Below are positions 1-64,000 of a stretch of 64,000 bases of DNA, piece after piece. The stretch covers positions 1 to 64,000 of the IMG/VR virus record IMGVR_UViG_3300030333_004588. One strand, given 5' to 3'. Source of the stretch: a virus. The position numbers and the translations under genes are program-made. The notes under the pieces were generated by a model. That model did no database searches and had not been told where the DNA came from. It was given only the letters and a program-made list of their open reading frames with translations. Position 1 is the stretch's first letter. Every line of letters begins with the position of its first letter.

Positions 1-63
1 CCCCAAGATGATAGTGACCATTATTAACTCAATCAATGTAAATCCTTTTTGATTTTTTATCAT
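1..63 (-). CDS. Type IV pilin-like protein, N-terminal fragment (cut by window edge)
   Basis: The 21 visible codons give a short basic leader (MIKNQKG) followed by FTLIELIMVTIILG, the classic class III signal of type IV pilins and pseudopilins. Prepilin peptidase would cut after Gly7, leaving Phe+1 and the conserved Glu+5 ahead of a hydrophobic helix. An AGAGGAG ribosome-binding site lies just upstream of the ATG at 63. The rest of the gene runs off the window, so length and C-terminal domain are unknown. It directly follows another pilin-like gene, so the two may form one unit. The pilin-type N-terminus is seen directly; that it forms a filament is inference. Confidence 0.85.
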   Translation of the reverse strand, partial: MIKNQKGFTLIELIMVTIILG

Positions 64-85
64 GACCAATCTCCTCTCTACTAAC

Positions 86-742
86 TTATGGTGTTAGTGT
101 TTTATGCATTTGTAATGGGTTCTCAATATCTGCCACAAGTAAGGCAGGTGCCTTTGCAGTTGTTCCACTACCACTTCCAGGTATCACAAGATAAATGTAT
201 CCACCATCCTGAAAGGGTGAGTCAATTCCTTGATTACCAAAGTTCTTCTTAAAGGCAACTGCACCATCTTCATCAAAACCAACATCTACTTGATGAACAT
301 TATCACTATCTACACTCATCCAACCACCTTGTAATGCATCTTCATCATCTACTGCCGGTGAAAACACATATACGAAATCAGTTAGGTCTGAAGTATATCC
401 AGTTATACCAATTAAAACATCTTCAAGATATGTTTCTAATGCCTCATCTGTATCAGTATCGGCAGGTAAATCAAATCCACCTACTTTTGAGTCGTATTTA
501 GATTGTCCAGGAAATCTTCCCTTACCCTCTTCAGATACTGCCTCATTATAATAGTTGTTTGCTACGGTCAGAATTTTATCAATGTTTGCCATCGTTTTCT
601 TTTCCTTGGCACCTGCACCAACACTACCAAATTTAGGGGCAGCAGTTGTCGCGAGAGTTGCCATCATTGCAGTAGTAACTGCAAATTCTGCAAGAGAGTT
701 TCCACTCCTACTTTTTATTTTTTTAATTAGGTTTATCAACAT
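86..742 (-). CDS. Type IV pilin-like protein
   Basis: A 218-residue protein with a basic leader (residues 1-14, ending SRSG) and then NSLAEF and an Ala/Thr-rich hydrophobic helix to about residue 37. Gly14 followed by Asn+1 and Glu+5 fits prepilin peptidase cleavage. The rest is acidic and globular, with stretches such as DADTDTDEAL, and has no obvious Cys pair. This matches a pilin or major-pseudopilin layout rather than a known phage structural family. The start is backed by AAAGGAG about 7 bases upstream. A terminator at 889-911 separates it from the gene before it, so it should have its own promoter in 745-885, where I see an AT-rich GTATATAGG but no clear -35. Confidence 0.7.
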   Translation of the reverse strand: MLINLIKKIKSRSGNSLAEFAVTTAMMATLATTAAPKFGSVGAGAKEKKTMANIDKILTVANNYYNEAVSEEGKGRFPGQSKYDSKVGGFDLPADTDTDEALETYLEDVLIGITGYTSDLTDFVYVFSPAVDDEDALQGGWMSVDSDNVHQVDVGFDEDGAVAFKKNFGNQGIDSPFQDGGYIYLVIPGSGSGTTAKAPALLVADIENPLQMHKTLTP

Positions 743-888
743 GATTTTTCTCCTTTAATTAATGTTGTTACCTATATACTACAAAAAGCATACCAAACCG
801 CGTAATTTTTGAAAAATAATTTAATTTATTTTTAAGTCTGTATATATGTGAAGTTAGAGATGAGAAATTTTAAATAATATTAGGCATT

Positions 889-911
889 AAAAAACCACCG
901 AATTGGTGGTT
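889..911 (-). terminator. Intrinsic terminator after the coiled-coil/TM gene
   Basis: On the minus strand a 7-bp stem AACCACC/GGTGGTT with a 5-base loop is followed by six T. It lies about 55 bases past the stop of the gene at 965-1252 and ahead of the pilin-like pair, so it separates two transcription units. Confidence 0.8.
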
Positions 912-964
912 AATTATTTTTGTATTGAATTGTTACATTAAATGTAACATTATGTGAAGTGTGG

Positions 965-1252
965 TTACACTCCTTTAAACATATCCCAAACATGTTTAAA
1001 TAATAATCCTAAAAAACCTGTTCCAATAACACCTCTCCATTTTTGAGAATCCTGTCTAAATTGTGTGTTTTGTTTTGTTTCTGCCCATAATCCCTCATGT
1101 GGATTAAATAGGTTTTCTTTGATAAACTTTAGATTTTCTTCAGTTTTGACATGTGCAGCATTCATTTCTACTTTTAAATCATCAATTGATTGTGTAATAT
1201 TATCAATTTTATTATGAATTAAGTCAAATTCTGTTCTATCTTTTTGGTTCAA
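965..1252 (-). CDS. Small coiled-coil protein with C-terminal membrane segment
   Basis: 95 residues. The N-terminal two thirds is a likely coiled coil (heptad-like IDNITQSIDDLKVEMNAA), followed by one hydrophobic stretch near the C-terminus (GVIGTGFLGLLFKHVW). This layout resembles the XhlA-type haemolysin/holin accessory proteins, which pair with a holin, but I see no specific signature. Translation most likely begins at a TTG codon at 1252 with GGAG seven bases upstream; no ATG fits better. A lysis-related or membrane-anchoring role is a guess. Confidence 0.55.
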   Translation of the reverse strand: MNQKDRTEFDLIHNKIDNITQSIDDLKVEMNAAHVKTEENLKFIKENLFNPHEGLWAETKQNTQFRQDSQKWRGVIGTGFLGLLFKHVWDMFKGV

Positions 1253-1304
1253 GGTAATTCTCCATAGTTTGTATTCTATTATAAATATCTAACTTCTAAA
1301 AAAC

Positions 1305-2069
1305 TTATATGGAAAACAACTCATTAAAAAAATTATTTTTTCTACTGATTTTTGTAATTCTCTTTGTGATAAATCTATTTTTATTATTGTGTTCAATGTA
1401 GTTAAAAACTTCCATAGATTTGTTCATACATTCAATGTATTTTTCAGTAAGTATGTTGTCCATAAAATCTATCTTTTTAAATCTATCATCATCTCTTAAT
1501 ATAATTTTTAATGATTTTACTTCTTCCATGTGACTTATTACATCCCCATAACTACTTTTCCAATCAATACCCTCAATTTGTTTTGACAACAACCATTCTA
1601 CATAATAACTCCAATGTCGTTTTAGATTAACAAAATGAACTTTATTCAAATCTTTAAATTCACTAACTTGTTTTATCCTTGTATGTAAATCTATAACTGA
1701 ATGGTTATGAAAAAGAACTTTATCTTTTTCTTTTGTATAGACATCGTATAACCTATCAACTAAATCTGGTCTATTCGCAATCATATTATCATGCCATACA
1801 TGACCCTCAAAATATCCTCTCAAATCTTGGACTTGACCAGATAAAAATCTTTCCATTGGATTTCTATATATAAATACTTTTAAATAATCTTCATATTTTT
1901 CATAATCAATCTCATGTCCATAAAATTCACCTGACTTATGTCCACATGAAAAATGTTCATAATTAACATTTTTTAAATAAATGTTTCTAATGTGACTTGA
2001 ACCAAGTTTGGCACCAGTATATATCATTATTTTACTTTTAGGTATTGTAAATACTGATGCCATACTCAT
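1305..2069 (-). CDS. Sulfotransferase-family protein
   Basis: 254 residues. An N-terminal strand-loop-helix (residues 15-31, IMIYTGAKLGSS) sits where sulfotransferases bind the 5'-phosphosulfate of PAPS. Residues 67-77 (IYRNPMERFLS) match the 3'-phosphate loop of carbohydrate sulfotransferases (R-[DN]-P-x-x-R-x-x-S). The C-terminus is basic. Such enzymes transfer sulfate from PAPS to sugars, and the APS kinase at 53.7-54.1 kb in this phage could supply PAPS. The start codon overlaps the stop of the preceding small gene as TAATG. The acceptor is unknown. A related but different sulfotransferase-like gene lies at 25051-25482. Confidence 0.7.
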   Translation of the reverse strand: MSMASVFTIPKSKIMIYTGAKLGSSHIRNIYLKNVNYEHFSCGHKSGEFYGHEIDYEKYEDYLKVFIYRNPMERFLSGQVQDLRGYFEGHVWHDNMIANRPDLVDRLYDVYTKEKDKVLFHNHSVIDLHTRIKQVSEFKDLNKVHFVNLKRHWSYYVEWLLSKQIEGIDWKSSYGDVISHMEEVKSLKIILRDDDRFKKIDFMDNILTEKYIECMNKSMEVFNYIEHNNKNRFITKRITKISRKNNFFNELFSI

Positions 2070-2320
2070 TATTTTTTATAACTTTTCTTATAAGGTCTTC
2101 TTTTTCTTGGTTGTGGTTTACTTTTTTTAGTAACTCTAAATATCTCTTGTTTTAGTGCATTTCTTTGTGCCAGTAACTCTTCTACTCTATTATCTAATTC
2201 AATAACTTGGTCTCTTTGTCTACTATCTTTATTAATATTAACAAACCCTAATACTAATACTCCTAAACAACTACCAATCAATAATCCACATCCAAATGCA
2301 ATCCATGCCGATTCAATCAT
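2069..2320 (-). CDS. Small membrane-anchored protein with basic tail
   Basis: 83 residues: an N-terminal membrane helix (residues 5-27), a short coiled-coil-like part (RDQVIELDNRVEELLAQRN) and a strongly basic tail rich in Lys and Arg. A clear AGGAG lies seven bases before the ATG. The one-helix plus coiled-coil layout is also seen in phage Rz-like spanins, but no lipoprotein partner overlaps it, so I do not assign a role. Confidence 0.5.
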   Translation of the reverse strand: MIESAWIAFGCGLLIGSCLGVLVLGFVNINKDSRQRDQVIELDNRVEELLAQRNALKQEIFRVTKKSKPQPRKRRPYKKSYKK

Positions 2321-2321
2321 T

Positions 2322-2543
2322 TTATTCTCCTATTATTACTACTCCTGTATTACCATCCCATGATGGTTCTACATTAAATTTTTGTTTTGAACATTCCTCT
2401 TTCACAATGTTCTTCATTTTTTCACTATTACCTGTGATAACTTTAATTGGAAAATTACCCATATTATATTGTAATATAACCCAATTTATTAATTTATCTT
2501 TTACTTCTTCGTGTTTCCAATTATGTAAATCAATTTCTACCAT
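2322..2543 (-). CDS. Smr-domain protein
   Basis: 73 residues forming one small Smr (small MutS-related) domain: DLHNWKHEEVKDKL near the start corresponds to the DLHG motif and first helix, ITGNSEK in the middle to the glycine-rich TGxG loop, and VVIIGE is the last strand. Smr domains bind nucleic acids and often nick or cleave them. The final Gly of the DLHG motif is Asn here, so catalytic activity is uncertain. Packed between two small genes with almost no spacer. Confidence 0.65.
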   Translation of the reverse strand: MVEIDLHNWKHEEVKDKLINWVILQYNMGNFPIKVITGNSEKMKNIVKEECSKQKFNVEPSWDGNTGVVIIGE

Positions 2544-2549
2544 CTTTTA

Positions 2550-2852
2550 TCATTTTGGTGGCCCTACTCGTCTTTTTCTCTCAAACAACGACATTTCATC
2601 ATCAACTATTGCCTTTTCTTCTTTCCACCAATCGTATCCTTGTGATTGTGATGATGGTTTTCTTGTAGTTGCCTCATATATTCTATCATATTCTGTTCTT
2701 GTCATAACTTTCCATAAATTACTAAAAACTTCTCTATCAGGCATCTGTTTTACACCTTGAAAATAAGTTGTTGCACCACCAATACCAACATCACTTGCAA
2801 GGTTTGCAGAAAACACAATTTCATCTTGTTTATTAACTAATACATATTCCAC
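2550..2852 (-). CDS. Hypothetical protein, GTG start
   Basis: 100 residues, not recognised. No membrane segment or Cys cluster. The C-terminal third is charged (WWKEEKAIVDDEMSLFERKRR). The reading frame opens with GTG at 2852, eight bases after GGAG, and no ATG fits better. It sits in a run of small accessory genes. Confidence 0.5.
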   Translation of the reverse strand: MEYVLVNKQDEIVFSANLASDVGIGGATTYFQGVKQMPDREVFSNLWKVMTRTEYDRIYEATTRKPSSQSQGYDWWKEEKAIVDDEMSLFERKRRVGPPK

Positions 2853-2862
2853 ATTATTACTC

Positions 2863-3447
2863 CTAATTTAATATTATTCCGAATGTCCTATCTTTATATT
2901 CTCCATACCAATCAGTAAAGGACACATTTACATGAACGGTATCTCCAACCATAGTTTTTACTGGCCCAAATATCGTATTTACTTCACCATATGTTTCGGG
3001 TTGTGTTGATGGGTATGATGAACCATTTACGGTTGGAACTTCAAATCCACTAAAATGTGTTACATAAGTTGTATCATAAGAGACATATTCTAAATCATCT
3101 GTTACTCCTCGTTTAACTATGTAACCAAGTGTATCACCAATTGTCCAATAGTGTGTAGAACGCCATCTTACTGGTAACCATTCCATGTCATCTCTTTCCC
3201 ACCAATCATAATCTTTACCCTCACTTGTGATATGTGCAGTCAATCGTTTTATTGATTGCCACTTATTCATATCAAGAGACATATGATAATAACCATTTTC
3301 ATCTTGTGGTAACTCTACACTCAATTCAATATTGAAGTCAGGATAATCATATTTTGTATCCTCACATCCAATAAATAATAATAAACTAATTCCTATTAGG
3401 ATGTTTTTTATTGAACTTCGTGTTTTGTTTTTTATTAATTTCATCAT
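2863..3447 (-). CDS. Putative lipoprotein
   Basis: 194 residues with a basic N-terminus, a hydrophobic helix and a lipobox ending FIGC at about residues 25-28, so signal peptidase II would leave a lipidated Cys followed by EDT. The mature part is acidic and rich in aromatics and Thr (YDYPDFNIELSVELP), suggesting a beta-rich periplasmic or outer-membrane-attached domain. Phage lipoproteins often act in superinfection exclusion, but no family is evident here. Its N-terminal codons overlap the end of a small gene at 3386-3547 in another frame, with AGGAAG upstream of the Met-Met start. A host-derived gene is possible. Confidence 0.6.
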   Translation of the reverse strand: MMKLIKNKTRSSIKNILIGISLLLFIGCEDTKYDYPDFNIELSVELPQDENGYYHMSLDMNKWQSIKRLTAHITSEGKDYDWWERDDMEWLPVRWRSTHYWTIGDTLGYIVKRGVTDDLEYVSYDTTYVTHFSGFEVPTVNGSSYPSTQPETYGEVNTIFGPVKTMVGDTVHVNVSFTDWYGEYKDRTFGIILN

Positions 3448-3547
3448 AACTTTTTTTCTTCCTTTTTGGTTTTATTTTTGGTTGTATTCTTTTACGGAAA
3501 GTCTCTTCTTCCAGTTCTTCCCATTCTTCCCAATCATATTTCGGCAT
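3386..3547 (-). CDS. Small highly charged protein
   Basis: A 53-residue ORF beginning MPKYDWEEWEELEEE: an acidic Trp/Glu-rich first third, then a Lys/Arg-rich remainder (KIKPKRKKKSYDE). It has a good ribosome-binding site (TAGGAG, eight bases before the ATG) and lies right behind the promoter at 3561-3590, which is why I accept it despite its length. Its last 62 bases overlap the start of the lipoprotein gene in a different frame, suggesting translational coupling. Function unknown. Confidence 0.55.
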   Translation of the reverse strand: MPKYDWEEWEELEEETFRKRIQPKIKPKRKKKSYDEINKKQNTKFNKKHPNRN

Positions 3548-3560
3548 CTATATTACTCCT

Positions 3561-3590
3561 AATATACTAATTTTTTATTGTTAATGTCAA
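3561..3590 (-). promoter_or_regulatory. Sigma-70-type promoter
   Basis: On the minus strand TTGACA (3590-3585), an 18-base spacer and TATATT (3566-3561), with an A-tract (AAAAAAGTG) just upstream of the -35. The same arrangement precedes the gene at 23568-23951. It would drive the small charged ORF, the lipoprotein and the genes beyond. Confidence 0.65.
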
Positions 3591-3598
3591 GCACTTTT

Positions 3599-3865
3599 TT
3601 AATTTCTTTTACCACACATGGTTCTTATTTTTAATTTCTCAATAACATCAAGAAATTCCTCAACACTATATACTTTTCCTTTCTCATCAAGAATAGTATA
3701 ATTCTCTATTGATTCAGGACTTATATTCATCATGTTATTCAGTGCAACCCAACCTTGTTCAGGATAGAATTTACCCAAACTTTCTTCTCCCAATATATTA
3801 CTACTGAACATTAGGTTTTCTTTTGATTCATTTTTATGTATTATAAAGTATGTCATGAATATCAT
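3599..3865 (-). CDS. Hypothetical protein
   Basis: 88 residues, not recognised. It starts inside the end of the SGNH hydrolase gene (32-base overlap) without a good ribosome-binding site, so translation is probably coupled; a second in-frame ATG lies three codons in. The sequence is mixed alpha/beta, ends with two Cys-flanked basic residues and has no membrane segment. Confidence 0.45.
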   Translation of the reverse strand: MIFMTYFIIHKNESKENLMFSSNILGEESLGKFYPEQGWVALNNMMNISPESIENYTILDEKGKVYSVEEFLDVIEKLKIRTMCGKRN

Positions 3866-4520
3866 TTGCTACTATTTCGTAACCCTTTGTTGATGGATGT
3901 GCTCTTCCTTTGATAAATTTCTCTTCATTCTTTCTACTTTGTATATCCAATCCTCTTTCAAATAATGTAGGTTCTTTCTTATCTAATAACATATTTGTAA
4001 TAGAACTATTTGTATATAAATAGTTTTTCTCATCAACAAAATCAGGTTTTTTATAACTCTCTACCGTATTTACAAACAAATAACCTTTAACATTTGGTGT
4101 ATTATCAAGTAAGTGTTTTACCTTTAACATCCAACATTTATATATTGTATTAAAATACTCCTCATCATAACAATAAATTAAATAGTCTTTCCATAATTCA
4201 TTATTTTTTGTATCTGTAAGATTAGGATGGTCATACTTATCCTCTCTTAATATATTTCTTCCCCATGAAGATGCAAAATCTAAAAATGGTAAGTTTTCCC
4301 TTAAAAAAGAAGTAACACCTACAACACAAAAACTCTCATCAACAAATGGATATTGTTCTATACTTGATAATATTTCTGTATTATTTGAACCATTATAACC
4401 ATGATTAGTTGTATTCCAATTTTTTTCTTTTAAAAAGTAATCAATGTTCATTTTTCTATCATTATCGTAATCTGCACATGACCCATAAATAAAACTATCA
4501 CCAAACAAATCAATTATCAT
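3834..4520 (-). CDS. SGNH/GDSL-type hydrolase
   Basis: 228 residues. Block I is LFGDSF at residues 5-10, with the nucleophilic Ser at 9. Block V is RAHPSTKGYEIVA near the C-terminus, with the catalytic His followed by Pro-Ser; the usual Asp three residues before the His is not obvious here. A YNGSNN segment near residue 43 could be block II/III (oxyanion Gly/Asn). Such enzymes remove or transfer acyl groups, commonly from sugars. Next to a glycosyltransferase, glycan O-deacetylation is plausible. GAGGAG lies ten bases before the ATG. Confidence 0.7.
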   Translation of the reverse strand: MIIDLFGDSFIYGSCADYDNDRKMNIDYFLKEKNWNTTNHGYNGSNNTEILSSIEQYPFVDESFCVVGVTSFLRENLPFLDFASSWGRNILREDKYDHPNLTDTKNNELWKDYLIYCYDEEYFNTIYKCWMLKVKHLLDNTPNVKGYLFVNTVESYKKPDFVDEKNYLYTNSSITNMLLDKKEPTLFERGLDIQSRKNEEKFIKGRAHPSTKGYEIVANDIHDILYNT

Positions 4521-5700
4521 TTTTAATTAACTCCTCTTCTGAAGTTTGTAGATTAGTAATTCTAATTTTTAATATACCTAACTCAAAAGAACCAAAGTCT
4601 CCACTATCGTTAATTATTTCAGGTAACTTCATAATGTATTGAAAATTTTCATCGTTTAATCTTTCACCATCAACTCTAACAACAACACCATTTTTAGGAT
4701 ATGCCCTATCACGATGAACTCTTCTTCTTAATGAGTAATCAGTTCTTGGTTGTTCATTCTTTATATACTCTTGTAGATAACCACCATCTGGAACAAATAT
4801 ATTATTACACCATGGTTCACAATTAGATAAGATACTATAATCACAATAATTCTCAATCACAATACCAATATCATATTTAGGTGAAATGATTGGTTTCATA
4901 TGTTCATCATGTTGAACTACACTTCCCCATTTTCTGATAAAGTTTCTCATGTTTTTAGTGGTAGTCTCAATCCATTCAGGACTATCTTTTCCAACTCCAC
5001 CTCCAGACATTGGGTTAAATCTACTACCACGACAAGTCATATGATATACAAATCCTTGCCAAGTCTGTATAAATTTTGTTCCATTTAAATGTAGTCTATT
5101 AAAGATATCACTATCTTCTTTTGATTGTGGTCTGAATAATTTATCGTGACCACCTATTTTTTGAAAATCTTCTTTATAGATTGCCCATGGTGCAAATACT
5201 CCCTCGGTGTATTTATCTTCTGAATATTCCCTATCATTTTCTAACCAATCCATTAATTCTTGTTCCTTAAAATTATCAGGTTCTATTCCAAAATCTTGTA
5301 ATATTTTCTCTGGGCCATCAGGATGTAATGGTGGTTCTATTCTTGTAAGTGATACAACTTTACCTGGTTCTAATAAATTATCTATCTCTACATCTGCATT
5401 TGGACACAAATACATATCAGAATGAAAGAACATAACTCTATCATTAGTTGCATATTCATTTACTAATTTATCATATAGTATTGTAAGACCTTCTCTTTCA
5501 GGGCCTTTGTTTACATGAAGTTTAATATTTTTATCTCTCTTCATCCAAACTAATATATGTTCTAATGTTCCATCTGTTGAGGCATCATCTGCAAAACATA
5601 TTTCATGTTCTACTGATGAGTTTTTACGAATACTTTCGTAACACCATTTCAAATAAGTTAAATTGTTTCTACTTGGTATTATAAAACTAATCGGTTTCAT
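4510..5700 (-). CDS. Family 2 glycosyltransferase with C-terminal extension
   Basis: 396 residues. Residues 1-250 are a GT-A fold: PISFIIPSRNN start, ADDASTDGT around 37-45 for nucleotide binding, and HSDMYL around 94 as the metal-binding DxD equivalent. APWAIYKEDFQKIGGHDK is the acceptor-side region typical of GT2. The remaining ~150 residues form another domain of unknown function. It would transfer a sugar from a nucleotide donor. The ATG overlaps the end of the radical SAM gene, and a GGATGGA lies five bases upstream. Acceptor unknown; the island setting suggests surface or virion glycans. Confidence 0.85.
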   Translation of the reverse strand: MKPISFIIPSRNNLTYLKWCYESIRKNSSVEHEICFADDASTDGTLEHILVWMKRDKNIKLHVNKGPEREGLTILYDKLVNEYATNDRVMFFHSDMYLCPNADVEIDNLLEPGKVVSLTRIEPPLHPDGPEKILQDFGIEPDNFKEQELMDWLENDREYSEDKYTEGVFAPWAIYKEDFQKIGGHDKLFRPQSKEDSDIFNRLHLNGTKFIQTWQGFVYHMTCRGSRFNPMSGGGVGKDSPEWIETTTKNMRNFIRKWGSVVQHDEHMKPIISPKYDIGIVIENYCDYSILSNCEPWCNNIFVPDGGYLQEYIKNEQPRTDYSLRRRVHRDRAYPKNGVVVRVDGERLNDENFQYIMKLPEIINDSGDFGSFELGILKIRITNLQTSEEELIKNDN

Positions 5701-6700
5701 GTTGTTCCATCCACTCTCTTAAATGTTCTAATCGTTTCTCTTCACTTGGGAATGCTCCTTTATTACATTTTCTACACATTCTAAGTTTATCTCTATGTCC
5801 TTTTTTTAGTGTCTCTCTGTAATGAGTATATGAATCATTAATCCATACATCTTCAATTCTTTCATTCAATACATTACCATGTATCACTTTATATTCCCAA
5901 TCACAACAACATAACAAGGCATCCCCGTTCCATTTGATATACATTTGTGAACTTGGAAAATGACAATCTTTTTGTGGAACTGGCATATCAGGATTCACAT
6001 TTGTTAAACCACCACGATTCCAAAATGTAAATGGGCCGAAGTGACTATCCTTTGACATACCCTTTTTCATTTGTGTCACATTGTAATTTGATGATAATGT
6101 AATGAAACATTTACCATTAACACCTTGGAATGGTTCCAATTGTTTTAGTAATTTAGTGGCATATTTATCATCAAAATAATCATCTATTTGTATTGAAGTT
6201 AGTCCTGCATCAATCATGTCACCAAGAAACTCTGTGGTTAATCCTGTTCCATTTGTATTAATTTTTATTGGATTTTTTGGTAAATATTTTCTTGTTATTC
6301 CAATTATCTCTACCATTCTATCTTTATCCATTAATGGTTCATTCATAAGATAAGGTGAAACTCTACCAGTAAAATTTAAGTCTGCCAAGTTCTTTACTAT
6401 TTTGGTATAGTTTTCAATAGACATTATATTATAAGGAATACCTTTTTTCTTTCCCTCTAACCTATCCCATATCATATAATGATTAGGACAAAAGTCACAT
6501 TTCAAATTACAAAATTCTATTGTTTGAATTTGTATCTGACCAAATAGTGGAAATCCTTCTATTTTTGGTGGTTCATAACCTAATGATAAGTGTGGATTAA
6601 CTGCATCATGTGTTGCAACATCTTCAGATGGAACACCAATTAATATATCTCTAATTGGATAAAACTCTATGTGTTTGTTTGGTTCCAATGTTTTAACCAC
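5687..6700 (-). CDS. Radical SAM protein with SPASM-like C-terminus
   Basis: 337 residues. CNLKCDFC at residues 64-71 is the CX3CX2C motif that binds the catalytic [4Fe-4S] cluster. MNEPLMD matches the GGEP-type SAM-binding loop. A C-terminal cysteine-rich region (DALLCCCDWEY ... CRKCNKG) looks like a SPASM/twitch domain for auxiliary clusters. Such proteins modify peptides or sugars by radical chemistry. The frame opens with a GTG at 6700 only two bases after GAGGAG; a TTG four codons later is also possible. It overlaps the preceding glycosyltransferase gene by 34 bases. The substrate cannot be read from sequence. Confidence 0.8.
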   Translation of the reverse strand: MVKTLEPNKHIEFYPIRDILIGVPSEDVATHDAVNPHLSLGYEPPKIEGFPLFGQIQIQTIEFCNLKCDFCPNHYMIWDRLEGKKKGIPYNIMSIENYTKIVKNLADLNFTGRVSPYLMNEPLMDKDRMVEIIGITRKYLPKNPIKINTNGTGLTTEFLGDMIDAGLTSIQIDDYFDDKYATKLLKQLEPFQGVNGKCFITLSSNYNVTQMKKGMSKDSHFGPFTFWNRGGLTNVNPDMPVPQKDCHFPSSQMYIKWNGDALLCCCDWEYKVIHGNVLNERIEDVWINDSYTHYRETLKKGHRDKLRMCRKCNKGAFPSEEKRLEHLREWMEQHETD

Positions 6701-7593
6701 GCCTCCTCTGTATAATAATCATTAAATCTTTTCAATGCAGTCTCACTACATAATTTATAAAACTTTTCATCCTTTAGTTTCTTACCCAATTCAACTGCCT
6801 TATCCAAATCACCAACATCTACTGAAGTTAATGGATGAATTAACTCTTGTGTATCTAATCCCTTGTATCCAATACATGGTATTCCATGAAATCCACAATT
6901 CATTGCAAATGTCCCTGCGGCATGTGTTCTCATTAAATGAACACCTATATTATATTGTGATAAACAATTTATCCATTCTCTCCAACTCATATAAGGTAGA
7001 TAATTTATATCCTCAATCAAACTTTCTTGTTCTTGTTTCCTACCCATTGATGGTGCAGATATAGGGTCTCCAATCTCTCTTGCCACCATATAAGAATCAA
7101 ATCCACCATACCAATTAACAAAGTTACCACCAATCATTGTTGCATCTCCCCATTCATTTCGTGGAATTAATCCTTCAGGAATCATCAAACTTCTCATCAC
7201 TCTTACATCTTTACAACCTAATCCTAAATAATAATTTACATCACTTTCATTATGACAATATACCCAATCGGCATCTAATAATGTATTATAATAATGAAAT
7301 TGATTTTCAATAGTATAGTCTTGGAAATACCAATGTGGGCCTTCTTGCATTACTGCAACCTTATCACAATATTGTTTCATTTGATTTAAATCTACATTAG
7401 GATTATTTTTTGGTATAATAACAATACCCAAGTCAAAGTGTTCATTTGTGAAAGGGGCTTCTCTTGGACTTTGACCTATCGGACACCACTCTGCATCTAA
7501 TGCAACACTCCAACCAAATTCTGTTCTGGCATTTTCAAAATCTCTTGGAACTTTACCTCTAATTTGACTCTCTGAAAAAAATACTATATTCAT
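6667..7593 (-). CDS. GT-B-type glycosyltransferase
   Basis: 308 residues with a two-domain GT-B layout: an N-terminal Rossmann-like part (MNIVFFSES ... FDLGIVIIPK) and a C-terminal part with GVHLMRTHAAGTFAMNCGFHGIPCIGYKG, where a Gly/Ala-rich nucleotide-sugar loop is expected. The canonical E-x7-E of GT4 is not clear, so the family is not precise. A four-base ATGA overlap joins it to the deacetylase gene. Confidence 0.65.
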   Translation of the reverse strand: MNIVFFSESQIRGKVPRDFENARTEFGWSVALDAEWCPIGQSPREAPFTNEHFDLGIVIIPKNNPNVDLNQMKQYCDKVAVMQEGPHWYFQDYTIENQFHYYNTLLDADWVYCHNESDVNYYLGLGCKDVRVMRSLMIPEGLIPRNEWGDATMIGGNFVNWYGGFDSYMVAREIGDPISAPSMGRKQEQESLIEDINYLPYMSWREWINCLSQYNIGVHLMRTHAAGTFAMNCGFHGIPCIGYKGLDTQELIHPLTSVDVGDLDKAVELGKKLKDEKFYKLCSETALKRFNDYYTEEAWLKHWNQTNT

Positions 7594-8264
7594 AACTCTG
7601 ATATTGTTTTGAACTCTATTGTGAATTGTAATAATAAATAGTCTAAAATTCTCTGAAAATAGTTAAAATTTTCTTCATTCCATGTATTATCATTCCAATC
7701 TCCCTGTATGTGTGACTGAAACATAAATGTGTTACCATATAACTTTACATCATCACTTTGATGAATACCATCTGCACCCCAAAATAATTTAGTGTCAAAT
7801 CGTATACCTTGATTTATTTGTTCATGTTGTGCAACCCATTCAAAGTTTTCACTAACTACCTCTGCAGCCTCTTGTGATATTCCCCAACCTGGTGCTCTAA
7901 ATCCTTTTGGTTTGTGTCCACATTGTTCCCATAGGTTTAAACTATCTCTAACTCTATCTACTGCCTCATCTTTATTTAATTCTAAAAATTCTTGTTCACC
8001 TATTTCTTCTTTGGTGTATTTTTTGACATCGTGATAGTGGCCGTGATTACTCAACTCTACCCAATCAAATTGTTTCCAATACGAAACCCAATCTTTTGTT
8101 AATGGATATTCATTATGATAATAACTCGGACAAAATAAATTAAATTTAACTCCATATTTTTCATTGAGTTCTTTTAGATACTCTACTTGAATATCACCCT
8201 CACAACCCCAACCTTTTTGTGGATGTAAATCATCTATTGCAACTATTAAATTAGTGTTTACCAT
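7590..8264 (-). CDS. Polysaccharide deacetylase-like protein (NodB/CE4 fold)
   Basis: 224 residues. The NodB motifs are recognisable: IDD near residue 11 (motif 1, base and metal ligand Asp), NHGHYH around residue 73 (motif 2, metal-binding His-x3-His) and FRAPGWG around 123 (motif 3). CE4 enzymes remove N- or O-acetyl groups from polysaccharides or peptidoglycan, using a divalent metal. No signal peptide, so it would act in the cytosol on sugar precursors or on phage products. AGGATAAG precedes the ATG. Its neighbours are glycosyltransferases. Confidence 0.75.
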   Translation of the reverse strand: MVNTNLIVAIDDLHPQKGWGCEGDIQVEYLKELNEKYGVKFNLFCPSYYHNEYPLTKDWVSYWKQFDWVELSNHGHYHDVKKYTKEEIGEQEFLELNKDEAVDRVRDSLNLWEQCGHKPKGFRAPGWGISQEAAEVVSENFEWVAQHEQINQGIRFDTKLFWGADGIHQSDDVKLYGNTFMFQSHIQGDWNDNTWNEENFNYFQRILDYLLLQFTIEFKTISEL

Positions 8265-8463
8265 ATCTTATCCTATTCCAAACTCTTTCGTGAAAATAAA
8301 ACATTATCATTCCTGTTACATTCATAATTACTGCATTCCAAAATGGTATCTCTGTAAAACTCATTGATAATACTAACCATGAATTACTAAATGCAATCAA
8401 TCTCCAACTAATTGATTTACTTGTAGACCTACTCCTTGTCTCTTTGAATACTTTCATACTCAT
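8251..8463 (-). CDS. DUF2061-family membrane protein
   Basis: 70 residues with the DUF2061 pattern: KSISWRLIAFSNSW near the N-terminus, one or two hydrophobic segments, and the closing FHERVWNRIRYG that is typical of the family. Family function is unknown; members are small inner-membrane proteins. The gene overlaps both neighbours (13 bases with the deacetylase, 35 with the radical SAM gene). Confidence 0.75.
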   Translation of the reverse strand: MSMKVFKETRSRSTSKSISWRLIAFSNSWLVLSMSFTEIPFWNAVIMNVTGMIMFYFHERVWNRIRYGKH

Positions 8464-9502
8464 TATAAAACTCCAAATTATATTTCTTTGACAAAACTTT
8501 TACTTCATCATTAAAAACTTTTATTTGTTCCTTACTTGGTAATAATTTATCATAAGAATACGATGGTATCATTACTCTAAAATCTAAAAAATTAAATCCC
8601 TTTTCTTCTGCAAGTCTAAAAATATCTCTAACTTCAACAATATTTTCATTTGTAAGAATTACGACATACTTTAAATTTGGTTTAGAACCTACTTTTTGAC
8701 TATTAATATAATCAACTCTTTCCCATAAGTGTTTCCAATCTTTTGGTTTTAATCTACGAGAGTCACAATATGTTTTTTCAGTTCCTGCAGATATATTAAT
8801 TTCAAGTCTGTCTACCTTTACATCTACAATTTCTTTTAATTGTTTGTCTGTTAGTCTTGATAGATTAGTAAATACCTTTAAGTAAAATCCTTTTTCTTTT
8901 GTGTATTTAATCATCTCTGTCATTTTAGGAACTAAAAATGGTTCACCACCACCACTAATTGATATCCATCTACAACCACCCATAGAATATAAATCATCAA
9001 TAATATTTTTATATATATCAAACTCAATAAAATGTTTAGACCACTCTTTCCAACCATCCCATTGTTTACCATCGTCTAACATATCTTTTGACCACGACCA
9101 ACAAAAATTACATCTATGATTACAAGGATTACCAACTTCAAATTGAAATTCTGTTGGTGCCGACATTGGTTTACCACTCAATATTCCTTGTCTAACTTCT
9201 GTAGGGAAATATTTCTCTATATTCTCCCAACTATCTAAATTATCTTGAATAACATTTTCTACGGTATAATGTGGACAATGAACACAAGAGTCATTCCACT
9301 CTTCATTCATTTCAGATAAATTATTTTTTAAGTTTTTTCTTAACTTAAAATATTTTTTAGAATTCCAAAATTTTTTAAATGAACCATCTTCACCATAATC
9401 ACCTATACTTGGAACTGAACCACAACATAACCAATATTTTTTATCAGGCGTTATCTTTCCAAATCTATAACCTATATTACACTTTGGAAGTAATTCGTTC
9501 AT
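8429..9502 (-). CDS. Radical SAM protein with N-terminal Cys-rich domain
   Basis: 357 residues. CNHRCNFC at residues 127-134 is the CX3CX2C cluster motif, and ISGGGEPFLV is the GGEP loop. Unlike the protein at 5687-6700, the extra cysteine-rich region comes first (CNIGYRF, WLCCGSV, SCVHCPHY in residues 1-80), where a SPASM-like auxiliary-cluster domain would normally be C-terminal. This N-terminal arrangement is shared with the radical SAM protein at 42800-43933. Reaction and substrate unknown. It follows the preceding stop by zero bases, with GGAAG upstream. Confidence 0.75.
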   Translation of the reverse strand: MNELLPKCNIGYRFGKITPDKKYWLCCGSVPSIGDYGEDGSFKKFWNSKKYFKLRKNLKNNLSEMNEEWNDSCVHCPHYTVENVIQDNLDSWENIEKYFPTEVRQGILSGKPMSAPTEFQFEVGNPCNHRCNFCWSWSKDMLDDGKQWDGWKEWSKHFIEFDIYKNIIDDLYSMGGCRWISISGGGEPFLVPKMTEMIKYTKEKGFYLKVFTNLSRLTDKQLKEIVDVKVDRLEINISAGTEKTYCDSRRLKPKDWKHLWERVDYINSQKVGSKPNLKYVVILTNENIVEVRDIFRLAEEKGFNFLDFRVMIPSYSYDKLLPSKEQIKVFNDEVKVLSKKYNLEFYNEYESIQRDKE

Positions 9503-9913
9503 TTACCAACTTACTTCCCAATCTTTAAACTCTGATGCAATACAATCTATCTTGTAGTCTTTTCTACCACCAACTCGTTCCATAATTTTGTTCACGGCAG
9601 TGTTTCTTATACCATTAAGTCCATGTGTTAACATTAAATTATCGGAACCTCTTTCACCTTTCCTAACCATTGACTCATTATACCAAATATGAGCATTCAT
9701 TTGTGATAAAACTATAACTGCTCTGATGAATTCACCATCAATTTTACCACCCTTTTCTTTAAGTATTAATTCAATATCATGAACCATATCTTTCATCTCT
9801 TTTGCATAGTTATCTTTATTCTCAGGTATAAATACCTCTTTCAACTGATGAATACTTAATCTATCAATTAATTCACCTAATGTTGGTAACCACTTTCTAC
9901 TTTTTGACTTCAT
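9503..9913 (-). CDS. Hypothetical helical protein of the glycan island
   Basis: About 136 residues, taking the ATG at 9913, which has GAGGAG nine bases upstream; an ATG 16 codons earlier lacks a site. The protein is mostly helical, with LPTLGELIDRLSIHQLKEVF at its N-terminus and regularly spaced His, Asn and Arg. A GELIDRLSI-type opening is one I associate with small proteins next to sugar-transfer genes, but I cannot name the family with confidence. Confidence 0.5.
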   Translation of the reverse strand: MKSKSRKWLPTLGELIDRLSIHQLKEVFIPENKDNYAKEMKDMVHDIELILKEKGGKIDGEFIRAVIVLSQMNAHIWYNESMVRKGERGSDNLMLTHGLNGIRNTAVNKIMERVGGRKDYKIDCIASEFKDWEVSW

Positions 9914-10922
9914 CTTTAAACTCCTCATATGTATTAAATTTAACTTGTCCTTGGTCTTCAAATCTCTTAATGTTCTTACGACTCATTTTAGTAATTATTT
10001 GAAACCAATTATTATCTCTTCTTTTTTCGTGTGTCATTTTATCTTGGTCTTCATCTTTGACATAAAGTCTTTTTCTTGGATGATTTCTATTATGAACCTT
10101 TAGTATATTCTTAATAACAAATTGTCTATAATCACTACCCATCATTTTCAAACATGATATTAAAAAACTTGTATCATCACCAACCATAGAAACTGCAGGT
10201 GGTAAGTTAACTCCACCTCTCACTAAATCTGATGACATCACTAAACAACTACCATCAAATTTTGGTTCTGTAATCAATTGAACATCAAGTTCTTTTGTTT
10301 TGGAATTAACTTCTTCCATTTCTTCTTGTGTCATAGTGTATCTAATAGACCAAGGTGATGTTAATGCCTTTCTTGTATCTTCCTCTGTATCCATATCATA
10401 ATATGGTTTATTAGTAAACTCAGGGTGTTCTAAAACTCTCCAAGTCTCATCCCACATTTTTCTAAGTGCAAATGTTAATGTATATCTGTAGATTTCTTGA
10501 GAGTCTGCATATTCTTTTACACCCTCTAATACATGAAAGAATTCTCTTGGTAATAAACAATCACTTTCACCCCACACTAAATAGTCACAAGGCATACACC
10601 ATTTTAAATTGAAATCTCTTCTATAGTCTGCAATACAATATGGTTTATCTGCCTGATAAACATTACTTTTTACCAACACTCCCCACTTACTAACTTCAGA
10701 ACATTTTTCATTAAATCTTTTGATTAATTCTTTTTTAGTAATTACATCATCATCTACTGATTCAAAGAATTCTGATATATTAAAGAATAAATCCACAATT
10801 ATATTTTTGGGATTTTCTACTATTTCAAGTGCTCTTTTTATTGAATTTAGATACTCATCTAACATCTCAATCTCATAAAACATTACATGACAACCTATTG
10901 CATATTTATTTTTTAAGTTCAT
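9897..10922 (-). CDS. Glycosyltransferase-like protein (GT-A type)
   Basis: 341 residues from the ATG at 10922, supported by GGAG seven bases upstream; the longer frame to 10982 lacks a site. YAIGCHVMFYE at the start resembles the first strand of GT-A enzymes, and DYLVWGESDCLLP near residue 140 is a likely metal-binding acidic motif. A GDDTSF near residue 270 may hold the catalytic Asp. The C-terminal ~60 residues are basic. It would act on a glycan together with the neighbouring transferases. Confidence 0.55.
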   Translation of the reverse strand: MNLKNKYAIGCHVMFYEIEMLDEYLNSIKRALEIVENPKNIIVDLFFNISEFFESVDDDVITKKELIKRFNEKCSEVSKWGVLVKSNVYQADKPYCIADYRRDFNLKWCMPCDYLVWGESDCLLPREFFHVLEGVKEYADSQEIYRYTLTFALRKMWDETWRVLEHPEFTNKPYYDMDTEEDTRKALTSPWSIRYTMTQEEMEEVNSKTKELDVQLITEPKFDGSCLVMSSDLVRGGVNLPPAVSMVGDDTSFLISCLKMMGSDYRQFVIKNILKVHNRNHPRKRLYVKDEDQDKMTHEKRRDNNWFQIITKMSRKNIKRFEDQGQVKFNTYEEFKDEVKK

Positions 10923-11133
10923 CAAACAACTCCATTTGGTTTTTATCTTTTGGATATGGATTAAACCATTCACCATATTCATCTACCCACAATTCCCATC
11001 CACGAAGATTTTCTCTTTTACTTCTCTTTTCATCATACATGAGATTTAATTGTATTGTCTCTAACATATCAGGTGTCAATCTATCACTACACTCTAAAAC
11101 TATTGGTAGTTTACTATGTCTAATTTTCTTCAT
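10906..11133 (-). CDS. Hypothetical small protein
   Basis: About 75 residues, beginning at the ATG at 11133 with TAAGGA six bases upstream; a longer frame to 11160 lacks a site. Contains WELWVDEYGEWFNPYP, rich in Trp and Tyr, and a C-terminal acidic/basic mix. Overlaps glycosyltransferase genes at both ends, so it is translated with them. Not recognised. Confidence 0.45.
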   Translation of the reverse strand: MKKIRHSKLPIVLECSDRLTPDMLETIQLNLMYDEKRSKRENLRGWELWVDEYGEWFNPYPKDKNQMELFDELKK

Positions 11134-11872
11134 AGTTTTCCTTAATTTCATTCCATACATTCATCATTAATTGATTTCTCATTTTCTTTTCAAATCCATT
11201 AAAGTGCCAAACATAACCAACTTCCCACATAGGACATAGATTACTTTGTAATACACCTCTTAAATGTAATTGTGATAAGTTAAATCTTTCATCAAGATAG
11301 TTTAATTTATGTTCACTTGCCCTTATCATATAATTAATTGGTGTTTGGTCTGACCCTTTTTTCAATGTTTCGTGTTGTCTTCTTCTTAACTCATCTTCAT
11401 TTTCAAGATAAAAATCCATAACACCTTTACACCAATCTTTGTGTTTTTTACTCATTACAATAAATCCACAATTAAAATAATCTGTCCAATCAAACTTTGT
11501 ATCTGGCCAGAAGTCTTGATATCCTTTTATACTATTGTGTGTCCATTCAATATTAAACTTATCCATCACTGCACTAAACTCACCATCAGTTTGTTCAAAG
11601 AAATTAGGACAATCCCAATGAACCATTGTGTCTACATCCACTAATGCAACTTGGTCATATTCTATCTCATTAGATTCAAGTATTTCATGAACCCACCATC
11701 TTTGCCATGTTGGTTTCATAATTGATTTATCTCTTATCTCTGTATCAAGAACAAATAATTCTACATTATTTTTCTTACACCAATAGTCCCATGATTTAAA
11801 ACACCATTCCTTGTAATCAAGATAGTCTGGTGCCCCATCCATACATGTCATAAATACTACATTATTCTTCAA
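11120..11872 (-). CDS. Glycosyltransferase with DxD motif
   Basis: 250 residues. ALVDVDTMVHWD near residues 76-87 is a strong DxD metal-binding motif placed as in GT8/GT34-type retaining transferases, and YFNCGFIVMSKK near 130 is the typical strand after it (NxGF/V). The substrate donor would be a nucleotide sugar with Mn2+. Ends within the next small gene. The exact family and linkage cannot be decided from sequence. Confidence 0.75.
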   Translation of the reverse strand: MKNNVVFMTCMDGAPDYLDYKEWCFKSWDYWCKKNNVELFVLDTEIRDKSIMKPTWQRWWVHEILESNEIEYDQVALVDVDTMVHWDCPNFFEQTDGEFSAVMDKFNIEWTHNSIKGYQDFWPDTKFDWTDYFNCGFIVMSKKHKDWCKGVMDFYLENEDELRRRQHETLKKGSDQTPINYMIRASEHKLNYLDERFNLSQLHLRGVLQSNLCPMWEVGYVWHFNGFEKKMRNQLMMNVWNEIKENYEEN

Positions 11873-12113
11873 TTAAACCACTCCATTTTTTTAGTTTTTC
11901 TCTTTTTATATCTGACCTTAAATCTACATCATCCCAACTGATTAAGTCATATTCATGTAGTAAATCAACCATACACATAACATCACCGACTTCTTCAGTT
12001 AGTTTTTCGTTATCGTAATACTTATCACATCTGATTGCCTTACTACATTCTTGAATTAATTCACCACACTCTTCCATAGTGATTGTTAATAGTTCTTGTA
12101 ATTTATCCTTCAT
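11862..12113 (-). CDS. MazG-like nucleotide pyrophosphohydrolase
   Basis: 83 residues, one all-alpha NTP-PPase domain. EECGELIQE (residues 14-22) and LTEEVGDVMCMVDLL (38-52) give the ExxE and ExxD pairs that bind Mg2+. Such enzymes hydrolyse NTPs or dNTPs to monophosphates; phage MazG proteins have been proposed to clear (p)ppGpp or non-canonical nucleotides. Its ATG overlaps the epimerase stop by 11 bases. Short but complete for this family. Confidence 0.8.
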   Translation of the reverse strand: MKDKLQELLTITMEECGELIQECSKAIRCDKYYDNEKLTEEVGDVMCMVDLLHEYDLISWDDVDLRSDIKREKLKKWSGLIEE

Positions 12114-12999
12114 TAGTCCCTCTTACACCCTCAATATAATCTAATAAATCTATTGTTGGATTCCAACCCAATAGTTCTTTTGCCTTAGTATCTGTACAAA
12201 GTGTTTCTTTTACTTCACCTGGTCTTTTTGGTATGTAAGTATATCCCCAATCAAATGATTGTGCAACAACATTAATTGAATAATTTTCTCCTCTACCCAA
12301 TTCAAATATTTGTCCATTTACTTTATATTTGTTTGTATCTAATACTAATGCATCACCACATTTAACTAACCCATCTACAATATCATATACATGAGTAAAG
12401 TCTCTTCTCTGTTCACCATCACCTGTAATAGTTAATTCATCTCCATTTTTATATTGTGTTTCAAATATACCAATTACAGTACAATATTCACCCTCTGTTA
12501 ATTGATGAGGCCCATATACATTATAAAATCTACATATTGCCATTGGTAAATCAAATAGTTTATTATACATTTGAATAACTTCTTCACCTTGCCACTTTGT
12601 AAATGTGTATGGATTTTTATATACACCACCATGAAAACTACTTGACCCTGCATAAACTATTGGGATATCATCTTCTTTATTTCTTACCCATTCTAATAAA
12701 TTCAATGTTCCAAGAACATTTGCCTCAAAAGTTATTGCAGGAAACTCAAATGATGGTTGTATCCTTGGTAATGCAGCTAAATGATAAATTAAATCAGGTT
12801 TTTCTATAAAGAAATCAAAGTCAACTGCATCCCTTAAATCTACATTAAAGTATGTTACATTTTTATGGTCAATTTCATTTTCTTCTTTACCTGTTGAATA
12901 ATTATCTAAACTAACTACTTTGTGTCCATCGTCCAATAATCTCTTTATCAGATTTGTTCCAACAAATCCTGCACCTCCTGTGACTAATATTTTCATCAT
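12103..12999 (-). CDS. NAD-dependent sugar epimerase/dehydratase
   Basis: 298 residues of the extended short-chain dehydrogenase family. GGAGFVG (residues 8-14) is the NAD-binding GxxGxxG, GSSSFHG holds the catalytic Ser/Thr region, and YTFTK (near 140) is the YxxxK pair. NVYGPHQ and RRDFTHVYD are hallmark UDP-sugar-binding segments of GalE/WbpP-type 4-epimerases. Likely makes a UDP- or dTDP-linked sugar for the island. AGGAG precedes a Met-Met start. Confidence 0.85.
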   Translation of the reverse strand: MMKILVTGGAGFVGTNLIKRLLDDGHKVVSLDNYSTGKEENEIDHKNVTYFNVDLRDAVDFDFFIEKPDLIYHLAALPRIQPSFEFPAITFEANVLGTLNLLEWVRNKEDDIPIVYAGSSSFHGGVYKNPYTFTKWQGEEVIQMYNKLFDLPMAICRFYNVYGPHQLTEGEYCTVIGIFETQYKNGDELTITGDGEQRRDFTHVYDIVDGLVKCGDALVLDTNKYKVNGQIFELGRGENYSINVVAQSFDWGYTYIPKRPGEVKETLCTDTKAKELLGWNPTIDLLDYIEGVRGTNEG

Positions 13000-13008
13000 C
13001 TTTTTCTC

Positions 13009-13689
13009 CTATATTTTGTAAGTCTCAAATTTTGTTCCCTCTAATCTTAAATTAATAAAAGGATTTAAAGAACATATATTAACTTCATGAAAGTTTAATA
13101 ATTGTTTTAATGCAATTGTTTCTCTTTCCATGTTGTTTAAAAATCCTTTTATACCATCCCAATTACTTGCAGATGTCCAATCTTTTTCTACATATTCATG
13201 ATAATACATTTTACCATCAATCTCTCCACCATCATGTCCACATAATATTATATTTTTTGCTCCCATATAGTATGCAATGTGAACTGCAGTGGTCACGGTT
13301 GAACGACTAACAATAATTTCTTCATCAATGTCAAGTTCCATTAGTTCCATGTCAAAATCTTTTTTTCTTGGATTATGAGTAAACATATATGAATTAGGAT
13401 TATTACAATTATTCACTCCTTTGTCTTCATAACCTTTATAATACTGACTATAAATTAATGGTATATCTTTTTCTTTTAATTCTTCTACCAATCTTGTAAA
13501 TCTTGGTTCTTCATTACAATCTTTTACAACTACATAATCACATTCAAAGTATCTGAAAATATCATTTACACCAAGAACTATTTTATTATCAAAAAAACTT
13601 TTGTCAATATGATTTAATGATGGGCCACCACTAACAACATAAATGTCTTTGTCTTTATGAATATTTTTTAATGAACCGAAATCTTTCAT
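13009..13689 (-). CDS. MAF/DUF115-like protein
   Basis: 226 residues. VVSGGPSLNHID (residues 18-29) and TTAVHIAYYMGAKNIILCGHDGG (near 143) fit the core of the DUF115/motility accessory factor family, some of which transfer nonulosonic acids (for example pseudaminic acid) to protein Ser/Thr. Here the core is present without the long C-terminal part of flagellar MAF proteins. It lies beside a CMP-sugar cytidylyltransferase, which would make an activated donor of this kind. Clear AGGAGATT before the ATG. Nonulosonate specificity is inferred from context. Confidence 0.65.
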   Translation of the reverse strand: MKDFGSLKNIHKDKDIYVVSGGPSLNHIDKSFFDNKIVLGVNDIFRYFECDYVVVKDCNEEPRFTRLVEELKEKDIPLIYSQYYKGYEDKGVNNCNNPNSYMFTHNPRKKDFDMELMELDIDEEIIVSRSTVTTAVHIAYYMGAKNIILCGHDGGEIDGKMYYHEYVEKDWTSASNWDGIKGFLNNMERETIALKQLLNFHEVNICSLNPFINLRLEGTKFETYKI

Positions 13690-14357
13690 TTTGTGAATCT
13701 CCTATATAAAAATTTACCAAAATCAAAATCAATTTGATTATCAACATCAACACCCTCTACATCATCAATCTCATAAAAATGTGGTTTATACCCAATTATA
13801 TTTTTACTATCAATCATAACATTTCTATCAATAATAGAAAGACTATAAGTTAGTTTATAGATATCAGGTAAGTCTTGTGTATTTGGTGAATTCATTGGGT
13901 CATAGTTTAATGGTTTATCATCTAACCACATATGATGTTTCAATACATTCACGGTAGTCAAACTATCGTATCCATTATCTATACCATTAATAAATCTGTT
14001 AATAAAATCATAATATGTGCTTTCTTTAACTAATGGTGCAGTGCAAGGACTATAAATTAAATAATCTGTATCTGTTGTTTTTGCCATGTTCTCAAAGAAT
14101 TCACTATTAGTACATTCGTTACTTGCATAATATGTTTCTCTTCTTTTTTTACTAACACCATATTTGTCTGCAATGTCCATGGCTCTTTGTGAATCAGTAT
14201 TAACAATAATCTCATCAATTAAAGTAATCTTTTTCAACATCTCAAGTTTAACCTCAAGTAAACTTTTACCATCAACAAATGGTATAAAGTTTTTATCAAT
14301 TATTCTTTGTGACCCTTTCCTAATAGGAACCACCGCAGTTATTTTTTTTCTACTCAT
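13686..14357 (-). CDS. CMP-sugar cytidylyltransferase-like protein (NeuA/KdsB type)
   Basis: 223 residues. VVPIRKGSQRIIDKNFIPF (residues 9-27) matches the RxGSxRxxxKN nucleotide-binding loop of N-acylneuraminate and related cytidylyltransferases. IVNTDSQRAMDIADKYG and YLIYSPCTAPL fit the middle strands; the terminal IDDVEGVDVDNQIDF is the usual metal/dimer region. It would activate a keto-sugar acid as its CMP derivative. No NeuB-type synthase is present in the window, so the sugar may come from the host. Overlaps the next gene by four bases. Confidence 0.8.
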   Translation of the reverse strand: MSRKKITAVVPIRKGSQRIIDKNFIPFVDGKSLLEVKLEMLKKITLIDEIIVNTDSQRAMDIADKYGVSKKRRETYYASNECTNSEFFENMAKTTDTDYLIYSPCTAPLVKESTYYDFINRFINGIDNGYDSLTTVNVLKHHMWLDDKPLNYDPMNSPNTQDLPDIYKLTYSLSIIDRNVMIDSKNIIGYKPHFYEIDDVEGVDVDNQIDFDFGKFLYRRFTK

Positions 14358-14721
14358 CTAACAATCTCTCCAATAAAAATAATGTTCTATCTCTTGATTC
14401 ATCATCACCAAATTCTAACGCCTTATCATCAATATAATAATCTGCAATTATTTTTGGACTTGGGCCTGATACCTTTTTTGTATATGGATTAACTTGATGC
14501 ATATCAAATATCAATCCTTTACTTTCACACCAATCAATTGCTTCTTGTAGTGCAGGTTCACCTCTACTTGTCCATAAAATTAACTTGTGTCCTTTTTTCT
14601 GTAATTTTTTTAGAATACTCATTAATCGTTTTTGTTTTTTAGTTTGTTCTCCTATGTCAGGAAAATTATACTCTGTTAAACAACCATCAAAATCAACTGC
14701 GAATATAAGTGTTTGACCCAT
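14350..14721 (-). CDS. HAD-superfamily hydrolase (short, capless)
   Basis: 123 residues. AVDFDGCLTE (residues 8-17) is HAD motif I with both Asp, LWTSRG near 50 is motif II, and ADYYIDDKALEFGDD near 92 gives motifs III/IV. No cap domain, as in small sugar-phosphate or polynucleotide phosphatases. Between a cytidylyltransferase and an LdpA-like gene, phosphate removal from a sugar precursor is plausible. AAGGAG lies six bases before the ATG. Confidence 0.8.
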   Translation of the reverse strand: MGQTLIFAVDFDGCLTEYNFPDIGEQTKKQKRLMSILKKLQKKGHKLILWTSRGEPALQEAIDWCESKGLIFDMHQVNPYTKKVSGPSPKIIADYYIDDKALEFGDDESRDRTLFLLERLLDE

Positions 14722-15817
14722 AACTTTCTCCTTTATTTATATTACTATCTACTAATTCTTTTCCTATAAGATATGCCTCACGAATATTATTTAAATCATT
14801 ATAAAACCCATTATCATTATAATCGTAGACATCTTTAATATGTTTATAAATAAGATTTCTTGCAAATGTTCCAACTGCAACTCCTTGAAATCTTACATTA
14901 CCTTGAACTGCTAAATCTGCAGTCAATGAATTTGTTCCACCTGATAAGACAACATTCAATTGTCGTCTTCTCTTGTATATCAATTGTTTATCTTTTTTAT
15001 TTAATCTCATATTAAATTGTTTATTAACTACATCTGCAGTTGCAACTGCCTGTAATGTAGTATTGAAATCATTTCTACCACCACTCATTGGATAACCATC
15101 TGCCTGTAATATCATTAGTCCAGGTTTTGTCATATCTAATGCCTTCTCAATTCTATTTTTTAATTCAAAGTTTCCAATGTGTAATCTATCCAAACACATA
15201 CTATTGTGTCCATCTGGATTTGCCTTCACAACCATTTCCCATTCTTTCATAATCACATCGGTTTCTGCAACTGCCGCATGTAACTCTATATTCTCTGCAC
15301 CTAACTCTATACATTGTGGTAATAATTCTTCTAATGCCTTTTCATTATGACTATAAGTTATACACTCTACAATAGGACAAACTGCACTACATGCACCACA
15401 CCCAATACATTTCTCAGTAATCACAAATGCAGTTTCAACTTTTATTTCAATAGGTTCAATTGCCTCTGTAGGACAAACTGGTGCAACACATAAACCACAT
15501 TTTACACACATATCTTCATGTATGAATGCCTTCCTAACATGGTGGTCACCTGGCATTCCAACACTAACCATAACATATGGTCTTACACCAATATCAATAC
15601 CAAGTTTATCTGACACATCATATGCCCTATCAATACCATCCATTGCTGCCTTTACAACATCAGGTGTTGTAGAAATATCTAATCCCTTTGCACCTGCCAA
15701 TGTATAAATCATTGCAAGTCTACGAACTTCTTCAGTATCTTCGTTACCTGCCCCACATATCATCTTGAAATATTGATTGTTATGAAATAATTCTTGTAAT
15801 TGTTCTTGTCTTGTCAT
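14693..15817 (-). CDS. LdpA-like iron-sulfur protein
   Basis: 374 residues. The N-terminal segment FKMICGAGNEDTEEVRRLA followed by TLAGAKGLDIS is like the opening of cyanobacterial LdpA, a redox protein linked to the circadian clock. Two ferredoxin-type clusters follow: CVKCGLCVAPVCP (near residue 104, one residue longer than usual) and CIGCGACSAVCP (near 136). The C-terminal half has ILQADGYPMSGG and VVLSGGTNSLTADLA, in line with the LdpA C-terminal domain (TDGxPMSG, LAGGTN). In the island it sits between a HAD hydrolase and an HpcH-type aldolase. A carbohydrate or electron-transfer function is possible; a clock role is unlikely. Family assignment is by eye. Confidence 0.6.
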   Translation of the reverse strand: MTRQEQLQELFHNNQYFKMICGAGNEDTEEVRRLAMIYTLAGAKGLDISTTPDVVKAAMDGIDRAYDVSDKLGIDIGVRPYVMVSVGMPGDHHVRKAFIHEDMCVKCGLCVAPVCPTEAIEPIEIKVETAFVITEKCIGCGACSAVCPIVECITYSHNEKALEELLPQCIELGAENIELHAAVAETDVIMKEWEMVVKANPDGHNSMCLDRLHIGNFELKNRIEKALDMTKPGLMILQADGYPMSGGRNDFNTTLQAVATADVVNKQFNMRLNKKDKQLIYKRRRQLNVVLSGGTNSLTADLAVQGNVRFQGVAVGTFARNLIYKHIKDVYDYNDNGFYNDLNNIREAYLIGKELVDSNINKGESYGSNTYIRS

Positions 15818-16566
15818 AACCTATCCTGTATTTCTTTTGACCTTGTATTATATTCTGTTGAGAACCTATTGTAATGTGATGCCTTACTTTCTAACCACAA
15901 TGATTCCCACTCTAACATAAGTGAAATGATTGTGTTTAAATCATTTATATTACTTTCATCTAAACTCAAAATAACATTTCTTGTCTCAATACAATCTAAT
16001 ATTTCTTTCTTAAATAATTCTTGAATAAACTCTATACTTTGTGTTCCAATGTTTCCACCCATATAAGTTTTCAATCCTAATTTCTTTGACTCTTGTAAGA
16101 TATGAGTTACCACCTTACAAATTTCAGAAGACATTACATCTTGTTTACCATAACCAAATGACTTTGTTAAATCAGAACGACCAACTACAATACCACTTAA
16201 CATTTTACTTGTAGGTGATTCTAATATATCATTCAAATTATTATATGCCTGTTGACTTTCAATATTAATAAATTTATTACCATCATAAGGTAATTTATTA
16301 ATTGATTCTGAAAACTTTTGTAATGCAAATCTTGATTCAACCATTGGTGCAACAATCCCATCCACATTTAAATCAATACAACGATTGATATCAGAGATTG
16401 CTTCACACCCACCAATTTTAACACTCAATTTTAAATCTAATTCTCTACAAACTTTAGATATTTTCCAAAGGTCTGAATCTAAAACTCCTTCATCTTCAAA
16501 AGATTGTTTTATTCCTATGACACCATTATCTTTAAGTTCATCCAATAATTTTACCATATAACTCAT
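15814..16566 (-). CDS. HpcH/HpaI-type aldolase or citrate-lyase-beta-like protein
   Basis: 250 residues of TIM-barrel type. VKIGGCEAISDINRCIDLNVDGIVAPMVES (in two pieces, near residues 49-78) and FINIESQQAY plus GIVVGRSDLTKSFG (near 125) match the metal-binding Glu and the GxxDL loop of the family. These enzymes form or cleave C-C bonds of pyruvate-like keto acids. An aldolase beside a CMP-keto-sugar activator would fit acid-sugar synthesis. Overlaps the next transferase by 29 bases. Confidence 0.75.
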   Translation of the reverse strand: MSYMVKLLDELKDNGVIGIKQSFEDEGVLDSDLWKISKVCRELDLKLSVKIGGCEAISDINRCIDLNVDGIVAPMVESRFALQKFSESINKLPYDGNKFINIESQQAYNNLNDILESPTSKMLSGIVVGRSDLTKSFGYGKQDVMSSEICKVVTHILQESKKLGLKTYMGGNIGTQSIEFIQELFKKEILDCIETRNVILSLDESNINDLNTIISLMLEWESLWLESKASHYNRFSTEYNTRSKEIQDRL

Positions 16567-17164
16567 TTTGTTTTTCTTGTTTTTCTATTGTTTTTGGGTG
16601 ATAAATACACAATTCTTCATGTGGTGGTAAATGTGAATATGTTTTACAACCTGTAATTATTTCGTGTACTGGTTTCTCCCATCTGATATCATCTCTATTT
16701 CTAAAAACTCTACTTTGATAATCAGGAAAATTAATCCACCCTTTTTCTGTTACTGACCATCTCCATTTATCAATATGTTCTTGTGTAATACCATCTACGG
16801 TATTAATTCTTGGTATCCAAATTAAATCAACATCATTAATTTCTAATATTTGTTTTAATTGTGACATAAGAACTTTATGTGGTATTTCATCTGCATCCAA
16901 ATGAAATATATAGTCACCTGTAGATTTTTCTATAACTGAATTTTTCTTTCTTGAAAAATCATTATTTAATTGTTGTTCATAAAAAACTATATCAGGATAT
17001 TGTCCATGTATATATTCATCAAATACTCTCCAACATTGATAATCAGAATGGTCGTCACATATAACAATTTCGTCACCCTCATCACGATGTTCAACAAGAA
17101 ACTTAAGTAGTTTTTCTATTTCTTTATGTTCATTATGAACGGTTATACCATAGGTAATCTTCAT
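16538..17164 (-). CDS. Family 2 glycosyltransferase
   Basis: 208 residues of the WaaE-like GT2 type. ITYGITVHNEHKEIEK at the start, VICDDHSD near 33-40, and FHLDADEIP near 88-96 (metal DxD and the E-I-P loop) are all present, plus the late IYHPKT. It would transfer a sugar from a nucleotide donor in the cytosol. The length is that of a minimal catalytic domain without a membrane anchor. ATGA-type overlap with the preceding gene. Confidence 0.85.
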   Translation of the reverse strand: MKITYGITVHNEHKEIEKLLKFLVEHRDEGDEIVICDDHSDYQCWRVFDEYIHGQYPDIVFYEQQLNNDFSRKKNSVIEKSTGDYIFHLDADEIPHKVLMSQLKQILEINDVDLIWIPRINTVDGITQEHIDKWRWSVTEKGWINFPDYQSRVFRNRDDIRWEKPVHEIITGCKTYSHLPPHEELCIYHPKTIEKQEKQNELYGKIIG

Positions 17165-17646
17165 AATTCAATATCAAGTTCCATTATTTTTTGTTCTATA
17201 ATCAAATCATCTAAGGCTTCTTGTGGTAATTCATGATACTCATCTTCAAGATAAACTCTTCTTTTTCTACACTCTCTTAAAGTATAAGTTCTGAATATTT
17301 TATATTGTTCTATATAATCTTTTAATGTTCTGTATAATTTTTTTACATCTGATTGTGAAATTGTATTTTGGAAATCACCAACCTCTGTTGTGTTTTTATC
17401 TTTACTTAATCCACCAAATTGTTCAATCAATGCTTGAAATTTTGAGGCAGTGATTGGTCTTGTGACTGCAGTGTCTAATTGTAACCCAACAAAAAAGTAT
17501 GTAAGTCTTCCATTCTTTTTTCTATATGGATATCTTGGACTTAAACATAACACGGTTCTTCTAATTCCTTTTGTTTCATTTTTACTCTTATAAATAAAAG
17601 AAACTATCTGACCTGGTTGAACTTTATCCCATGAAGTATTTTTCAT
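17161..17646 (-). CDS. Hypothetical protein with SH3-like N-terminus
   Basis: 161 residues. VQPGQIVSFIYKSK and RRTVLCLSPRYPYR suggest a small beta-barrel start; the rest is helical and charged, with CRKRRVYLEDEYHEL and a Glu-rich end. Not assigned to a family. Joined to both neighbours by four-base overlaps, so part of the same message as the two GT4 transferases behind it. Confidence 0.45.
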   Translation of the reverse strand: MKNTSWDKVQPGQIVSFIYKSKNETKGIRRTVLCLSPRYPYRKKNGRLTYFFVGLQLDTAVTRPITASKFQALIEQFGGLSKDKNTTEVGDFQNTISQSDVKKLYRTLKDYIEQYKIFRTYTLRECRKRRVYLEDEYHELPQEALDDLIIEQKIMELDIEL

Positions 17647-18086
17647 TCTTTTATAATTCCCATATCTTTACATGCATCCATGAACTCGTGTTGTCCATAT
17701 GACTTTGCATTATCAACATCTAATTTATGTTCATGTCCCTCATATTGTGGGTCTTTCATTTCTTCTTCTGTTAATTTAGTTACTTGTGCAAATTTCCACA
17801 TCCAATTATTTTTAGTCCCATCTGGATAAATTATTCCAAACTTACCCATGTTTAATACTGATGGAAACCATGTAATCTTTCTATCATAATCAAATACTGA
17901 TATTTCATTCATTAATTGTGTTGATGATTCAACTGCCTTTTTCAGTTCTTCTGTATCGTTTTTGTAATATGAATTACTTGTGAACCCACATTTAAAACAA
18001 ATATAGGAAGTAAAGTGTTCAGTAGATTCTTCAAAACATTGATTCTCAGTAAAACAATTTGGACATTTAGTTTTTACTTCTGACAT
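17643..18086 (-). CDS. Zinc-ribbon protein
   Basis: 147 residues. CPNC (residues 8-11) and CFKCG (31-35) form a four-Cys zinc ribbon. The rest contains aromatic patches such as WFPSVLNMGKFG and WMWKFAQV, and an acidic EEEMKDPQYEGHEH stretch. Many phage zinc-ribbon proteins bind nucleic acids or polymerase, but no specific role is visible. Confidence 0.55.
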   Translation of the reverse strand: MSEVKTKCPNCFTENQCFEESTEHFTSYICFKCGFTSNSYYKNDTEELKKAVESSTQLMNEISVFDYDRKITWFPSVLNMGKFGIIYPDGTKNNWMWKFAQVTKLTEEEMKDPQYEGHEHKLDVDNAKSYGQHEFMDACKDMGIIKE

Positions 18087-19408
18087 TATATCTTCCTCAA
18101 TTTAGGTAAACCCTTTTCTTTTGGTTTATCTTCTGTTTTCATATTGGGTAATTTTATATCAACTTGTTTAGGTAATGTATCTAATTGTTGGTCAATAATT
18201 TGTTCTAATCTTTCTCTCATTTTATCATGAGTAAACTTTTTTCTATTCATCAACATTAATTTTTTACCTTTAACTGCATACTTCGTATAATTTTTATATA
18301 CATCTCTAAGTATCTGTGATGCAAGACCATAATTAACACCAAACCACTCACAAGTATCAACCATAAATTCTTTTGGAAATGCACCTTTTGGAACTTTTAC
18401 ATATTGTCCAATAAGTTTTACGGTATTATTTTCATCAAGAAAATCTTTTTGTCCAGTCTCACATGGTGCAATAATTGGTTTACCACTAAATGATGCTTCA
18501 AGTAATGGACGACCAAAACCCTCACCATGAGTAAAAGATAAATGTGCCTTTACCTTTGGATGATTATATAAACAATTCATTTCATCATCAGTCAAGTCCC
18601 CATGTAATAACCAAACTTTAGGATATGTTTTTGCCTTTACATCTTTCCTTATATATTCAATTTTCTTTTTTATATCTTCTCTATCTATAACTGAAAATCC
18701 TGCACTACTTGTTTTTAAAATAAGTCCTGGTGGATTTGGCATATTTTTAAATACTTCAAAAAATACTTTAATCATCATACCGACATCTTTTCTATCTTCA
18801 CCGAGACCACCTTGTAACCAATGACCTGTATATAAAAAATTCCAATCTGTAGTTATCTTTTCAAACTCATCAACAAGTTGTTTTGAAAATTCATTAGTCT
18901 CTTTAAATATCTCTGGGTCTGCACCTTCAAATAATGTTGTTAACTGACTATTAACTTTTAGTTGACCTACTACTTTTCCACTTTGGTCTTTTTTATCATA
19001 AGATACATTTTTAAAATTAACTGCACTCCACTCTGATGTTATAATATTAACATCCATACGATTCAAACCCTCAACCCATGGTGCTGGTGGTATAGTATGT
19101 TCTATACCTGCCGTTACACCAATATTCTTTTTTGCAATTGGTGAAAATTCATTAGGTACACTAATTTGTAAATGAACTTCAGGTTGTCTTTCAATGTTTG
19201 GTTGTTTTAATATTCGTTTATGTATTTCTCTATGCCAATGATTGTGTTCTTCTAATGCATTCATTGGTGTGGTTCCCCATCTCATAGATTGTATTCTAAC
19301 ATCATATTTATCAGATTCAATAAGTGCCCTACAAATATCTCTTGTGTGATTTCCATATCCACTTCTTGTTGAAACTGGTCCAGTAACTAATACAATTGGT
19401 TTACTCAT
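18086..19408 (-). CDS. GT4-family glycosyltransferase
   Basis: 440 residues, GT-B fold. SGYGNHTRDICRALIE at the N-terminus (acceptor Rossmann domain) and THGEGFGRPLLEASFSGKPIIA near residue 295 (E-x7-E of GT4, donor binding) are clear. The C-terminus ends in a Lys/Pro-rich tail. It partners with the neighbouring GT4 gene, which it follows by a four-base overlap. Donor and acceptor unknown. Confidence 0.85.
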   Translation of the reverse strand: MSKPIVLVTGPVSTRSGYGNHTRDICRALIESDKYDVRIQSMRWGTTPMNALEEHNHWHREIHKRILKQPNIERQPEVHLQISVPNEFSPIAKKNIGVTAGIEHTIPPAPWVEGLNRMDVNIITSEWSAVNFKNVSYDKKDQSGKVVGQLKVNSQLTTLFEGADPEIFKETNEFSKQLVDEFEKITTDWNFLYTGHWLQGGLGEDRKDVGMMIKVFFEVFKNMPNPPGLILKTSSAGFSVIDREDIKKKIEYIRKDVKAKTYPKVWLLHGDLTDDEMNCLYNHPKVKAHLSFTHGEGFGRPLLEASFSGKPIIAPCETGQKDFLDENNTVKLIGQYVKVPKGAFPKEFMVDTCEWFGVNYGLASQILRDVYKNYTKYAVKGKKLMLMNRKKFTHDKMRERLEQIIDQQLDTLPKQVDIKLPNMKTEDKPKEKGLPKLRKI

Positions 19409-20829
19409 ACTTCAAATACCTCATAACTTTTTCTTGGTGTCCATTTTTCAAATGCAGTTTCCATATGGTCAATAAATAATTGAGACATATGTCTTGCAGT
19501 CATCATTGCATCATCTCCTGTTACAAATTCATGTCCGAGTTGACCTGCAGTTGTTCTTTCTTCTGGTGTTTTATCATACCAATATCTTATTGCATCTGCA
19601 ACATCAATCCAATCTGCTCTATCATCCATAATATATGGTGTTGGAACTGAACCTTGTAATGACCTTGTTCTCGGCCATACTGGTTTAACCCATTCACCAT
19701 GAGTTAAATCCTCGTTGTGTTCCCACTTTCTCCAATCGTGTAGTGAATGAATATCTTTGTAATCTTGATAAGTAATATACTCATCCTTTAATTTAAAACC
19801 ACATTGGTCTTGTAGTCCACCCGTAACATTAACAATGATTGGTGTTCCACTCATTAATGATTCACAAGTTCCTAATCCAAATCCCTCATTGGATGCAATA
19901 TTAATCGTTACATCAACTACATTATACAATTGATTCATACCCTCAGATGTAAGTTTCTCTGTTGAAAAGACAACATTTAAATCAGGACAAATTTCATCTA
20001 TGACTGCCGGTAAATCTGTTCCATTATTATCAACTGGTTGTGTATGTAAAACAAAACCAACTTTATCTCTTTGTTCTTGTGTTAATCCATCTGCAAATGT
20101 TTTAAATGCCAAGATTAAATCTGAAGTCATCTTTCTTCTAATATTTCTATTGTTAAATAAAATACAAAAATCTACCTCTTTACCATTAAACAATTCATTT
20201 TTTAGTTTATTAACTTTAAACTTTTCATCCTCATCAACTATTGGATAAAAATATTTCTCATTAATACCATGTGGAATATATGTTGAATCCCATTCTGTTC
20301 TTTCTTTATTCTGACAAACATTCTGAACAATATTGTGTGTTTGTTTAGAAATATTCATAATCAAATCACAACTCTCATAAAATGGTTCATTCCATTTTGG
20401 ATAAGGTAAGTCATCCCAAATATTATAATAGAAGATAGGAATACTTTGTCTAATTTCATGTTCCATTTGATACAACCAAACCCAAAATCTTGGGTCTGTG
20501 TAGTGTAGAATTGCATCTGGTTTTTCTTGAACTAAAAGTGACCTAACTAACTCTTGACTACCATAACCATCTATTGGATATATTGTTAATTTTGCATCTT
20601 CAACACCTGTTTCTTCCCTAACGGCCTGATTCATATCAATAATCTTTCCATTATCTGGATGTTTTATTGCTCCACCCACTTGAATCCAATCGTATTTATC
20701 AATAGTTCCGAAAACTATTTCCCTTGACATTGTTCCGACACCACTATGCATTCGTAAGTCATCTGACAATAATAAGATTTTCTTCTTTTTTGGTTTAGAA
20801 GAAATCTTCTGAAGTTTTGGTAATTGCAT
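19405..20829 (-). CDS. GT4-family glycosyltransferase
   Basis: 474 residues, GT-B. LLLSDDLRMHSGVGTMSREIVFG near residue 19 and ASNEGFGLGTCESLMSGTPIIVNVTGG near 313 (donor-site E-x7-E) mark the two domains. The Lys-rich first 20 residues precede the fold. Two long GT4 enzymes in a row suggest addition of consecutive sugars to one acceptor. Confidence 0.85.
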   Translation of the reverse strand: MQLPKLQKISSKPKKKKILLLSDDLRMHSGVGTMSREIVFGTIDKYDWIQVGGAIKHPDNGKIIDMNQAVREETGVEDAKLTIYPIDGYGSQELVRSLLVQEKPDAILHYTDPRFWVWLYQMEHEIRQSIPIFYYNIWDDLPYPKWNEPFYESCDLIMNISKQTHNIVQNVCQNKERTEWDSTYIPHGINEKYFYPIVDEDEKFKVNKLKNELFNGKEVDFCILFNNRNIRRKMTSDLILAFKTFADGLTQEQRDKVGFVLHTQPVDNNGTDLPAVIDEICPDLNVVFSTEKLTSEGMNQLYNVVDVTINIASNEGFGLGTCESLMSGTPIIVNVTGGLQDQCGFKLKDEYITYQDYKDIHSLHDWRKWEHNEDLTHGEWVKPVWPRTRSLQGSVPTPYIMDDRADWIDVADAIRYWYDKTPEERTTAGQLGHEFVTGDDAMMTARHMSQLFIDHMETAFEKWTPRKSYEVFEV

Positions 20830-20840
20830 TTATAACCTCT

Positions 20841-21035
20841 TTAAAATTTAGAACCACTTGTTTCTAAGTCGCTATTTTTTAGTACTTTTTCCTTAAATTC
20901 ATCATCGTATACAAATAAATGTAAACTACGATTAACTAATTTTTGTAACGAAAATTCTTCAGAGATAGATTTCTCTTTAAATTTACGATATAACTCATCA
21001 ATAACTTTTACTGATGTTAATTTTTCTTCACTCAT
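20841..21035 (-). CDS. Ribbon-helix-helix-like small protein
   Basis: 64 residues. TSVKVIDELYRKFKEKSI followed by SLQKLVNRSLHLFV has the strand-helix-helix pattern of ribbon-helix-helix DNA-binding proteins, here at N-terminal residues 6-45, with a charged C-terminal tail. It opens the glycan island, directly behind an AT-rich promoter-like stretch at 21056-21085, so it may be a regulator of the genes beyond. No operator could be identified. Confidence 0.6.
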   Translation of the reverse strand: MSEEKLTSVKVIDELYRKFKEKSISEEFSLQKLVNRSLHLFVYDDEFKEKVLKNSDLETSGSKF

Positions 21036-21055
21036 AATAATCTCTTTGTTTTAAT

Positions 21056-21085
21056 TATCTATATATACATATATATATAAATATG
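21056..21085 (-). promoter_or_regulatory. AT-rich promoter-like element upstream of the glycan island
   Basis: The minus strand here reads TTTATATATATATGTATA followed by TATAGATAATTAAA, almost the same as the stretch in front of the sliding-clamp gene (33396-33416). The shared core TATATATATGTATATATAGA suggests a common phage-class promoter or binding site. No standard -35 is visible. Confidence 0.4.
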
Positions 21086-21089
21086 TTAA

Positions 21090-21494
21090 TTAATCAAAAA
21101 TAATGAATTTTTTATCTATTTTTTTAGAATACTTTAATGCAGAACTTGTTCCATCTGTGACTTTACCATCTTTACAAAATGCAACTACATTATCACTATA
21201 TTTAACTAAATCCTTATTTCGTTTATGGTAATTTCCAACATTATATTGTTTATTATATCTAAATGCCCCAAACACACAATGTTGGTTATGTGATTCATGA
21301 TAAGGTGGAAACTCACTATAATCTATATCAAAGTCAAGTGAGAATTGTTTTGCATATTTATCTGCACCTTGTTTTGCACCACCACTAACTATTTCTAAAT
21401 CACTACCAATTTTTTCTTTTAATTTAAAAATAAAATCCTTTATTTTTCTTTTATTAGTATAACTTCTACTTCCTATGATTGCTACTTTCATCAT
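21090..21494 (-). CDS. SLOG/DUF2493-type Rossmann protein
   Basis: About 134 residues from the ATG pair at 21494/21491. MKVAIIGSRSY is the first strand and Gly loop of DUF2493 (YspA-like SLOG) proteins, IVSGGAKQGADKYAKQF is the second signature, and VVAFCKDGKVTDGTSSAL is the third. SLOG proteins bind nucleotides or nucleotide-derived signals; some act in stress or antiphage signalling. A longer frame to 21569 overlaps the previous gene and is unlikely. Confidence 0.7.
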   Translation of the reverse strand: MMKVAIIGSRSYTNKRKIKDFIFKLKEKIGSDLEIVSGGAKQGADKYAKQFSLDFDIDYSEFPPYHESHNQHCVFGAFRYNKQYNVGNYHKRNKDLVKYSDNVVAFCKDGKVTDGTSSALKYSKKIDKKFIIFD

Positions 21495-21933
21495 CGTTTC
21501 TTTTTTGTCTCCTTGGTTTCTTATCTGGGTCTCTATTGACAAACTCCCAAGTCTGTTTAAAATTCTCAATACCCTTTACTATACCATTACTTGGGTCATG
21601 GTATCTCCAACTAAATCTTGAATATTGTATATGATGTGCATCATGAACTTCCCTTGGTATAATATCATACCATATAAAATATAATTGTCTATCAAAAAAT
21701 TCAGGTCTTATTATAGTTTTTTGTGGTCTATCAGTAACAGCTTCCCTTTGTTTTAAAAATTCACTTAATCTACTTAAGTCTATAGTCTCGGTTTCCCTAT
21801 CATACCAAAAGTAAATTGTAAAGTGACATTGAAATGTATCTTCACTTATAGAAGATAAGGCATCTAATACTTCTTTTTCCCATGGTTTGTCAATAAAATC
21901 TGACAACTTTATTCTTAATGTTGGTGTAATCAT
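21466..21933 (-). CDS. Hypothetical protein
   Basis: 155 residues, not recognised. Rich in aromatics and His (WYDIIPREVHDAHHIQYSRFSWRYHDP), with a basic C-terminal tail (KKPRRQKRNDDESSNHRK). No membrane segment. Its ATG is joined to the nuclease stop; its tail overlaps the SLOG gene. Confidence 0.45.
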   Translation of the reverse strand: MITPTLRIKLSDFIDKPWEKEVLDALSSISEDTFQCHFTIYFWYDRETETIDLSRLSEFLKQREAVTDRPQKTIIRPEFFDRQLYFIWYDIIPREVHDAHHIQYSRFSWRYHDPSNGIVKGIENFKQTWEFVNRDPDKKPRRQKRNDDESSNHRK

Positions 21934-22766
21934 TATAAGTCCTTACATAGTCTACATTTTTTATGTTTTTCACATTTTTCATAATCATGTGCGATAATTT
22001 TACCATTCTCGTCATAACACTCAGCCATAAATTCATCTAATCTACTCATAACCTTATTAATACTTGGTTTACCACTCGCAGGTGAAAACACTTGTAACCT
22101 TTTTTGTGGATATTGTATATTCTCATACAATTTTCTCTTCAATATTAAATATTCAATATCTATTTTATCCATTGGAATATCAGTAGTATCTGAAAAGAAT
22201 TTTTTATACAACAATAACTGATTAGTTTTATTCTTATCTGCCTTTTGATATTTATTCCAACCAAATGTTGCAGTTTTAATATCAATAATCTTAATACGAC
22301 CTGTTACTTTATTATGAATTACCACATCCATATATCCAACAAAAGTTAATTTATTTTCTAATTCAGATTTTATATCTAACTCAATACCAACTAATTCTGT
22401 ATTCTTTTTTGGAAAATGACTTGACTTTCTTTTTAGAAACTCGTCTATAATATTAATACCATCCTGAAAGAATGATTTCATATCTTCTAAACTTACATCA
22501 AAATCATCACCATGTTGTTCTTTAGATTTCTTGTAGTTCTCTTCCATTCTGTATTGTAGAATGTCATGTAGTGGTAATGAATCTGCATATTTAATTGTCT
22601 TACCATAATATGCAACCAAGTATGCCTGTATAGTTTCATGGATTGCAGTTCCAAATAAAGTATAAATGTTACCAACAAAAGTTTCTGCCTTATCTACATA
22701 ATCAAGTTTCCAAGTGTAAGGACACTTATCCCATTTTGAGAATTGACTATAACTAATTCTACTCAT
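21933..22766 (-). CDS. PD-(D/E)XK nuclease (RecB/Cas4-like)
   Basis: 277 residues. The N-terminal SYSQFSKWDKCPYTWKLDYV and FGTAIHETIQAYL are the RecB-type opening. FVGYMDVVIHN and IIDIKTATFGW (near 150-180) supply the catalytic Asp and the D-x-K pair. A C-terminal CEKHKKCRLCKDL could bind metal, as the Cys cluster does in Cas4/AddB-like nucleases, though only three Cys are close. In phages such nucleases process recombination or replication ends. Confidence 0.8.
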   Translation of the reverse strand: MSRISYSQFSKWDKCPYTWKLDYVDKAETFVGNIYTLFGTAIHETIQAYLVAYYGKTIKYADSLPLHDILQYRMEENYKKSKEQHGDDFDVSLEDMKSFFQDGINIIDEFLKRKSSHFPKKNTELVGIELDIKSELENKLTFVGYMDVVIHNKVTGRIKIIDIKTATFGWNKYQKADKNKTNQLLLYKKFFSDTTDIPMDKIDIEYLILKRKLYENIQYPQKRLQVFSPASGKPSINKVMSRLDEFMAECYDENGKIIAHDYEKCEKHKKCRLCKDL

Positions 22767-23580
22767 CTATAATTGCTCTTCCTTTCATATCTTCCCAATC
22801 TCTATTCTTTCTTACTTTATTATTTACATTAAGAACCGATTTTAATAATTCTGAATCAAACTCACTAACTATGGCTGAAACATCTTTAGGTAAACAATGT
22901 CCACCAAATCCCAACTCACCATCTGGTCCTGGAACTGCCCAATGTGATTTACCTAATCGTTCATCATATGTGGCATACTCAACTACTTTGTCGTAGTCAA
23001 TTCCTATCTCATCACATACTATTTTCATTTCATTTGCAAATGATACTTTAGTTGCCAAGAAACAATTAATAAAATACTTGACCATTTCTGCAGTCTTACT
23101 ACCTGTCTTAACTATTGTGGCATGTGGAAATACTTTTGAATAAATTTGTCTTAACTTGTTAGTTCCTTTTCTTGTTCCACCTAATACTATACGACTTTGA
23201 TTCTTGAAGTCTTCAAGGTAGTTTGCTTCTGTTAAAAATTCTGGATTAAAAATAACACTAATATTATTATATTTTTTGTTCAAACTATCTGTAGTTCCAG
23301 GTGGAATGGTAGACTTAATCACTACAATATGTCCATTTCCATATTCATTAATCTCACTAATAACTTCTTCTACAATATCAATATGACAAGTTCCATCTTG
23401 TCTCATTGGTGTTGGGACACATACAAAGATTACTTCACATCTATCAACTAAATTTTCTATAGTATCACAAGTACTTCTTTCTTCAAGTTTATCATATACT
23501 TCTATATCATAGTATGGTTCAAACCCAACCTTAATTGCAGTTCCAACATAACCTTGACCAACTATTCCTATTTTCCCCAT
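22759..23580 (-). CDS. UDP-glucose/GDP-mannose dehydrogenase family protein, short form
   Basis: 273 residues. GIVGQGYVGTA (residues 5-15) binds NAD, VCVPTPM near 53 and NPEFLTEANY near 116 are family motifs, and FGGHCLPKD near 226 has the catalytic Cys. Full-length enzymes are about 400 residues, so this lacks most of the C-terminal UDP-binding domain. Oxidation of a nucleotide sugar to an acid sugar remains possible, in line with the island. Its ATG lies 13 bases inside the preceding gene, with GGAAGAGG ahead. Confidence 0.75.
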   Translation of the reverse strand: MGKIGIVGQGYVGTAIKVGFEPYYDIEVYDKLEERSTCDTIENLVDRCEVIFVCVPTPMRQDGTCHIDIVEEVISEINEYGNGHIVVIKSTIPPGTTDSLNKKYNNISVIFNPEFLTEANYLEDFKNQSRIVLGGTRKGTNKLRQIYSKVFPHATIVKTGSKTAEMVKYFINCFLATKVSFANEMKIVCDEIGIDYDKVVEYATYDERLGKSHWAVPGPDGELGFGGHCLPKDVSAIVSEFDSELLKSVLNVNNKVRKNRDWEDMKGRAIIDE

Positions 23581-23951
23581 TTACCTCTTCCAACTATAGT
23601 TGCCATAATACCATAATTACTAACATCAAGATATGCATCTTCCATTGGTTCACCCTCAACTGCATTTTCTCTACCACTCATCAACAATGTTTTTAATCTC
23701 TGTAGTTTATCGTTCATCCTAAACCATAAACCTGTAAGTGATAACTTAACTTCATCATCTGTCTGTAATTGTGTTCCAACTGAAATATTACCTGGGCCGT
23801 AATCATGTTGTTTGTGTAAGAACAATTTATATTGTTCTGCCTGAATTCTTTTGAATTCTGTAGTCATCTCTGGCCACTCCTTTTCCATCTGTTCTACAAC
23901 ATCATATTCATGTGTAGTGGATGTAGGATTATCTTTGATAACCTTTACCAT
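23568..23951 (-). CDS. Nucleotide-modification-associated (DUF1599-like) protein
   Basis: 127 residues from the ATG at 23951 (GGAG six bases ahead). HKQHDYGPGNIS, LWFRMNDKLQRLKTLL and AYLDVSNYGIMATIV fit the DUF1599/Nmad1 pattern of small phage proteins linked to DNA base modification. The gene starts a new transcription unit behind the promoter at 23977-24006. With QueC nearby, base modification is a reasonable but unproven link. Confidence 0.6.
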   Translation of the reverse strand: MVKVIKDNPTSTTHEYDVVEQMEKEWPEMTTEFKRIQAEQYKLFLHKQHDYGPGNISVGTQLQTDDEVKLSLTGLWFRMNDKLQRLKTLLMSGRENAVEGEPMEDAYLDVSNYGIMATIVGRGKWGK

Positions 23952-23976
23952 ATTTTTCTCCAATTTACTATATGTT

Positions 23977-24006
23977 AATATACGACACTTTTGGTATAAG
24001 TGTCAA
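23977..24006 (-). promoter_or_regulatory. Sigma-70-type promoter
   Basis: On the minus strand AAAAAAAAGC, then TTGACA (24006-24001), an 18-base spacer and TATATT (23982-23977), 25 bases before the gene start. A GCTTGACA with an A-tract before it also occurs at 36426-36440. It drives the DUF1599-like gene, the dehydrogenase, nuclease and genes beyond. Confidence 0.75.
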
Positions 24007-24014
24007 GCTTTTTT

Positions 24015-24569
24015 TTATACAATTTTATCAATGATACCATACTCTAAACATTTATCTGCATTTAAATATGAATCATTTCTTCCTGCAAGTTCCCAAAACC
24101 TTGCATCTTGATTTGTGATTTCACCCAACAATTTATTAATATCTTTTTGTAACTCTTTTAAATGGTCAACACCTTTCATAACATCTGTAGTTTTACCTGC
24201 CTCAAATGCTTGTCCCTCATGAACCATTACGGTGGAATGTTTTGTCATTGTTCTTTCACCTGTCCCACTTGCCAACAATACTGATGCAGCACTCATACAA
24301 GTTCCAACACAATGTGTATTTACTTTAACTGGTAAACTTCTAATATAATCTACCAACCCTAACATCGCATAAACATCACCACCATACGAAGCAATATTTA
24401 AATTGATATCAGTATCAGGGTTTACTCTCACTAAATAATCACACTTTACTATCGTTGAATACAATGAATCTATATCAAACTCATAATTCATATAAGTGGT
24501 ATTGGTTTTTGAATTAACACCCCACTCCATTTCTTTCATATAAAATGATTCTTCTTTTCTATAACTCAT
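24015..24569 (-). CDS. ClpP-like serine protease
   Basis: 184 residues. INLNIASYGGDVYAMLGLVDYI is the oxyanion-strand region of ClpP, GTCMSAASVLLASG (near 88) carries the nucleophilic Ser, and HSTVMVHEG (near 110) the catalytic His. Length is close to cellular ClpP (about 195). Phage ClpP-like enzymes process capsid proteins or modulate host proteolysis; this copy is in the early/accessory region, not near head genes. The TAATG joint couples it to gp62. Confidence 0.85.
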   Translation of the reverse strand: MSYRKEESFYMKEMEWGVNSKTNTTYMNYEFDIDSLYSTIVKCDYLVRVNPDTDINLNIASYGGDVYAMLGLVDYIRSLPVKVNTHCVGTCMSAASVLLASGTGERTMTKHSTVMVHEGQAFEAGKTTDVMKGVDHLKELQKDINKLLGEITNQDARFWELAGRNDSYLNADKCLEYGIIDKIV

Positions 24570-25000
24570 TACTTACTCCATATTTTTTTTAATTGTTTGT
24601 CTTCTACACCATATTTCATTATAATTGTGGTAACTTGTTCTTTTGTTAATAACTCTAAATGGTCTTCTACTTCTCTTGTACTACATTGAAAATAATCTAC
24701 CAAATGTTCCATTGCCCAACTTTCAACTTTAGATTTCTTTTTTGGTTTTACATATCTTAAAAAAGTTCTACCTCTTGGTAATATATCAATATAAAACTGA
24801 TAAAGATTCTTTGGATTCATTTCCCAATATTTTTGAACTTCATTTACAACTTGTATCCAATCTGATTTCATACTTAAAAACCTATTTACCATGTAATTTG
24901 ACCAAGTTTTCTTATCAGATTCAGATAATGAATCCCAATACAATGTATTTTGGACATTGGTAATTTGTTTTATATGGTCAAATAGTGTTTTTGCTTTCAT
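24569..25000 (-). CDS. Clamp-loader small subunit (T4 gp62-like)
   Basis: 143 residues. YWDSLSESDKKTWSNYMVNRFLSM (in parts, residues 22-44) and FYIDILPRGRTFLRYVK (near 69) match the small, fast-evolving gp62 subunit of T4-like clamp loaders. It would join the gp44-type ATPase encoded at 30480-31403 to load the clamp at 32629. The two subunits are adjacent in T4 but about 5.5 kb apart here. AAGG sits nine bases before the ATG. Confidence 0.65.
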   Translation of the reverse strand: MKAKTLFDHIKQITNVQNTLYWDSLSESDKKTWSNYMVNRFLSMKSDWIQVVNEVQKYWEMNPKNLYQFYIDILPRGRTFLRYVKPKKKSKVESWAMEHLVDYFQCSTREVEDHLELLTKEQVTTIIMKYGVEDKQLKKIWSK

Positions 25001-25050
25001 GTTGAATAACCTTTAGATATATATAAATAGTTTATCACTAATCAAAAACA

Positions 25051-25482
25051 TTAATTTTTTTCTTTCTTTGATAGAAAATCAACTATATTTTCGTAGTATA
25101 AAATTCTATGATTTGGATGTAATTGAACTAAACCTTTCATTTTTTTATTTGCACTCATTATTTCATAACGAGTTAACTTTATTCCCTCAAGTTTATAATA
25201 AGAATCAACTTGTGCTCCTATATCTTTTCTTAACAATAAAAATACCATATCGGCATAATCAATTATTTCTTTAAGATAATCTTGACTTTTTACAAAATCA
25301 CACTTCATACTTTTCCATTTGGATTTTTCCATAAACTTTTCAAATCCCATTGATTGAATTGTATTTTTATGTTTATCAAAATCTGGTTCATTCCAAAATT
25401 CTTGACCTGTGATTTGTTCTAAGGTCTTTTTGAAATTAGTTGAACCAACTCTCCAATGTGATAATATTACTATTTTAGACAT
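25051..25482 (-). CDS. Sulfotransferase-like P-loop protein
   Basis: 143 residues. VILSHWRVGSTNFKKTLEQ (residues 4-22) is a 5'-PSB-like loop, as in Stf0-type sulfotransferases (PRSGSTLL in those), and MVFLLLRKDIGAQVDSYYKL near 79 parallels the 3'-phosphate site (RxDxxxQxxS). It is short for the family (about 250), so it is either a minimal form or a partner. Overlaps QueC by 13 bases. Confidence 0.55.
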   Translation of the reverse strand: MSKIVILSHWRVGSTNFKKTLEQITGQEFWNEPDFDKHKNTIQSMGFEKFMEKSKWKSMKCDFVKSQDYLKEIIDYADMVFLLLRKDIGAQVDSYYKLEGIKLTRYEIMSANKKMKGLVQLHPNHRILYYENIVDFLSKKEKN

Positions 25483-26024
25483 TCCATTTCCTTACATTGA
25501 AAACATTCACCACAAATTTCTTCCTCTCTACACCACCAAACTTCCTCTTGTATTCCACTTCCTAATAAATTCCAACACTTTTCTTTAGTAAACTTTTTCA
25601 ATGGTGTTGTTAATTTTATTTTATGTTTTGTATAAACATCGTTCTCATTACATGCATCAACCATTTGATATAATGTTTTTAAATTTGTTGGTGAATCTTC
25701 AGTATCATTATCTGATTTTGTAAACCCTACTGATACTTCATCATACTCTTCTTGATATGCAATTCTCATACCATCAACCAAACATATAAACACATCACCA
25801 AGAACACTTGCATATTGAGTAGATGTAGTGAACTCAAATGGTTTTATTTTTTGTAATATTGGTTCTATATTTTTAACGGCATTCAATTGTTTATTAACCA
25901 TACCACCTCTGTTTAACAATTTAACATGGTGTGCATGAACTTCACAATTTGTTTGTTCTAAATGAAACTTTAAAAGTGCAGTTGAATCAACTCCACCACT
26001 CCATAATATCAAAACTTTTACCAA
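25470..26024 (-). CDS. queC: 7-cyano-7-deazaguanine synthase (QueC)
   Basis: 184 residues. LWSGGVDSTALL (residues 7-18) is the PP-loop that binds ATP, and WWCREEEICGECFQC near the C-terminus carries the Zn-binding Cys set (C-x6-CGxC-x2-C). QueC converts 7-carboxy-7-deazaguanine to preQ0, used for queuosine or, in some phages, 7-deazaguanine in DNA. No QueD, QueE, FolE or DpdA homologue is evident in this window. Start is a TTG with GAGG seven bases upstream, overlapping the preceding stop. Confidence 0.8.
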   Translation of the reverse strand: MVKVLILWSGGVDSTALLKFHLEQTNCEVHAHHVKLLNRGGMVNKQLNAVKNIEPILQKIKPFEFTTSTQYASVLGDVFICLVDGMRIAYQEEYDEVSVGFTKSDNDTEDSPTNLKTLYQMVDACNENDVYTKHKIKLTTPLKKFTKEKCWNLLGSGIQEEVWWCREEEICGECFQCKEMECLK

Positions 26025-26545
26025 TTTAAATCCTCACCCATTGTCCATGATAATAATGTAATTCGTTTACCCTTTACTACAGGAGTAACTCTATGATATA
26101 AAAATATTGGAAACACTAATGCAACTCCAACTTCTTGTTTTACTTTAAAAACTTCACCTTGAAAAAATTCAAGTTCTCCACCCTCACAATCTAAACTTAA
26201 TGGTATTGTAACTCCCAATCTACGATTATCATTTAACACATCAGTATGCCAATCAAAACCATCATTAACATTATACTCTTTTATAGAGATATAGTCTACT
26301 AAACCCTTATATTGTGTATTGAAGTATTTTTCATTAATGATTGATAAATAGGTTTCCATCCTTTCTCTCACCCATGTATCATTATTTAAAATCTTTGCTG
26401 GATAATTTCCGTAATTCTTTGAATATTTTTTCTTTTGTTCAATTGCCTCTTTACTATCCTCAGTAATTAATTTGGATGGTAATTCTAATATCTTTTCACA
26501 CTCTTCTTTTGAAAATATCTTTTGTGTAATAACTAAATCTTTCAT
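26018..26545 (-). CDS. 2-oxoglutarate/Fe(II) oxygenase (copy 4 of an array)
   Basis: 175 residues, ATG at 26545 as TAATG with the previous stop. GFDWHTDVL near residue 97 gives the metal-binding HxD, YHRVTPVVKGKR near 155 the distal His and the Arg that binds 2-oxoglutarate. GGELEFFQGE fits the beta-barrel core of prolyl-4-hydroxylase-like enzymes. Four such genes lie head to tail here. Targets could be protein, nucleotide or small molecule. Confidence 0.85.
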   Translation of the reverse strand: MKDLVITQKIFSKEECEKILELPSKLITEDSKEAIEQKKKYSKNYGNYPAKILNNDTWVRERMETYLSIINEKYFNTQYKGLVDYISIKEYNVNDGFDWHTDVLNDNRRLGVTIPLSLDCEGGELEFFQGEVFKVKQEVGVALVFPIFLYHRVTPVVKGKRITLLSWTMGEDLNW

Positions 26546-27111
26546 TATACAAAACAATCTCCCTCTATTGTAAACATTACTACAAATCTATCTGCCCCAC
26601 TATATTTTAATGGACGATGTGCTGCAAATGATGGATACATAACTAATCTTCCAGTTTTTGGTTCAACTTTTCCTTTTAAAATTTCAAGTTCACCACCATC
26701 AAAATCATCATTCAAAAATACTATACCAGTTATCTTATGTGTTGTCCCATTTATACCAGTTTCATCTTCACCATTAGCAAAATCTGAATGTAATGTATAA
26801 TCACCACCATGTTCTCCATCAGGATAATATAAACCAGTTGAGTTTGTAATGTCCTCAATATCAAATTTCCAATATAAATTATTTGCAATTTTAAAATTTA
26901 CATAGGCCCTATCAACTAACCATTGATAATCAGTTTCTTCACCTTTATTATATAAAATTGATTTCCATTGTATACCCTCAGGAATATAACCATAATTTTT
27001 ACAAGTAGATTTAATGTGTTTTTTTAAATTATCACATTCTTCTTGTGATAAAAAATTATCTTTAATTACACTCCATTTAAAATCCCTATTTTCTTTAGGC
27101 AAAATGGTCAC
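26545..27111 (-). CDS. 2-oxoglutarate/Fe(II) oxygenase (copy 3)
   Basis: 188 residues. YTLHSDFAN near residue 106 is the HxD, SFAAHRPLKYSGADR near 165 the second His and Arg, and DDFDGGELEIL the core. Opens with GTG at 27111, with weak initiation context, and overlaps copy 2 by 17 bases. A WSVIKDNFLSQEECDNL start aligns with the opening of copies 1 and 2 (FKxNFLSxxECDxL pattern), so the copies are related by duplication or joint recruitment. Confidence 0.85.
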   Translation of the reverse strand: MTILPKENRDFKWSVIKDNFLSQEECDNLKKHIKSTCKNYGYIPEGIQWKSILYNKGEETDYQWLVDRAYVNFKIANNLYWKFDIEDITNSTGLYYPDGEHGGDYTLHSDFANGEDETGINGTTHKITGIVFLNDDFDGGELEILKGKVEPKTGRLVMYPSFAAHRPLKYSGADRFVVMFTIEGDCFV

Positions 27112-27730
27112 CTATAAACAATTCTTGTAACACATATCGTTTACCCTTTGTTACAGGTTTTACTCTATGTGATGTGAATGCAGGGAAGAATGTTATTGAA
27201 CCTTTTTTCTTTTCCATCTCATACCATTTTTTATCTTCATCTTGAAATCCAAACTGAACTTCTCCACCCTCATATTCACTTGGGTCTGTTAATTGAACTA
27301 TTGCAACTAATTTTCTTAAAGAACATATACCTGGATTAAAATCTGCATGCCATGTGTAATGTCCACCCTTATCATACTCAATCATTTTTAGTTCACCATC
27401 AGTATCTTTAATATCAAAATGAAATACACCATCATTAACAACTCTCATCATCATTTCTATTTTTTTAGATAACCATGTCCAATTACCATTTGGATAATCT
27501 GGTCTAAACTTATTTTCTAATTGTGGTAATAAATAATATTCTTTTGTGGTTCTAACCTCTGGCATTATTTGATTCTCTAATGGTTTACCATCTTCATCTT
27601 CTGAACCAACACAACCTATTACATTTGTTTCTTGTGATTTAATTTGTTCTACAAGTTCATCACACTTTTCGTCTGTTAAAAAGTTTGGTATCTGTATTGA
27701 CCATTTAAAATCGTTATTTTGTTTATACAA
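27095..27730 (-). CDS. 2-oxoglutarate/Fe(II) oxygenase (copy 2)
   Basis: 211 residues. GGHYTWHADFNPGICSLRKLVAIVQL (in parts, near 121-146) has the HxD and the hallmark strand; FPAFTSHRVKPVTKGKR near 183 has the distal His and the Arg. Starts at TTG with GGAG six bases ahead. Closest in wording to copy 1 (GGTYNWHTDYGRHECSMRKL), which suggests these two are the most recent duplicates. Confidence 0.85.
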   Translation of the reverse strand: MYKQNNDFKWSIQIPNFLTDEKCDELVEQIKSQETNVIGCVGSEDEDGKPLENQIMPEVRTTKEYYLLPQLENKFRPDYPNGNWTWLSKKIEMMMRVVNDGVFHFDIKDTDGELKMIEYDKGGHYTWHADFNPGICSLRKLVAIVQLTDPSEYEGGEVQFGFQDEDKKWYEMEKKKGSITFFPAFTSHRVKPVTKGKRYVLQELFIGDHFA

Positions 27731-28295
27731 AAGTATCTCCTTCCATCCAGGTAATTATTGAATATCTTGTTCCTTTAGTTATTGGTGTAACTCTATGTGA
27801 TAAGAAAGATGGAAATACTAATAAACAACCTTTACCTCTATTTCCCTTTACTAAATCATCACCCTTAGCATCTGTTATACCAAATTCAAAATCACCACCC
27901 TCATAATCTTTATCATCACTCAACTGAATGATTGCAGTAAGTTTTCTCATAGAACACTCATGTCTTCCATAATCTGTATGCCAATTGTAAGTTCCACCTA
28001 TTCCATACTTTAAGAACCTAAGTGTATCTATACTTTCTATATCATATCTAAAGTAATTTATATTTGCAACTTTAATTGCTGAATTTATTTTATTGAATAG
28101 GTTTTTATCAAGGAAATCAACATTGAGTGTTTGTCTGACATTATTATTGATATTTTTTTTACCACTATAATCTCCTACTACCTCACCCTCTGTTAATTCA
28201 TCAGTATCAAGAGATTGAATTAATTTATCACATTCTATATCACTTAAAAAATTCTCTTTGAATACTACAAACTGAAACCTATCATTTTTTTTCAT
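27723..28295 (-). CDS. 2-oxoglutarate/Fe(II) oxygenase (copy 1)
   Basis: 190 residues. YNWHTDYG near residue 107 gives the HxD pair, FPSFLSHRVTPITKGTR near 163 the distal His and Arg, and YEGGDFEFGI the core strand. The first of four adjacent oxygenase genes, just behind a Hint-domain gene. The family hydroxylates proline, other side chains or bases, using O2, Fe(II) and 2-oxoglutarate. Which target each copy uses cannot be read. Confidence 0.85.
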   Translation of the reverse strand: MKKNDRFQFVVFKENFLSDIECDKLIQSLDTDELTEGEVVGDYSGKKNINNNVRQTLNVDFLDKNLFNKINSAIKVANINYFRYDIESIDTLRFLKYGIGGTYNWHTDYGRHECSMRKLTAIIQLSDDKDYEGGDFEFGITDAKGDDLVKGNRGKGCLLVFPSFLSHRVTPITKGTRYSIITWMEGDTFV

Positions 28296-28300
28296 ACAGC

Positions 28301-29662
28301 CTATTCTTTTTTTGGAATATTGTGAACTAATATGTCAGAACTAAAGTATGTATCAATATCTTCCACATCTAATGAATAAAAAGTTTCTTGTGATTGAACC
28401 AATGATATAGAATTGATATTTTGTTGTGAACCTGTTACATCAAGTAGTTTATCATCTTGTTGTAATTGATAAGGATACTTCCATGACCATGTTCCATCAC
28501 TACCAGATGCAAATACTGCACCATTAGTATCATCGGCAAGAACTTTCATACTACCATTTATTAGATAATATGATTCTCCAACTTGTGATTGTTTACCAAC
28601 AACTACAGAACCACTAAATGAACCCGATAAGGTACTCATACTAAAATTTTTAAAATTCATATCTGATAATGACATTCCTACTGGTTGATATGACTTAACA
28701 ACATCACCAACTTCTACATCTTGAATCTGTTTTGTAGAATTATCATACATACGAATTAAACTACCACTAACACCAAATGAACTATTATTAACAGAATATC
28801 TCCATGTATCATTACCACTATCTTTATGTAATTTTGTTCTTTGATTGACCCACCAATCTTGTAATATATGTGTAGATTCTGGTGTAGATAAATAAAGTAT
28901 TCTACCAGATGATACATAAGGTGAATCAGAATAACTACCTGAACCTATAATAAACTTCTCTGTTATATTTTCATTATCAACTGCATCTTTATAAGAATCT
29001 GTAGAATTATCAAAAGTATAAAAATCAATTGATGCATTTGATATACTATTATCAATTGATGAAGACTTACTTATATAATCAGGAAAATTAGTATTTGGTG
29101 TATATGATGAAGAATTAAATAATGGTATTAATGACCCTGATTCAGGAGAATTTCCTAATAATGTTCTAAAACTATTTTTAGATATAGAACCACTTGTGAA
29201 CTCTGCTAAATTATCTGTAGTAAACCAAGGTGTATCTATGAATAAATGAAAACTACCAGAATGTTGTGCCTCACCAAAATGGTCAATGTATGTAGAATCA
29301 TACCATTTATCATCTTCAAAATTAACAGATATATTATTAGTTGCAAAACTTGAACTAATTATTGGTCTTTGATATTCTTGTGGATTTTTTTGTCCATCAA
29401 TAGTAACACCATAAACATAGGCAGTATTAAAATTTTGGGATGATGCATAATCACTTATCTTATTAAAAATACTTTGTTGTGTTGATAAATTTCCTGTTAC
29501 ACGAACATTAGTATTCATCTCACAAAAATAAATGTCATTGGAACCTGTCTCTATTATATAGTCAAATCCACCTAATATACCTGCACGACTTAAATTAGGC
29601 CAGTTTCCACCACTTCCTGTGATATAATTAACGATATTTTTTACTTTGTTTTCTATAGACAT
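28301..29662 (-). CDS. Hint-domain protein with ATP-grasp-like N-terminus
   Basis: 453 residues. Residues 15-60 (SRAGILGGFDYIIETG, DIYFCEMNTNVRVTG) resemble the C-terminal metal-binding strand of ATP-grasp enzymes (DxIYFxEMNxN). A Ser/Thr/Gly-rich middle follows. Residues ~300-450 look like a Hint fold: SLIRMYDNSTKQIQDVEVGDVV (block A in pieces), YYLINGSMKVLADD (block B/F) and YSLDVEDIDTYFSSDILVHN, the intein/hedgehog terminal block ending VHN. The usual nucleophile Cys1 is absent; a Ser or Gly stands there, so self-cleavage may be altered. AGGA precedes the ATG. Confidence 0.65.
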   Translation of the reverse strand: MSIENKVKNIVNYITGSGGNWPNLSRAGILGGFDYIIETGSNDIYFCEMNTNVRVTGNLSTQQSIFNKISDYASSQNFNTAYVYGVTIDGQKNPQEYQRPIISSSFATNNISVNFEDDKWYDSTYIDHFGEAQHSGSFHLFIDTPWFTTDNLAEFTSGSISKNSFRTLLGNSPESGSLIPLFNSSSYTPNTNFPDYISKSSSIDNSISNASIDFYTFDNSTDSYKDAVDNENITEKFIIGSGSYSDSPYVSSGRILYLSTPESTHILQDWWVNQRTKLHKDSGNDTWRYSVNNSSFGVSGSLIRMYDNSTKQIQDVEVGDVVKSYQPVGMSLSDMNFKNFSMSTLSGSFSGSVVVGKQSQVGESYYLINGSMKVLADDTNGAVFASGSDGTWSWKYPYQLQQDDKLLDVTGSQQNINSISLVQSQETFYSLDVEDIDTYFSSDILVHNIPKKE

Positions 29663-29684
29663 ATTTTTTTCCTACCTATAAATA

Positions 29685-30242
29685 TCATTTCTCTAATAAA
29701 TCTATGATGTTTGAATTTAAACTTTTTATACAATGAACTATAGTATATTTATTCCAAATTTCAACATCATGTATTATAGAATCTTTACCAATTCTTTCCA
29801 TCTCTCTAAATGAACGAAGATTTAGATGTTTACCTGAACCACGATATTTTTTAGTAATCCATGTATTATAAGAATAACTATTATTTTCACCAACACTCAT
29901 TACTTCACAATCATAACCACAACTTGGTGAATCAAAAGCTGGTGACCCATTTTCATCCCAATATTTTAATACTTCTCCATTTGGTGATTGCCATACAAAT
30001 CCTATTATTTCATTATCTTCAATTAAGTAATGAAATTTTCTACCATTTTCTATTCTCCACAGATAATCATCTATGTTCCACATACCATCATAATTACCAA
30101 TATCTTTATGAAATGATAATAGTGCTAATTCTACTAATTCTATAGTAGGTTCTTCTGTATGAAAACTCCAACCAAGTGGTAACTCTTCTAAATCCCAGAC
30201 ACCATTACATGGTCTTTGAAATCTAATTTGTTTATTAAACAT
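29685..30242 (-). CDS. GNAT-like acyltransferase
   Basis: 185 residues. WITKKYRGSGKHLNLRSFREMERIG near residue 132 carries a motif A-like RGxGxxL acetyl-CoA loop, and YNTWIT precedes it as the central strand. HYLIEDNEIIGFVWQ earlier fits strands 2-4. Substrate unknown. Overlaps the zinc-ribbon gene by eight bases. Confidence 0.5.
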   Translation of the reverse strand: MFNKQIRFQRPCNGVWDLEELPLGWSFHTEEPTIELVELALLSFHKDIGNYDGMWNIDDYLWRIENGRKFHYLIEDNEIIGFVWQSPNGEVLKYWDENGSPAFDSPSCGYDCEVMSVGENNSYSYNTWITKKYRGSGKHLNLRSFREMERIGKDSIIHDVEIWNKYTIVHCIKSLNSNIIDLLEK

Positions 30243-30483
30243 CAGTTTGTTGAATTTGACTCATCATGTTCTTTGGTATAGAACCACAATTACCACATGC
30301 AAATACTTGAATTGGAACAATTGCTTCTTTACCTGTTGGTGATACTAATGGTGATATTCTTTTTAGAAAGAATGATTGTATGAAAGATGCGTTTCCACAC
30401 TCTTCACAAAGTATTGTTTCTGTATCACCGATATCTATTTGTTGTGGTGGTTCTTGTCCCACGAACTTTCTATCTTTACTCAT
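30235..30483 (-). CDS. Zinc-ribbon protein
   Basis: 82 residues. CEECG (residues 26-30) and CGNCGSIP (62-69) form a four-Cys zinc ribbon around a hydrophobic FIQSFFLKRISPLVSP. Lies directly behind the clamp-loader gene with an ATGA-type overlap. Such small ribbons are common in T4-like replication regions; no named role. Confidence 0.55.
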   Translation of the reverse strand: MSKDRKFVGQEPPQQIDIGDTETILCEECGNASFIQSFFLKRISPLVSPTGKEAIVPIQVFACGNCGSIPKNMMSQIQQTDV

Positions 30484-31403
30484 TTTATTTTCCCTATTAT
30501 TTCTATGAACATCGCCATAACATTAATTTCTTTATCTACTACTACCGCATCACTTTGTTGGTATTGTGAAAGTATCAATATACATTCTGCAATATGACCT
30601 CTTCCCCAATCTTCTACGGTATCAAACAACAATCTAAATAAATCACTAAAGTCTGTAACTTTAGAATCTGCCAATAGTTGTCTTATATTTTTAAAACTAT
30701 TCTTTTTATCTTGAGTTTTTAAAATCTCTAAAACTTTTACCTTATAATCATTTTGAATACTCATTCCCTCGTCAATAACTAACTTACCATTCACTACTTG
30801 TCTTTGAGATGCATTTATAACTCTTCTTATATCTGGATAACCACCATTTACAATTGTTACGATATCATTAATATCAGATTCTACTTTTTCTTTGGTTAAT
30901 ATATTACCCAAGTGAACGGCAACTTGTTTTCTATCAGGTGGAACTATCTGAAATGATTGACATCTTGATTGTATCGGGTCAATAATTCTCTCAACATAAT
31001 TACAAGTCAATATAAATCTACAATGTTTACTAAATGTTTCCATAAGATTACGAAGTGCAGCCTGTGATGCTGGTGTAATGTAATCTGCCTCATCTAAAAT
31101 AATGACTTTCATATTTGAAAACCCAATAGTTGATGCAAAGTTTTTAACTTTATCTCTAACCATTTCAAGTTTTCTCTCATCCGAAGCATTAATATATAGA
31201 TAATCACAATCTATATTGTTAACTAATAATTTAGCGAGAGTGGTCTTACCTGTACCGGCTCTTCCATATAGTAGAAGATGTGGTAAGTCTCCACTCTCCA
31301 AATAAACCTCAACCTTACTTTTTAGGTGTTCATTACCTATATAAGATTCAAGATTTGAAGGCCGATACTTTTCTACCCATAACGAGTTTTTAATTTCATC
31401 CAT
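30480..31403 (-). CDS. gp44: Clamp-loader large subunit (T4 gp44-like AAA+ ATPase)
   Basis: 307 residues from the ATG at 31403 (TAATG with the methyltransferase stop). WVEKYRP is the RFC opening, GRAGTGKTTLAK near residue 46 Walker A, VIILDEADY near 98 Walker B, and IQSRCQSF near 145 the SRC arginine-finger box. RFC-type loaders open the ring clamp on primed DNA. Partner subunit gp62 is at 24569-25000 and the clamp at 32629-33360. Confidence 0.95.
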   Translation of the reverse strand: MDEIKNSLWVEKYRPSNLESYIGNEHLKSKVEVYLESGDLPHLLLYGRAGTGKTTLAKLLVNNIDCDYLYINASDERKLEMVRDKVKNFASTIGFSNMKVIILDEADYITPASQAALRNLMETFSKHCRFILTCNYVERIIDPIQSRCQSFQIVPPDRKQVAVHLGNILTKEKVESDINDIVTIVNGGYPDIRRVINASQRQVVNGKLVIDEGMSIQNDYKVKVLEILKTQDKKNSFKNIRQLLADSKVTDFSDLFRLLFDTVEDWGRGHIAECILILSQYQQSDAVVVDKEINVMAMFIEIIGKIK

Positions 31404-32629
31404 TATAACTTTCTCCATATCCAAATTGGTTCACAAAACCTTTTATCTTTTGTTTCTTCTGCTCTTTGTATTGTAGTGTCTTGAAACCTTTCATCTGTTG
31501 CTCTTGCCATTCCTGCACCACCACTATTTGGTCGTTTTGCCATTTCCATTCCTATACAACCTTGATATTCTGAATCACTAAATGTTGATAAGAAATCATT
31601 CATAGGATTACAAATCTCTACCATATTTCTTTGACCTGCAGTTCTTGCAAATACATCAGCAATGTTCACTAATAAATATCCACCACTCTTAATAGAAATC
31701 CATAAATTTTTAATAGTTTTCTGTAAAAATTCTTCATTCCATCTGTCAATAGTTTTATACCTTACCCAACTCTGAGTATCATCATAACTATATCGTTCAA
31801 CACTAAAGTATGGTGGTGATGTAAATACGGTATCAAATGTATCTTTGTATTTAGTGAAATCAACATCTTCTGCTGGTGATTCTAAGAATTCATATTTCTT
31901 TTCAACTTCAAACAATGTTCTATGTTTATCATAAAACTCTGCCTGTTCTTTGTAGATTGGATGATTTTCTTTTCGTGGGTCAATACCAAGATAATACTCA
32001 CCTGTTTCACTACCATAAAATCCTGCCAACCTATCTCCCCAACCTGCACTAAAGTCTAATATGTTTTCACTACCTAACTTATCATATAGAACTTTGGCAA
32101 CATTTGGTTTGAATTGAGAACAAATATATTTTCTCAAACCAATCATAACACGAAATGCACTCTTATCAATTTTTGGTAGTTTTAGAGAGTAGGCAGAACC
32201 AATTAATGTAGTCATAAATTTATGACTTTCCCATGTTCTATGTGGGCCTGGGGCAATAGTCCCATCAACACTCCAACGATTCTTTTGTTGAAAATAATTA
32301 CTTACATCATTTCCTGTATTAATTCGTTTGAAGTATTGTTGTTTACCCTCATAAGTTAAGTCATATCTATATTCAGTTCCTTCACGAGCAAACCACTCAC
32401 CATCAACTAAAATTTCATTATGTCTCATACCTTTTAGTTTTTGAAGTTCTCTTCTGACATCCTTTTCGGATATATCCATGTATGGTGGTGGATATGACAT
32501 AGCAACTTTTGCAAGACTTTCTCTAACATCTTGTTTATCAAAAGTTTTTTTGATATATTCCCACTCTTCCTCATCTATGAAAAGATATGGTTCCATATCA
32601 TAGAATTTGTCAAAGTATGAAAGATACAT
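31403..32629 (-). CDS. DNA methyltransferase-like protein (N4/N6 amino type)
   Basis: 408 residues. ILDFSAGWGDRLAG near residue 192 is motif I (SAM binding), and VFTSPPYFSVERY near 270 motif IV with the TSPPY catalytic site of N4-cytosine or N6-adenine enzymes. The ~150-residue N-terminal region is extra and could be target recognition. A phage methyltransferase between clamp and clamp loader may mark replicated DNA against restriction. No cognate nuclease is nearby. Confidence 0.75.
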   Translation of the reverse strand: MYLSYFDKFYDMEPYLFIDEEEWEYIKKTFDKQDVRESLAKVAMSYPPPYMDISEKDVRRELQKLKGMRHNEILVDGEWFAREGTEYRYDLTYEGKQQYFKRINTGNDVSNYFQQKNRWSVDGTIAPGPHRTWESHKFMTTLIGSAYSLKLPKIDKSAFRVMIGLRKYICSQFKPNVAKVLYDKLGSENILDFSAGWGDRLAGFYGSETGEYYLGIDPRKENHPIYKEQAEFYDKHRTLFEVEKKYEFLESPAEDVDFTKYKDTFDTVFTSPPYFSVERYSYDDTQSWVRYKTIDRWNEEFLQKTIKNLWISIKSGGYLLVNIADVFARTAGQRNMVEICNPMNDFLSTFSDSEYQGCIGMEMAKRPNSGGAGMARATDERFQDTTIQRAEETKDKRFCEPIWIWRKL

Positions 32630-33360
32630 TATGTATTAGTTTGTGTTGATACTAAATAATATTCAGATTCATAATCATCTATTGTAAAGTTTATTTTAGA
32701 TAAACCTGCAGATGAAACTTTCATAGTTGCATTTTGACATTCTTTGTTAGCACTTAAGATATTTGAAAACATTTCAGCACTGAATGAAATAGGTTCAATA
32801 TCTGAATAGTTATCTACACTAACAGGAATTGTAACTCTATTTGATGCAATATTTGAAAAACCAATAACTATGTTAACTTTACCATTATCTGAAATAATAG
32901 TAAATGTTTCTGTTTCTGGTAAAGCACTTTTACCACTAATGAAAGTTCCAATGAAATATGAATCCAATTTCAAAGATAACTCAAATTCACTTGGTAAGTT
33001 TTTCAAAGGTGGTGGTGTTGGGATTACTGATAAATCACTCAACATATATTTAGATGTTGTTCCATGACCTGTATCTTTCATCTGTAATGATACAAATTTT
33101 CCACCCATATTATCTATTGTGAAATCAACATCGTCACCTACTACAGAAAGTAATGATAATAATTGTGATGTATTATATACACCAATTTCACTTGGGTCAA
33201 ATGCATCAAACTTATCCATTTTAACACTACCTACAACTGATTTATCACCTGAGATAAATCTTGTTACAAGAGTTTTACCATCTGATTCTATCTTAGTAGA
33301 TTTGATTTCTCCACCAAGATGATATTTGTTAATAAAACCTACTAACTTGTTTTTATCCAT
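32629..33360 (-). CDS. gp45: Sliding clamp (T4 gp45-like)
   Basis: 243 residues, near the length of T4 gp45. FINKYHLGGEIKSTKIES at the start and VYNTSQLLSLLSVVGDDVDFTID near 80 are in line with the two-domain processivity clamp that forms a trimer. It would tether polymerase and late transcription factors. AGGAG precedes the ATG. Upstream lies the AT-rich element at 33396-33416, so the clamp and the genes beyond may be separately promoted. Confidence 0.85.
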   Translation of the reverse strand: MDKNKLVGFINKYHLGGEIKSTKIESDGKTLVTRFISGDKSVVGSVKMDKFDAFDPSEIGVYNTSQLLSLLSVVGDDVDFTIDNMGGKFVSLQMKDTGHGTTSKYMLSDLSVIPTPPPLKNLPSEFELSLKLDSYFIGTFISGKSALPETETFTIISDNGKVNIVIGFSNIASNRVTIPVSVDNYSDIEPISFSAEMFSNILSANKECQNATMKVSSAGLSKINFTIDDYESEYYLVSTQTNT

Positions 33361-33395
33361 TTTTCATTCTCCTATTGTTAATAATTTAATTGTCT

Positions 33396-33416
33396 CTATA
33401 TATACATATATATAAG
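33396..33416 (-). promoter_or_regulatory. AT-rich promoter-like element upstream of the clamp gene
   Basis: The minus strand reads CTTATATATATGTATATATA, nearly the same as at 21056-21085 ahead of the ribbon-helix-helix gene. It lies in the 67-base gap between the HNH-like gene and the clamp. Role inferred from repetition and position only. Confidence 0.4.
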
Positions 33417-33427
33417 TTTTCTCAAAA

Positions 33428-33868
33428 TCAAAAAAATCTTTCTATTTTTACAGGGTCACCAAACATTTCTTTTAAAAATTCTTGAAACTTATCTTCAGGA
33501 TAATTAGACCTACCAAGATTCATAAACCTTGTAGTGATTACAAAATTACCCTTGACATAACCACCCTTTGGGTCAGGCCATCTGTCAACTGATGGTGCTT
33601 TAATTGAATGTGGAACAAATATTTCATTCAAATCTATTTGATAATGAGGCATCCAATAATCACAACCCTTTTGTTTTTTAAATTGTTCCTCTAAGTCATC
33701 TCTTGTTATACCAACTTCAAGTTGTTTTTTGTATCTGTAAATCCTACCCTCTTTACTAACTGCCAACTCTCTTTTTAATTTTGAATTTAAATTTCCTCTT
33801 GTACTTCCTTGATTCTGTGATGACATATTTACATTTGACATCATTTTTTTAAATGGGTCTTTTGCCAT
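33428..33868 (-). CDS. HNH-like protein with C-terminal clamp-binding motif
   Basis: 146 residues. GCDYWMPHYQIDL, then SVDRWPDPKGGYVKGNFVIT near residue 92, resembles the S-x-DR-(x)-GY-x-x-GN block of HNH/endonuclease VII-type proteins, though the first His and Cys pairs are not convincing. It ends VKIERFF, the same closing residues as the polymerase (SIERFF) and a PIP-like peptide that could bind the clamp encoded next. The gene is joined to the polymerase stop by TAATG. Confidence 0.5.
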   Translation of the reverse strand: MAKDPFKKMMSNVNMSSQNQGSTRGNLNSKLKRELAVSKEGRIYRYKKQLEVGITRDDLEEQFKKQKGCDYWMPHYQIDLNEIFVPHSIKAPSVDRWPDPKGGYVKGNFVITTRFMNLGRSNYPEDKFQEFLKEMFGDPVKIERFF

Positions 33869-36369
33869 TAGAAAAACCTCTCTATACTTTTTGTATTATC
33901 TACAACCTTTTCCCATTTCATTGCTTTATAAAACATACCAATCTTTTTACTCATTGCCTGTTCAAACATTCTTTCATGGTCAATATGTGTTTTAATTAAA
34001 TCTAAAATCTGTGGTGGGTCTTCGTAACCTTTATAACCTATAGTATCAAAACCAAACTCGTTATTCTTTAAATACACCCATTTAATCTTACTACCATTTG
34101 TAATCTTTTCATATTTCCTACCCTCATACCAATATTCTAAAAGTGAATTATAATTAATTGCAGATTTTACATGAACTGGTGTTCCCTTTTTATATCCACT
34201 AAATGCAGAGTCTTCTATTTTTACTTCATACTTACCAATACCCTTTACACCGATTGGATTTGCCATAACATCATAGTGAAGTGAATTCATGTTCCTTTTA
34301 AAAATACTAATTCTTTCATCAATTTTATCCTTTGGAACATCTGCCAAAATATCATCCAACACATTTTGTAATAACTCTTTCATTGCAACTGCAAAGTTAC
34401 TACGAACCGTATCCAATCCCTTTACATGTATTTTATTTACCTTACGACCTGCATCATTAATGATTCGTAACCCATATCTTTTCTTTGTAATAAATAATCC
34501 ACTCTTGGCAATCACCTCTTGTTTAATATCAAATACATGTTCATCAAGATTAAGAAACTTCTTTGCAAAATAATTATAACTTTGATTTAGATAATCTTGA
34601 ACCTCACCACATACTTCCAATATTCGTTGAGTCATCATTGCCTCAGATAATTTATCTTTCGGAAATCTTTTCTTTATCAATGGAATTGCAGAGGCGAAGA
34701 TTGAATCTGTATCAATGTATATAACATAATCATCGTTATCTCCAAGTTCTTTGTTATAAAAATGATTCGTTATCTTCTTACTGAACTTAATTAAGGCTTG
34801 ACCGGTAAGAGTCGTCGCCTCTGCGTTATCCAAGTCATAAAATCTAAATACTGATAGTCCTAACACACCATATAATGAATTTAAAATAATTTTCTGTATA
34901 TATTGTCGTCTGTCAAAGTAATCCTCTAATTCCTTGTCACCCTCTTCGTGATATTTCTTCACGAGTTTTCTCATCTCTACTCTTTCATTAAACCACTTAG
35001 TTAAAAGTGCAGGTATTAATCCTTGTTTATCTGTTCTATACATCACACCATTAGATGCAATACTAATTTTATTTGTTATTAAATAATTTTCTAATTCACC
35101 ATTTGTAAATTTACCAACTTCTTTTCCTTTATTATTATTCATCGTATATGTTTTTGTTAACCCTTTTTTCAAAAACTCTTCTGCATCCCAACCTTCAACT
35201 TTACCAAGTTTAGTTTCAGGACTAATATTCAATGAACGAATAACACTTGGATACATAGATGTGATATCTAAATCATAAACCCAATCGTGTTTACCTGCCT
35301 GTGGTGATTGAACATATGCACCTGCAAACTTATCATCAAGAAATTTCTTTGGTCTTGGTGGTTTATTTGGTGCAACAATACCAAGTTTTTTTAGATAAAC
35401 TAATATCGCACCCTCAAGATATCTTGAACTCATAAATACTTCCTCATAAGGAATATGTCCAAGATGTGCAATACCACGAGATATTTCTATTAGATTAAGT
35501 TTTTTATCTAATTCAACTAATATTTTTACATCTCGGATATTATAGTCAATAAATGTTTGTAAATCATTTTCATATAAATCATTAAGTGTTCCCTCATATG
35601 AAACCTTTTTCATACCAACTTCAACTTCACCAATGTAATCCAATCTATAACTTGATTGTTGGGAAAATGAAAACTTTCTATATAATGATAAGTAATCTAA
35701 ACAACTAACACCTGCAATTACATATCTCTTTTTAAATTCATTATAAAAGACTTGAGAGATAGGTGATAATAAATTTGCAACACTAACACCTAATACATTA
35801 ACTGCTCTATTATAAAGATATGGTATATCAAAATAGTCTGAATTCCAACCACTTAATATAGTTGGTTTTATTTCTAAATACTTTTGGAAGAACTTGTTCA
35901 ACATTTCATATTCAGTATCATATACCTCTACGATTTTATTATCTTTAGTATATGATTGAAGTCTCTTCTTTGCATCAAACACATATGTATAATATTTCTC
36001 TGTTAAAAAATCATAAAGTGCTATGGAAGTTATAACATTATTTGCCTTCATCACATCAGGAAAACCATCTGTAACCTCTACCTCTATATCAAAAAATATT
36101 TTTCTATGTCCCTCTGATACTTCATCTGAATCTGTATATTGGTCAACTAAAAATCTTGTTGTTGGTGGGACATCACTTTCGTGAAGTGTTGGGTCTTCCT
36201 TATCATAATTAAATACTTTCTTTACTCTATCACCATATAGTGAAACATGTTGACCACTTGAATTTTTTACATAGGCATACTTTTTATATGGGATAATTAA
36301 ATATCCTTTTTTATCATCCCAAAGATGAACTTTTTGTTTACGATTATCAAAATATATATTTTGGTACAT
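33868..36369 (-). CDS. gp43: Family B DNA polymerase (T4 gp43-like)
   Basis: 833 residues. FFDIEVEV (residues 92-99) is Exo I of the 3'-5' proofreading domain, YNIRDVKILVELD Exo III, DITSMYPSVIRSL (near 370) motif A, KIILNSLYGVLGL (near 490) motif B, and YIDTDSIFAS (near 550) motif C. The C-terminus ends SIERFF, a clamp-binding-type tail. The main replicative polymerase of the phage. It follows the terminator and promoter at 36402-36472, so it opens a new unit with the HNH-like gene, clamp and loader. Confidence 0.97.
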   Translation of the reverse strand: MYQNIYFDNRKQKVHLWDDKKGYLIIPYKKYAYVKNSSGQHVSLYGDRVKKVFNYDKEDPTLHESDVPPTTRFLVDQYTDSDEVSEGHRKIFFDIEVEVTDGFPDVMKANNVITSIALYDFLTEKYYTYVFDAKKRLQSYTKDNKIVEVYDTEYEMLNKFFQKYLEIKPTILSGWNSDYFDIPYLYNRAVNVLGVSVANLLSPISQVFYNEFKKRYVIAGVSCLDYLSLYRKFSFSQQSSYRLDYIGEVEVGMKKVSYEGTLNDLYENDLQTFIDYNIRDVKILVELDKKLNLIEISRGIAHLGHIPYEEVFMSSRYLEGAILVYLKKLGIVAPNKPPRPKKFLDDKFAGAYVQSPQAGKHDWVYDLDITSMYPSVIRSLNISPETKLGKVEGWDAEEFLKKGLTKTYTMNNNKGKEVGKFTNGELENYLITNKISIASNGVMYRTDKQGLIPALLTKWFNERVEMRKLVKKYHEEGDKELEDYFDRRQYIQKIILNSLYGVLGLSVFRFYDLDNAEATTLTGQALIKFSKKITNHFYNKELGDNDDYVIYIDTDSIFASAIPLIKKRFPKDKLSEAMMTQRILEVCGEVQDYLNQSYNYFAKKFLNLDEHVFDIKQEVIAKSGLFITKKRYGLRIINDAGRKVNKIHVKGLDTVRSNFAVAMKELLQNVLDDILADVPKDKIDERISIFKRNMNSLHYDVMANPIGVKGIGKYEVKIEDSAFSGYKKGTPVHVKSAINYNSLLEYWYEGRKYEKITNGSKIKWVYLKNNEFGFDTIGYKGYEDPPQILDLIKTHIDHERMFEQAMSKKIGMFYKAMKWEKVVDNTKSIERFF

Positions 36370-36401
36370 TTAGGTTGTAATATCCCTATTTTTCATAACT
36401 G

Positions 36402-36431
36402 AATTTAATAATAAAACCATATACTTGTCAA
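36402..36431 (-). promoter_or_regulatory. Sigma-70-type promoter for the polymerase operon
   Basis: TTGACA at 36431-36426 on the minus strand follows an A-tract and GC (AAAAAAAAAGC), as at 24001-24014. Eighteen bases on is TAAATT, a weaker -10. It lies between the hairpin after the TonB receptor gene and the polymerase start. Confidence 0.55.
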
Positions 36432-36450
36432 GCTTTTTTTTTAATAAAGT

Positions 36451-36472
36451 GGGCGGTATGTTTCAACCGCCC
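36451..36472 (-). terminator. Hairpin terminator after the TonB receptor gene
   Basis: A 7-bp G+C-rich stem GGGCGGT/ACCGCCC with an eight-base loop on the minus strand, starting ten bases past the receptor stop. The bases after it are ACTTTATT, so the U-tract is imperfect, but the stem is among the strongest in this A+T-rich window. Confidence 0.65.
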
Positions 36473-36481
36473 AAATTATAG

Positions 36482-39217
36482 TTAGAAATTAATAGTCAAT
36501 CCAATATTTGCATATCGTGGTGTTCCTAAGAATACCTCTGCATTGTGAGCCAAGTGAAGTTTATCACCAAACCCATTGTATTTACTATTATCTACGGCAT
36601 CTTGTACGAATACTTCATCAAGTGCATTGAAGACATGTCCTGTTAAAGAAATGTCATATCCCTTGATTGGAAGTTTATATGATGCGTGTAAATCAAGTTT
36701 TGAGTAACCTGGGGCTTCCCAAACTTGTGCTCTGTCTGCAACTCCATCCTCAATCTCTCTTGCTGCTGGACTCCAATCAGAGTAGTTTTTATCATATGTT
36801 TTATACAACGCCTGTAATCTCAATCCTTTTACTGGTTTAAGAGTTAAACCTAAGATATAAGATGTTTGTGGCATATCACCTACATACAATCCATCAAGTG
36901 CATATCCATATTCGGTTGAAGTTTGTCCAATTACTTGTCCATCTTCATTATATTCCATTTCTTGGTAAGTACCATTGGCATCACCATCAAATGTCCATTT
37001 ACCAAATGATGCGATAAAATCAAGTTCTACCATATCGTGTGGATGAACTTTTGTTTCAAGTTCTACACCTGAGTGTTTTTGGTTTACACCTTTTAGGAAG
37101 ATAATATCAGTATCACCTGATGAACCTTGACCAGTCTCTACTGATTTAGTCAAGTTTCTATCTAACCAATCTGTGTTATATGCACTAACCCTAACACCAA
37201 GTTTATGTGCTTCGTAGTTTAAACCAACTTCATTTGCAATGAATTTTTCATTTGCAGGGTCGGTTGCTACGGTTCCATCATAGTAGATAACATTATCTAA
37301 TATAGGTGCCTTTTGGACATATCCACTATTAACGAATACTCCAAGATTATCACTTACATCATATAATGCACCACCTTTAACTTGATATGTTTGTATTGGG
37401 TCTGCAGTAATTACTTCATCCTCAATTGTAAAGTGGTCTTGATAAGAATACTGAATAGATGAAACTCCACCCATACCATATAGGTTTAATTTATCTGTAG
37501 TATAATTACCTTGTATGAAACCACCTAACCAATCTACGGTTGTTTCATTGTGATATGCAATGATATCACCTAAACGAACAACTTTACCATCAGGTGCGTT
37601 ATCATCGGCGAAATCTACATAGTAGTCTCCACCAAGTAAATCACGAACCTCACGAGCATGTTCAATTCCTGCTGTTCTCCAGTCTAAACCAACTTGTAGT
37701 TCTAAATTGTCATTTACATCATAGTTTAATTTAGAAATCAAACCATATGTGTTTTGACGATTAATAGAATTACGAAGTATACCTTTTGAACGAGCTTCAG
37801 TTTCAGAAAAATCAGCATCTATGTTATTAGAATTAACACTAATCGCTTCATTCCAATTCCATCCCCATGGTGAACTAGCCCACCAATTGTTTCCTTCAAC
37901 TGCTGGACTTCTGAAAGAAGAACCATAAGTTCCTGTTCCACCACCTGAACCACCACTCCAATAAAGAACTGAACTCAAACGAGTTTTATCATTTATTGTT
38001 AAAAAGTGATTTAAATTAACAAGTGGTTTATGAAAGAAGTTTTCTCTTTCGTTAAGGAAGTTAGGATTGTATCTATCGGTTGTTCTTGCACCATACATAT
38101 ACCAATATTGTTTACCTGTATATGATGGGTCAACAGGACCCCAGTTCTGATTGAAAAATCTACCAGCTTCATGTTCAAACTTATTACCCTCTGCGAAGGC
38201 ATCTGTATCGTATCCATCAATACTACCTGCCAACTCTTGAGAATAAGTTGCAATGTTCTGTTTGTATAGATTTTGTCCATGTCTTTGTGGAGCTCCGATG
38301 GCATATAATTCAAATCGTTGGTCTTCACTTACTGCATAACTACCACCAAAGTAGTATGCCCAAGCATCAGTCCAAGTTCCATCTATAATCCCATCACCAG
38401 TTTTACGAACAATCGTTCCACTCAAAGCCAACTTATCTCCAATGAGACCAGTATTATAGTTTAAGGTTGTTTTAAGAAAACCACCATCACCAGCTTCTTG
38501 TTTGAACTTTCCACCCTTTTCAAAAGATGTAGGGTCGGTTATGATATTCATGGTTCCACCAATTGATGGTGTGGCAAGATTTACAGCACTTAGTCCTCTT
38601 TGAACCTGTATAGATGCAGTTGCATCTCCTACTCCATCCCAATTAGACCAGTATACCCAACCATTTTCCATGTCGTTTTGTGGAACACCATTTATCATTA
38701 CTGCAACATTTCGTTGATTAAAACCACGAATGTTGATACGAGCATCACCCGCACCACCACCTTGTTGAGTTGCATATACACTTGGTGTAGTGTTAAGAAT
38801 CATTGGAATATCTTGTGAACCAAGTCTTACTTCCATTTCTTCTTTACTAACATTAGTGTAAGCAACGGGTGTAGTCTCAGATGCACGAGATGCTAACACC
38901 TCAACATCTGATAGAACAACTGCACCGACCTCTAATACAAAGTCAAGATTTGTTGTTCCTGTATCACCAATAACAACTGATTTAGTTATTGATGAATAGC
39001 CAATAAAAGAAGCAGTTACATCATATGTTCCTGTTGGAACTTCGTTGATTGTAAAAGCACCATCTGGATTAGTGGTTGCTCCTAAATCTGTTCCAACAAG
39101 GACAACATTTGCCCCTTCAAGTGGCATTGAGTTAGTACCCCATACGGTTCCTACTACATTTTGTGAAAACAATGTAGTAATCATCATAAGTGATACCATT
39201 AGATTACGATATTTCAT
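36482..39217 (-). CDS. TonB-dependent outer-membrane receptor
   Basis: 911 residues from the ATG at 39217, six bases after GGAG; a Met two codons earlier overlaps the site. Order: signal peptide (to about residue 20), a carboxypeptidase-regulatory-like beta domain (GTVWGTNSMPLEGANVVLVG, PDGAFTINEVPTGTYDV), a plug domain (IPMILNTTPSVYAT, INIRGFNQRNVAVMINGVPQN, GGTMNIIT) and a 22-strand-type barrel ending in a terminal Phe (YANIGLTINF). This order is typical of FCB-group bacteria. Such receptors import siderophores, cobalamin or glycans and serve as phage receptors; on a phage genome it is unexpected. G+C is visibly higher than in neighbours. It directly follows a B12-dependent reductase. Confidence 0.93.
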   Translation of the reverse strand: MKYRNLMVSLMMITTLFSQNVVGTVWGTNSMPLEGANVVLVGTDLGATTNPDGAFTINEVPTGTYDVTASFIGYSSITKSVVIGDTGTTNLDFVLEVGAVVLSDVEVLASRASETTPVAYTNVSKEEMEVRLGSQDIPMILNTTPSVYATQQGGGAGDARINIRGFNQRNVAVMINGVPQNDMENGWVYWSNWDGVGDATASIQVQRGLSAVNLATPSIGGTMNIITDPTSFEKGGKFKQEAGDGGFLKTTLNYNTGLIGDKLALSGTIVRKTGDGIIDGTWTDAWAYYFGGSYAVSEDQRFELYAIGAPQRHGQNLYKQNIATYSQELAGSIDGYDTDAFAEGNKFEHEAGRFFNQNWGPVDPSYTGKQYWYMYGARTTDRYNPNFLNERENFFHKPLVNLNHFLTINDKTRLSSVLYWSGGSGGGTGTYGSSFRSPAVEGNNWWASSPWGWNWNEAISVNSNNIDADFSETEARSKGILRNSINRQNTYGLISKLNYDVNDNLELQVGLDWRTAGIEHAREVRDLLGGDYYVDFADDNAPDGKVVRLGDIIAYHNETTVDWLGGFIQGNYTTDKLNLYGMGGVSSIQYSYQDHFTIEDEVITADPIQTYQVKGGALYDVSDNLGVFVNSGYVQKAPILDNVIYYDGTVATDPANEKFIANEVGLNYEAHKLGVRVSAYNTDWLDRNLTKSVETGQGSSGDTDIIFLKGVNQKHSGVELETKVHPHDMVELDFIASFGKWTFDGDANGTYQEMEYNEDGQVIGQTSTEYGYALDGLYVGDMPQTSYILGLTLKPVKGLRLQALYKTYDKNYSDWSPAAREIEDGVADRAQVWEAPGYSKLDLHASYKLPIKGYDISLTGHVFNALDEVFVQDAVDNSKYNGFGDKLHLAHNAEVFLGTPRYANIGLTINF

Positions 39218-39241
39218 AATCATCTCCTTGTTTGTTTACTT

Positions 39242-39281
39242 GTGAACGGCACATTTTTATTCTGGTGTGCCTTCTGCCAGG
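39242..39281 (-). promoter_or_regulatory. Hairpin in the leader of the TonB receptor gene
   Basis: The 75-base gap between reductase and receptor holds GGCACA/TGTGCC, a 6-bp stem with a 12-base loop, about 30 bases before the receptor start. It has no U-tract, so it is more likely a leader structure or processing site than a terminator. I looked for a cobalamin-riboswitch B12 box here and did not see one. Confidence 0.35.
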
Positions 39282-39292
39282 GTATGTGAAAT

Positions 39293-41305
39293 TTAATTTG
39301 CATACTCTTGGTCGTCATTATCTCCTGTCAAACTCGGTACCTCACAAGAGTCATTATTACAAAATTTATCTATCTCTGCCTCTTCATTTTTAATAACACC
39401 AAAAGATAATTTACCAAGTTTTTTGATTTGTTTCTTATAAACTTTTTCATCAATAGATTCATATGGCATTTGTGGATATGCTCCCCAATCATGTCTTGGT
39501 AGTAAACTGATACCTTTCAAATGATATTGGAAATAATTCAATACATTTGGTATTTCATGTCCCTCTTTCTCTGGGTCAAATGTTACTGTACAACTTACTT
39601 GGTTATCTGCCCAATGTCTTTGTAGGAAAGATGCTATACTAAATTGTTCCCATATAGAAAGTTCAGATGCAGTTCTAATTCCCTCACCAACATCAACTGG
39701 TATCTCAACCACTAATGTTGAATCTTCTGAACCGAAGGCAGGTTCAATTTTGTAACCTGCCTTCTTCAATGGTTCTACTAAATCGGAATTAATTGATAGT
39801 CTAATTCTTCTAATATAAAATCTTGATTCTGGATAGTGTAGTCCTGGTGTTGCCCCCGCTAACAATGATACGGTTCCACTTGGTTTTACTGATGTAGTCT
39901 TGATTGACTTTGGAATAGCAAACCAATCACTATATACTTTATCCCAATCTTGTATTGTGTCATAACCTGCTTCTAACCAATTTTGTAATTCATTTAATCC
40001 ACGATTTGTAATGAATTGTGCAACTCCACTTACAGAACATCCTATTCTTCTGTTTCTTAACATCACTCTATTAGTATCTGCCCAATGTGTTCTTCCAAGT
40101 GTTACGGTTTTTGCATATAAATATGCATATTTTAATGTTCTTTGATAGTCCTCTAATGAATCATGATTATCTGGAAATGTTTCTACTAAACAACATAATT
40201 CATAACTTTCTAATGTTTGTTCCAAACAAGGATTACCACCAGCCGCTCTATGGTCTTTATCATCTCCACCATTCTTCATTCTTGAATAATGTCTCATATT
40301 ATCTAACCATGCTAATCCTGGTTCACCATTGTCTACAATTCTCTTTGATACTTCTGTATAATCCATACCTAACTCTGCAAATATTGAATTGTTTGAAGTC
40401 CAACCATATTGGTCTCTATGTGGATTAACTTTATAATTCTTTAAATCTAAATATTCTTCTGAATCTGAATCACCAAATACAATCTCTGCAGTTCTTCTAA
40501 CATTACCTGCCACAACACACTTACCGATTAAATTCATAATATCTACGATGGTTGTGATTGTGATTGGATTACCACTATTCTTCTCTAATACTTTTCTAAT
40601 ATCTTCGTGAACTTCTTCTAATGGTTCTGGTCCTGAAGATAATCCACCAAAACCTTTGATTGGTTCTCCTGCACCTCTTATTTCTGAATAATCAAAGTTT
40701 ACTTCTGCCTGACCATGAAAATAACTTTCTAATAATAATCTCATGGATTCAACCCAACCCTCACGAGTGTCTGGTATTACAAACATAGTTCCTCGTGTTT
40801 TATCAACACCTTTAACTATAATTTCTCCTGCTCCTTTGGTATCAAATCCTACACCAACACCTAACATTGAGGCATCCATTAAAAAACAAAAAGGTTTTGA
40901 ATAATCTTCTTTAATTGTTTCTGTAGAAACGAATGCACAATTATTTAATGCAGCATACAATCCTTTTTCTTCGGTGATTGGTGTTCCCATAGCCCACAAA
41001 CCACGACCTGGTGGTAAGAACTTCATATTGAAAATTCTATCATACATATCTTGTGCTGACTTTTGTGCTTGCCAAGGATTCCAACCTAACTGATGTGATT
41101 CAATCCAATTCATTTGCATTGAGTAGGTTCCCTCTACAACTCTCTGAACGGTTTCCCACCATCTTTCGTTTTTACCATTGTCTTTAATACGAGAATATGT
41201 TCTCATATAAACTAATTCACCTAACCCATTAAAACCGAAAGGTGGTTTCTTTCTTTTGTATTTTGAAACAAAATTATCTGATAACTTGAACTTGTGTTTT
41301 CCCAT
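39293..41305 (-). CDS. nrdJ: Adenosylcobalamin-dependent ribonucleotide reductase (class II)
   Basis: 670 residues. FLPPGRGLWAMG and ALNNCAFVST (near 108) supply the substrate-site Cys, GGNPCLEQTLESYELC near 360 has the radical Cys (NPCxE), and TTSVKPSGTVSLLAGATPG near 470 the phosphate loop. A C-terminal CNNDSC could be the swinging reductant pair. This is the monomeric class II type of ribonucleoside-triphosphate reductase, which needs B12 instead of a di-iron subunit and works with or without O2. AGGAG sits ten bases ahead of the ATG. It supplies dNTPs for replication. Confidence 0.92.
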   Translation of the reverse strand: MGKHKFKLSDNFVSKYKRKKPPFGFNGLGELVYMRTYSRIKDNGKNERWWETVQRVVEGTYSMQMNWIESHQLGWNPWQAQKSAQDMYDRIFNMKFLPPGRGLWAMGTPITEEKGLYAALNNCAFVSTETIKEDYSKPFCFLMDASMLGVGVGFDTKGAGEIIVKGVDKTRGTMFVIPDTREGWVESMRLLLESYFHGQAEVNFDYSEIRGAGEPIKGFGGLSSGPEPLEEVHEDIRKVLEKNSGNPITITTIVDIMNLIGKCVVAGNVRRTAEIVFGDSDSEEYLDLKNYKVNPHRDQYGWTSNNSIFAELGMDYTEVSKRIVDNGEPGLAWLDNMRHYSRMKNGGDDKDHRAAGGNPCLEQTLESYELCCLVETFPDNHDSLEDYQRTLKYAYLYAKTVTLGRTHWADTNRVMLRNRRIGCSVSGVAQFITNRGLNELQNWLEAGYDTIQDWDKVYSDWFAIPKSIKTTSVKPSGTVSLLAGATPGLHYPESRFYIRRIRLSINSDLVEPLKKAGYKIEPAFGSEDSTLVVEIPVDVGEGIRTASELSIWEQFSIASFLQRHWADNQVSCTVTFDPEKEGHEIPNVLNYFQYHLKGISLLPRHDWGAYPQMPYESIDEKVYKKQIKKLGKLSFGVIKNEEAEIDKFCNNDSCEVPSLTGDNDDQEYAN

Positions 41306-41422
41306 TTGAAACTAACTCCTATTTTTGATTCTTTATCGTCCCAATATAACTATAATATATATTAAGAATAAGGGCACATTTATTATTTTTTTAGAAGTTT
41401 TAAAAAGATTTTCTTTGAAGTT

Positions 41423-42784
41423 TTATTCAAACCCATCATTGTCAAAATCTTTCTTCTTCTGTGCCAATGTCTTACGAATGTATTCATCAGCATTATTCAT
41501 TTTACCTTGAACTTCCTTACCACCTTGTGTGTTACTTTCATAAATCTGAATGTATCCTGTATTAGTATTTATGGTTGCTGGGAATGTGATACCATCTGGA
41601 CCAAATCTATTTTTGATAACATGAAATCTACCTGTGTTTGCAATCTTGTCTTCTACTTTTCTACTCATACTCATAACAAAATCTGAAGTCATAACTTTAC
41701 TATAATCTTCACTAACTTTCTCTGCACCAATTACATCTTCCTCTAATGATGAACGATTTGCCTGTGATGCAGTCCATATTGGAATATCAAACTCACCTGC
41801 CATACCACGAAGTTCTTCATATACATGACCTATCTGATGTCGTTTCTCATTGAAGTGTTGTGTAGATTTCATAATGTCTGCATAATCAACAATAACTAAA
41901 TCAGGTTTGATACCTTGTAGTTCACATTGTTGTAAGTGTGCAGTTAATGTGTTTACACTTGCAGTTCTTGTTGGATAATATTTGATAATCAGATTACCCT
42001 TTAACTGATTAATTTTCTTTAATACTTCTTCTTTATAATATTGTAAGTTTCCAGTTGGTTGTCCTGATACAATCGTATCATATCTTAATCCAACATACTG
42101 AGCATTTAACTCTAATGTATAATGAATCACGGTCATACCTTTTTTAACTGCATGTGCACCGATTGCCTGTAGTGTCCACGATTTACCAATACCAGCAGGT
42201 GCAACTACAACTCCAAGTTCACCACCTGCCAATCCACCATCCATTAAATCATTAATACTATCCCATTGAGTTGGTAATGTCTCTCTTGTTTGTTGTGTCA
42301 TTCTTTCTTCAAAACCTGTAATGTATTCATGTCCGATATCTCTTTCAACACCTGCAGTCATTGCATTATCTATAACACTTTTTATCTCATCATATTTTTG
42401 ACTATCAAGTAATTCAACTGATTCCATAATGGCACTTTTTATAACTTGATTCTTACAAAACTCAAGAGATTTCTCTTTGACAAATTCTAAGTCTGGGTCT
42501 TCTCTATGTTGCCATGCATTCCTCAACGAATCAACTATACTCGTTTTTAATACATCATTCTCTACATCATCAATCACCACTTTTAATGCTTCCATTGTTG
42601 GTGGTGTTTTGTATTTTTTAAAATAATCAACGATTGATTTTACAAGAAATTTGTTTGAATCAGAATCAAAATAACTAACCTCTAAAATGTCACCAATAGT
42701 TTTAATAAACTTAGTATCAACTATTAAAGAAGTAATAATTTTACTCTGAAAAGATGTTCCATATTTAATTAAAGATTCACTCAT
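41423..42784 (-). CDS. gp41: DnaB-type replicative helicase (T4 gp41-like)
   Basis: 453 residues from the ATG at 42784 (a TTG two codons earlier extends the frame). APAGIGKSWTLQAIG near residue 205 is Walker A and PDLVIVDYADIM near 305 Walker B; TASQANRSSLEEDV carries the H3/H4 region. The N-terminal ~150 residues are the helical collar. It unwinds the fork ahead of the polymerase. No clear ribosome-binding site precedes the ATG, only AATTGG. Confidence 0.92.
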   Translation of the reverse strand: MSESLIKYGTSFQSKIITSLIVDTKFIKTIGDILEVSYFDSDSNKFLVKSIVDYFKKYKTPPTMEALKVVIDDVENDVLKTSIVDSLRNAWQHREDPDLEFVKEKSLEFCKNQVIKSAIMESVELLDSQKYDEIKSVIDNAMTAGVERDIGHEYITGFEERMTQQTRETLPTQWDSINDLMDGGLAGGELGVVVAPAGIGKSWTLQAIGAHAVKKGMTVIHYTLELNAQYVGLRYDTIVSGQPTGNLQYYKEEVLKKINQLKGNLIIKYYPTRTASVNTLTAHLQQCELQGIKPDLVIVDYADIMKSTQHFNEKRHQIGHVYEELRGMAGEFDIPIWTASQANRSSLEEDVIGAEKVSEDYSKVMTSDFVMSMSRKVEDKIANTGRFHVIKNRFGPDGITFPATINTNTGYIQIYESNTQGGKEVQGKMNNADEYIRKTLAQKKKDFDNDGFE

Positions 42785-42799
42785 AACCAATTATAATTA

Positions 42800-43933
42800 T
42801 CATTTAGTTTTCGGAAAAACACGATTTATTTTATCATTATAGTTTTTTATTTCCATATAATTTCCACTTCGTGTTCCCATAAATTTTAAAATATTATTTA
42901 ATTCTATTTTTGTTTTTTCTGTTACATTATCCATATTTTTTTCAAAGGTATTTATAACCTTAAACTTATCTCTCTCTTGTAAATTCTGTATACATATACC
43001 ATCAGGTGCCCATGCATAATGAAATGATATATCATCAGTACTCTCAATAATACCTAAATCAAGGAATTGTTCAATTGATTCAAATATGTGATGTATGTTA
43101 TATGTGGATACGGTATATTGAATTCCATAGTGAATATCATTATCTTTTAGTTTTTGTATATTACTTACAAACTTTTTATGATTAAAACCAACTCTGATAT
43201 ACTCACCCAAATCGTAAAGTCCATCACAAGATACTGCAATGTATATGGTTCCCTTTTCTTTAATCTTATTCCAATACTTAAATAATGATTCTTCTTGATA
43301 TTTTAATGTAGATAAGTTTGTATTATAATGTAAATGTAATTTCAATTCTTTATCAGTAACAAATTTAAGTATATCCATGTGTTCAGGCATTATCAATGGT
43401 TCTCCACCTGCAAAATATATTTTATTAAGTTTATCTAAATGTCCTTTTAAATTTTGAATAAAATTATTTTTTACTTTTATTACTTTATTTGTATCTGGGG
43501 ATAATCCACCCATTAACATTTCAGGTTCATACCAAGATGACGAGAAATCATGACAACATGTTCTACATTTAAAATTACATTGATTAGAAAATCTAATATC
43601 TATATACTGAAACTCTAATGGAACTTCACCATCGGTAGTTTCTGGTATTTCAAATTCATTATTCTGTGGTTCTAAAAATCCTTGTCGTGCACTTATCTCA
43701 CCTCTATCTTCTGCAAGATAACAAATATCACATAACTTATTTCTTTCCCCATTTAACATATCAACACGAAGTTTTTTCATTTCTTCTGAGTTGAATACCT
43801 CATCTATTGTTTCATTATTTAAATTATGTGTGTATATAGTCTCTGCTATACAACAGGGTTTAACATGTCCTGATGGTTGTGCATATAAATGAACGAATGG
43901 TAAGGGACAAAATGTTTTACTTGTTTTACTCAC
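42800..43933 (-). CDS. Radical SAM protein with N-terminal twitch-like domain
   Basis: 377 residues. CNFKCRTC at residues 119-126 is the CX3CX2C motif and YFAGGEPLIM the SAM loop. The first 75 residues hold CPLPF, KPCCIA and CDICYL, an auxiliary-cluster (SPASM/twitch) set placed before the core, like the protein at 8429-9502. It begins with GTG at 43933, eight bases after GGGA. Unusual in the middle of a replication operon; it may modify a peptide or nucleotide. Confidence 0.78.
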   Translation of the reverse strand: MSKTSKTFCPLPFVHLYAQPSGHVKPCCIAETIYTHNLNNETIDEVFNSEEMKKLRVDMLNGERNKLCDICYLAEDRGEISARQGFLEPQNNEFEIPETTDGEVPLEFQYIDIRFSNQCNFKCRTCCHDFSSSWYEPEMLMGGLSPDTNKVIKVKNNFIQNLKGHLDKLNKIYFAGGEPLIMPEHMDILKFVTDKELKLHLHYNTNLSTLKYQEESLFKYWNKIKEKGTIYIAVSCDGLYDLGEYIRVGFNHKKFVSNIQKLKDNDIHYGIQYTVSTYNIHHIFESIEQFLDLGIIESTDDISFHYAWAPDGICIQNLQERDKFKVINTFEKNMDNVTEKTKIELNNILKFMGTRSGNYMEIKNYNDKINRVFPKTK

Positions 43934-44115
43934 TCAATGTTCCCATACATATCTTGCACTTTCTTATCATAAAATTCTTTTCTTTTTTTCTCACGATATT
44001 TTTGACGAGCCTTTGCCTTTATTTCTTCTGCATTTCTTTTATAATGTTCCATTTGCCATCTTCTTTGGGCGTCTCGTTTTTCTTTATCCGAGAAATATTT
44101 TCTTTTTCTACCCAT
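43930..44115 (-). CDS. Small basic protein
   Basis: 61 residues with about 22 Lys or Arg; opens GRKRKYFSDKEKRDAQRRWQ and is otherwise helical. A strong GGAG precedes the ATG, and four bases overlap the radical SAM gene. Nucleic-acid binding is likely by composition, nothing more can be said. Confidence 0.5.
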   Translation of the reverse strand: MGRKRKYFSDKEKRDAQRRWQMEHYKRNAEEIKAKARQKYREKKRKEFYDKKVQDMYGNIE

Positions 44116-45172
44116 GGGTTTTCTCCGCCATAAAATTTAATCTATTAAATGTATTTGCTAACCAACTATTTAGATTAGGTAAGGCAGTATACATTTTATC
44201 TTCAAGAAACATTTTTTGAAATTTATGTTTTATTATTCTTTGGATTGGTTGTGATGTAATATTTTGTACTTTTAATTTACTATTACCTGACATAATACCA
44301 TCATCTAAATCCATCAATCTTCTATTAAGGAAAATTTTATCTCTTTCATCTACCATATTTTCACACAACTTATATTGTGTCTTTTTAGTATCAGCACTTT
44401 TTAATAAATCTTCAATTGTATATTGATGTGGTTCTCCCAACCAAGGAAACATTTTCAATAATGTTTTAATACCAGCACCTTTGATACCTGGTATACTATC
44501 TGACTTATCACCATCTAAAACTCTGAATAAAAGAAAGTTTTTTGGATGTATACCATATTCCTCTAAAACTCTCTCTTGATTATACATTAACTTTTTAGTT
44601 GGTGAGTAAACTTGAATTCTGTCATCTATTAATTGTAAGAAATCTTTATCAGTAGACATAATGGTGACTTTATCTTTAAATACATGTTTACTACAATAAC
44701 CAATGACATCATCTGCCTCTATATTATCTATATTGATTATTGTTAATGGTAAACATTCAAGATATTCCACAACACGATTTAACTGATGAACCATCATTCG
44801 TTGTTCATCTTCACGAGTTAAGAAATCATGTGCACGATTTAAACGATGAGACATCTTTCGTCCCATTTTGTATTGTGGAAATATTTTTCTACGGCGGTTA
44901 GACCCACCTTTACCATCAAAAACTATAATGGTTCGTGTAGGTCTAACCATATTGATTGTGTAAGCCAATGACCTTAAAAAACCAACTATTCCACCAATGT
45001 GAACCCCATCATCATTAGTAGTTGGTATTGCTGAAAACACTCTAATAAAGGTGTTCAGTCCATCTATAAGTAAAACCGAGTCATTTGGTTTTCCACTATC
45101 TATTTTACCGCCAGATTTTTTAATCTCTTCAAGTATTGAAAGATATCTCTGCTTAGTCACCGAGAACCTCAT
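44108..45172 (-). CDS. rnh: 5'-3' exonuclease/RNase H (T4 Rnh, FEN family)
   Basis: 354 residues. LLIDGLNTFIRVF near residue 34 has the first metal Asp, IIVFDGKGGSNRR near 83 the second, IEADDVIGYCSK near 154 and MSTDKDFLQL near 172 the remaining acidic set, and GDKSDSIPGIKGAGIKT near 220 the H3TH DNA-binding motif. It removes RNA primers and trims Okazaki fragments. Overlaps the UvsX stop by 20 bases. Confidence 0.93.
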   Translation of the reverse strand: MRFSVTKQRYLSILEEIKKSGGKIDSGKPNDSVLLIDGLNTFIRVFSAIPTTNDDGVHIGGIVGFLRSLAYTINMVRPTRTIIVFDGKGGSNRRRKIFPQYKMGRKMSHRLNRAHDFLTREDEQRMMVHQLNRVVEYLECLPLTIINIDNIEADDVIGYCSKHVFKDKVTIMSTDKDFLQLIDDRIQVYSPTKKLMYNQERVLEEYGIHPKNFLLFRVLDGDKSDSIPGIKGAGIKTLLKMFPWLGEPHQYTIEDLLKSADTKKTQYKLCENMVDERDKIFLNRRLMDLDDGIMSGNSKLKVQNITSQPIQRIIKHKFQKMFLEDKMYTALPNLNSWLANTFNRLNFMAEKTHG

Positions 45173-46250
45173 CTGTAAATTCTACATCATCAATACCAAG
45201 TTTTTCCTTGTATTGTAATATAACCTTTTCACAAATGAGATTGTATATGTATTCTCGTAACTCTTCATTCTTAGAAATTAACTCTTCCCAATCTTTTGAT
45301 TGGAATTTATGTTCTTTTCCATCTTGGTCAACAAGAGTATACCATGCACCACCAACCTTAACTAATTTATGTTCTTTAAGAACGGTCAACCATGCACCAT
45401 AATTATCAATACCTCTATCAAAATACATGTCATAATCTGCATGTCTCAAAGGTGGGCCTAAACGATTCTTAATAATCTGTGCTCTACACTTCATACCAAG
45501 AACATTCTTTGCACTATCTTTGATTTGCCCCATATTCTTTAAACGAATACGAGTTGATGAATGAAATGGTAATGCCTTTCCACCACTTGTTGTCCAAGGG
45601 TCTCCAAACATTACTCCAAGTTTTTGTCTTAATTGATTTGTAAATACGAGAGCTATTTTTTCTCTACCGATGAGTTGAGTGATTTTTCTCATTGCCTTTG
45701 ATATAATGATTGCCTTGGCTGTTGCCCAACCATCTTTATCAAAATCTGCCTCTAACTCTACTTTAGTAGATGCGGCTGCAAGTGAATCAACCAAGATAGT
45801 TACCATTCTATCTTTATCACTTTCTCTTACCTTAGTTACAATTTCTTCAATTGCCTCAAAGATATCCTCTACGGTTTCTAAGTGTAAGTATAACATTTTA
45901 TTTAAGTCTAAACCAATCACTTCCATAAACTCTTGTGAAACTGAAGTCTCAGTATCTATATAAACTGCTACTCCACCTTTCTTTTGAGTTTCTGCAAGGA
46001 TGTGTGCACCAAGTAATGATTTACCACTTGATTCTAATCCATTGATTTCTGTAATTCTACCAACTGCGATTCCACCATTTGGACGATTTGAAATCGCCAA
46101 GTCTAACATACTACTACCTGTAGAAATAAACTCTTTTATGTCTGTAGGTGTAGTGTCACTCCCATCCAAAAAGTATGCAACTTTAGTATCTTTAAACTTC
46201 TTGTTTAGACTATTTGCCAAAGTGTCGGCCAATACATCATTTACTGACAT
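45153..46250 (-). CDS. uvsX: UvsX/RecA-like recombinase
   Basis: 365 residues. ITEINGLESSGKSLLGAHI near residue 67 is Walker A, MVTILVDSLAAAST near 145 Walker B, and LVFTNQLRQKLG near 200 the L2 DNA-binding region. It drives strand invasion for recombination-dependent replication and repair. Works with the gp32-like protein encoded next door upstream. AGGAG ahead of the ATG. Confidence 0.95.
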   Translation of the reverse strand: MSVNDVLADTLANSLNKKFKDTKVAYFLDGSDTTPTDIKEFISTGSSMLDLAISNRPNGGIAVGRITEINGLESSGKSLLGAHILAETQKKGGVAVYIDTETSVSQEFMEVIGLDLNKMLYLHLETVEDIFEAIEEIVTKVRESDKDRMVTILVDSLAAASTKVELEADFDKDGWATAKAIIISKAMRKITQLIGREKIALVFTNQLRQKLGVMFGDPWTTSGGKALPFHSSTRIRLKNMGQIKDSAKNVLGMKCRAQIIKNRLGPPLRHADYDMYFDRGIDNYGAWLTVLKEHKLVKVGGAWYTLVDQDGKEHKFQSKDWEELISKNEELREYIYNLICEKVILQYKEKLGIDDVEFTDEVLGD

Positions 46251-46270
46251 TCATTTCTCCTATCATTAAT

Positions 46271-46297
46271 AATGGGAGCCAATATATGACTCCCATA
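46271..46297 (-). terminator. Hairpin between the gp32-like gene and uvsX
   Basis: ATGGGAG/CTCCCAT, a 7-bp stem with an 11-base AT-rich loop, lies between the stop at 46310 and the uvsX ribosome-binding site. No U-run follows, so it may attenuate or stabilise the abundant gp32-like message rather than fully terminate. Confidence 0.5.
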
Positions 46298-46309
46298 TAT
46301 TGTTATTGT

Positions 46310-47074
46310 TTATGAATTAAATAATTCATCAAAAGCTTCTGAAGTGTCTTTCACTTTGGAAGACTCTAAATCAGCACTTGTTACGGTATCTTTTTCTTCA
46401 TTATCATTTGATTCTGTATCGTCTTCTTCTGATGGATTTAACCATTCATTCAATACACCTGATAAATCATCATAAGATAACTCTTGATAAATTTCACGAA
46501 TGTCTTGTTGTTCTTTGACCTTTTCCAAAATTTCAGGTTCATCTGAAATTGGTGTTTGATTAGGTTTTACTCTAATCTTTGTTGTAGGGAAACTCGCTCC
46601 AGTTTCCTCTGCAGATATGAACTCAACAACAACATCACGACCATTAACTGGGTCTGTTATGTCACCATAATCAGGGTCAGCAATTACTGAAAGAAGTTCT
46701 TGGTATACGGTTTTACCGAATCCCCAAAACTTTACTCCTGCCTTTTCCTCACCTCTAACGATGACTGGTGCAAAAGTTCTCATTTTTGCCTCTAATTTAC
46801 GAGCCAATTGATAATCTTCTTTATTACCACTTCCACGAAGTTTCTGTGCAAACTCTTCAATCGGGTCTGGTCTACCAAAGGATATTGGTGAAAGATATGA
46901 ACGATTGTTAAGATTGTAGTGGAAAAATAACTCAATAAAAGGATTGTCTTTATTGAATGAATAAGGTACGATTCTTATTTGAGTTTTACCTGGTTGTGGT
47001 TTCCAAAGACTTGATGTTCTGTTGTTTGTAGTTTGAAGTTGTGATAACCTCTTACGAATAGCATTTAAGTCCAT
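46310..47074 (-). CDS. gp32: Single-stranded-DNA-binding protein (T4 gp32-like)
   Basis: 254 residues. A basic N-terminal stretch (LNAIRKRLSQLQ, the cooperativity element in T4) is followed by the OB-fold core (QIRIVPYSFNKDNPFIELFFHYN, FAPVIVRGEEKAGVKFWGFG) and an acidic tail (EEDDTESNDNEEKD) that contacts replication partners. The Zn-binding Cys/His set of T4 gp32 is not obvious, so this version is likely Zn-free. AGGAG five bases before the ATG. The message follows the structured RNA unit at 47189-47712. Confidence 0.88.
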   Translation of the reverse strand: MDLNAIRKRLSQLQTTNNRTSSLWKPQPGKTQIRIVPYSFNKDNPFIELFFHYNLNNRSYLSPISFGRPDPIEEFAQKLRGSGNKEDYQLARKLEAKMRTFAPVIVRGEEKAGVKFWGFGKTVYQELLSVIADPDYGDITDPVNGRDVVVEFISAEETGASFPTTKIRVKPNQTPISDEPEILEKVKEQQDIREIYQELSYDDLSGVLNEWLNPSEEDDTESNDNEEKDTVTSADLESSKVKDTSEAFDELFNS

Positions 47075-47188
47075 TATTTATCTCCTATTAATTTATATTC
47101 ATTGTTCAATTTATAATCAAGTGTAACCTTGATACATTAATAAGTATAAGATATATTTGTAAAAAACGGATTTATTTTTATTTTTCGC

Positions 47189-47260
47189 AAAAAAAATGGT
47201 CATCTTGTTTTTAAGTTTGTAAATAAGGTGGAAACTAAAAATCGTGTGACCATTTTTTTT
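47189..47260 (-). terminator. Extended hairpin terminator of the structured RNA
   Basis: The minus strand has an A-tract and ATGGTCA pairing with TGACCAT and a T-tract (14 bp counting A/T pairs). Inside, TTTTTAGTTT pairs with AAACTTAAAAA around a loop, with CACGA/CAAGA as an internal bulge. Eight T follow the stem on the minus strand. It marks a 3' end about 115 bases before the gp32 start. Confidence 0.7.
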
Positions 47261-47712
47261 AAATCTATGAAATTTTTTGGGAATGTGGGATTAACGATTA
47301 CCCACAACTTAAAGCTTGGATTTTTTCTACCTTGAACCTAACACCCATCAGTTACGATGATTCTCCTCAGGATGGTTAATCCCATTGAAGTGGTTACAAC
47401 ACCTGTGTCATTACTTTATCTCTCCAAGTTTAGATTGATTCAGTCATAAAGTGGGATTTCAGTATTACCCTTACCCACAACAAGGTCAATAGAATCGTTT
47501 CTATTGTTTTTTCTTCAAGTACATTAGATGATTGATGTCTCAACTACTCCACCATTCGGCCTTGTAGGTTCACCACGAACTCATCTTGGATTACCTTATG
47601 GGCTTCTAAAGGATACCCATTATTCGGTCAATTCCATACAGAGTTAATTACTCTCTGTACTTTCCAAAATTTCAAATTGTCAAAAAACTAATTTACTTAA
47701 GACCAATTAAGT
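47189..47712 (-). ncRNA. Candidate large structured RNA (~520 nt) upstream of gp32
   Basis: The 705 bases between 47075 and 47779 hold no plausible gene, against a background of almost no spacers elsewhere. The minus strand runs from TATAAATA (47726-47719), through a locally G+C-richer body, to the terminator at 47189-47260. Hairpins I can verify: TACAGAG/CTCTGTA (47637-47659), an 8-bp CAATAGAA/TTCTATTG with four-base loop (47487-47506), and two related elements GTGGG...CCCAC, each followed by ACAAC on the plus strand (47285-47308, 47451-47481). Size and phage setting recall the ROOL and GOLLD RNAs, but I cannot match it to either. tRNA, tmRNA and RNase P features were not found. Nothing else is seen in 47075-47188 apart from gp32's leader and ribosome-binding site. 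Confidence 0.65.
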
Positions 47713-47718
47713 AAGTTA

Positions 47719-47726
47719 TATTTATA
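47719..47726 (-). promoter_or_regulatory. T4-late-type promoter box
   Basis: TATAAATA on the minus strand inside a TATATATATATAAATA run, the T4 late promoter consensus, about ten bases ahead of the proposed RNA start. A separate TTGACA at 47683-47678 followed 18 bases on by TACAGA is a possible alternative. In an A+T-rich genome a single octamer is weak evidence, so this rests on position. Confidence 0.45.
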
Positions 47727-47779
47727 TATATATACGAAAAATCTCAAACCGTATTTTTTTTTATTTTTTTTTTAATTTT

Positions 47780-48187
47780 TTATTTTAACCACTCATTTAC
47801 ATCAATAATTGAGTGTATTTTAGTAGGTATTTTTGTTAGACCACTCTCATTTGTTAATAAAAGTGTATTTTGAAACTCATTCCAATCAACTATATATTTT
47901 TTATCTAAAATTCCATTATTCTTTGAACGAATAACTTCATTTAATGCATTGATTGTATAGAGTGTATTAGATTGTTTCTTTCTATGAAGTGATATAGTAT
48001 CTATTGTTGGTTCTTGAAAGTCTTCATTGAATTCAACATTGTATGTGCATAACAATTGATTTGGGTCATTAACATCTGTAAAGACATAAATCTTATCATA
48101 TAAAATTTTATTACATGAAACTATAATATCAATAGTCTCATTGAGTTTCTCTTGTTTAGTGAATGTGCATAGTAATTGAGTCTTCAT
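47780..48187 (-). CDS. Hypothetical protein
   Basis: 135 residues, not recognised. Strand-rich opening (QLLCTFTKQEKLNETIDII), YDKIYVFTDV and LLCTYNVEFNEDF follow, ending HSIIDVNEWLK. No Cys cluster or membrane segment. Starts as TAATG with the preceding stop, so co-translated with the 697-residue protein. Confidence 0.5.
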   Translation of the reverse strand: MKTQLLCTFTKQEKLNETIDIIVSCNKILYDKIYVFTDVNDPNQLLCTYNVEFNEDFQEPTIDTISLHRKKQSNTLYTINALNEVIRSKNNGILDKKYIVDWNEFQNTLLLTNESGLTKIPTKIHSIIDVNEWLK

Positions 48188-50280
48188 TATCTTTTACCCT
48201 TTTTTTCAAAACATTCTTTCATATCTTTAGACCAATTATATACGGTTTGTAATTTACCTGTCTTACCAGTTTTGGTTCTCATTACCTTTTGACCAATTTC
48301 AATTCTTTTACCACCTGAAGTTATCGCATATACAATTTGTTTACCACCTGTTGTTTTTCCTTTTTGTGTTCCACTAACACCCTTTTGGTCTTCTATATCA
48401 CCAACCTCAAATCTCTTTATAAAATCATTTTTATTTTTAACATCACCACCCATACATTCAATTAGTGTTTCACCATCAACTGAAAGTCCACCATGATTAG
48501 TTTCAAACATACCCGGGTATTTGTGAACTCCTACTTCTGAATTAGAATTAACTGCCTCTAAATGGAATTGTTTCCATACGGTTCCACCCTCTAAAAATGT
48601 TCCCAATCCTACATCTTCACCATCAACATCTATTTTTATTTCATCATTATTTTTAATGAAATCTCTTTGTGCCTGTAATGTTCTATTTCTAATATCTTCT
48701 AATTGAGAAAATATATCAGGTGCACCCTTTTCAATAAATCTTGAATTTAATCTTTCCATCAATGTTACTTGGTCTGCAGTAGGTTCTTCTTCTTTATTTT
48801 CATCGGACATAAACTTTAAAAATGCTTCAAGAGCTTGTTCTTCTGATGGATTGTTTGGGTCAGCACCTTCTGGTAAATATTTTACTAAATTACTATTAAT
48901 CTTACCAGTTTTTTTACTTATAACTGAATTCCATTTAGATTTTGTTGAATTATTATCTGTACTTCCATCAAGATTCTCATCATTCATAATACTCTTTAGT
49001 GCATCTTTTGGTTTTACATTTTTTAAGAACCAATTACCTGGTCCTGTAACAACTTCTTTTAATTCGGTTTCAATTTCATTAAGTGTATCTACTAATTCTC
49101 TATTTTCACCTTTAATTGCCTGTCCTTGTTCTTCTGTTATTTTACCACTCTCAACTAACTTATCAATATTTTTTTCATTTGCTTCTGCTTCTGCCTTTGC
49201 ACTTGATTGTGCAACAAGGGCTTCAGTACTATCTTTATCAGAATGGAATAACATTATCACTTTATTTGAATCTTTATCAAATACTAATGTGGCGGTATCT
49301 GATGGATTATCTCCACCACCACCTGACCTAATTAAGTGTTCGGCTTCTTCTTGTGATATCTCTGTACCATCTGGCCCAATAACTTGTTTACCCTTTATAT
49401 CATTAACCATTGCATCAAATGATGATGAATGTCCATAATAATTTTCTATCTTTGAGTTTTTAAATCCATTCTTTTTTGCAACTTCTTGAGCTTTCTTATG
49501 TTTTCTTTTTCCACTTCTTACTGCCAAAATTAATTTACTATGTAAACCTTTGTTCTTACCCTCAGGTATATCCTTAGCTTTTAAACCACCTGCAATTGTA
49601 TTACTCATATTTCCAATTTTAGATTTAGTGGTTGCTGTAAATAATGGTTTGTCACCAAATCTCTTATATAATATATCAATAAGTTCTTCTTCACTTAAGT
49701 TTGGATTTTCTTCTAACATCTGTGCGACTTCACCCGATACAATTTCATTTAACATAGAACCCGCATTACCTGGTGCGGGTTTAAATATAATATTTCCATC
49801 TTTATCTGTTACTTCTTTAAATCCATATTCAAGTGCTTGATTTTTTACTTCACTATCTCCACCTCTATCTATTGTATTTGACATAGATACTTTTGAATCT
49901 CCACTATCATCTGTGGATTTTTCAGATTGTTTTTCAATATCATCATCAGATACACCTTGGTCACCTAACCAACTTTTTGCTACATTATATGCATTTCGGT
50001 CTGATTTCTTTTTACCTAATAATGTTGAAACTTGATTTAAGTTACCAGTTGTTGGATTCTTTAATTTGTGTTTCAACAACTTATCATCAATTTCTACTAA
50101 GTTATCTTTATTAGATTCAGTAAGATTATGGATAAGTTCTACGCGTGCTTCTATCGGCCAGTTAAACTCTTTCAATACATCCCATAACTTAATAAGATGT
50201 TGTTCATTGTTTAAATTTGGAATCCCATCCTTAACACGATAGGATAGTTCGGTTAATATTTTCTTAAGATTAGTTTTCAT
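48187..50280 (-). CDS. Large hydrophilic phage protein of unknown function
   Basis: 697 residues, hydrophilic and charged. N-terminal LKKILTELSYRVKDGIPNL and a helical first 120 residues, then Ser/Asp-rich linkers, a helical core (EEELIDILYKRFGDKPL, ALVAQSSAKAEAEANEKNIDKL) and a Lys/Gly-rich C-terminal domain (GSGGKRIEIGQK-type strands). Proteins of this kind appear in marine T4-like phages without known function. Overlaps neighbours by one and four bases. No enzyme motif was found. Confidence 0.5.
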   Translation of the reverse strand: MKTNLKKILTELSYRVKDGIPNLNNEQHLIKLWDVLKEFNWPIEARVELIHNLTESNKDNLVEIDDKLLKHKLKNPTTGNLNQVSTLLGKKKSDRNAYNVAKSWLGDQGVSDDDIEKQSEKSTDDSGDSKVSMSNTIDRGGDSEVKNQALEYGFKEVTDKDGNIIFKPAPGNAGSMLNEIVSGEVAQMLEENPNLSEEELIDILYKRFGDKPLFTATTKSKIGNMSNTIAGGLKAKDIPEGKNKGLHSKLILAVRSGKRKHKKAQEVAKKNGFKNSKIENYYGHSSSFDAMVNDIKGKQVIGPDGTEISQEEAEHLIRSGGGGDNPSDTATLVFDKDSNKVIMLFHSDKDSTEALVAQSSAKAEAEANEKNIDKLVESGKITEEQGQAIKGENRELVDTLNEIETELKEVVTGPGNWFLKNVKPKDALKSIMNDENLDGSTDNNSTKSKWNSVISKKTGKINSNLVKYLPEGADPNNPSEEQALEAFLKFMSDENKEEEPTADQVTLMERLNSRFIEKGAPDIFSQLEDIRNRTLQAQRDFIKNNDEIKIDVDGEDVGLGTFLEGGTVWKQFHLEAVNSNSEVGVHKYPGMFETNHGGLSVDGETLIECMGGDVKNKNDFIKRFEVGDIEDQKGVSGTQKGKTTGGKQIVYAITSGGKRIEIGQKVMRTKTGKTGKLQTVYNWSKDMKECFEKKGKR

Positions 50281-50495
50281 TGTGCCGTTGGAACATTTTT
50301 TGGTTCTTTCTCATCACTACCAGAATCAACTATTATCGTTAGACCATCTTTTTCTAAACTCTTATCTTTCTTCAATTGAAACAACTCATCTTTTGTTATA
50401 TGTATTATGGTTGGTTTATTGAAATCAATTTTCTTTACAACAGGATTACTTAAACCTTCGTCTTTTTCGTTGATAAGTTTTGATAGTTTAATCAT
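50277..50495 (-). CDS. Hypothetical small protein
   Basis: 72 residues, starting MIKLSKLINEKDEG, with IIHITKDELFQLKKDK in the middle and an acidic C-terminus (DSGSDEKEPK). Four-base overlap with both neighbours suggests co-translation. Not recognised. Confidence 0.45.
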   Translation of the reverse strand: MIKLSKLINEKDEGLSNPVVKKIDFNKPTIIHITKDELFQLKKDKSLEKDGLTIIVDSGSDEKEPKNVPTAQ

Positions 50496-51763
50496 TTAAA
50501 TCTCTCCGTTATATCTTTCATCTCGTGGTAATTATTACCCATTGAAACTTTTGTTGGATACTTACCATCTTGTTCAAGTATCTCTTTTACATTCTTTAAG
50601 TAATCTAAACCATCTGATATATCAAAGTCAAACAAAAAAGCATCATAATTATAAAGTATTAGTTTACTTTTATCATCTTCAATTTCAAATAAAAGGTCTT
50701 CTAATACACTAACATTATGTTCTGTTTCCATCAACTGAATCATATAATTAAATAATTTATTAGGATTCATATCAGATAGATTATTTCTACTTATTATTCT
50801 ATTATAAATATCAGATTTTATGATTTTATCCCTTTTCCACACATTCCAAAGGTCTTGTATATACTCATCTACCTTACTAAAAAATGGATTATCTTTCATT
50901 TCATTAGTAATTCCACCATATAAATACTTAAATGTTAATTGTTTACCCTCATCATAACTTAATCCATATGTATCTGCCAAGTGTTGATGAACACTACCTT
51001 GTGGAAATTCATAATCTATTTTATCTCCAATCAATCGTGGATGATAGGCATCATAATCAAATTCAACCAACACACCATTCTTAAATCTACTAATAAATTG
51101 TTTTCTACTACCATCTTTTTTATTTAGTGCCGCAAAGTTCATACCACCAAAACGATTACTTGGACGACCTGTTGATGTGTAAGGATTATATTCCGTATAA
51201 ACCATACCATTTGTAGTTTGTAATCCATTCTTTTCTACATTAGATAAAACTTCTAAGATTGTTTGGTCATAATAATTTACATCTTCCATGTAACTCAATA
51301 AGTCTTTTCCTACTCGTTCAAGATATTCTGCATGTTTTACTAATGGTATAACATCATTGATATTTTCTTTATCATAATGTGTTCTATAATACCAATGATG
51401 TGCTGATGTTAAATGTTTATCCATATCATATGGTTCATTTGTCTTCATATAATGACACCAATTCATATCCACTAATCCAAACCATCCATCATATTTAACC
51501 ATTGAATTATGTAGGAATGATTTCATATCATTCACACATATTTTACTATTGTCTACATCAATTTTTTCTATGGTTCCAAATCTCTCATTATGATTTACAG
51601 GCACAATATATCCCTCTGTCATTGTTTGTATATAAAAACAAGACACACGATTTTGTTTAGGATGTTTATTTACATCCGATAACATTTGTAGATATACGAA
51701 GTGTTGTACCCTCATCCTCTTTTGAAGATGAGACCACTTCTCTTTAGAATTTACTATAACCAT
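50492..51763 (-). CDS. Family A DNA polymerase-like palm/fingers protein
   Basis: 423 residues. TEYNPYTSTGRPSNRFGGMNFAAL near residue 187 is like motif T/R of Pol I (TxTGRxSS...NLQ), VEFDYDAYHPRLIGD near 230 is motif A (first metal Asp), GKQLTFKYLYGGI near 275 matches the O-helix (K...NFxxxYG) and ILYNYDAFLFDF near 373 stands at motif C. No 5' nuclease or 3'-5' exonuclease domain, and the O-helix Arg is not clear. The phage also encodes a family B replicase. It could be a repair or specialised polymerase. ATG immediately after the ATP-grasp stop. Confidence 0.6.
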   Translation of the reverse strand: MVIVNSKEKWSHLQKRMRVQHFVYLQMLSDVNKHPKQNRVSCFYIQTMTEGYIVPVNHNERFGTIEKIDVDNSKICVNDMKSFLHNSMVKYDGWFGLVDMNWCHYMKTNEPYDMDKHLTSAHHWYYRTHYDKENINDVIPLVKHAEYLERVGKDLLSYMEDVNYYDQTILEVLSNVEKNGLQTTNGMVYTEYNPYTSTGRPSNRFGGMNFAALNKKDGSRKQFISRFKNGVLVEFDYDAYHPRLIGDKIDYEFPQGSVHQHLADTYGLSYDEGKQLTFKYLYGGITNEMKDNPFFSKVDEYIQDLWNVWKRDKIIKSDIYNRIISRNNLSDMNPNKLFNYMIQLMETEHNVSVLEDLLFEIEDDKSKLILYNYDAFLFDFDISDGLDYLKNVKEILEQDGKYPTKVSMGNNYHEMKDITERFK

Positions 51764-52651
51764 TTAACCCAACTTATATTTTACATAAGTAACTATTTGT
51801 TCTGCAATGTTTGTTTTACAATATTTATCCATTCCTTCAAATCCTGGTGATGAATTTACTTCACATATTTTATAACCACCATTATCAAATAATAAATCAA
51901 CACCCGCAACATCTAAATTTAATAACCTCGCACACTCACCACCTAACCATTCTATCTCTTCTGTAATTTGATAAGGAATTCCCTCACCACCTCTTGTGAT
52001 GTTAGCTCTGAAATCATCATCGGTGGATTGTCTCATCATACAACCCACTACTTTACCATTCAAAACAAATACTCTTAAATCTTTTCCATAACTATCTTTT
52101 ATATATTCTTGTATAATGATATCATAATTTTCATTTGTTATTTCTGCCATTTTTATCAGTTGTTTTAATTGTTTTCTTGTCTCTGCCATAAAAACACCTG
52201 CACCAAATGACCCACTTAATGTTTTAATAATTGCTGGATAACCTATGTTACTTTCCACAAACTCAACATCAATAGGATGTTTAACCAATAATGTTTTTGG
52301 AACTGGTAGATTTGATTGTCCGAGAATTTGTTGTGTATATAACTTATCTTTAACTGCATCTATTGAATTACTTCCATTAATAAGTATCACTCCCATTCTC
52401 TCTAAATGACGAATAATTGCCTTAATAAAGTAAGTTGTTCCACTACCTGTTCTTGGTAATACAAAATCAGGTAATTTTCTTGGTTTTCCACTAACTCTAA
52501 TACTCTTTCTATCATCTCTATCTACAAAGATATCTACATCTTGTGGATTAACTACACGAATAGAAATATCTTGTTTCTCAAATTCTTCAACTAATCTCTG
52601 AATTTCATAAGACTCTTCAATATCTTTTTTATATAATATCCAACCACTCAT
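51764..52651 (-). CDS. RimK-like ATP-grasp ligase
   Basis: 295 residues, ATG at 52651 overlapping the ThyX stop (TGATG). YPAIIKTLSGSFGAGVF near residue 133 is the P-loop-like lid, IIQEYIKDSYGKDLRVFVL near 185 and GVDLLFDNGGYKICEVNSSPGF near 260 supply ATP/Mg2+ ligands. RimK enzymes add glutamate or other residues to a protein or peptide C-terminus. Seen in several large marine phages; the acceptor is unknown. Confidence 0.88.
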   Translation of the reverse strand: MSGWILYKKDIEESYEIQRLVEEFEKQDISIRVVNPQDVDIFVDRDDRKSIRVSGKPRKLPDFVLPRTGSGTTYFIKAIIRHLERMGVILINGSNSIDAVKDKLYTQQILGQSNLPVPKTLLVKHPIDVEFVESNIGYPAIIKTLSGSFGAGVFMAETRKQLKQLIKMAEITNENYDIIIQEYIKDSYGKDLRVFVLNGKVVGCMMRQSTDDDFRANITRGGEGIPYQITEEIEWLGGECARLLNLDVAGVDLLFDNGGYKICEVNSSPGFEGMDKYCKTNIAEQIVTYVKYKLG

Positions 52652-53349
52652 CAATCTAAATAAATTTCACTCCATAATTTTGTTGTTTCAGGAAATACAT
52701 CTAACATTATTTCTTTCATTGCTTTTGCATATTCTTGTATTTCTACTTGTGATGTTGACTCATCTCTTAATTCAATAAAATTCATAATACTTTGAAATGA
52801 TGCAGTCCACCACACTTTTGTATAAACCGTAAGTGGTAAGATACTACGAGCTTGTTCTTTTGCCATACCATTTCTTAACATCTCTTTATATGCAGAGATA
52901 GAATTTTGTTGAGAGATAGTCCATAATTGTTTCATCTCTTTTTGATTATCCACTAATCCATCACTTGCCTGTTTATTATCATCACTTTGTTTTCTGAATT
53001 CTGATGGCATATAGAACTCATCATATGGAACATATCTTCCACTAATCTCATTCCATGCATGGTCTTTAGTAGGATGATTACTTGTGGTTTCAATACCTAC
53101 GACATGTTTATACCATTGTCTCATCACAAACTCTGGTGCCTTTATAATAAACATACAATGTTGGTGTCTGAATGGTGAGAAGTGTTTGTGTTTAATTAAG
53201 AACTTAGATAACTTTCTATCTTTCTCTTCAAATGTTTCACTCCTACCACCAAATGATACTCTTGCGGCATTAACTGGTGTTAAGTCATCACCAAGTGTAT
53301 CTACTAATTCTATATATCCTTTATCTAATACATTCACTTGAGTTTTCAT
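52651..53349 (-). CDS. thyX: Flavin-dependent thymidylate synthase
   Basis: 232 residues. The ThyX signature appears in extended form: FVMRQWYKHVVG near residue 75 and AWNEISGRYVP near 102, with an insertion between as in other phage ThyX. RSILPLTVYTKVWWTASFQSIMNF near 172 is the conserved C-terminal part. It makes dTMP from dUMP with FAD, NADPH and methylene-tetrahydrofolate, and pairs with the reductase for dNTP supply. AGGAG ahead of the ATG. Confidence 0.92.
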   Translation of the reverse strand: MKTQVNVLDKGYIELVDTLGDDLTPVNAARVSFGGRSETFEEKDRKLSKFLIKHKHFSPFRHQHCMFIIKAPEFVMRQWYKHVVGIETTSNHPTKDHAWNEISGRYVPYDEFYMPSEFRKQSDDNKQASDGLVDNQKEMKQLWTISQQNSISAYKEMLRNGMAKEQARSILPLTVYTKVWWTASFQSIMNFIELRDESTSQVEIQEYAKAMKEIMLDVFPETTKLWSEIYLD

Positions 53350-53680
53350 ATAATTTTCTCCTAATTTCAGTTGCAGATATTTTTTTTATATTTTCAGGTG
53401 GTTTATGTTCAATAATATCATAACCAACACCTCTTCCATAATTAACAGATTCAATATCAGGAATTATCATTACCTTAACTTTACCCTCATCTATAAACTC
53501 TTTTAATTCTATTTGTAAATTATCATATACTTCTTCACAAGTATAAGGATTATTCTCATCAGGTAACATATCACGAATACATATCAAAACATTTTTACCT
53601 TTTTTTAATCGTTGGTCAATTAACCATTGATGACCATCATGCCAAGGTTGCCATCTACCTATAAACATTGAGTATTTCAT
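53321..53680 (-). CDS. HxGH-type nucleotidyltransferase (NMNAT/cytidylyltransferase-like)
   Basis: 119 residues from the ATG at 53680 (GGAG seven bases upstream). FIGRWQPWHDGHQWLI (residues 6-21) is the (H/W)xGH nucleotide-binding motif and ISATEIRRKL near 104 the ISxTxIR motif of the adenylyl/cytidylyltransferase superfamily. A short single-domain form. Family members make NAD, CoA precursors or activated alcohols; sharing an overlap with APS kinase hints at an adenylyl-sulfate or NAD-linked job, unproven. Confidence 0.75.
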   Translation of the reverse strand: MKYSMFIGRWQPWHDGHQWLIDQRLKKGKNVLICIRDMLPDENNPYTCEEVYDNLQIELKEFIDEGKVKVMIIPDIESVNYGRGVGYDIIEHKPPENIKKISATEIRRKLYENSSECIR

Positions 53681-54071
53681 CAATACACTCCTCTATTGGT
53701 TTGTCTGTATTTATTTCTGTAAAGTTTTCTAAGGGTGGTTCAAAATTATCAACATGATATTCTTCCCTAAGTGGTCGTGTTGAATTAAGATAAAATATAT
53801 CTCCAAATCTTAAATCACGATAAGGTGAGACTAATGATACCAATACACAATAACCTTTGTTTTCCATAACTTTTGCCATATTAATAGCAAACTGAATATT
53901 TTTTCTACGACCTTTTTCTGAATAATCTTTATTATCTAAGATATCTCTTAAATCATCACCATCAATTTGAAATGTTTTTTCACAATATCCCATTGAAATA
54001 AGAACCTCTGAAAGTTCATTACACAATGTTGTTTTACCACTACCTGGTTGTCCTGTAAACCATAGAATCAT
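53655..54071 (-). CDS. cysC: Adenylylsulfate (APS) kinase
   Basis: 138 residues. FTGQPGSGKTTLC (residues 5-17) is the Walker A loop, IDGDDLRDILDN near 36 the substrate loop (DGDxxR), and DYSEKGRRKNI near 49 the family motif; LVSPYRDLR near 80 completes the site. It phosphorylates APS to PAPS, the donor used by sulfotransferases, two of which are in this window. Slightly short of cellular CysC (about 180). GAGG precedes the ATG. Confidence 0.85.
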   Translation of the reverse strand: MILWFTGQPGSGKTTLCNELSEVLISMGYCEKTFQIDGDDLRDILDNKDYSEKGRRKNIQFAINMAKVMENKGYCVLVSLVSPYRDLRFGDIFYLNSTRPLREEYHVDNFEPPLENFTEINTDKPIEECIDEILNVYR

Positions 54072-54129
54072 TATAACCTCATTTATTTATTAATAAATAT
54101 ATACAACTAAGTTCAAAATAAAAAATATT

Positions 54130-56925
54130 TTATGATTTGTATACATGACCAGTAGTTGTTTTGAAAGTTTTACCAGTCTTGATAGCTTCTTGAACATTAT
54201 CCTCATATTCTTTAGCAGGATTAGTAATACTACCTGCACCACCACCCCAATAACTTGTATTTTTACGATTTGAATTATTAGATGCCTTAGTTTTCCCTCT
54301 AAGTTTTTCTGCTAAATCATCATAGGCCTCATCAAGGTCAGAAAATCCATCATAATTTTTAATAAGTTTTTGTAAATCATCATCACTTGCTTGACCACCT
54401 CTAATTTCTCTTAATTTTTCACCATTAATTTGCATTACTGCCTCAATTTTTGTAAACCAACCACTTGGTGTAACATCATGTCCAATTTTTGTTATCATGA
54501 AATGTGTACATTGACGATAAACTTCTGGTAAATAATCCACTACAAATAAATTACCTATTCGTAGACCACCTAATCCATCTATTGTTAAACTTAATCTTAT
54601 TGGTATTGGAATTACTGCTTTATAAAATTTACCTGCATTAAAAGTACCTTGTGCCTCATTAATTAAAAAATTATGAATTTTTTCAAAATATTCATCCATT
54701 TCACCACTTTTAGTATAAACCTTACTTAAATCACTTTCTGGCCAAAATAAATATTTACCCTCTTCTTTTAATTCGTCTGCAATTTCATCTACTGATTTAT
54801 TTCCATATTCCTCATTTGCTTTTTGAAGTCTTTTTATTTTTTTACTTGTAGATTTATCAACATCATCCACACTACTAAAATCAAAACCAAAATATGAATT
54901 AGCCGCTAATGGTTTTGGATGTGCAACTTGTTTTCTTGTGATAGTGGAACCAGGTGTAAGGTTTTGTTCTATTGCAAAAGTAAGTTCTTTCATAACCTCA
55001 TCAGGTGTTGACTTCTTATGTGGTGTTGATTGTCCACTACTATTAAATAACATTCCAAGTGCACGAACACCCAAATCATCCATACCTTGTGGTGGACTAC
55101 CACCACTAAGTTCAATGTCTGCCTGTGAACCATAAACTGCTTGAGTTGCCATTTGTGAATTCATTTTTACATCCAGACTAAAATCTTTTACAATAGAGTT
55201 ATCACTATAGATTGGCATTAAAAACATTCGTTGTGGGTCTTTTTTAGTTCCATTATAAGTTAAATAATCATTTATATTTTTAGTAGAATTACTAACTAAA
55301 TCTTTATAATTAGTATAGTAGTCCAAATTAGTAGCAACACCACTTGAACCAAAATATTCTACCATACCTATTCTTCCAGTATCCATATCATCATTAACCA
55401 CATCAAAAGCCCAAAAATTACCATAAAGTGAAGAAACTGCACCCCAAAAACTTTTTAATCCTTGTTCTATACTTGTGATACCTTTAAAATGTTGTTGTAA
55501 AAATTGAACAGGAAATACCATATTTCTAATCACACCCACATTTGACATAGCTGGATTTGGATTTTTATCAAATGGAGTACCTGTTAATTCTTTAATTTCA
55601 AATCGTGGAAATTTTGAATCAATAAGTTGAAATAATTTAACTATTTCTTCTTGACCTGATGCCTTCTTTGGAAATTTATTATTACCTGGTAAAATACATG
55701 TTGTTAATCCATGTGAAACTAAATATGGATGTGAATTACATGTATTATTTTCCTCAGTTAATTTACCATCGTTTTCAATTAATGTAGTGCTTCTAATTGA
55801 AGTTCTGAACTTCTCATCAATCGTTCCATCAACTAATGAATTACCTGGAACTTGTTTACTCATAAAAGAAAAATAAGTATTTAATACAACATCTTCAAAC
55901 CATCCCCAAGTTACATAATCTCTCTGTGGTCTTTCACCCCACCTAAACCAATCAATATTTGGCCAATCAACAATATGTAATGCACCATTTCTGTATTGAT
56001 AACTTCCTTTTCCACCAAAGTAAGGCGTTGGTTTTGAACTACCTACTTTACAATATTCTTTAACAACATCATCTAAATTTTCTATTACAGATTCAAATGC
56101 AGTAAAATTTTTCATAAATCTATTTGTTGTTTCTTCTGATACTTCTTCTTTTGATTCTGCAATTCTACCTATGATATCATCAGGCCCACCTTTTTGTATA
56201 TGTTGACCTAAAACATTTATACCTTGTGATGCAATTGTAAAACTACATTCATATACACCAGAATTATTAATATTAAATGAAAAATCAACTATAACACCTA
56301 ACATTCCATGATAATTACCTTTAGAAGTCTCATTAATTTTAGTTAATCTTGATTGTAGATTAACAAAGGAACTAAAATCTGTCTTCTCATAAGAGACTCC
56401 TGTATCCATTTCTTCTGTTGAATAACCAAATTCTAAAAATATTAAATTACCATGTCTTAAAAATCCCTCTTGTAAAATATCAAATTCTCTTGGATTAGGA
56501 ATTTGAAAACTTACGGTAGCCTTATTCATAAAAAAGTTTTTAGTATCAACACTAATATTAGTAATACCCGATGCACCTCTGAATATTTCACTTCTATCAA
56601 GTGTATAGATATTTCCCTTTTTACTTCTTGATTTTAATGGATTTTGTGTTGAGATATGTTCTTGAACAACTACACCCTCTTTATATGCAGAACTTAATCT
56701 CATTATACCTAATTCTTCTACTACCTTTTGATTATCATCCATAATATATCTTGGTGTATGACATCTTGCCCATACTCCTCTTGACATCATGGTTCCCCAA
56801 GGTGAATCATTACTATTATAATCTTTAGTTTCAAGTATATTATTAACTTTACTTCTTGAAATGCGTTGCATTTTACTCAAAAGATTTTTTTGAACGAAAG
56901 GTGATATGTGGGTTCTGAATTTCAT
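54130..56925 (-). CDS. Baseplate hub-like structural protein
   Basis: 931 residues, no signal peptide, helical first 40 residues, then beta-rich domains (VSFQIPNPREFDILQEGFL, LIFLEFGYSTEEMDTG) and a C-terminal region with RLSLTIDGLGGLRIGNLFVVDYLP and FMITKIGHDVTPSGW, resembling gp27/gpD-type hub domains. The tail ends in a Gly/Asn linker. Starts as TAATG after the LysM-like gene, in the baseplate operon. The assignment rests on fold-like patterns and position. Confidence 0.55.
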   Translation of the reverse strand: MKFRTHISPFVQKNLLSKMQRISRSKVNNILETKDYNSNDSPWGTMMSRGVWARCHTPRYIMDDNQKVVEELGIMRLSSAYKEGVVVQEHISTQNPLKSRSKKGNIYTLDRSEIFRGASGITNISVDTKNFFMNKATVSFQIPNPREFDILQEGFLRHGNLIFLEFGYSTEEMDTGVSYEKTDFSSFVNLQSRLTKINETSKGNYHGMLGVIVDFSFNINNSGVYECSFTIASQGINVLGQHIQKGGPDDIIGRIAESKEEVSEETTNRFMKNFTAFESVIENLDDVVKEYCKVGSSKPTPYFGGKGSYQYRNGALHIVDWPNIDWFRWGERPQRDYVTWGWFEDVVLNTYFSFMSKQVPGNSLVDGTIDEKFRTSIRSTTLIENDGKLTEENNTCNSHPYLVSHGLTTCILPGNNKFPKKASGQEEIVKLFQLIDSKFPRFEIKELTGTPFDKNPNPAMSNVGVIRNMVFPVQFLQQHFKGITSIEQGLKSFWGAVSSLYGNFWAFDVVNDDMDTGRIGMVEYFGSSGVATNLDYYTNYKDLVSNSTKNINDYLTYNGTKKDPQRMFLMPIYSDNSIVKDFSLDVKMNSQMATQAVYGSQADIELSGGSPPQGMDDLGVRALGMLFNSSGQSTPHKKSTPDEVMKELTFAIEQNLTPGSTITRKQVAHPKPLAANSYFGFDFSSVDDVDKSTSKKIKRLQKANEEYGNKSVDEIADELKEEGKYLFWPESDLSKVYTKSGEMDEYFEKIHNFLINEAQGTFNAGKFYKAVIPIPIRLSLTIDGLGGLRIGNLFVVDYLPEVYRQCTHFMITKIGHDVTPSGWFTKIEAVMQINGEKLREIRGGQASDDDLQKLIKNYDGFSDLDEAYDDLAEKLRGKTKASNNSNRKNTSYWGGGAGSITNPAKEYEDNVQEAIKTGKTFKTTTGHVYKS

Positions 56926-57224
56926 TAAATTCTATTTAGTTTATTAAGTTCACTTATTGCCTCTGATATATCGGTTGGTATATATAACTCTTGACCTATA
57001 ACAGGATAAATAGTATTGGTGAATTTATTTCTTCTTGCAATAATCCAATATAAATCTACATCACCATAATATTCAAAGGCAAGTTTAGTAAGATTATCAC
57101 CATATTTTGCAATAATTTTTACATCAGTATCTTGTTCTTCTATAACAGGATATTTAGTTCTACTTAAAAATTGAACTTCTGTATCTTTATCTCTTCTTAT
57201 TGGTTGAAATTTATATCTTCTCAT
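56925..57224 (-). CDS. LysM-like baseplate/tail protein (gpX/gp53-like)
   Basis: 99 residues. AKYGDNLTKLAFEYYGDVDLYWIIARRN (in parts, residues 45-72) and GQELYIPTDI form a LysM-type fold as in gpX and T4 gp53 baseplate proteins. No signal peptide, so it acts in the virion, not as a secreted lysin. Clear order between the repeat protein and the hub-like protein. Confidence 0.65.
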   Translation of the reverse strand: MRRYKFQPIRRDKDTEVQFLSRTKYPVIEEQDTDVKIIAKYGDNLTKLAFEYYGDVDLYWIIARRNKFTNTIYPVIGQELYIPTDISEAISELNKLNRI

Positions 57225-57236
57225 TGTTTAACCCTA

Positions 57237-59597
57237 TTATCGTGGTATTTCGTCAATTGGTAAATCAACTGGCATATCTTCCCCATCAAATCCTACTTCT
57301 GGTAAGGGTATTTCTGGTCTTTCAGCTGATAGATGTTCTTGAGTCATTGCAACACTTGGTTTTGTTCCACCTGAACCCAACCAACTATTATAAGTCACAT
57401 CCCTATCATCTACCTTTTGAGTACTTCTTTCAGGATATTTTATTGATGTCTTTTTAGGGTCATCGGTTCCAAATATACCAAATTTATCTTCACCAACTCC
57501 ACTATCTTTTAACCATGGTATATCATAATGTTTACCAAGTGTTTGTGGTATTTTCTTACCAAGGTATACAAATTCAACTGAAACATCTGCAACATGTGGA
57601 TACTGAACTCCATCGGAAATTTCCCATGACATTGTATTATTAATTTGAACATTTACACTACTGAAATAACCAGGTGTATTGTTGAATAAATCACCAATAG
57701 TTAAATAAACATATGGTGACACTGGTCTAACTTCTTTATCATCAGTTAAGAATTTTTTAAATGATGGTGTTGTTAAACCTTTAAGTGCATTTAACTTTTC
57801 CCAAATTATTGGAACATCATTTCTTTTTAATGCAGCAACTTTGAAAGTTAATGATATATTTCTTGTATATCCTTGATAAATATGAACTGCGTCTGGTCTA
57901 CCAATATATCGTTCTTGTGCATATTCCGCACTTGAATTATCAGTAATATCTTCAATATATGCAGGGAAGATAATCCATTTACCATTTACTGCATCTCTAA
58001 TTCTAAATTTAATTAAATCTGTTGGAAAATCTTTGTCATTTGTTAATTTTTTAATCTGACCAAATTGTCCTTGATATGGTACTTGTGGGTCATTATCGTA
58101 ATCAATCGTTACACCTAATTGTTTAACACCAATCTGACCAAGTGAAAGCTTTCTTTGATTTCTTACCATGTTTATACCAAATGAAGAACCATCAACCTCA
58201 CGACTATTATATTTCATACCACCAATTAGTTTTGCAGTTTGTTTATCTGTTTTGGTACTATCTTCTTTTGGTAATCTATCTGATTTAAATTTTTTCTCGT
58301 GAATTATATTTTCATATCTTGGTACTTGTCCTATTGGATTTGCAAATAAACTACCAAGAAACCCATCTCCTGATGGTTCATTATGTCTTGGTTCATGAAA
58401 GAGTCCTGTGGAACTTAAACTTGTTGATAATACATTAAAACTTCGTGTTTCTTTTCTTGGATTCATTTTCTGTAGAACGAATTGTTTTACATTCCATATT
58501 AATCCTTTTGGTGATAATAAAAATTTACCAATTCTTTCTGCATCAGTTATCATTCTATTAGTATAAGTAACAACTCCACCTCTAAATAATCCTTCATCAA
58601 ATACATAAGGTGAACCTGCACCAAAATCTCTTTCACCAATCTCTCTAATCACATATGGTTCTGTAAAAAATCTTGAACTTCCTCTTAATCCTTTATTACC
58701 ATCAAATTTACCATACATCTTCTTTAAAAAATCTTTTCCTGCAATGGTATCACCAATATATGGCCCGAATGGTAATTCAATATTACTTTTTAATCCTGAA
58801 ACTGCAGAAACGGTTCCAATTTGTATTTGTTGTCCTTGACCAACTTTAATTGAACCTGCATTACCTTGGTCTATACTTGTTAAATTTACATCTAACATAT
58901 TTCCAAGTTTTGTTTCTGAGGCTATTGTAAAATCTGTTTCATTATGACCATCGTGTGCCAATGGTGGTTCCGAATCTCTTCTTGGCCCATGAACTCCACC
59001 GAAATTAGTATCATAATTTTTAACACCTGCATTACTAAAAATTTTTATTTCTTCATGATTTTGTGGATTATTCTTTGACCCAACTTTATCATCAAAAATA
59101 CTTGAACCATCAATATATTCTGATGGGTCTTTCTCTTTTCTATCTAATGTGAATCCTGTTGCATTGTTATTATGAAAATAATCAACTGGTCCTGGCCAAG
59201 ATTCTTTAAATATAGATGACTCTAAGTCATATTCTGTAACATCACCTTGTTGTCTATTTAATGTGAATCCTGTTGCATTATTATTGTGAAAATAATCAAC
59301 TGGTCCTGGGAATCCATCTAACTTAATACTTGATTGTGTAAAATATTCTGTTGGGTCTTGTTCTTGTCTACCAATTGTAAATCCTGTTGCATTGATATCT
59401 TTCATAAAATTAACAGGTCCTGGCCAACCATCAAGTTGAACCGAAGACTCTACTGCATATTCTGTAGTATCACCATATACTCTATTAGGTGTAAATCCTG
59501 TTGCATTATCTTCTCCAAAATATTCACCATGTTTGGTTCCTATTTTTGAATAATCAAATGAACTTAAATCTGTTTTTAATTTATCTAATAAACTCAT
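57237..59597 (-). CDS. Tail/baseplate structural protein with four N-terminal repeats
   Basis: 786 residues. Four 38-residue repeats (roughly residues 25-160) carry the pattern NATGFT..R...D.TEY..ESS...D.WPGPV, spaced exactly 114 bases in DNA. The C-terminal ~300 residues (GKWIIFPAYIEDITDNS, YQGYTRNISLTFKVAAL, MSWEISDGVQYPHVADVSVEF) look like a tail-tube-like jelly-roll used by baseplate or tube-initiator proteins. Start TAATG with AGGAAATG ahead. Likely a virion protein; the repeats may bind a partner or host surface. Confidence 0.6.
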   Translation of the reverse strand: MSLLDKLKTDLSSFDYSKIGTKHGEYFGEDNATGFTPNRVYGDTTEYAVESSVQLDGWPGPVNFMKDINATGFTIGRQEQDPTEYFTQSSIKLDGFPGPVDYFHNNNATGFTLNRQQGDVTEYDLESSIFKESWPGPVDYFHNNNATGFTLDRKEKDPSEYIDGSSIFDDKVGSKNNPQNHEEIKIFSNAGVKNYDTNFGGVHGPRRDSEPPLAHDGHNETDFTIASETKLGNMLDVNLTSIDQGNAGSIKVGQGQQIQIGTVSAVSGLKSNIELPFGPYIGDTIAGKDFLKKMYGKFDGNKGLRGSSRFFTEPYVIREIGERDFGAGSPYVFDEGLFRGGVVTYTNRMITDAERIGKFLLSPKGLIWNVKQFVLQKMNPRKETRSFNVLSTSLSSTGLFHEPRHNEPSGDGFLGSLFANPIGQVPRYENIIHEKKFKSDRLPKEDSTKTDKQTAKLIGGMKYNSREVDGSSFGINMVRNQRKLSLGQIGVKQLGVTIDYDNDPQVPYQGQFGQIKKLTNDKDFPTDLIKFRIRDAVNGKWIIFPAYIEDITDNSSAEYAQERYIGRPDAVHIYQGYTRNISLTFKVAALKRNDVPIIWEKLNALKGLTTPSFKKFLTDDKEVRPVSPYVYLTIGDLFNNTPGYFSSVNVQINNTMSWEISDGVQYPHVADVSVEFVYLGKKIPQTLGKHYDIPWLKDSGVGEDKFGIFGTDDPKKTSIKYPERSTQKVDDRDVTYNSWLGSGGTKPSVAMTQEHLSAERPEIPLPEVGFDGEDMPVDLPIDEIPR
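59109..59531 (-). repeat. Four tandem 114-bp (38-codon) units in the tail gene
   Basis: The unit start (GAATCCTGTTGCATT or close, plus-strand reading) recurs at about 59151, 59265, 59379 and 59493, an exact 114-base period. The two low-coordinate copies are nearly identical for over 40 bases; the others have drifted in codons while protein motifs (NATGFT, WPGPV/FPGPV) stay. This indicates recent amplification under protein-level selection. Confidence 0.85.
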
Positions 59598-61774
59598 TAC
59601 ACATTTCCTACCAAGTCACTAAATCCTTGTTTCTGTTCTCTTCTTAGTGCCTGTAATTCTGAAACAATACCATTATTACCTTCTTCTTGTTTATTAACAA
59701 GTTTATCGGTTGCAAAAAGACCAAGTGCTGCTCCACCTAATGAACCAACGATACCACCGATTGCAGTTCCAATACCTGGGGCAATTGCTGTACCAATCGC
59801 GGCTCCAAGTTTTGCACCACCCCATGCACCTGCACTTGTTCCGACTCCTGTTGCAACTTGTCCCATATCACCACTCATTATTCCACCTATCATATTAGGT
59901 GCACCTGCTAATAATCCACCAACTCTTGCATATCTCATCGCACTCATTGCTCTTGGTGAGTTTTGCATTGCTTTTTGTATTTGGTATGCCTTACCCATTT
60001 GAGTCATGTTCATACCTCTACCCGCATTTGCCTTTCTAAATTCATTGAAATTTTTAAAGTTTTTTGGAACACCACCACCACCTGGAGTAAATGGTAAAAC
60101 ATTACTACCCTTTTGAGCTCTGTGAGTTCTGTAAAATGCAGCAATGTTTTTGCCCAATGCAATAGTATTTGCAACAAGTGCAACTATTAAAGTACCTATC
60201 ACACCATTTAAAAAGGCCATCAAAATATTATTTTTATCAATACCTTCTGCCTTAAACTTTACATTACCTTGTGCAAGTCTATTTAACTCTGAAACCTCTA
60301 TACCAAGTGATTGTGCCAATGACCTTCTGGCCACTACATTCATGTTTTGTAATTGTTGTTCACTTCCAACTTGTTTTACAATTTCTTTTTGTAAGGCCTG
60401 CATATCACCCGCCAATGCAAGTTCACGAGCCCTATTAAGATTTAATTGTCTACCAATCAGTAATGAGGCCTCTAATTCATTCTCAATACTACTTTCAAAA
60501 TCTAATAATGAGTTTGCAATCTTCGCAGTTGTACCTAAACTCATTCCAAGTTTACGAGCTTGAATAGCAGTTTGTGCCATATTTTTACCACCATCATTTG
60601 TAAACTCTGCAATTAATTGTGAGTTGTCTGCCATATCCTTTATGATATCTGCTGGTAATACTCCTGCTCTTTTTGCCTGTCTGGATATATCTCTTTGAGT
60701 TGCAAGTGCTTGGTCAATTGATAAACCTGATATAGAACTTTGTATTTTTGCAAGTTCAAGTGCTTCTTTTTTCTGTATACCAAATAGGATAGCGTTAAGA
60801 GATAAGTTTTTTGAAATACTAAATGAAAACTGACTTATATCCCCAAATACCTCTACAAAATCTCTAAAACCTGGTATAAATTGTTTTGAAATATCTTGTA
60901 TAGGTAATTTTGAAATACCATCTTGAAGACCTTTGAATAGTGCAACTGCACCAAGTGCACCTGCAACTCTCCACGCAGTTTTCCATTTTCCACCACTTCT
61001 AAACCCTTCAACAAGTCTGACGGTGGCATCTCTTTCACCTTTACCAATCAAACTATCAACCATGTCATTTAAACCACTATTTTCATCAGCAAAGGCAAAT
61101 TGAAATCCACTCATATCAACATTTCCACCAGCCCTTTCAATTGCAGCTGCAACTTCTGCCGCGATTTCTTTTTTTGATTGTGGATTTGCCCTAAACATAT
61201 TAGATATAAATCCACCAACTGCCTCTTGTCCTGCACCTTTCCAGAATTTTTCAGGTTTAAATGCTTCTCTAACTGCATCCGCCATATCTTGACCTAAACT
61301 ATCAATACCCAATGCAGTAGATAAGAATCCACCTATTACAGGTATACCACTTACCGCACTACTAATATTATCACCAAATGACTTTGCAGCATTCGCAGAC
61401 GCATTGATTTGACTATTTATAGATTTTTGAATTCTTTGTTCGTGTTTTAAAACTTGAAGGATTGCTTTCCTATTCTTTAATCCTTGTTTTGAAAACTCTG
61501 CAGATAATTCATCTAAATCTACGGTTTCAAAAGTTTCTTTATTTATATTTCTACGATTACCTAATATTTGTTGTTGAAGGTCATTAGATTTTTTTAGTGT
61601 GTTGAGTTGGCTGTCGGATAGCTTTTTATAGTCTGAAAATGTTTGAACTAATCTCTTACCATAATTTACTATATCAGGAAACTCTTTAGATATTTCTTTA
61701 ATAAATTTTTCAGTTTCTTGAACTGATTTTTGGATATCCTCAAAGTTTCTTTTTGCTTTATCAGATTGTGCCAT
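59597..61774 (-). CDS. Tape-measure-like tail protein
   Basis: 725 residues. Mostly helical: ETEKFIKEISKEF, NTLKKSNDLQQQIL and QVLKHEQRIQKSINSQ at the start; hydrophobic, Gly-rich helices in the middle and end (MAFLNGVIGTLIVALVANTIAL, GTAIGGIVGSLGGAALGLF), as in tape-measure proteins; DIIKDMADNSQLIAEF in the core. The position after hub and chaperone-like genes fits. It sets tail length and may form a channel. It is at the short end for a long-tailed myovirus. Confidence 0.65.
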   Translation of the reverse strand: MAQSDKAKRNFEDIQKSVQETEKFIKEISKEFPDIVNYGKRLVQTFSDYKKLSDSQLNTLKKSNDLQQQILGNRRNINKETFETVDLDELSAEFSKQGLKNRKAILQVLKHEQRIQKSINSQINASANAAKSFGDNISSAVSGIPVIGGFLSTALGIDSLGQDMADAVREAFKPEKFWKGAGQEAVGGFISNMFRANPQSKKEIAAEVAAAIERAGGNVDMSGFQFAFADENSGLNDMVDSLIGKGERDATVRLVEGFRSGGKWKTAWRVAGALGAVALFKGLQDGISKLPIQDISKQFIPGFRDFVEVFGDISQFSFSISKNLSLNAILFGIQKKEALELAKIQSSISGLSIDQALATQRDISRQAKRAGVLPADIIKDMADNSQLIAEFTNDGGKNMAQTAIQARKLGMSLGTTAKIANSLLDFESSIENELEASLLIGRQLNLNRARELALAGDMQALQKEIVKQVGSEQQLQNMNVVARRSLAQSLGIEVSELNRLAQGNVKFKAEGIDKNNILMAFLNGVIGTLIVALVANTIALGKNIAAFYRTHRAQKGSNVLPFTPGGGGVPKNFKNFNEFRKANAGRGMNMTQMGKAYQIQKAMQNSPRAMSAMRYARVGGLLAGAPNMIGGIMSGDMGQVATGVGTSAGAWGGAKLGAAIGTAIAPGIGTAIGGIVGSLGGAALGLFATDKLVNKQEEGNNGIVSELQALRREQKQGFSDLVGNV

Positions 61775-61815
61775 ATGTTATTATCTCAACTTAAATATAT
61801 AACCGAATATGTTTT

Positions 61816-62073
61816 TTAAAGTATGTCGCTGATATCTCTTCCAAACAAATCATCCATATCTGATTTCCAATTTGGGTCTCTCATTTTTTTATTAAGATAT
61901 TTTTGTGTTTGTTTGTCAATTTGAGCTATTTTTTCAATACTCTGTTTAATAACAGGGTCTTTAGATAATTTCTTAATCACATTTTTTTTCGCTCTCTTTG
62001 TCGCTAAGGCTTTCATAAGAGAACCCACAAACTCTGGTATTAATTTTTTATCTTTGATTATTATTTTAGACAT
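61816..62073 (-). CDS. Small basic helical tail-module protein
   Basis: 85 residues. Lys-rich (SKIIIKDKKLIPEF, ATKRAKKNVIKKLSKDP), then IEKIAQIDKQTQKYLN and an acidic end with DDLFGRD. Lies between the hub/chaperone-like ORF and the tape-measure-like gene, so a chaperone or assembly role is possible. CAGGAG seven bases before the ATG. Confidence 0.5.
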   Translation of the reverse strand: MSKIIIKDKKLIPEFVGSLMKALATKRAKKNVIKKLSKDPVIKQSIEKIAQIDKQTQKYLNKKMRDPNWKSDMDDLFGRDISDIL

Positions 62074-62112
62074 TTTGACTCCTGTTTAATCATTAATAAA
62101 TATCAGGAATCA

Positions 62113-62358
62113 TTATTTTTTGAACTGAGGCATCTGAACTCCACCTTGTCCTTTTTGAGCTTTATCCATTCCCTTTTTCTGTTCTTCTAAGGCCTTTAAT
62201 ATCTCTTGAATATAGAATTTTCTGAGTGGAATGGGCATATTATAGACTTCTTGGTGGGTAAACCCTCCGTTACCATAATATGTTAGGCTGAAGATTTCTT
62301 CGTGTATTGCCGGCCTGTTACTCGCCGGCTGGCCAAAAAAAGTCAATCCCAAGTGCAA
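62113..62358 (-). CDS. Chaperone-like downstream ORF, probably expressed by frameshift
   Basis: The frame runs from about 62358 to 62113, mostly beyond the hub gene stop. GGFTHQEVYNMPIPLRKFYIQEILKAL resembles short tail-assembly proteins next to T4-type hub genes. It has no ATG or ribosome-binding site: the first in-frame candidate is a TTG in poor context. The zero-frame gene overlaps it for 41 bases across a run of seven T (62335-62341). A +1 (or -2) shift there would join ...IDFF to GQPASNRPAIHEE. A sequencing indel in the T run is an alternative. Confidence 0.55.
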   Translation of the reverse strand: MHLGLTFFGQPASNRPAIHEEIFSLTYYGNGGFTHQEVYNMPIPLRKFYIQEILKALEEQKKGMDKAQKGQGGVQMPQFKK

Positions 62359-63088
62359 TGGGAATTTTGTGTTGTTTACCCACCTTACTTGTATAGTTTA
62401 TACTAACATCAACATCTGGTTGAATCTTACTTACATATTTTCTGAATTCACGAGTATCTAATGCAAGAAATTGGTTATCTACAAAATTATCAATTTCTTT
62501 TTGGTCTGTTACACCATCAACTGAAAGTATTTGGTGTTTCAAACGAAGTGTCATTTCATTACTTACACCTGTTACATTAGTTACTTTTTCATATGATTGT
62601 ATCAATTTATCTATTGTTTCTTCATCACTATGTGTTAGTAATTTAAACTCAATAACCTTTTTAGAATTAGGTAATGTGAATGAAAATTTATTTTCACCCT
62701 TGAATACTGATTCATCAAACTTAGTATTTTTAAGTTTAGTTAAATCAATTTCTGTTTCTACTGAATCACCTGTATCTGGGTCAGTCAATGTCACAGGATA
62801 ATCTTTACCATATCCCAAAACACGAGTCCCAATCATTATTGCGTTTTTATCACCAATAAGTAAGTCACCTAACTTAACACCCTCTGTTGCAATAATACTA
62901 TCTAATAGTCTATCAATTACAACACCTTGTTGTATAAGATTTTGTGAAGTTAAGATATCTTCTTCTTTTGCTGTCATATATTTTACATCAATTGTTCCCT
63001 TACTTAAAGGACTATCTTTAGGATATAGTAATCCCTTTGATGGTAAAGATAGCACTTCAGTAGGAAATGCATACTGATTTTCTGCCAT
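62318..63088 (-). CDS. T4-type baseplate hub/assembly protein (gp26/gp51-like)
   Basis: 256 residues. FPTEVLSLPSKGLLYPKDSPLSKG (in parts) at the start, KYMTAKEEDILTSQNLIQQG near 35 and DLLIGDKNAIMIGTRVLGYGKDY near 75 are a well-marked block of the T4 baseplate protein family. In T4-like phages this family lies just ahead of hub and tape-measure genes. AAGGAG before the ATG. Its 3' end carries the T-run discussed at 62335-62341. Confidence 0.75.
   Translation of the reverse strand: MAENQYAFPTEVLSLPSKGLLYPKDSPLSKGTIDVKYMTAKEEDILTSQNLIQQGVVIDRLLDSIIATEGVKLGDLLIGDKNAIMIGTRVLGYGKDYPVTLTDPDTGDSVETEIDLTKLKNTKFDESVFKGENKFSFTLPNSKKVIEFKLLTHSDEETIDKLIQSYEKVTNVTGVSNEMTLRLKHQILSVDGVTDQKEIDNFVDNQFLALDTREFRKYVSKIQPDVDVSINYTSKVGKQHKIPIALGIDFFWPAGE
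62335..62341 (-). promoter_or_regulatory. Seven-T slippery run at the hub/chaperone overlap
   Basis: On the minus strand GAC-TTT-TTT-TGG in the zero frame of the hub gene; dropping one T (or slipping) gives GAC-TTT-TTT-GGC and continues in the downstream ORF, avoiding the stop at 62318. Translational shifting at such runs is known in phage tail-assembly chaperones; the direction here (+1 or -2) is deduced from the frames, not measured. Confidence 0.45.
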
Positions 63089-63162
63089 GTTATTAATCTC
63101 CTTGATTAAGAATTAAATTTAAAACCATATATTATAACTATTTTTGGATTTTCAAAATTTAA

Positions 63163-63390
63163 TTATTTTTTATTTCCAAGAACTTTTTCTGCACCTGCGA
63201 TACCGAAAGACCCTAAAGTAGTGAATAGAAATGAATTATAAACAACATCATTAATCACTAAATCTTTTCCAAGTATTCCAGTAACGACATCTGCCATTGC
63301 GAACATAACCATTATTGTAAATGCTCCGAATCCAATGATTGATTTTTCATTGTAATCGTTATCGTCCTTGAATATTTCCCACATTTTCAT
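63163..63390 (-). CDS. Small membrane protein, possible holin
   Basis: 75 residues with two hydrophobic segments (SIIGFGAFTIMVMFAMADVVTGILG and NSFLFTTLGSFGIAGAEKVLG) joined by a short polar loop with Lys-Asp. Two-helix holins have such a layout, and marine phages carry similar proteins, but no endolysin lies in the window. GGAG six bases before the ATG. Confidence 0.5.
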   Translation of the reverse strand: MKMWEIFKDDNDYNEKSIIGFGAFTIMVMFAMADVVTGILGKDLVINDVVYNSFLFTTLGSFGIAGAEKVLGNKK

Positions 63391-63403
63391 ATATCTCCGA
63401 TTG

Positions 63404-63895
63404 TTAGAATTGTAGTATTGCGTAATCGTAACGAAGTGTTAAAGAAATATCAGCAACATCTGTTCCATTTGCGAAATCTAAATCATTGAAGTTTGCTGAT
63501 TGAATTTGTGCACCTTTTAATGTCCACTCTTCTACTTTATCACCTACTGGCCCGAGTAAATTGAAAGTAATATCTTTTTTATAGAAATCAGAATATCCAT
63601 CACGACCTGTTACTGATTCGTGGTGTAATCTTACCCACTCCATAACAGCTTGTGCTCCACTTGGAACAACTGGGTCATATAGAGTTACTTCTAAAGTTTC
63701 CCATGCTCCTTTACCTTTAACATATCGTTTTACATTGATATGTTCTAATACGATTTCTTCAAAAGTTATTGTTGGTCTATTCGCAGTCTTTACAAGATAT
63801 GCTGGAATGCCATCAATGTACATGATGAACCTATTTTTTGTTTTAGGTTCAAACGGGGTATAAAAAATTTCATTTGGGTCAATTAATTCTGCCAT
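63404..63895 (-). CDS. gp19: Tail tube protein (T4 gp19-like)
   Basis: 163 residues, the usual length. FEPKTKNRFIMYIDGIPAYLVKTANRPTITFEE (in parts) and the late LKGAQIQSANFNDLDFANGTDVADISLTLRYDYA (in parts) match the T4-like tail tube family, which polymerises into the inner tube of contractile tails. AGGAG before the ATG. Sheath and head genes would lie beyond the window. Confidence 0.9.
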   Translation of the reverse strand: MAELIDPNEIFYTPFEPKTKNRFIMYIDGIPAYLVKTANRPTITFEEIVLEHINVKRYVKGKGAWETLEVTLYDPVVPSGAQAVMEWVRLHHESVTGRDGYSDFYKKDITFNLLGPVGDKVEEWTLKGAQIQSANFNDLDFANGTDVADISLTLRYDYAILQF

Positions 63896-63930
63896 TTTAT
63901 TTCTCCTATTAGGCCAGTTTTACTTTCATA

Positions 63931-63938
63931 TATAAATA
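63931..63938 (-). promoter_or_regulatory. AT-rich TATTTATA element ahead of the tail tube gene
   Basis: The minus strand reads TATTTATA here, 36 bases before the tail tube start. Exact copies lie at 1280-1287, 21076-21083, 25022-25029 and 29677-29684, each 15-41 bases ahead of a gene start. Role unknown; reported for its recurrence. No gene is seen in 63896-64000. Confidence 0.3.
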
Positions 63939-64000
63939 TAAGAAAAGGAAAAAAAGTGTATTAGTATATTATTATATTTTTAGAAGTTTTTTTGAAGTTT

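Follow-up and report, generated by a model that had tools for sequence, protein, structure and literature searches.

A TonB-dependent receptor with a conserved leader pseudoknot in marine T4-like phages, apparently captured from Marinimicrobia

The auxiliary genes of marine phages mostly encode cytoplasmic enzymes. Phage genes annotated as TonB-dependent receptors (TBDTs) have been described in Mar_Mega_1 and LR745206 (PMC9723777) and in Polarivirus skadi, where the gene lies among virion genes and is taken as a clue to adsorption (PMC10504331). In the accessible sections of these papers they stand as single cases, and neither family-wide conservation nor an RNA element is described there (PMC9723777, PMC10504331). 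Our search of the literature on phage-encoded B12 or TonB uptake, with most subscription journals and preprints outside it, likewise returned isolated cases only.

Among cellular proteins, the receptor described here is most like a housekeeping TBDT of Marinimicrobia (Fidelibacterota), which has the same architecture, shares 58-73% identity with it and is often encoded beside an SRAP-like gene (L084, L087, L089, L099, L102); the phage clade branches inside this group, but the Marinimicrobia copies have no pseudoknot and no ribonucleotide reductase neighbor, and their GC3 is mostly higher than that of the phage gene. BtuB (E. coli BtuB, and Bacteroides BtuB1-3 with BtuG) resembles the phage receptor in overall TBDT fold (Z 32-35). 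However, the two are only 15% identical, the phage receptor has no cobalamin riboswitch, and the B12 receptor of the likely host belongs to a separate family. SusC/RagA proteins (TIGR04056) have an N-terminal CarboxypepD_reg domain and plug region in common with the phage receptor, but its score of 54.3 bits against a cut-off of 368.25 rules out membership, and no SusD partner was seen in the phage or bacterial neighborhoods examined. The preQ1-I and SAM-II classes of riboswitch resemble the phage leader RNA in having two interlocked short helices and an A-rich loop within a 5' leader; the phage element differs in loop layout and has no Rfam match even at E ≤ 10.

The locus lies in a window of 64,000 nucleotides, the stretch analyzed here, taken from a 74,113-base IMG/VR contig (IMGVR_UViG_3300030333_004588). 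The phage carries a T4-like replication module (UvsX, clamp, clamp loader, PolB and DnaB), and in our own reading of the open reading frames tail sheath and baseplate genes occupy the last 10 kb of the record. On the minus strand the gene order is reductase (RNR), a 69-nt gap, receptor and PolB (Table 1), which places the receptor between reductase and polymerase genes as the first-pass annotation had stated. We read the receptor, with a probability of roughly 0.6, as a phage-resident TonB-dependent nutrient importer that was captured from Marinimicrobia and is under dedicated RNA control.

Table 1. Features of the receptor locus (positions in the window)
Feature	Positions	Strand	Basis
Family B DNA polymerase PolB, flanking replication gene	33868..36369	-	Domain matches
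Sigma-70-like promoter of PolB	36402..36431	-	Consensus scan; similar box in L319 and L325
Terminator-like hairpin directly 3' of the receptor stop codon	36450..36473	-	Consensus scan only
TonB-dependent receptor (TBDT), whole ORF, 913 aa	36482..39223	-	Pfam, alignment, model
22-strand barrel, about aa 233-913, Phe at end	36485..38527	-	Predicted model, strands read by eye
Plug domain, about aa 121-232, near-invariant NGVPQNDMENGWVYWSNWDG	38528..38863	-	Pfam PF07715
TonB-box-like stretch LSDVEVLASRA, about aa 104-114	38882..38914	-	Alignment, by eye
CarboxypepD_reg-like N-terminal domain, about aa 22-100	38924..39160	-	Pfam PF13715/PF13620
Receptor signal peptide, aa 1-21	39161..39223	-	Inferred from sequence; N-terminal pattern conserved in alignment
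H-type pseudoknot in receptor 5' leader: P1 CTGG/CCAG, P2 GGCACA/TGTGCC, A-rich third loop	39248..39284	-	Covariation, pattern scans
Class II monomeric RTPR-type adenosylcobalamin-dependent ribonucleotide reductase (RNR), 670 aa	39293..41305	-	TIGR02505, 1L1L alignment

The first-pass annotation had also described a full-length receptor with signal peptide, regulatory-like domain, plug and a barrel ending in Phe, and Pfam, alignment and a structural model bear this out. The CarboxypepD_reg-like and Plug domains match at 6e-17 and 1e-14, respectively. The AlphaFold2 model built from 84 homologues (mean pLDDT 86, pTM 0.81), which supersedes an earlier one built from 23 close homologues (pLDDT 51), places the plug inside a C-terminal barrel whose 22 strands, read by eye from the strand list, are complete. 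In the alignment of phage receptors the terminal Phe is invariant and a hydrophobic N-terminal leader, the putative signal peptide, is present, while the TonB-box-like EVLASRA, a motif assigned by eye, does not vary across 23 phage receptors. The receptor is a full-length, genuine TBDT under strong selection (median dN/dS 0.16 over the whole gene). The structure comparison that had been proposed confirmed the TBDT fold, with Z above 30 against many TBDTs; it gave BtuB, FoxA, FhuA and others as near ties, and SusC membership is contradicted by the TIGR04056 score. The only clear viral fold match is an uncultured marine phage protein annotated as SusC and 13% identical.

A scan of 2.9 million viral contigs in IMG/VR yielded 325 stretches encoding relatives of the receptor, the best 80 of which are full length and 72-86% identical to it, and in these relatives phage replication genes surround the receptor. 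The pairing of reductase and receptor, which the first-pass annotation had suggested looking for in other phage contigs, proved to be widespread. Since many loci overlap the same contigs, we counted distinct RNR 3' ends once each, and only counts called distinct are deduplicated in this way. Among the 102 distinct ends with enough downstream sequence, the receptor lies no more than 700 nt from RNR in 90 and lies behind an inserted gene or other insert in four; it is absent downstream in eight, although these viral sequences are metagenomic fragments, in which the absence of a gene proves little. RNR and receptor remain 72-92% identical across relatives even where PolB falls to 26-60%. A chimeric assembly, the artifact against which the first-pass annotation had warned, is excluded by the recurrence of the RNR-receptor-PolB junctions in dozens of independent contigs.

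Departures from this arrangement occur. In L315, L319 and L320 a tRNA-Ala(TGC) stands between RNR and PolB in place of the receptor and its pseudoknot, and in L236 (10031-10240) and L244 (7880-8090) the pseudoknot is followed by a receptor remnant of 27 codons, in what by its sequence is a visible loss of the receptor. Some lineages have thus lost the gene, which is evidently dispensable at times. In a second phage lineage (L055, L060, L063, L076, L496) the receptor sits beside Hsp20-like genes and not beside RNR, and the 216-kb member of this lineage nevertheless encodes a class II RNR elsewhere. Other neighbors were noted in passing. At 9-14 kb in L060 and L063 we recognized by eye queC/queD/queE/folE-like genes of the 7-deazaguanine pathway together with Hsp20, and in some relatives glutamine synthetase, thymidylate synthase, dUTPase and DAHP-synthase-family genes adjoin the receptor (L191 10018-11019; L036 7061-8053; L053 12893-13762; L074 10325-10834; L461 3003-3704).

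The closest cellular relatives of the receptor are from Marinimicrobia, one at 73% identity and most at 58-67%; proteins of Calditrichia, Ignavibacteria and Bacteroidota come next, at less than about 55%. A phylogeny built from 148 receptors places 66 phage sequences together with a single bacterial one, the Marinimicrobia gene L083, in one clade (support 100) nested within Marinimicrobia. Forcing L083 out of the phage clade is rejected (p-AU 0.02, in a quick tree and for a group named post hoc), which implies at least one exchange back to bacteria or a second one from bacteria. The L083 contig, from a Marinimicrobia metagenome-assembled genome, carries two tandem TBDT genes (986-4265), the first of which nests in the phage clade and is a possible case of phage-to-host transfer.

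The first-pass annotation had observed that the receptor gene is richer in G+C and had taken this as a sign of recent transfer from a host. The enrichment is real (36-38% against about 30%), and derivation from a host is supported by the position of the clade inside Marinimicrobia; it is the recent date that fails. The receptor has a GC3 of 0.202, level with the phage genes PolB, RNR and DnaB (0.195-0.198). This puts the excess at codon positions 1 and 2, where it is a matter of amino acid composition, and GC3 together with a phylogeny of one old clade rules out recent transfer as its source. Matching GC3 and a dN/dS of about 0.16 argue instead for an old functional capture. By these comparisons the receptor is an old resident under purifying selection, captured from Marinimicrobia (SAR406), and the receptor gene, taken alone, points to Marinimicrobia as the phage host.

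Between RNR and the receptor lies a 37-nt element, 5'-CTGGCAGAAGGCACACCAGAATAAAAATGTGCC-3', in which helices P1 and P2 interlock. Among 84 distinct copies, P2 occurs as GACACA/TGTGTC, GACGCA/TGCGTC, GGCACA/TGTGCC, AGCACA/TGTGCT and AACACA/TGTGTT and P1 as CAGG/CCTG, CTGG/CCAG and TAGG/CCTA, and 96.6% of the alignment cells are paired. Double changes number 64 against 13 expected, a count reached in none of 500 shuffles, and the covariation score is 0.240 against 0.110 for shuffled alignments and at most 0.077 for slid controls; because the aligned phages are related, the shuffle numbers are not probabilities, but the slid controls and the compensatory pair types agree with them. The CAG of the first loop and the A runs of the third are near-invariant beyond what pairing needs. 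We also considered an upstream TTTCACATACC box as an alternative partner for P2 and rejected it, since by eye it does not track the changes in P2 and it is absent from 71 of 163 elements.

The element is tied to the receptor gene. The window contains a single strong match to it (E 4e-14). When the 2.9 million viral contigs were scanned twice by pattern, without coding sequence and with hits counted per contig, the receptor lay downstream in 73 of 73 listed hits with room for it and in 67 of 72, respectively, the other five of the second scan being truncated receptor starts; over both scans, and among the matches listed, the pseudoknot precedes a receptor or its truncated remains in all 145 informative cases. 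It stays with the receptor where RNR is not the neighbor (L055, L060, L076). It was not found in 80 bacterial loci, nor in 18 Marinimicrobia genomes, where only some of the candidates were scored and the search lacked a positive control. At the pseudoknot site Rfam gives no match at the gathering threshold and, in local searches at E ≤ 10, only chance hits. The pseudoknot matches no known RNA family in Rfam and is a new small RNA element; what is new here is a conserved, covarying leader pseudoknot that is seen, among the matches listed, only before the receptor or its remains. Elsewhere in the window, an ssb-like phage gene (46310-47074) is preceded by a manA RNA (47280-47479, minus strand; Rfam RF01745, 60.9 bits), which is a cis-regulatory element already known from marine sequences.

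The 3' end of the pseudoknot is separated from the Shine-Dalgarno sequence by a median of 17 nt and from the ATG by 29 nt, so direct occlusion of the ribosome-binding site is unlikely; the element may instead affect how ribosomes load or how stable the message is, whether or not a ligand takes part. It could well be, at somewhat short of even odds, a site of message processing or protein binding whose only role is to set how much receptor is made relative to RNR, through protection from RNase, for example, or as the target of a gp32-like protein or another translational repressor of the phage. T4 gp32 binds an H-type pseudoknot in its own leader, which is a precedent for such a site, and the position of the element before rather than on the Shine-Dalgarno sequence, between two co-oriented genes, fits it too; yet the pseudoknot accompanies the receptor in lineages that have a gene other than RNR upstream, is not found before the phage ssb gene, and has near-invariant loops of the kind seen in ligand pockets. 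As in riboswitches, a conserved and structured leader RNA with covariation stands upstream of one functional class of gene. We suggest tentatively that it might represent a phage-specific, previously undescribed class of pseudoknot riboswitch that senses the imported nutrient, or a metabolite signaling its lack, and sets transporter synthesis, giving regulated import in SAR406 cells.

The class of the reductase is of consequence, since marine phage RNRs had earlier been misannotated as class II (PMC6370689). The enzyme scores 359.6 bits against TIGR02505 (RTPR; cut-off 340.05) and aligns along most of its length with the Lactobacillus RTPR (1L1L), with NNC, NPCxE and the second Cys kept, so that the active-site cysteines are aligned. 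The statement that the reductase needs cobalamin holds, and the enzyme is a class II monomeric RNR. A phage class II RNR in L293 (3945-6977) contains an intein with an HNH endonuclease.

From this the first-pass annotation had gone on to propose that the phage brings its own cobalamin uptake, the receptor importing cobalamin during infection to feed the adenosylcobalamin-dependent RNR. The idea is kept alive by the strength of the RNR link, that is, by the 90 of 102 adjacent ends, by the joint conservation of RNR and receptor while PolB diverges, and by the 216-kb phage, in which the two genes are not neighbors and both are present; shared timing or simple synteny could also explain it, and phages with class II RNR and no receptor exist. 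E. coli BtuB does head the structural list, but as a near tie, with FoxA and FhuA within about 1 Z of it. Profile searches with the phage receptor matched FoxA, PfeA and 9gbc and no BtuB.

The Marinimicrobia genomes bear on this question directly. Exactly one cobalamin riboswitch is present in 15 of 20 of them. In nearly all of 15 such sites read downstream, a gene for a TBDT-like protein of about 665-720 aa comes next; L175 has no such gene, and L177 is uncertain and more distant. For one such riboswitch-linked TBDT, L171, the few solved relatives include Bacteroides BtuB3, BtuB2 and BtuB1, and another, L170, aligns only weakly with the phage receptor (31.6 bits), so the B12 receptor of the presumed host appears to be a different protein. 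In L163-L176 the riboswitch and BtuB-like TBDT are often followed by a gene for a secreted, putatively BtuG-like protein. With a riboswitch profile built from 14 Marinimicrobia sites, all 14 of which it recovers, none of 70 regions (>300 nt) upstream of bacterial homologues of the phage receptor had a cobalamin riboswitch; the phage window holds none, and the receptor leader matches none. The receptor thus has neither the riboswitch or B12 gene context of BtuB-type proteins nor a sequence relation to the solved ones. Class II RNR is present in 16 of 18 Marinimicrobia, which implies that the hosts already import or make B12. Taken together, these comparisons argue against vitamin B12 as the cargo, and we consider self-supply of the vitamin unlikely.

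Selection acts unevenly along the receptor. The plug is most constrained (entropy 0.21, dN/dS 0.08), the N-terminal domain evolves fastest (1.49 and 0.35), and extracellular loops vary no more than strands do (0.65 vs 0.67). We favor an active transporter over a decoy because the protein has a TonB box, a signal peptide, a terminal Phe and a plug that hardly varies, and because its loops show no excess variation; with the place among replication genes, this suggests nutrient import during infection. That the receptor instead serves superinfection exclusion, as a variant TBDT that floods the membrane and is useless to rival phages or competes for TonB and export, is quite improbable, since constraint strongest in plug and TonB box with unremarkable loops is a signature of transport and not of escape and the gene sits among replication genes, even though TBDTs are common phage receptors, the host TBDT from which this one derives is conserved, and the lipoprotein Llp of T5 blocks FhuA, the receptor that T5 itself uses (8a60, among the fold matches).

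Under the importer reading, an ancestor of these marine T4-like phages, infecting a Marinimicrobia (SAR406) host, would have captured the housekeeping TBDT gene of that host, which then became fixed among the genes for replication and nucleotide metabolism, in most cases with class II RNR on one side and PolB on the other. In infected cells the receptor would be expressed, exported and folded into the outer membrane by host machinery and energized by host TonB, and it would raise the uptake of whatever substrate the host orthologue imports, while the leader pseudoknot probably sets receptor synthesis or message stability separately from RNR. That substrate is probably not cobalamin. No homologue with a known substrate was found, the nearest solved chain by sequence (9gbc) covering the first 250 residues only. 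Structure was rejected as a guide, with BtuB, FoxA, FhuA and PqqU all near the top of the comparison, as were operon partners in the host, where the receptor genes look monocistronic.

If the reading is true, the presence in hundreds of viral contigs of a conserved nutrient receptor for the outer membrane, together with a regulatory RNA of its own, would mean that phages remodel the uptake of infected cells from seawater. The receptor gene can also serve as a marker for phages that infect Marinimicrobia, one of the major ocean phyla without cultures, and the pseudoknot is directly testable in vitro. As to the rest of the window, by eye four successive open reading frames at 26018-28295 resemble 2-oxoglutarate/Fe(II) oxygenases, and positions 1-24000 hold many glycosyltransferase-like and sugar-nucleotide genes and radical SAM proteins.
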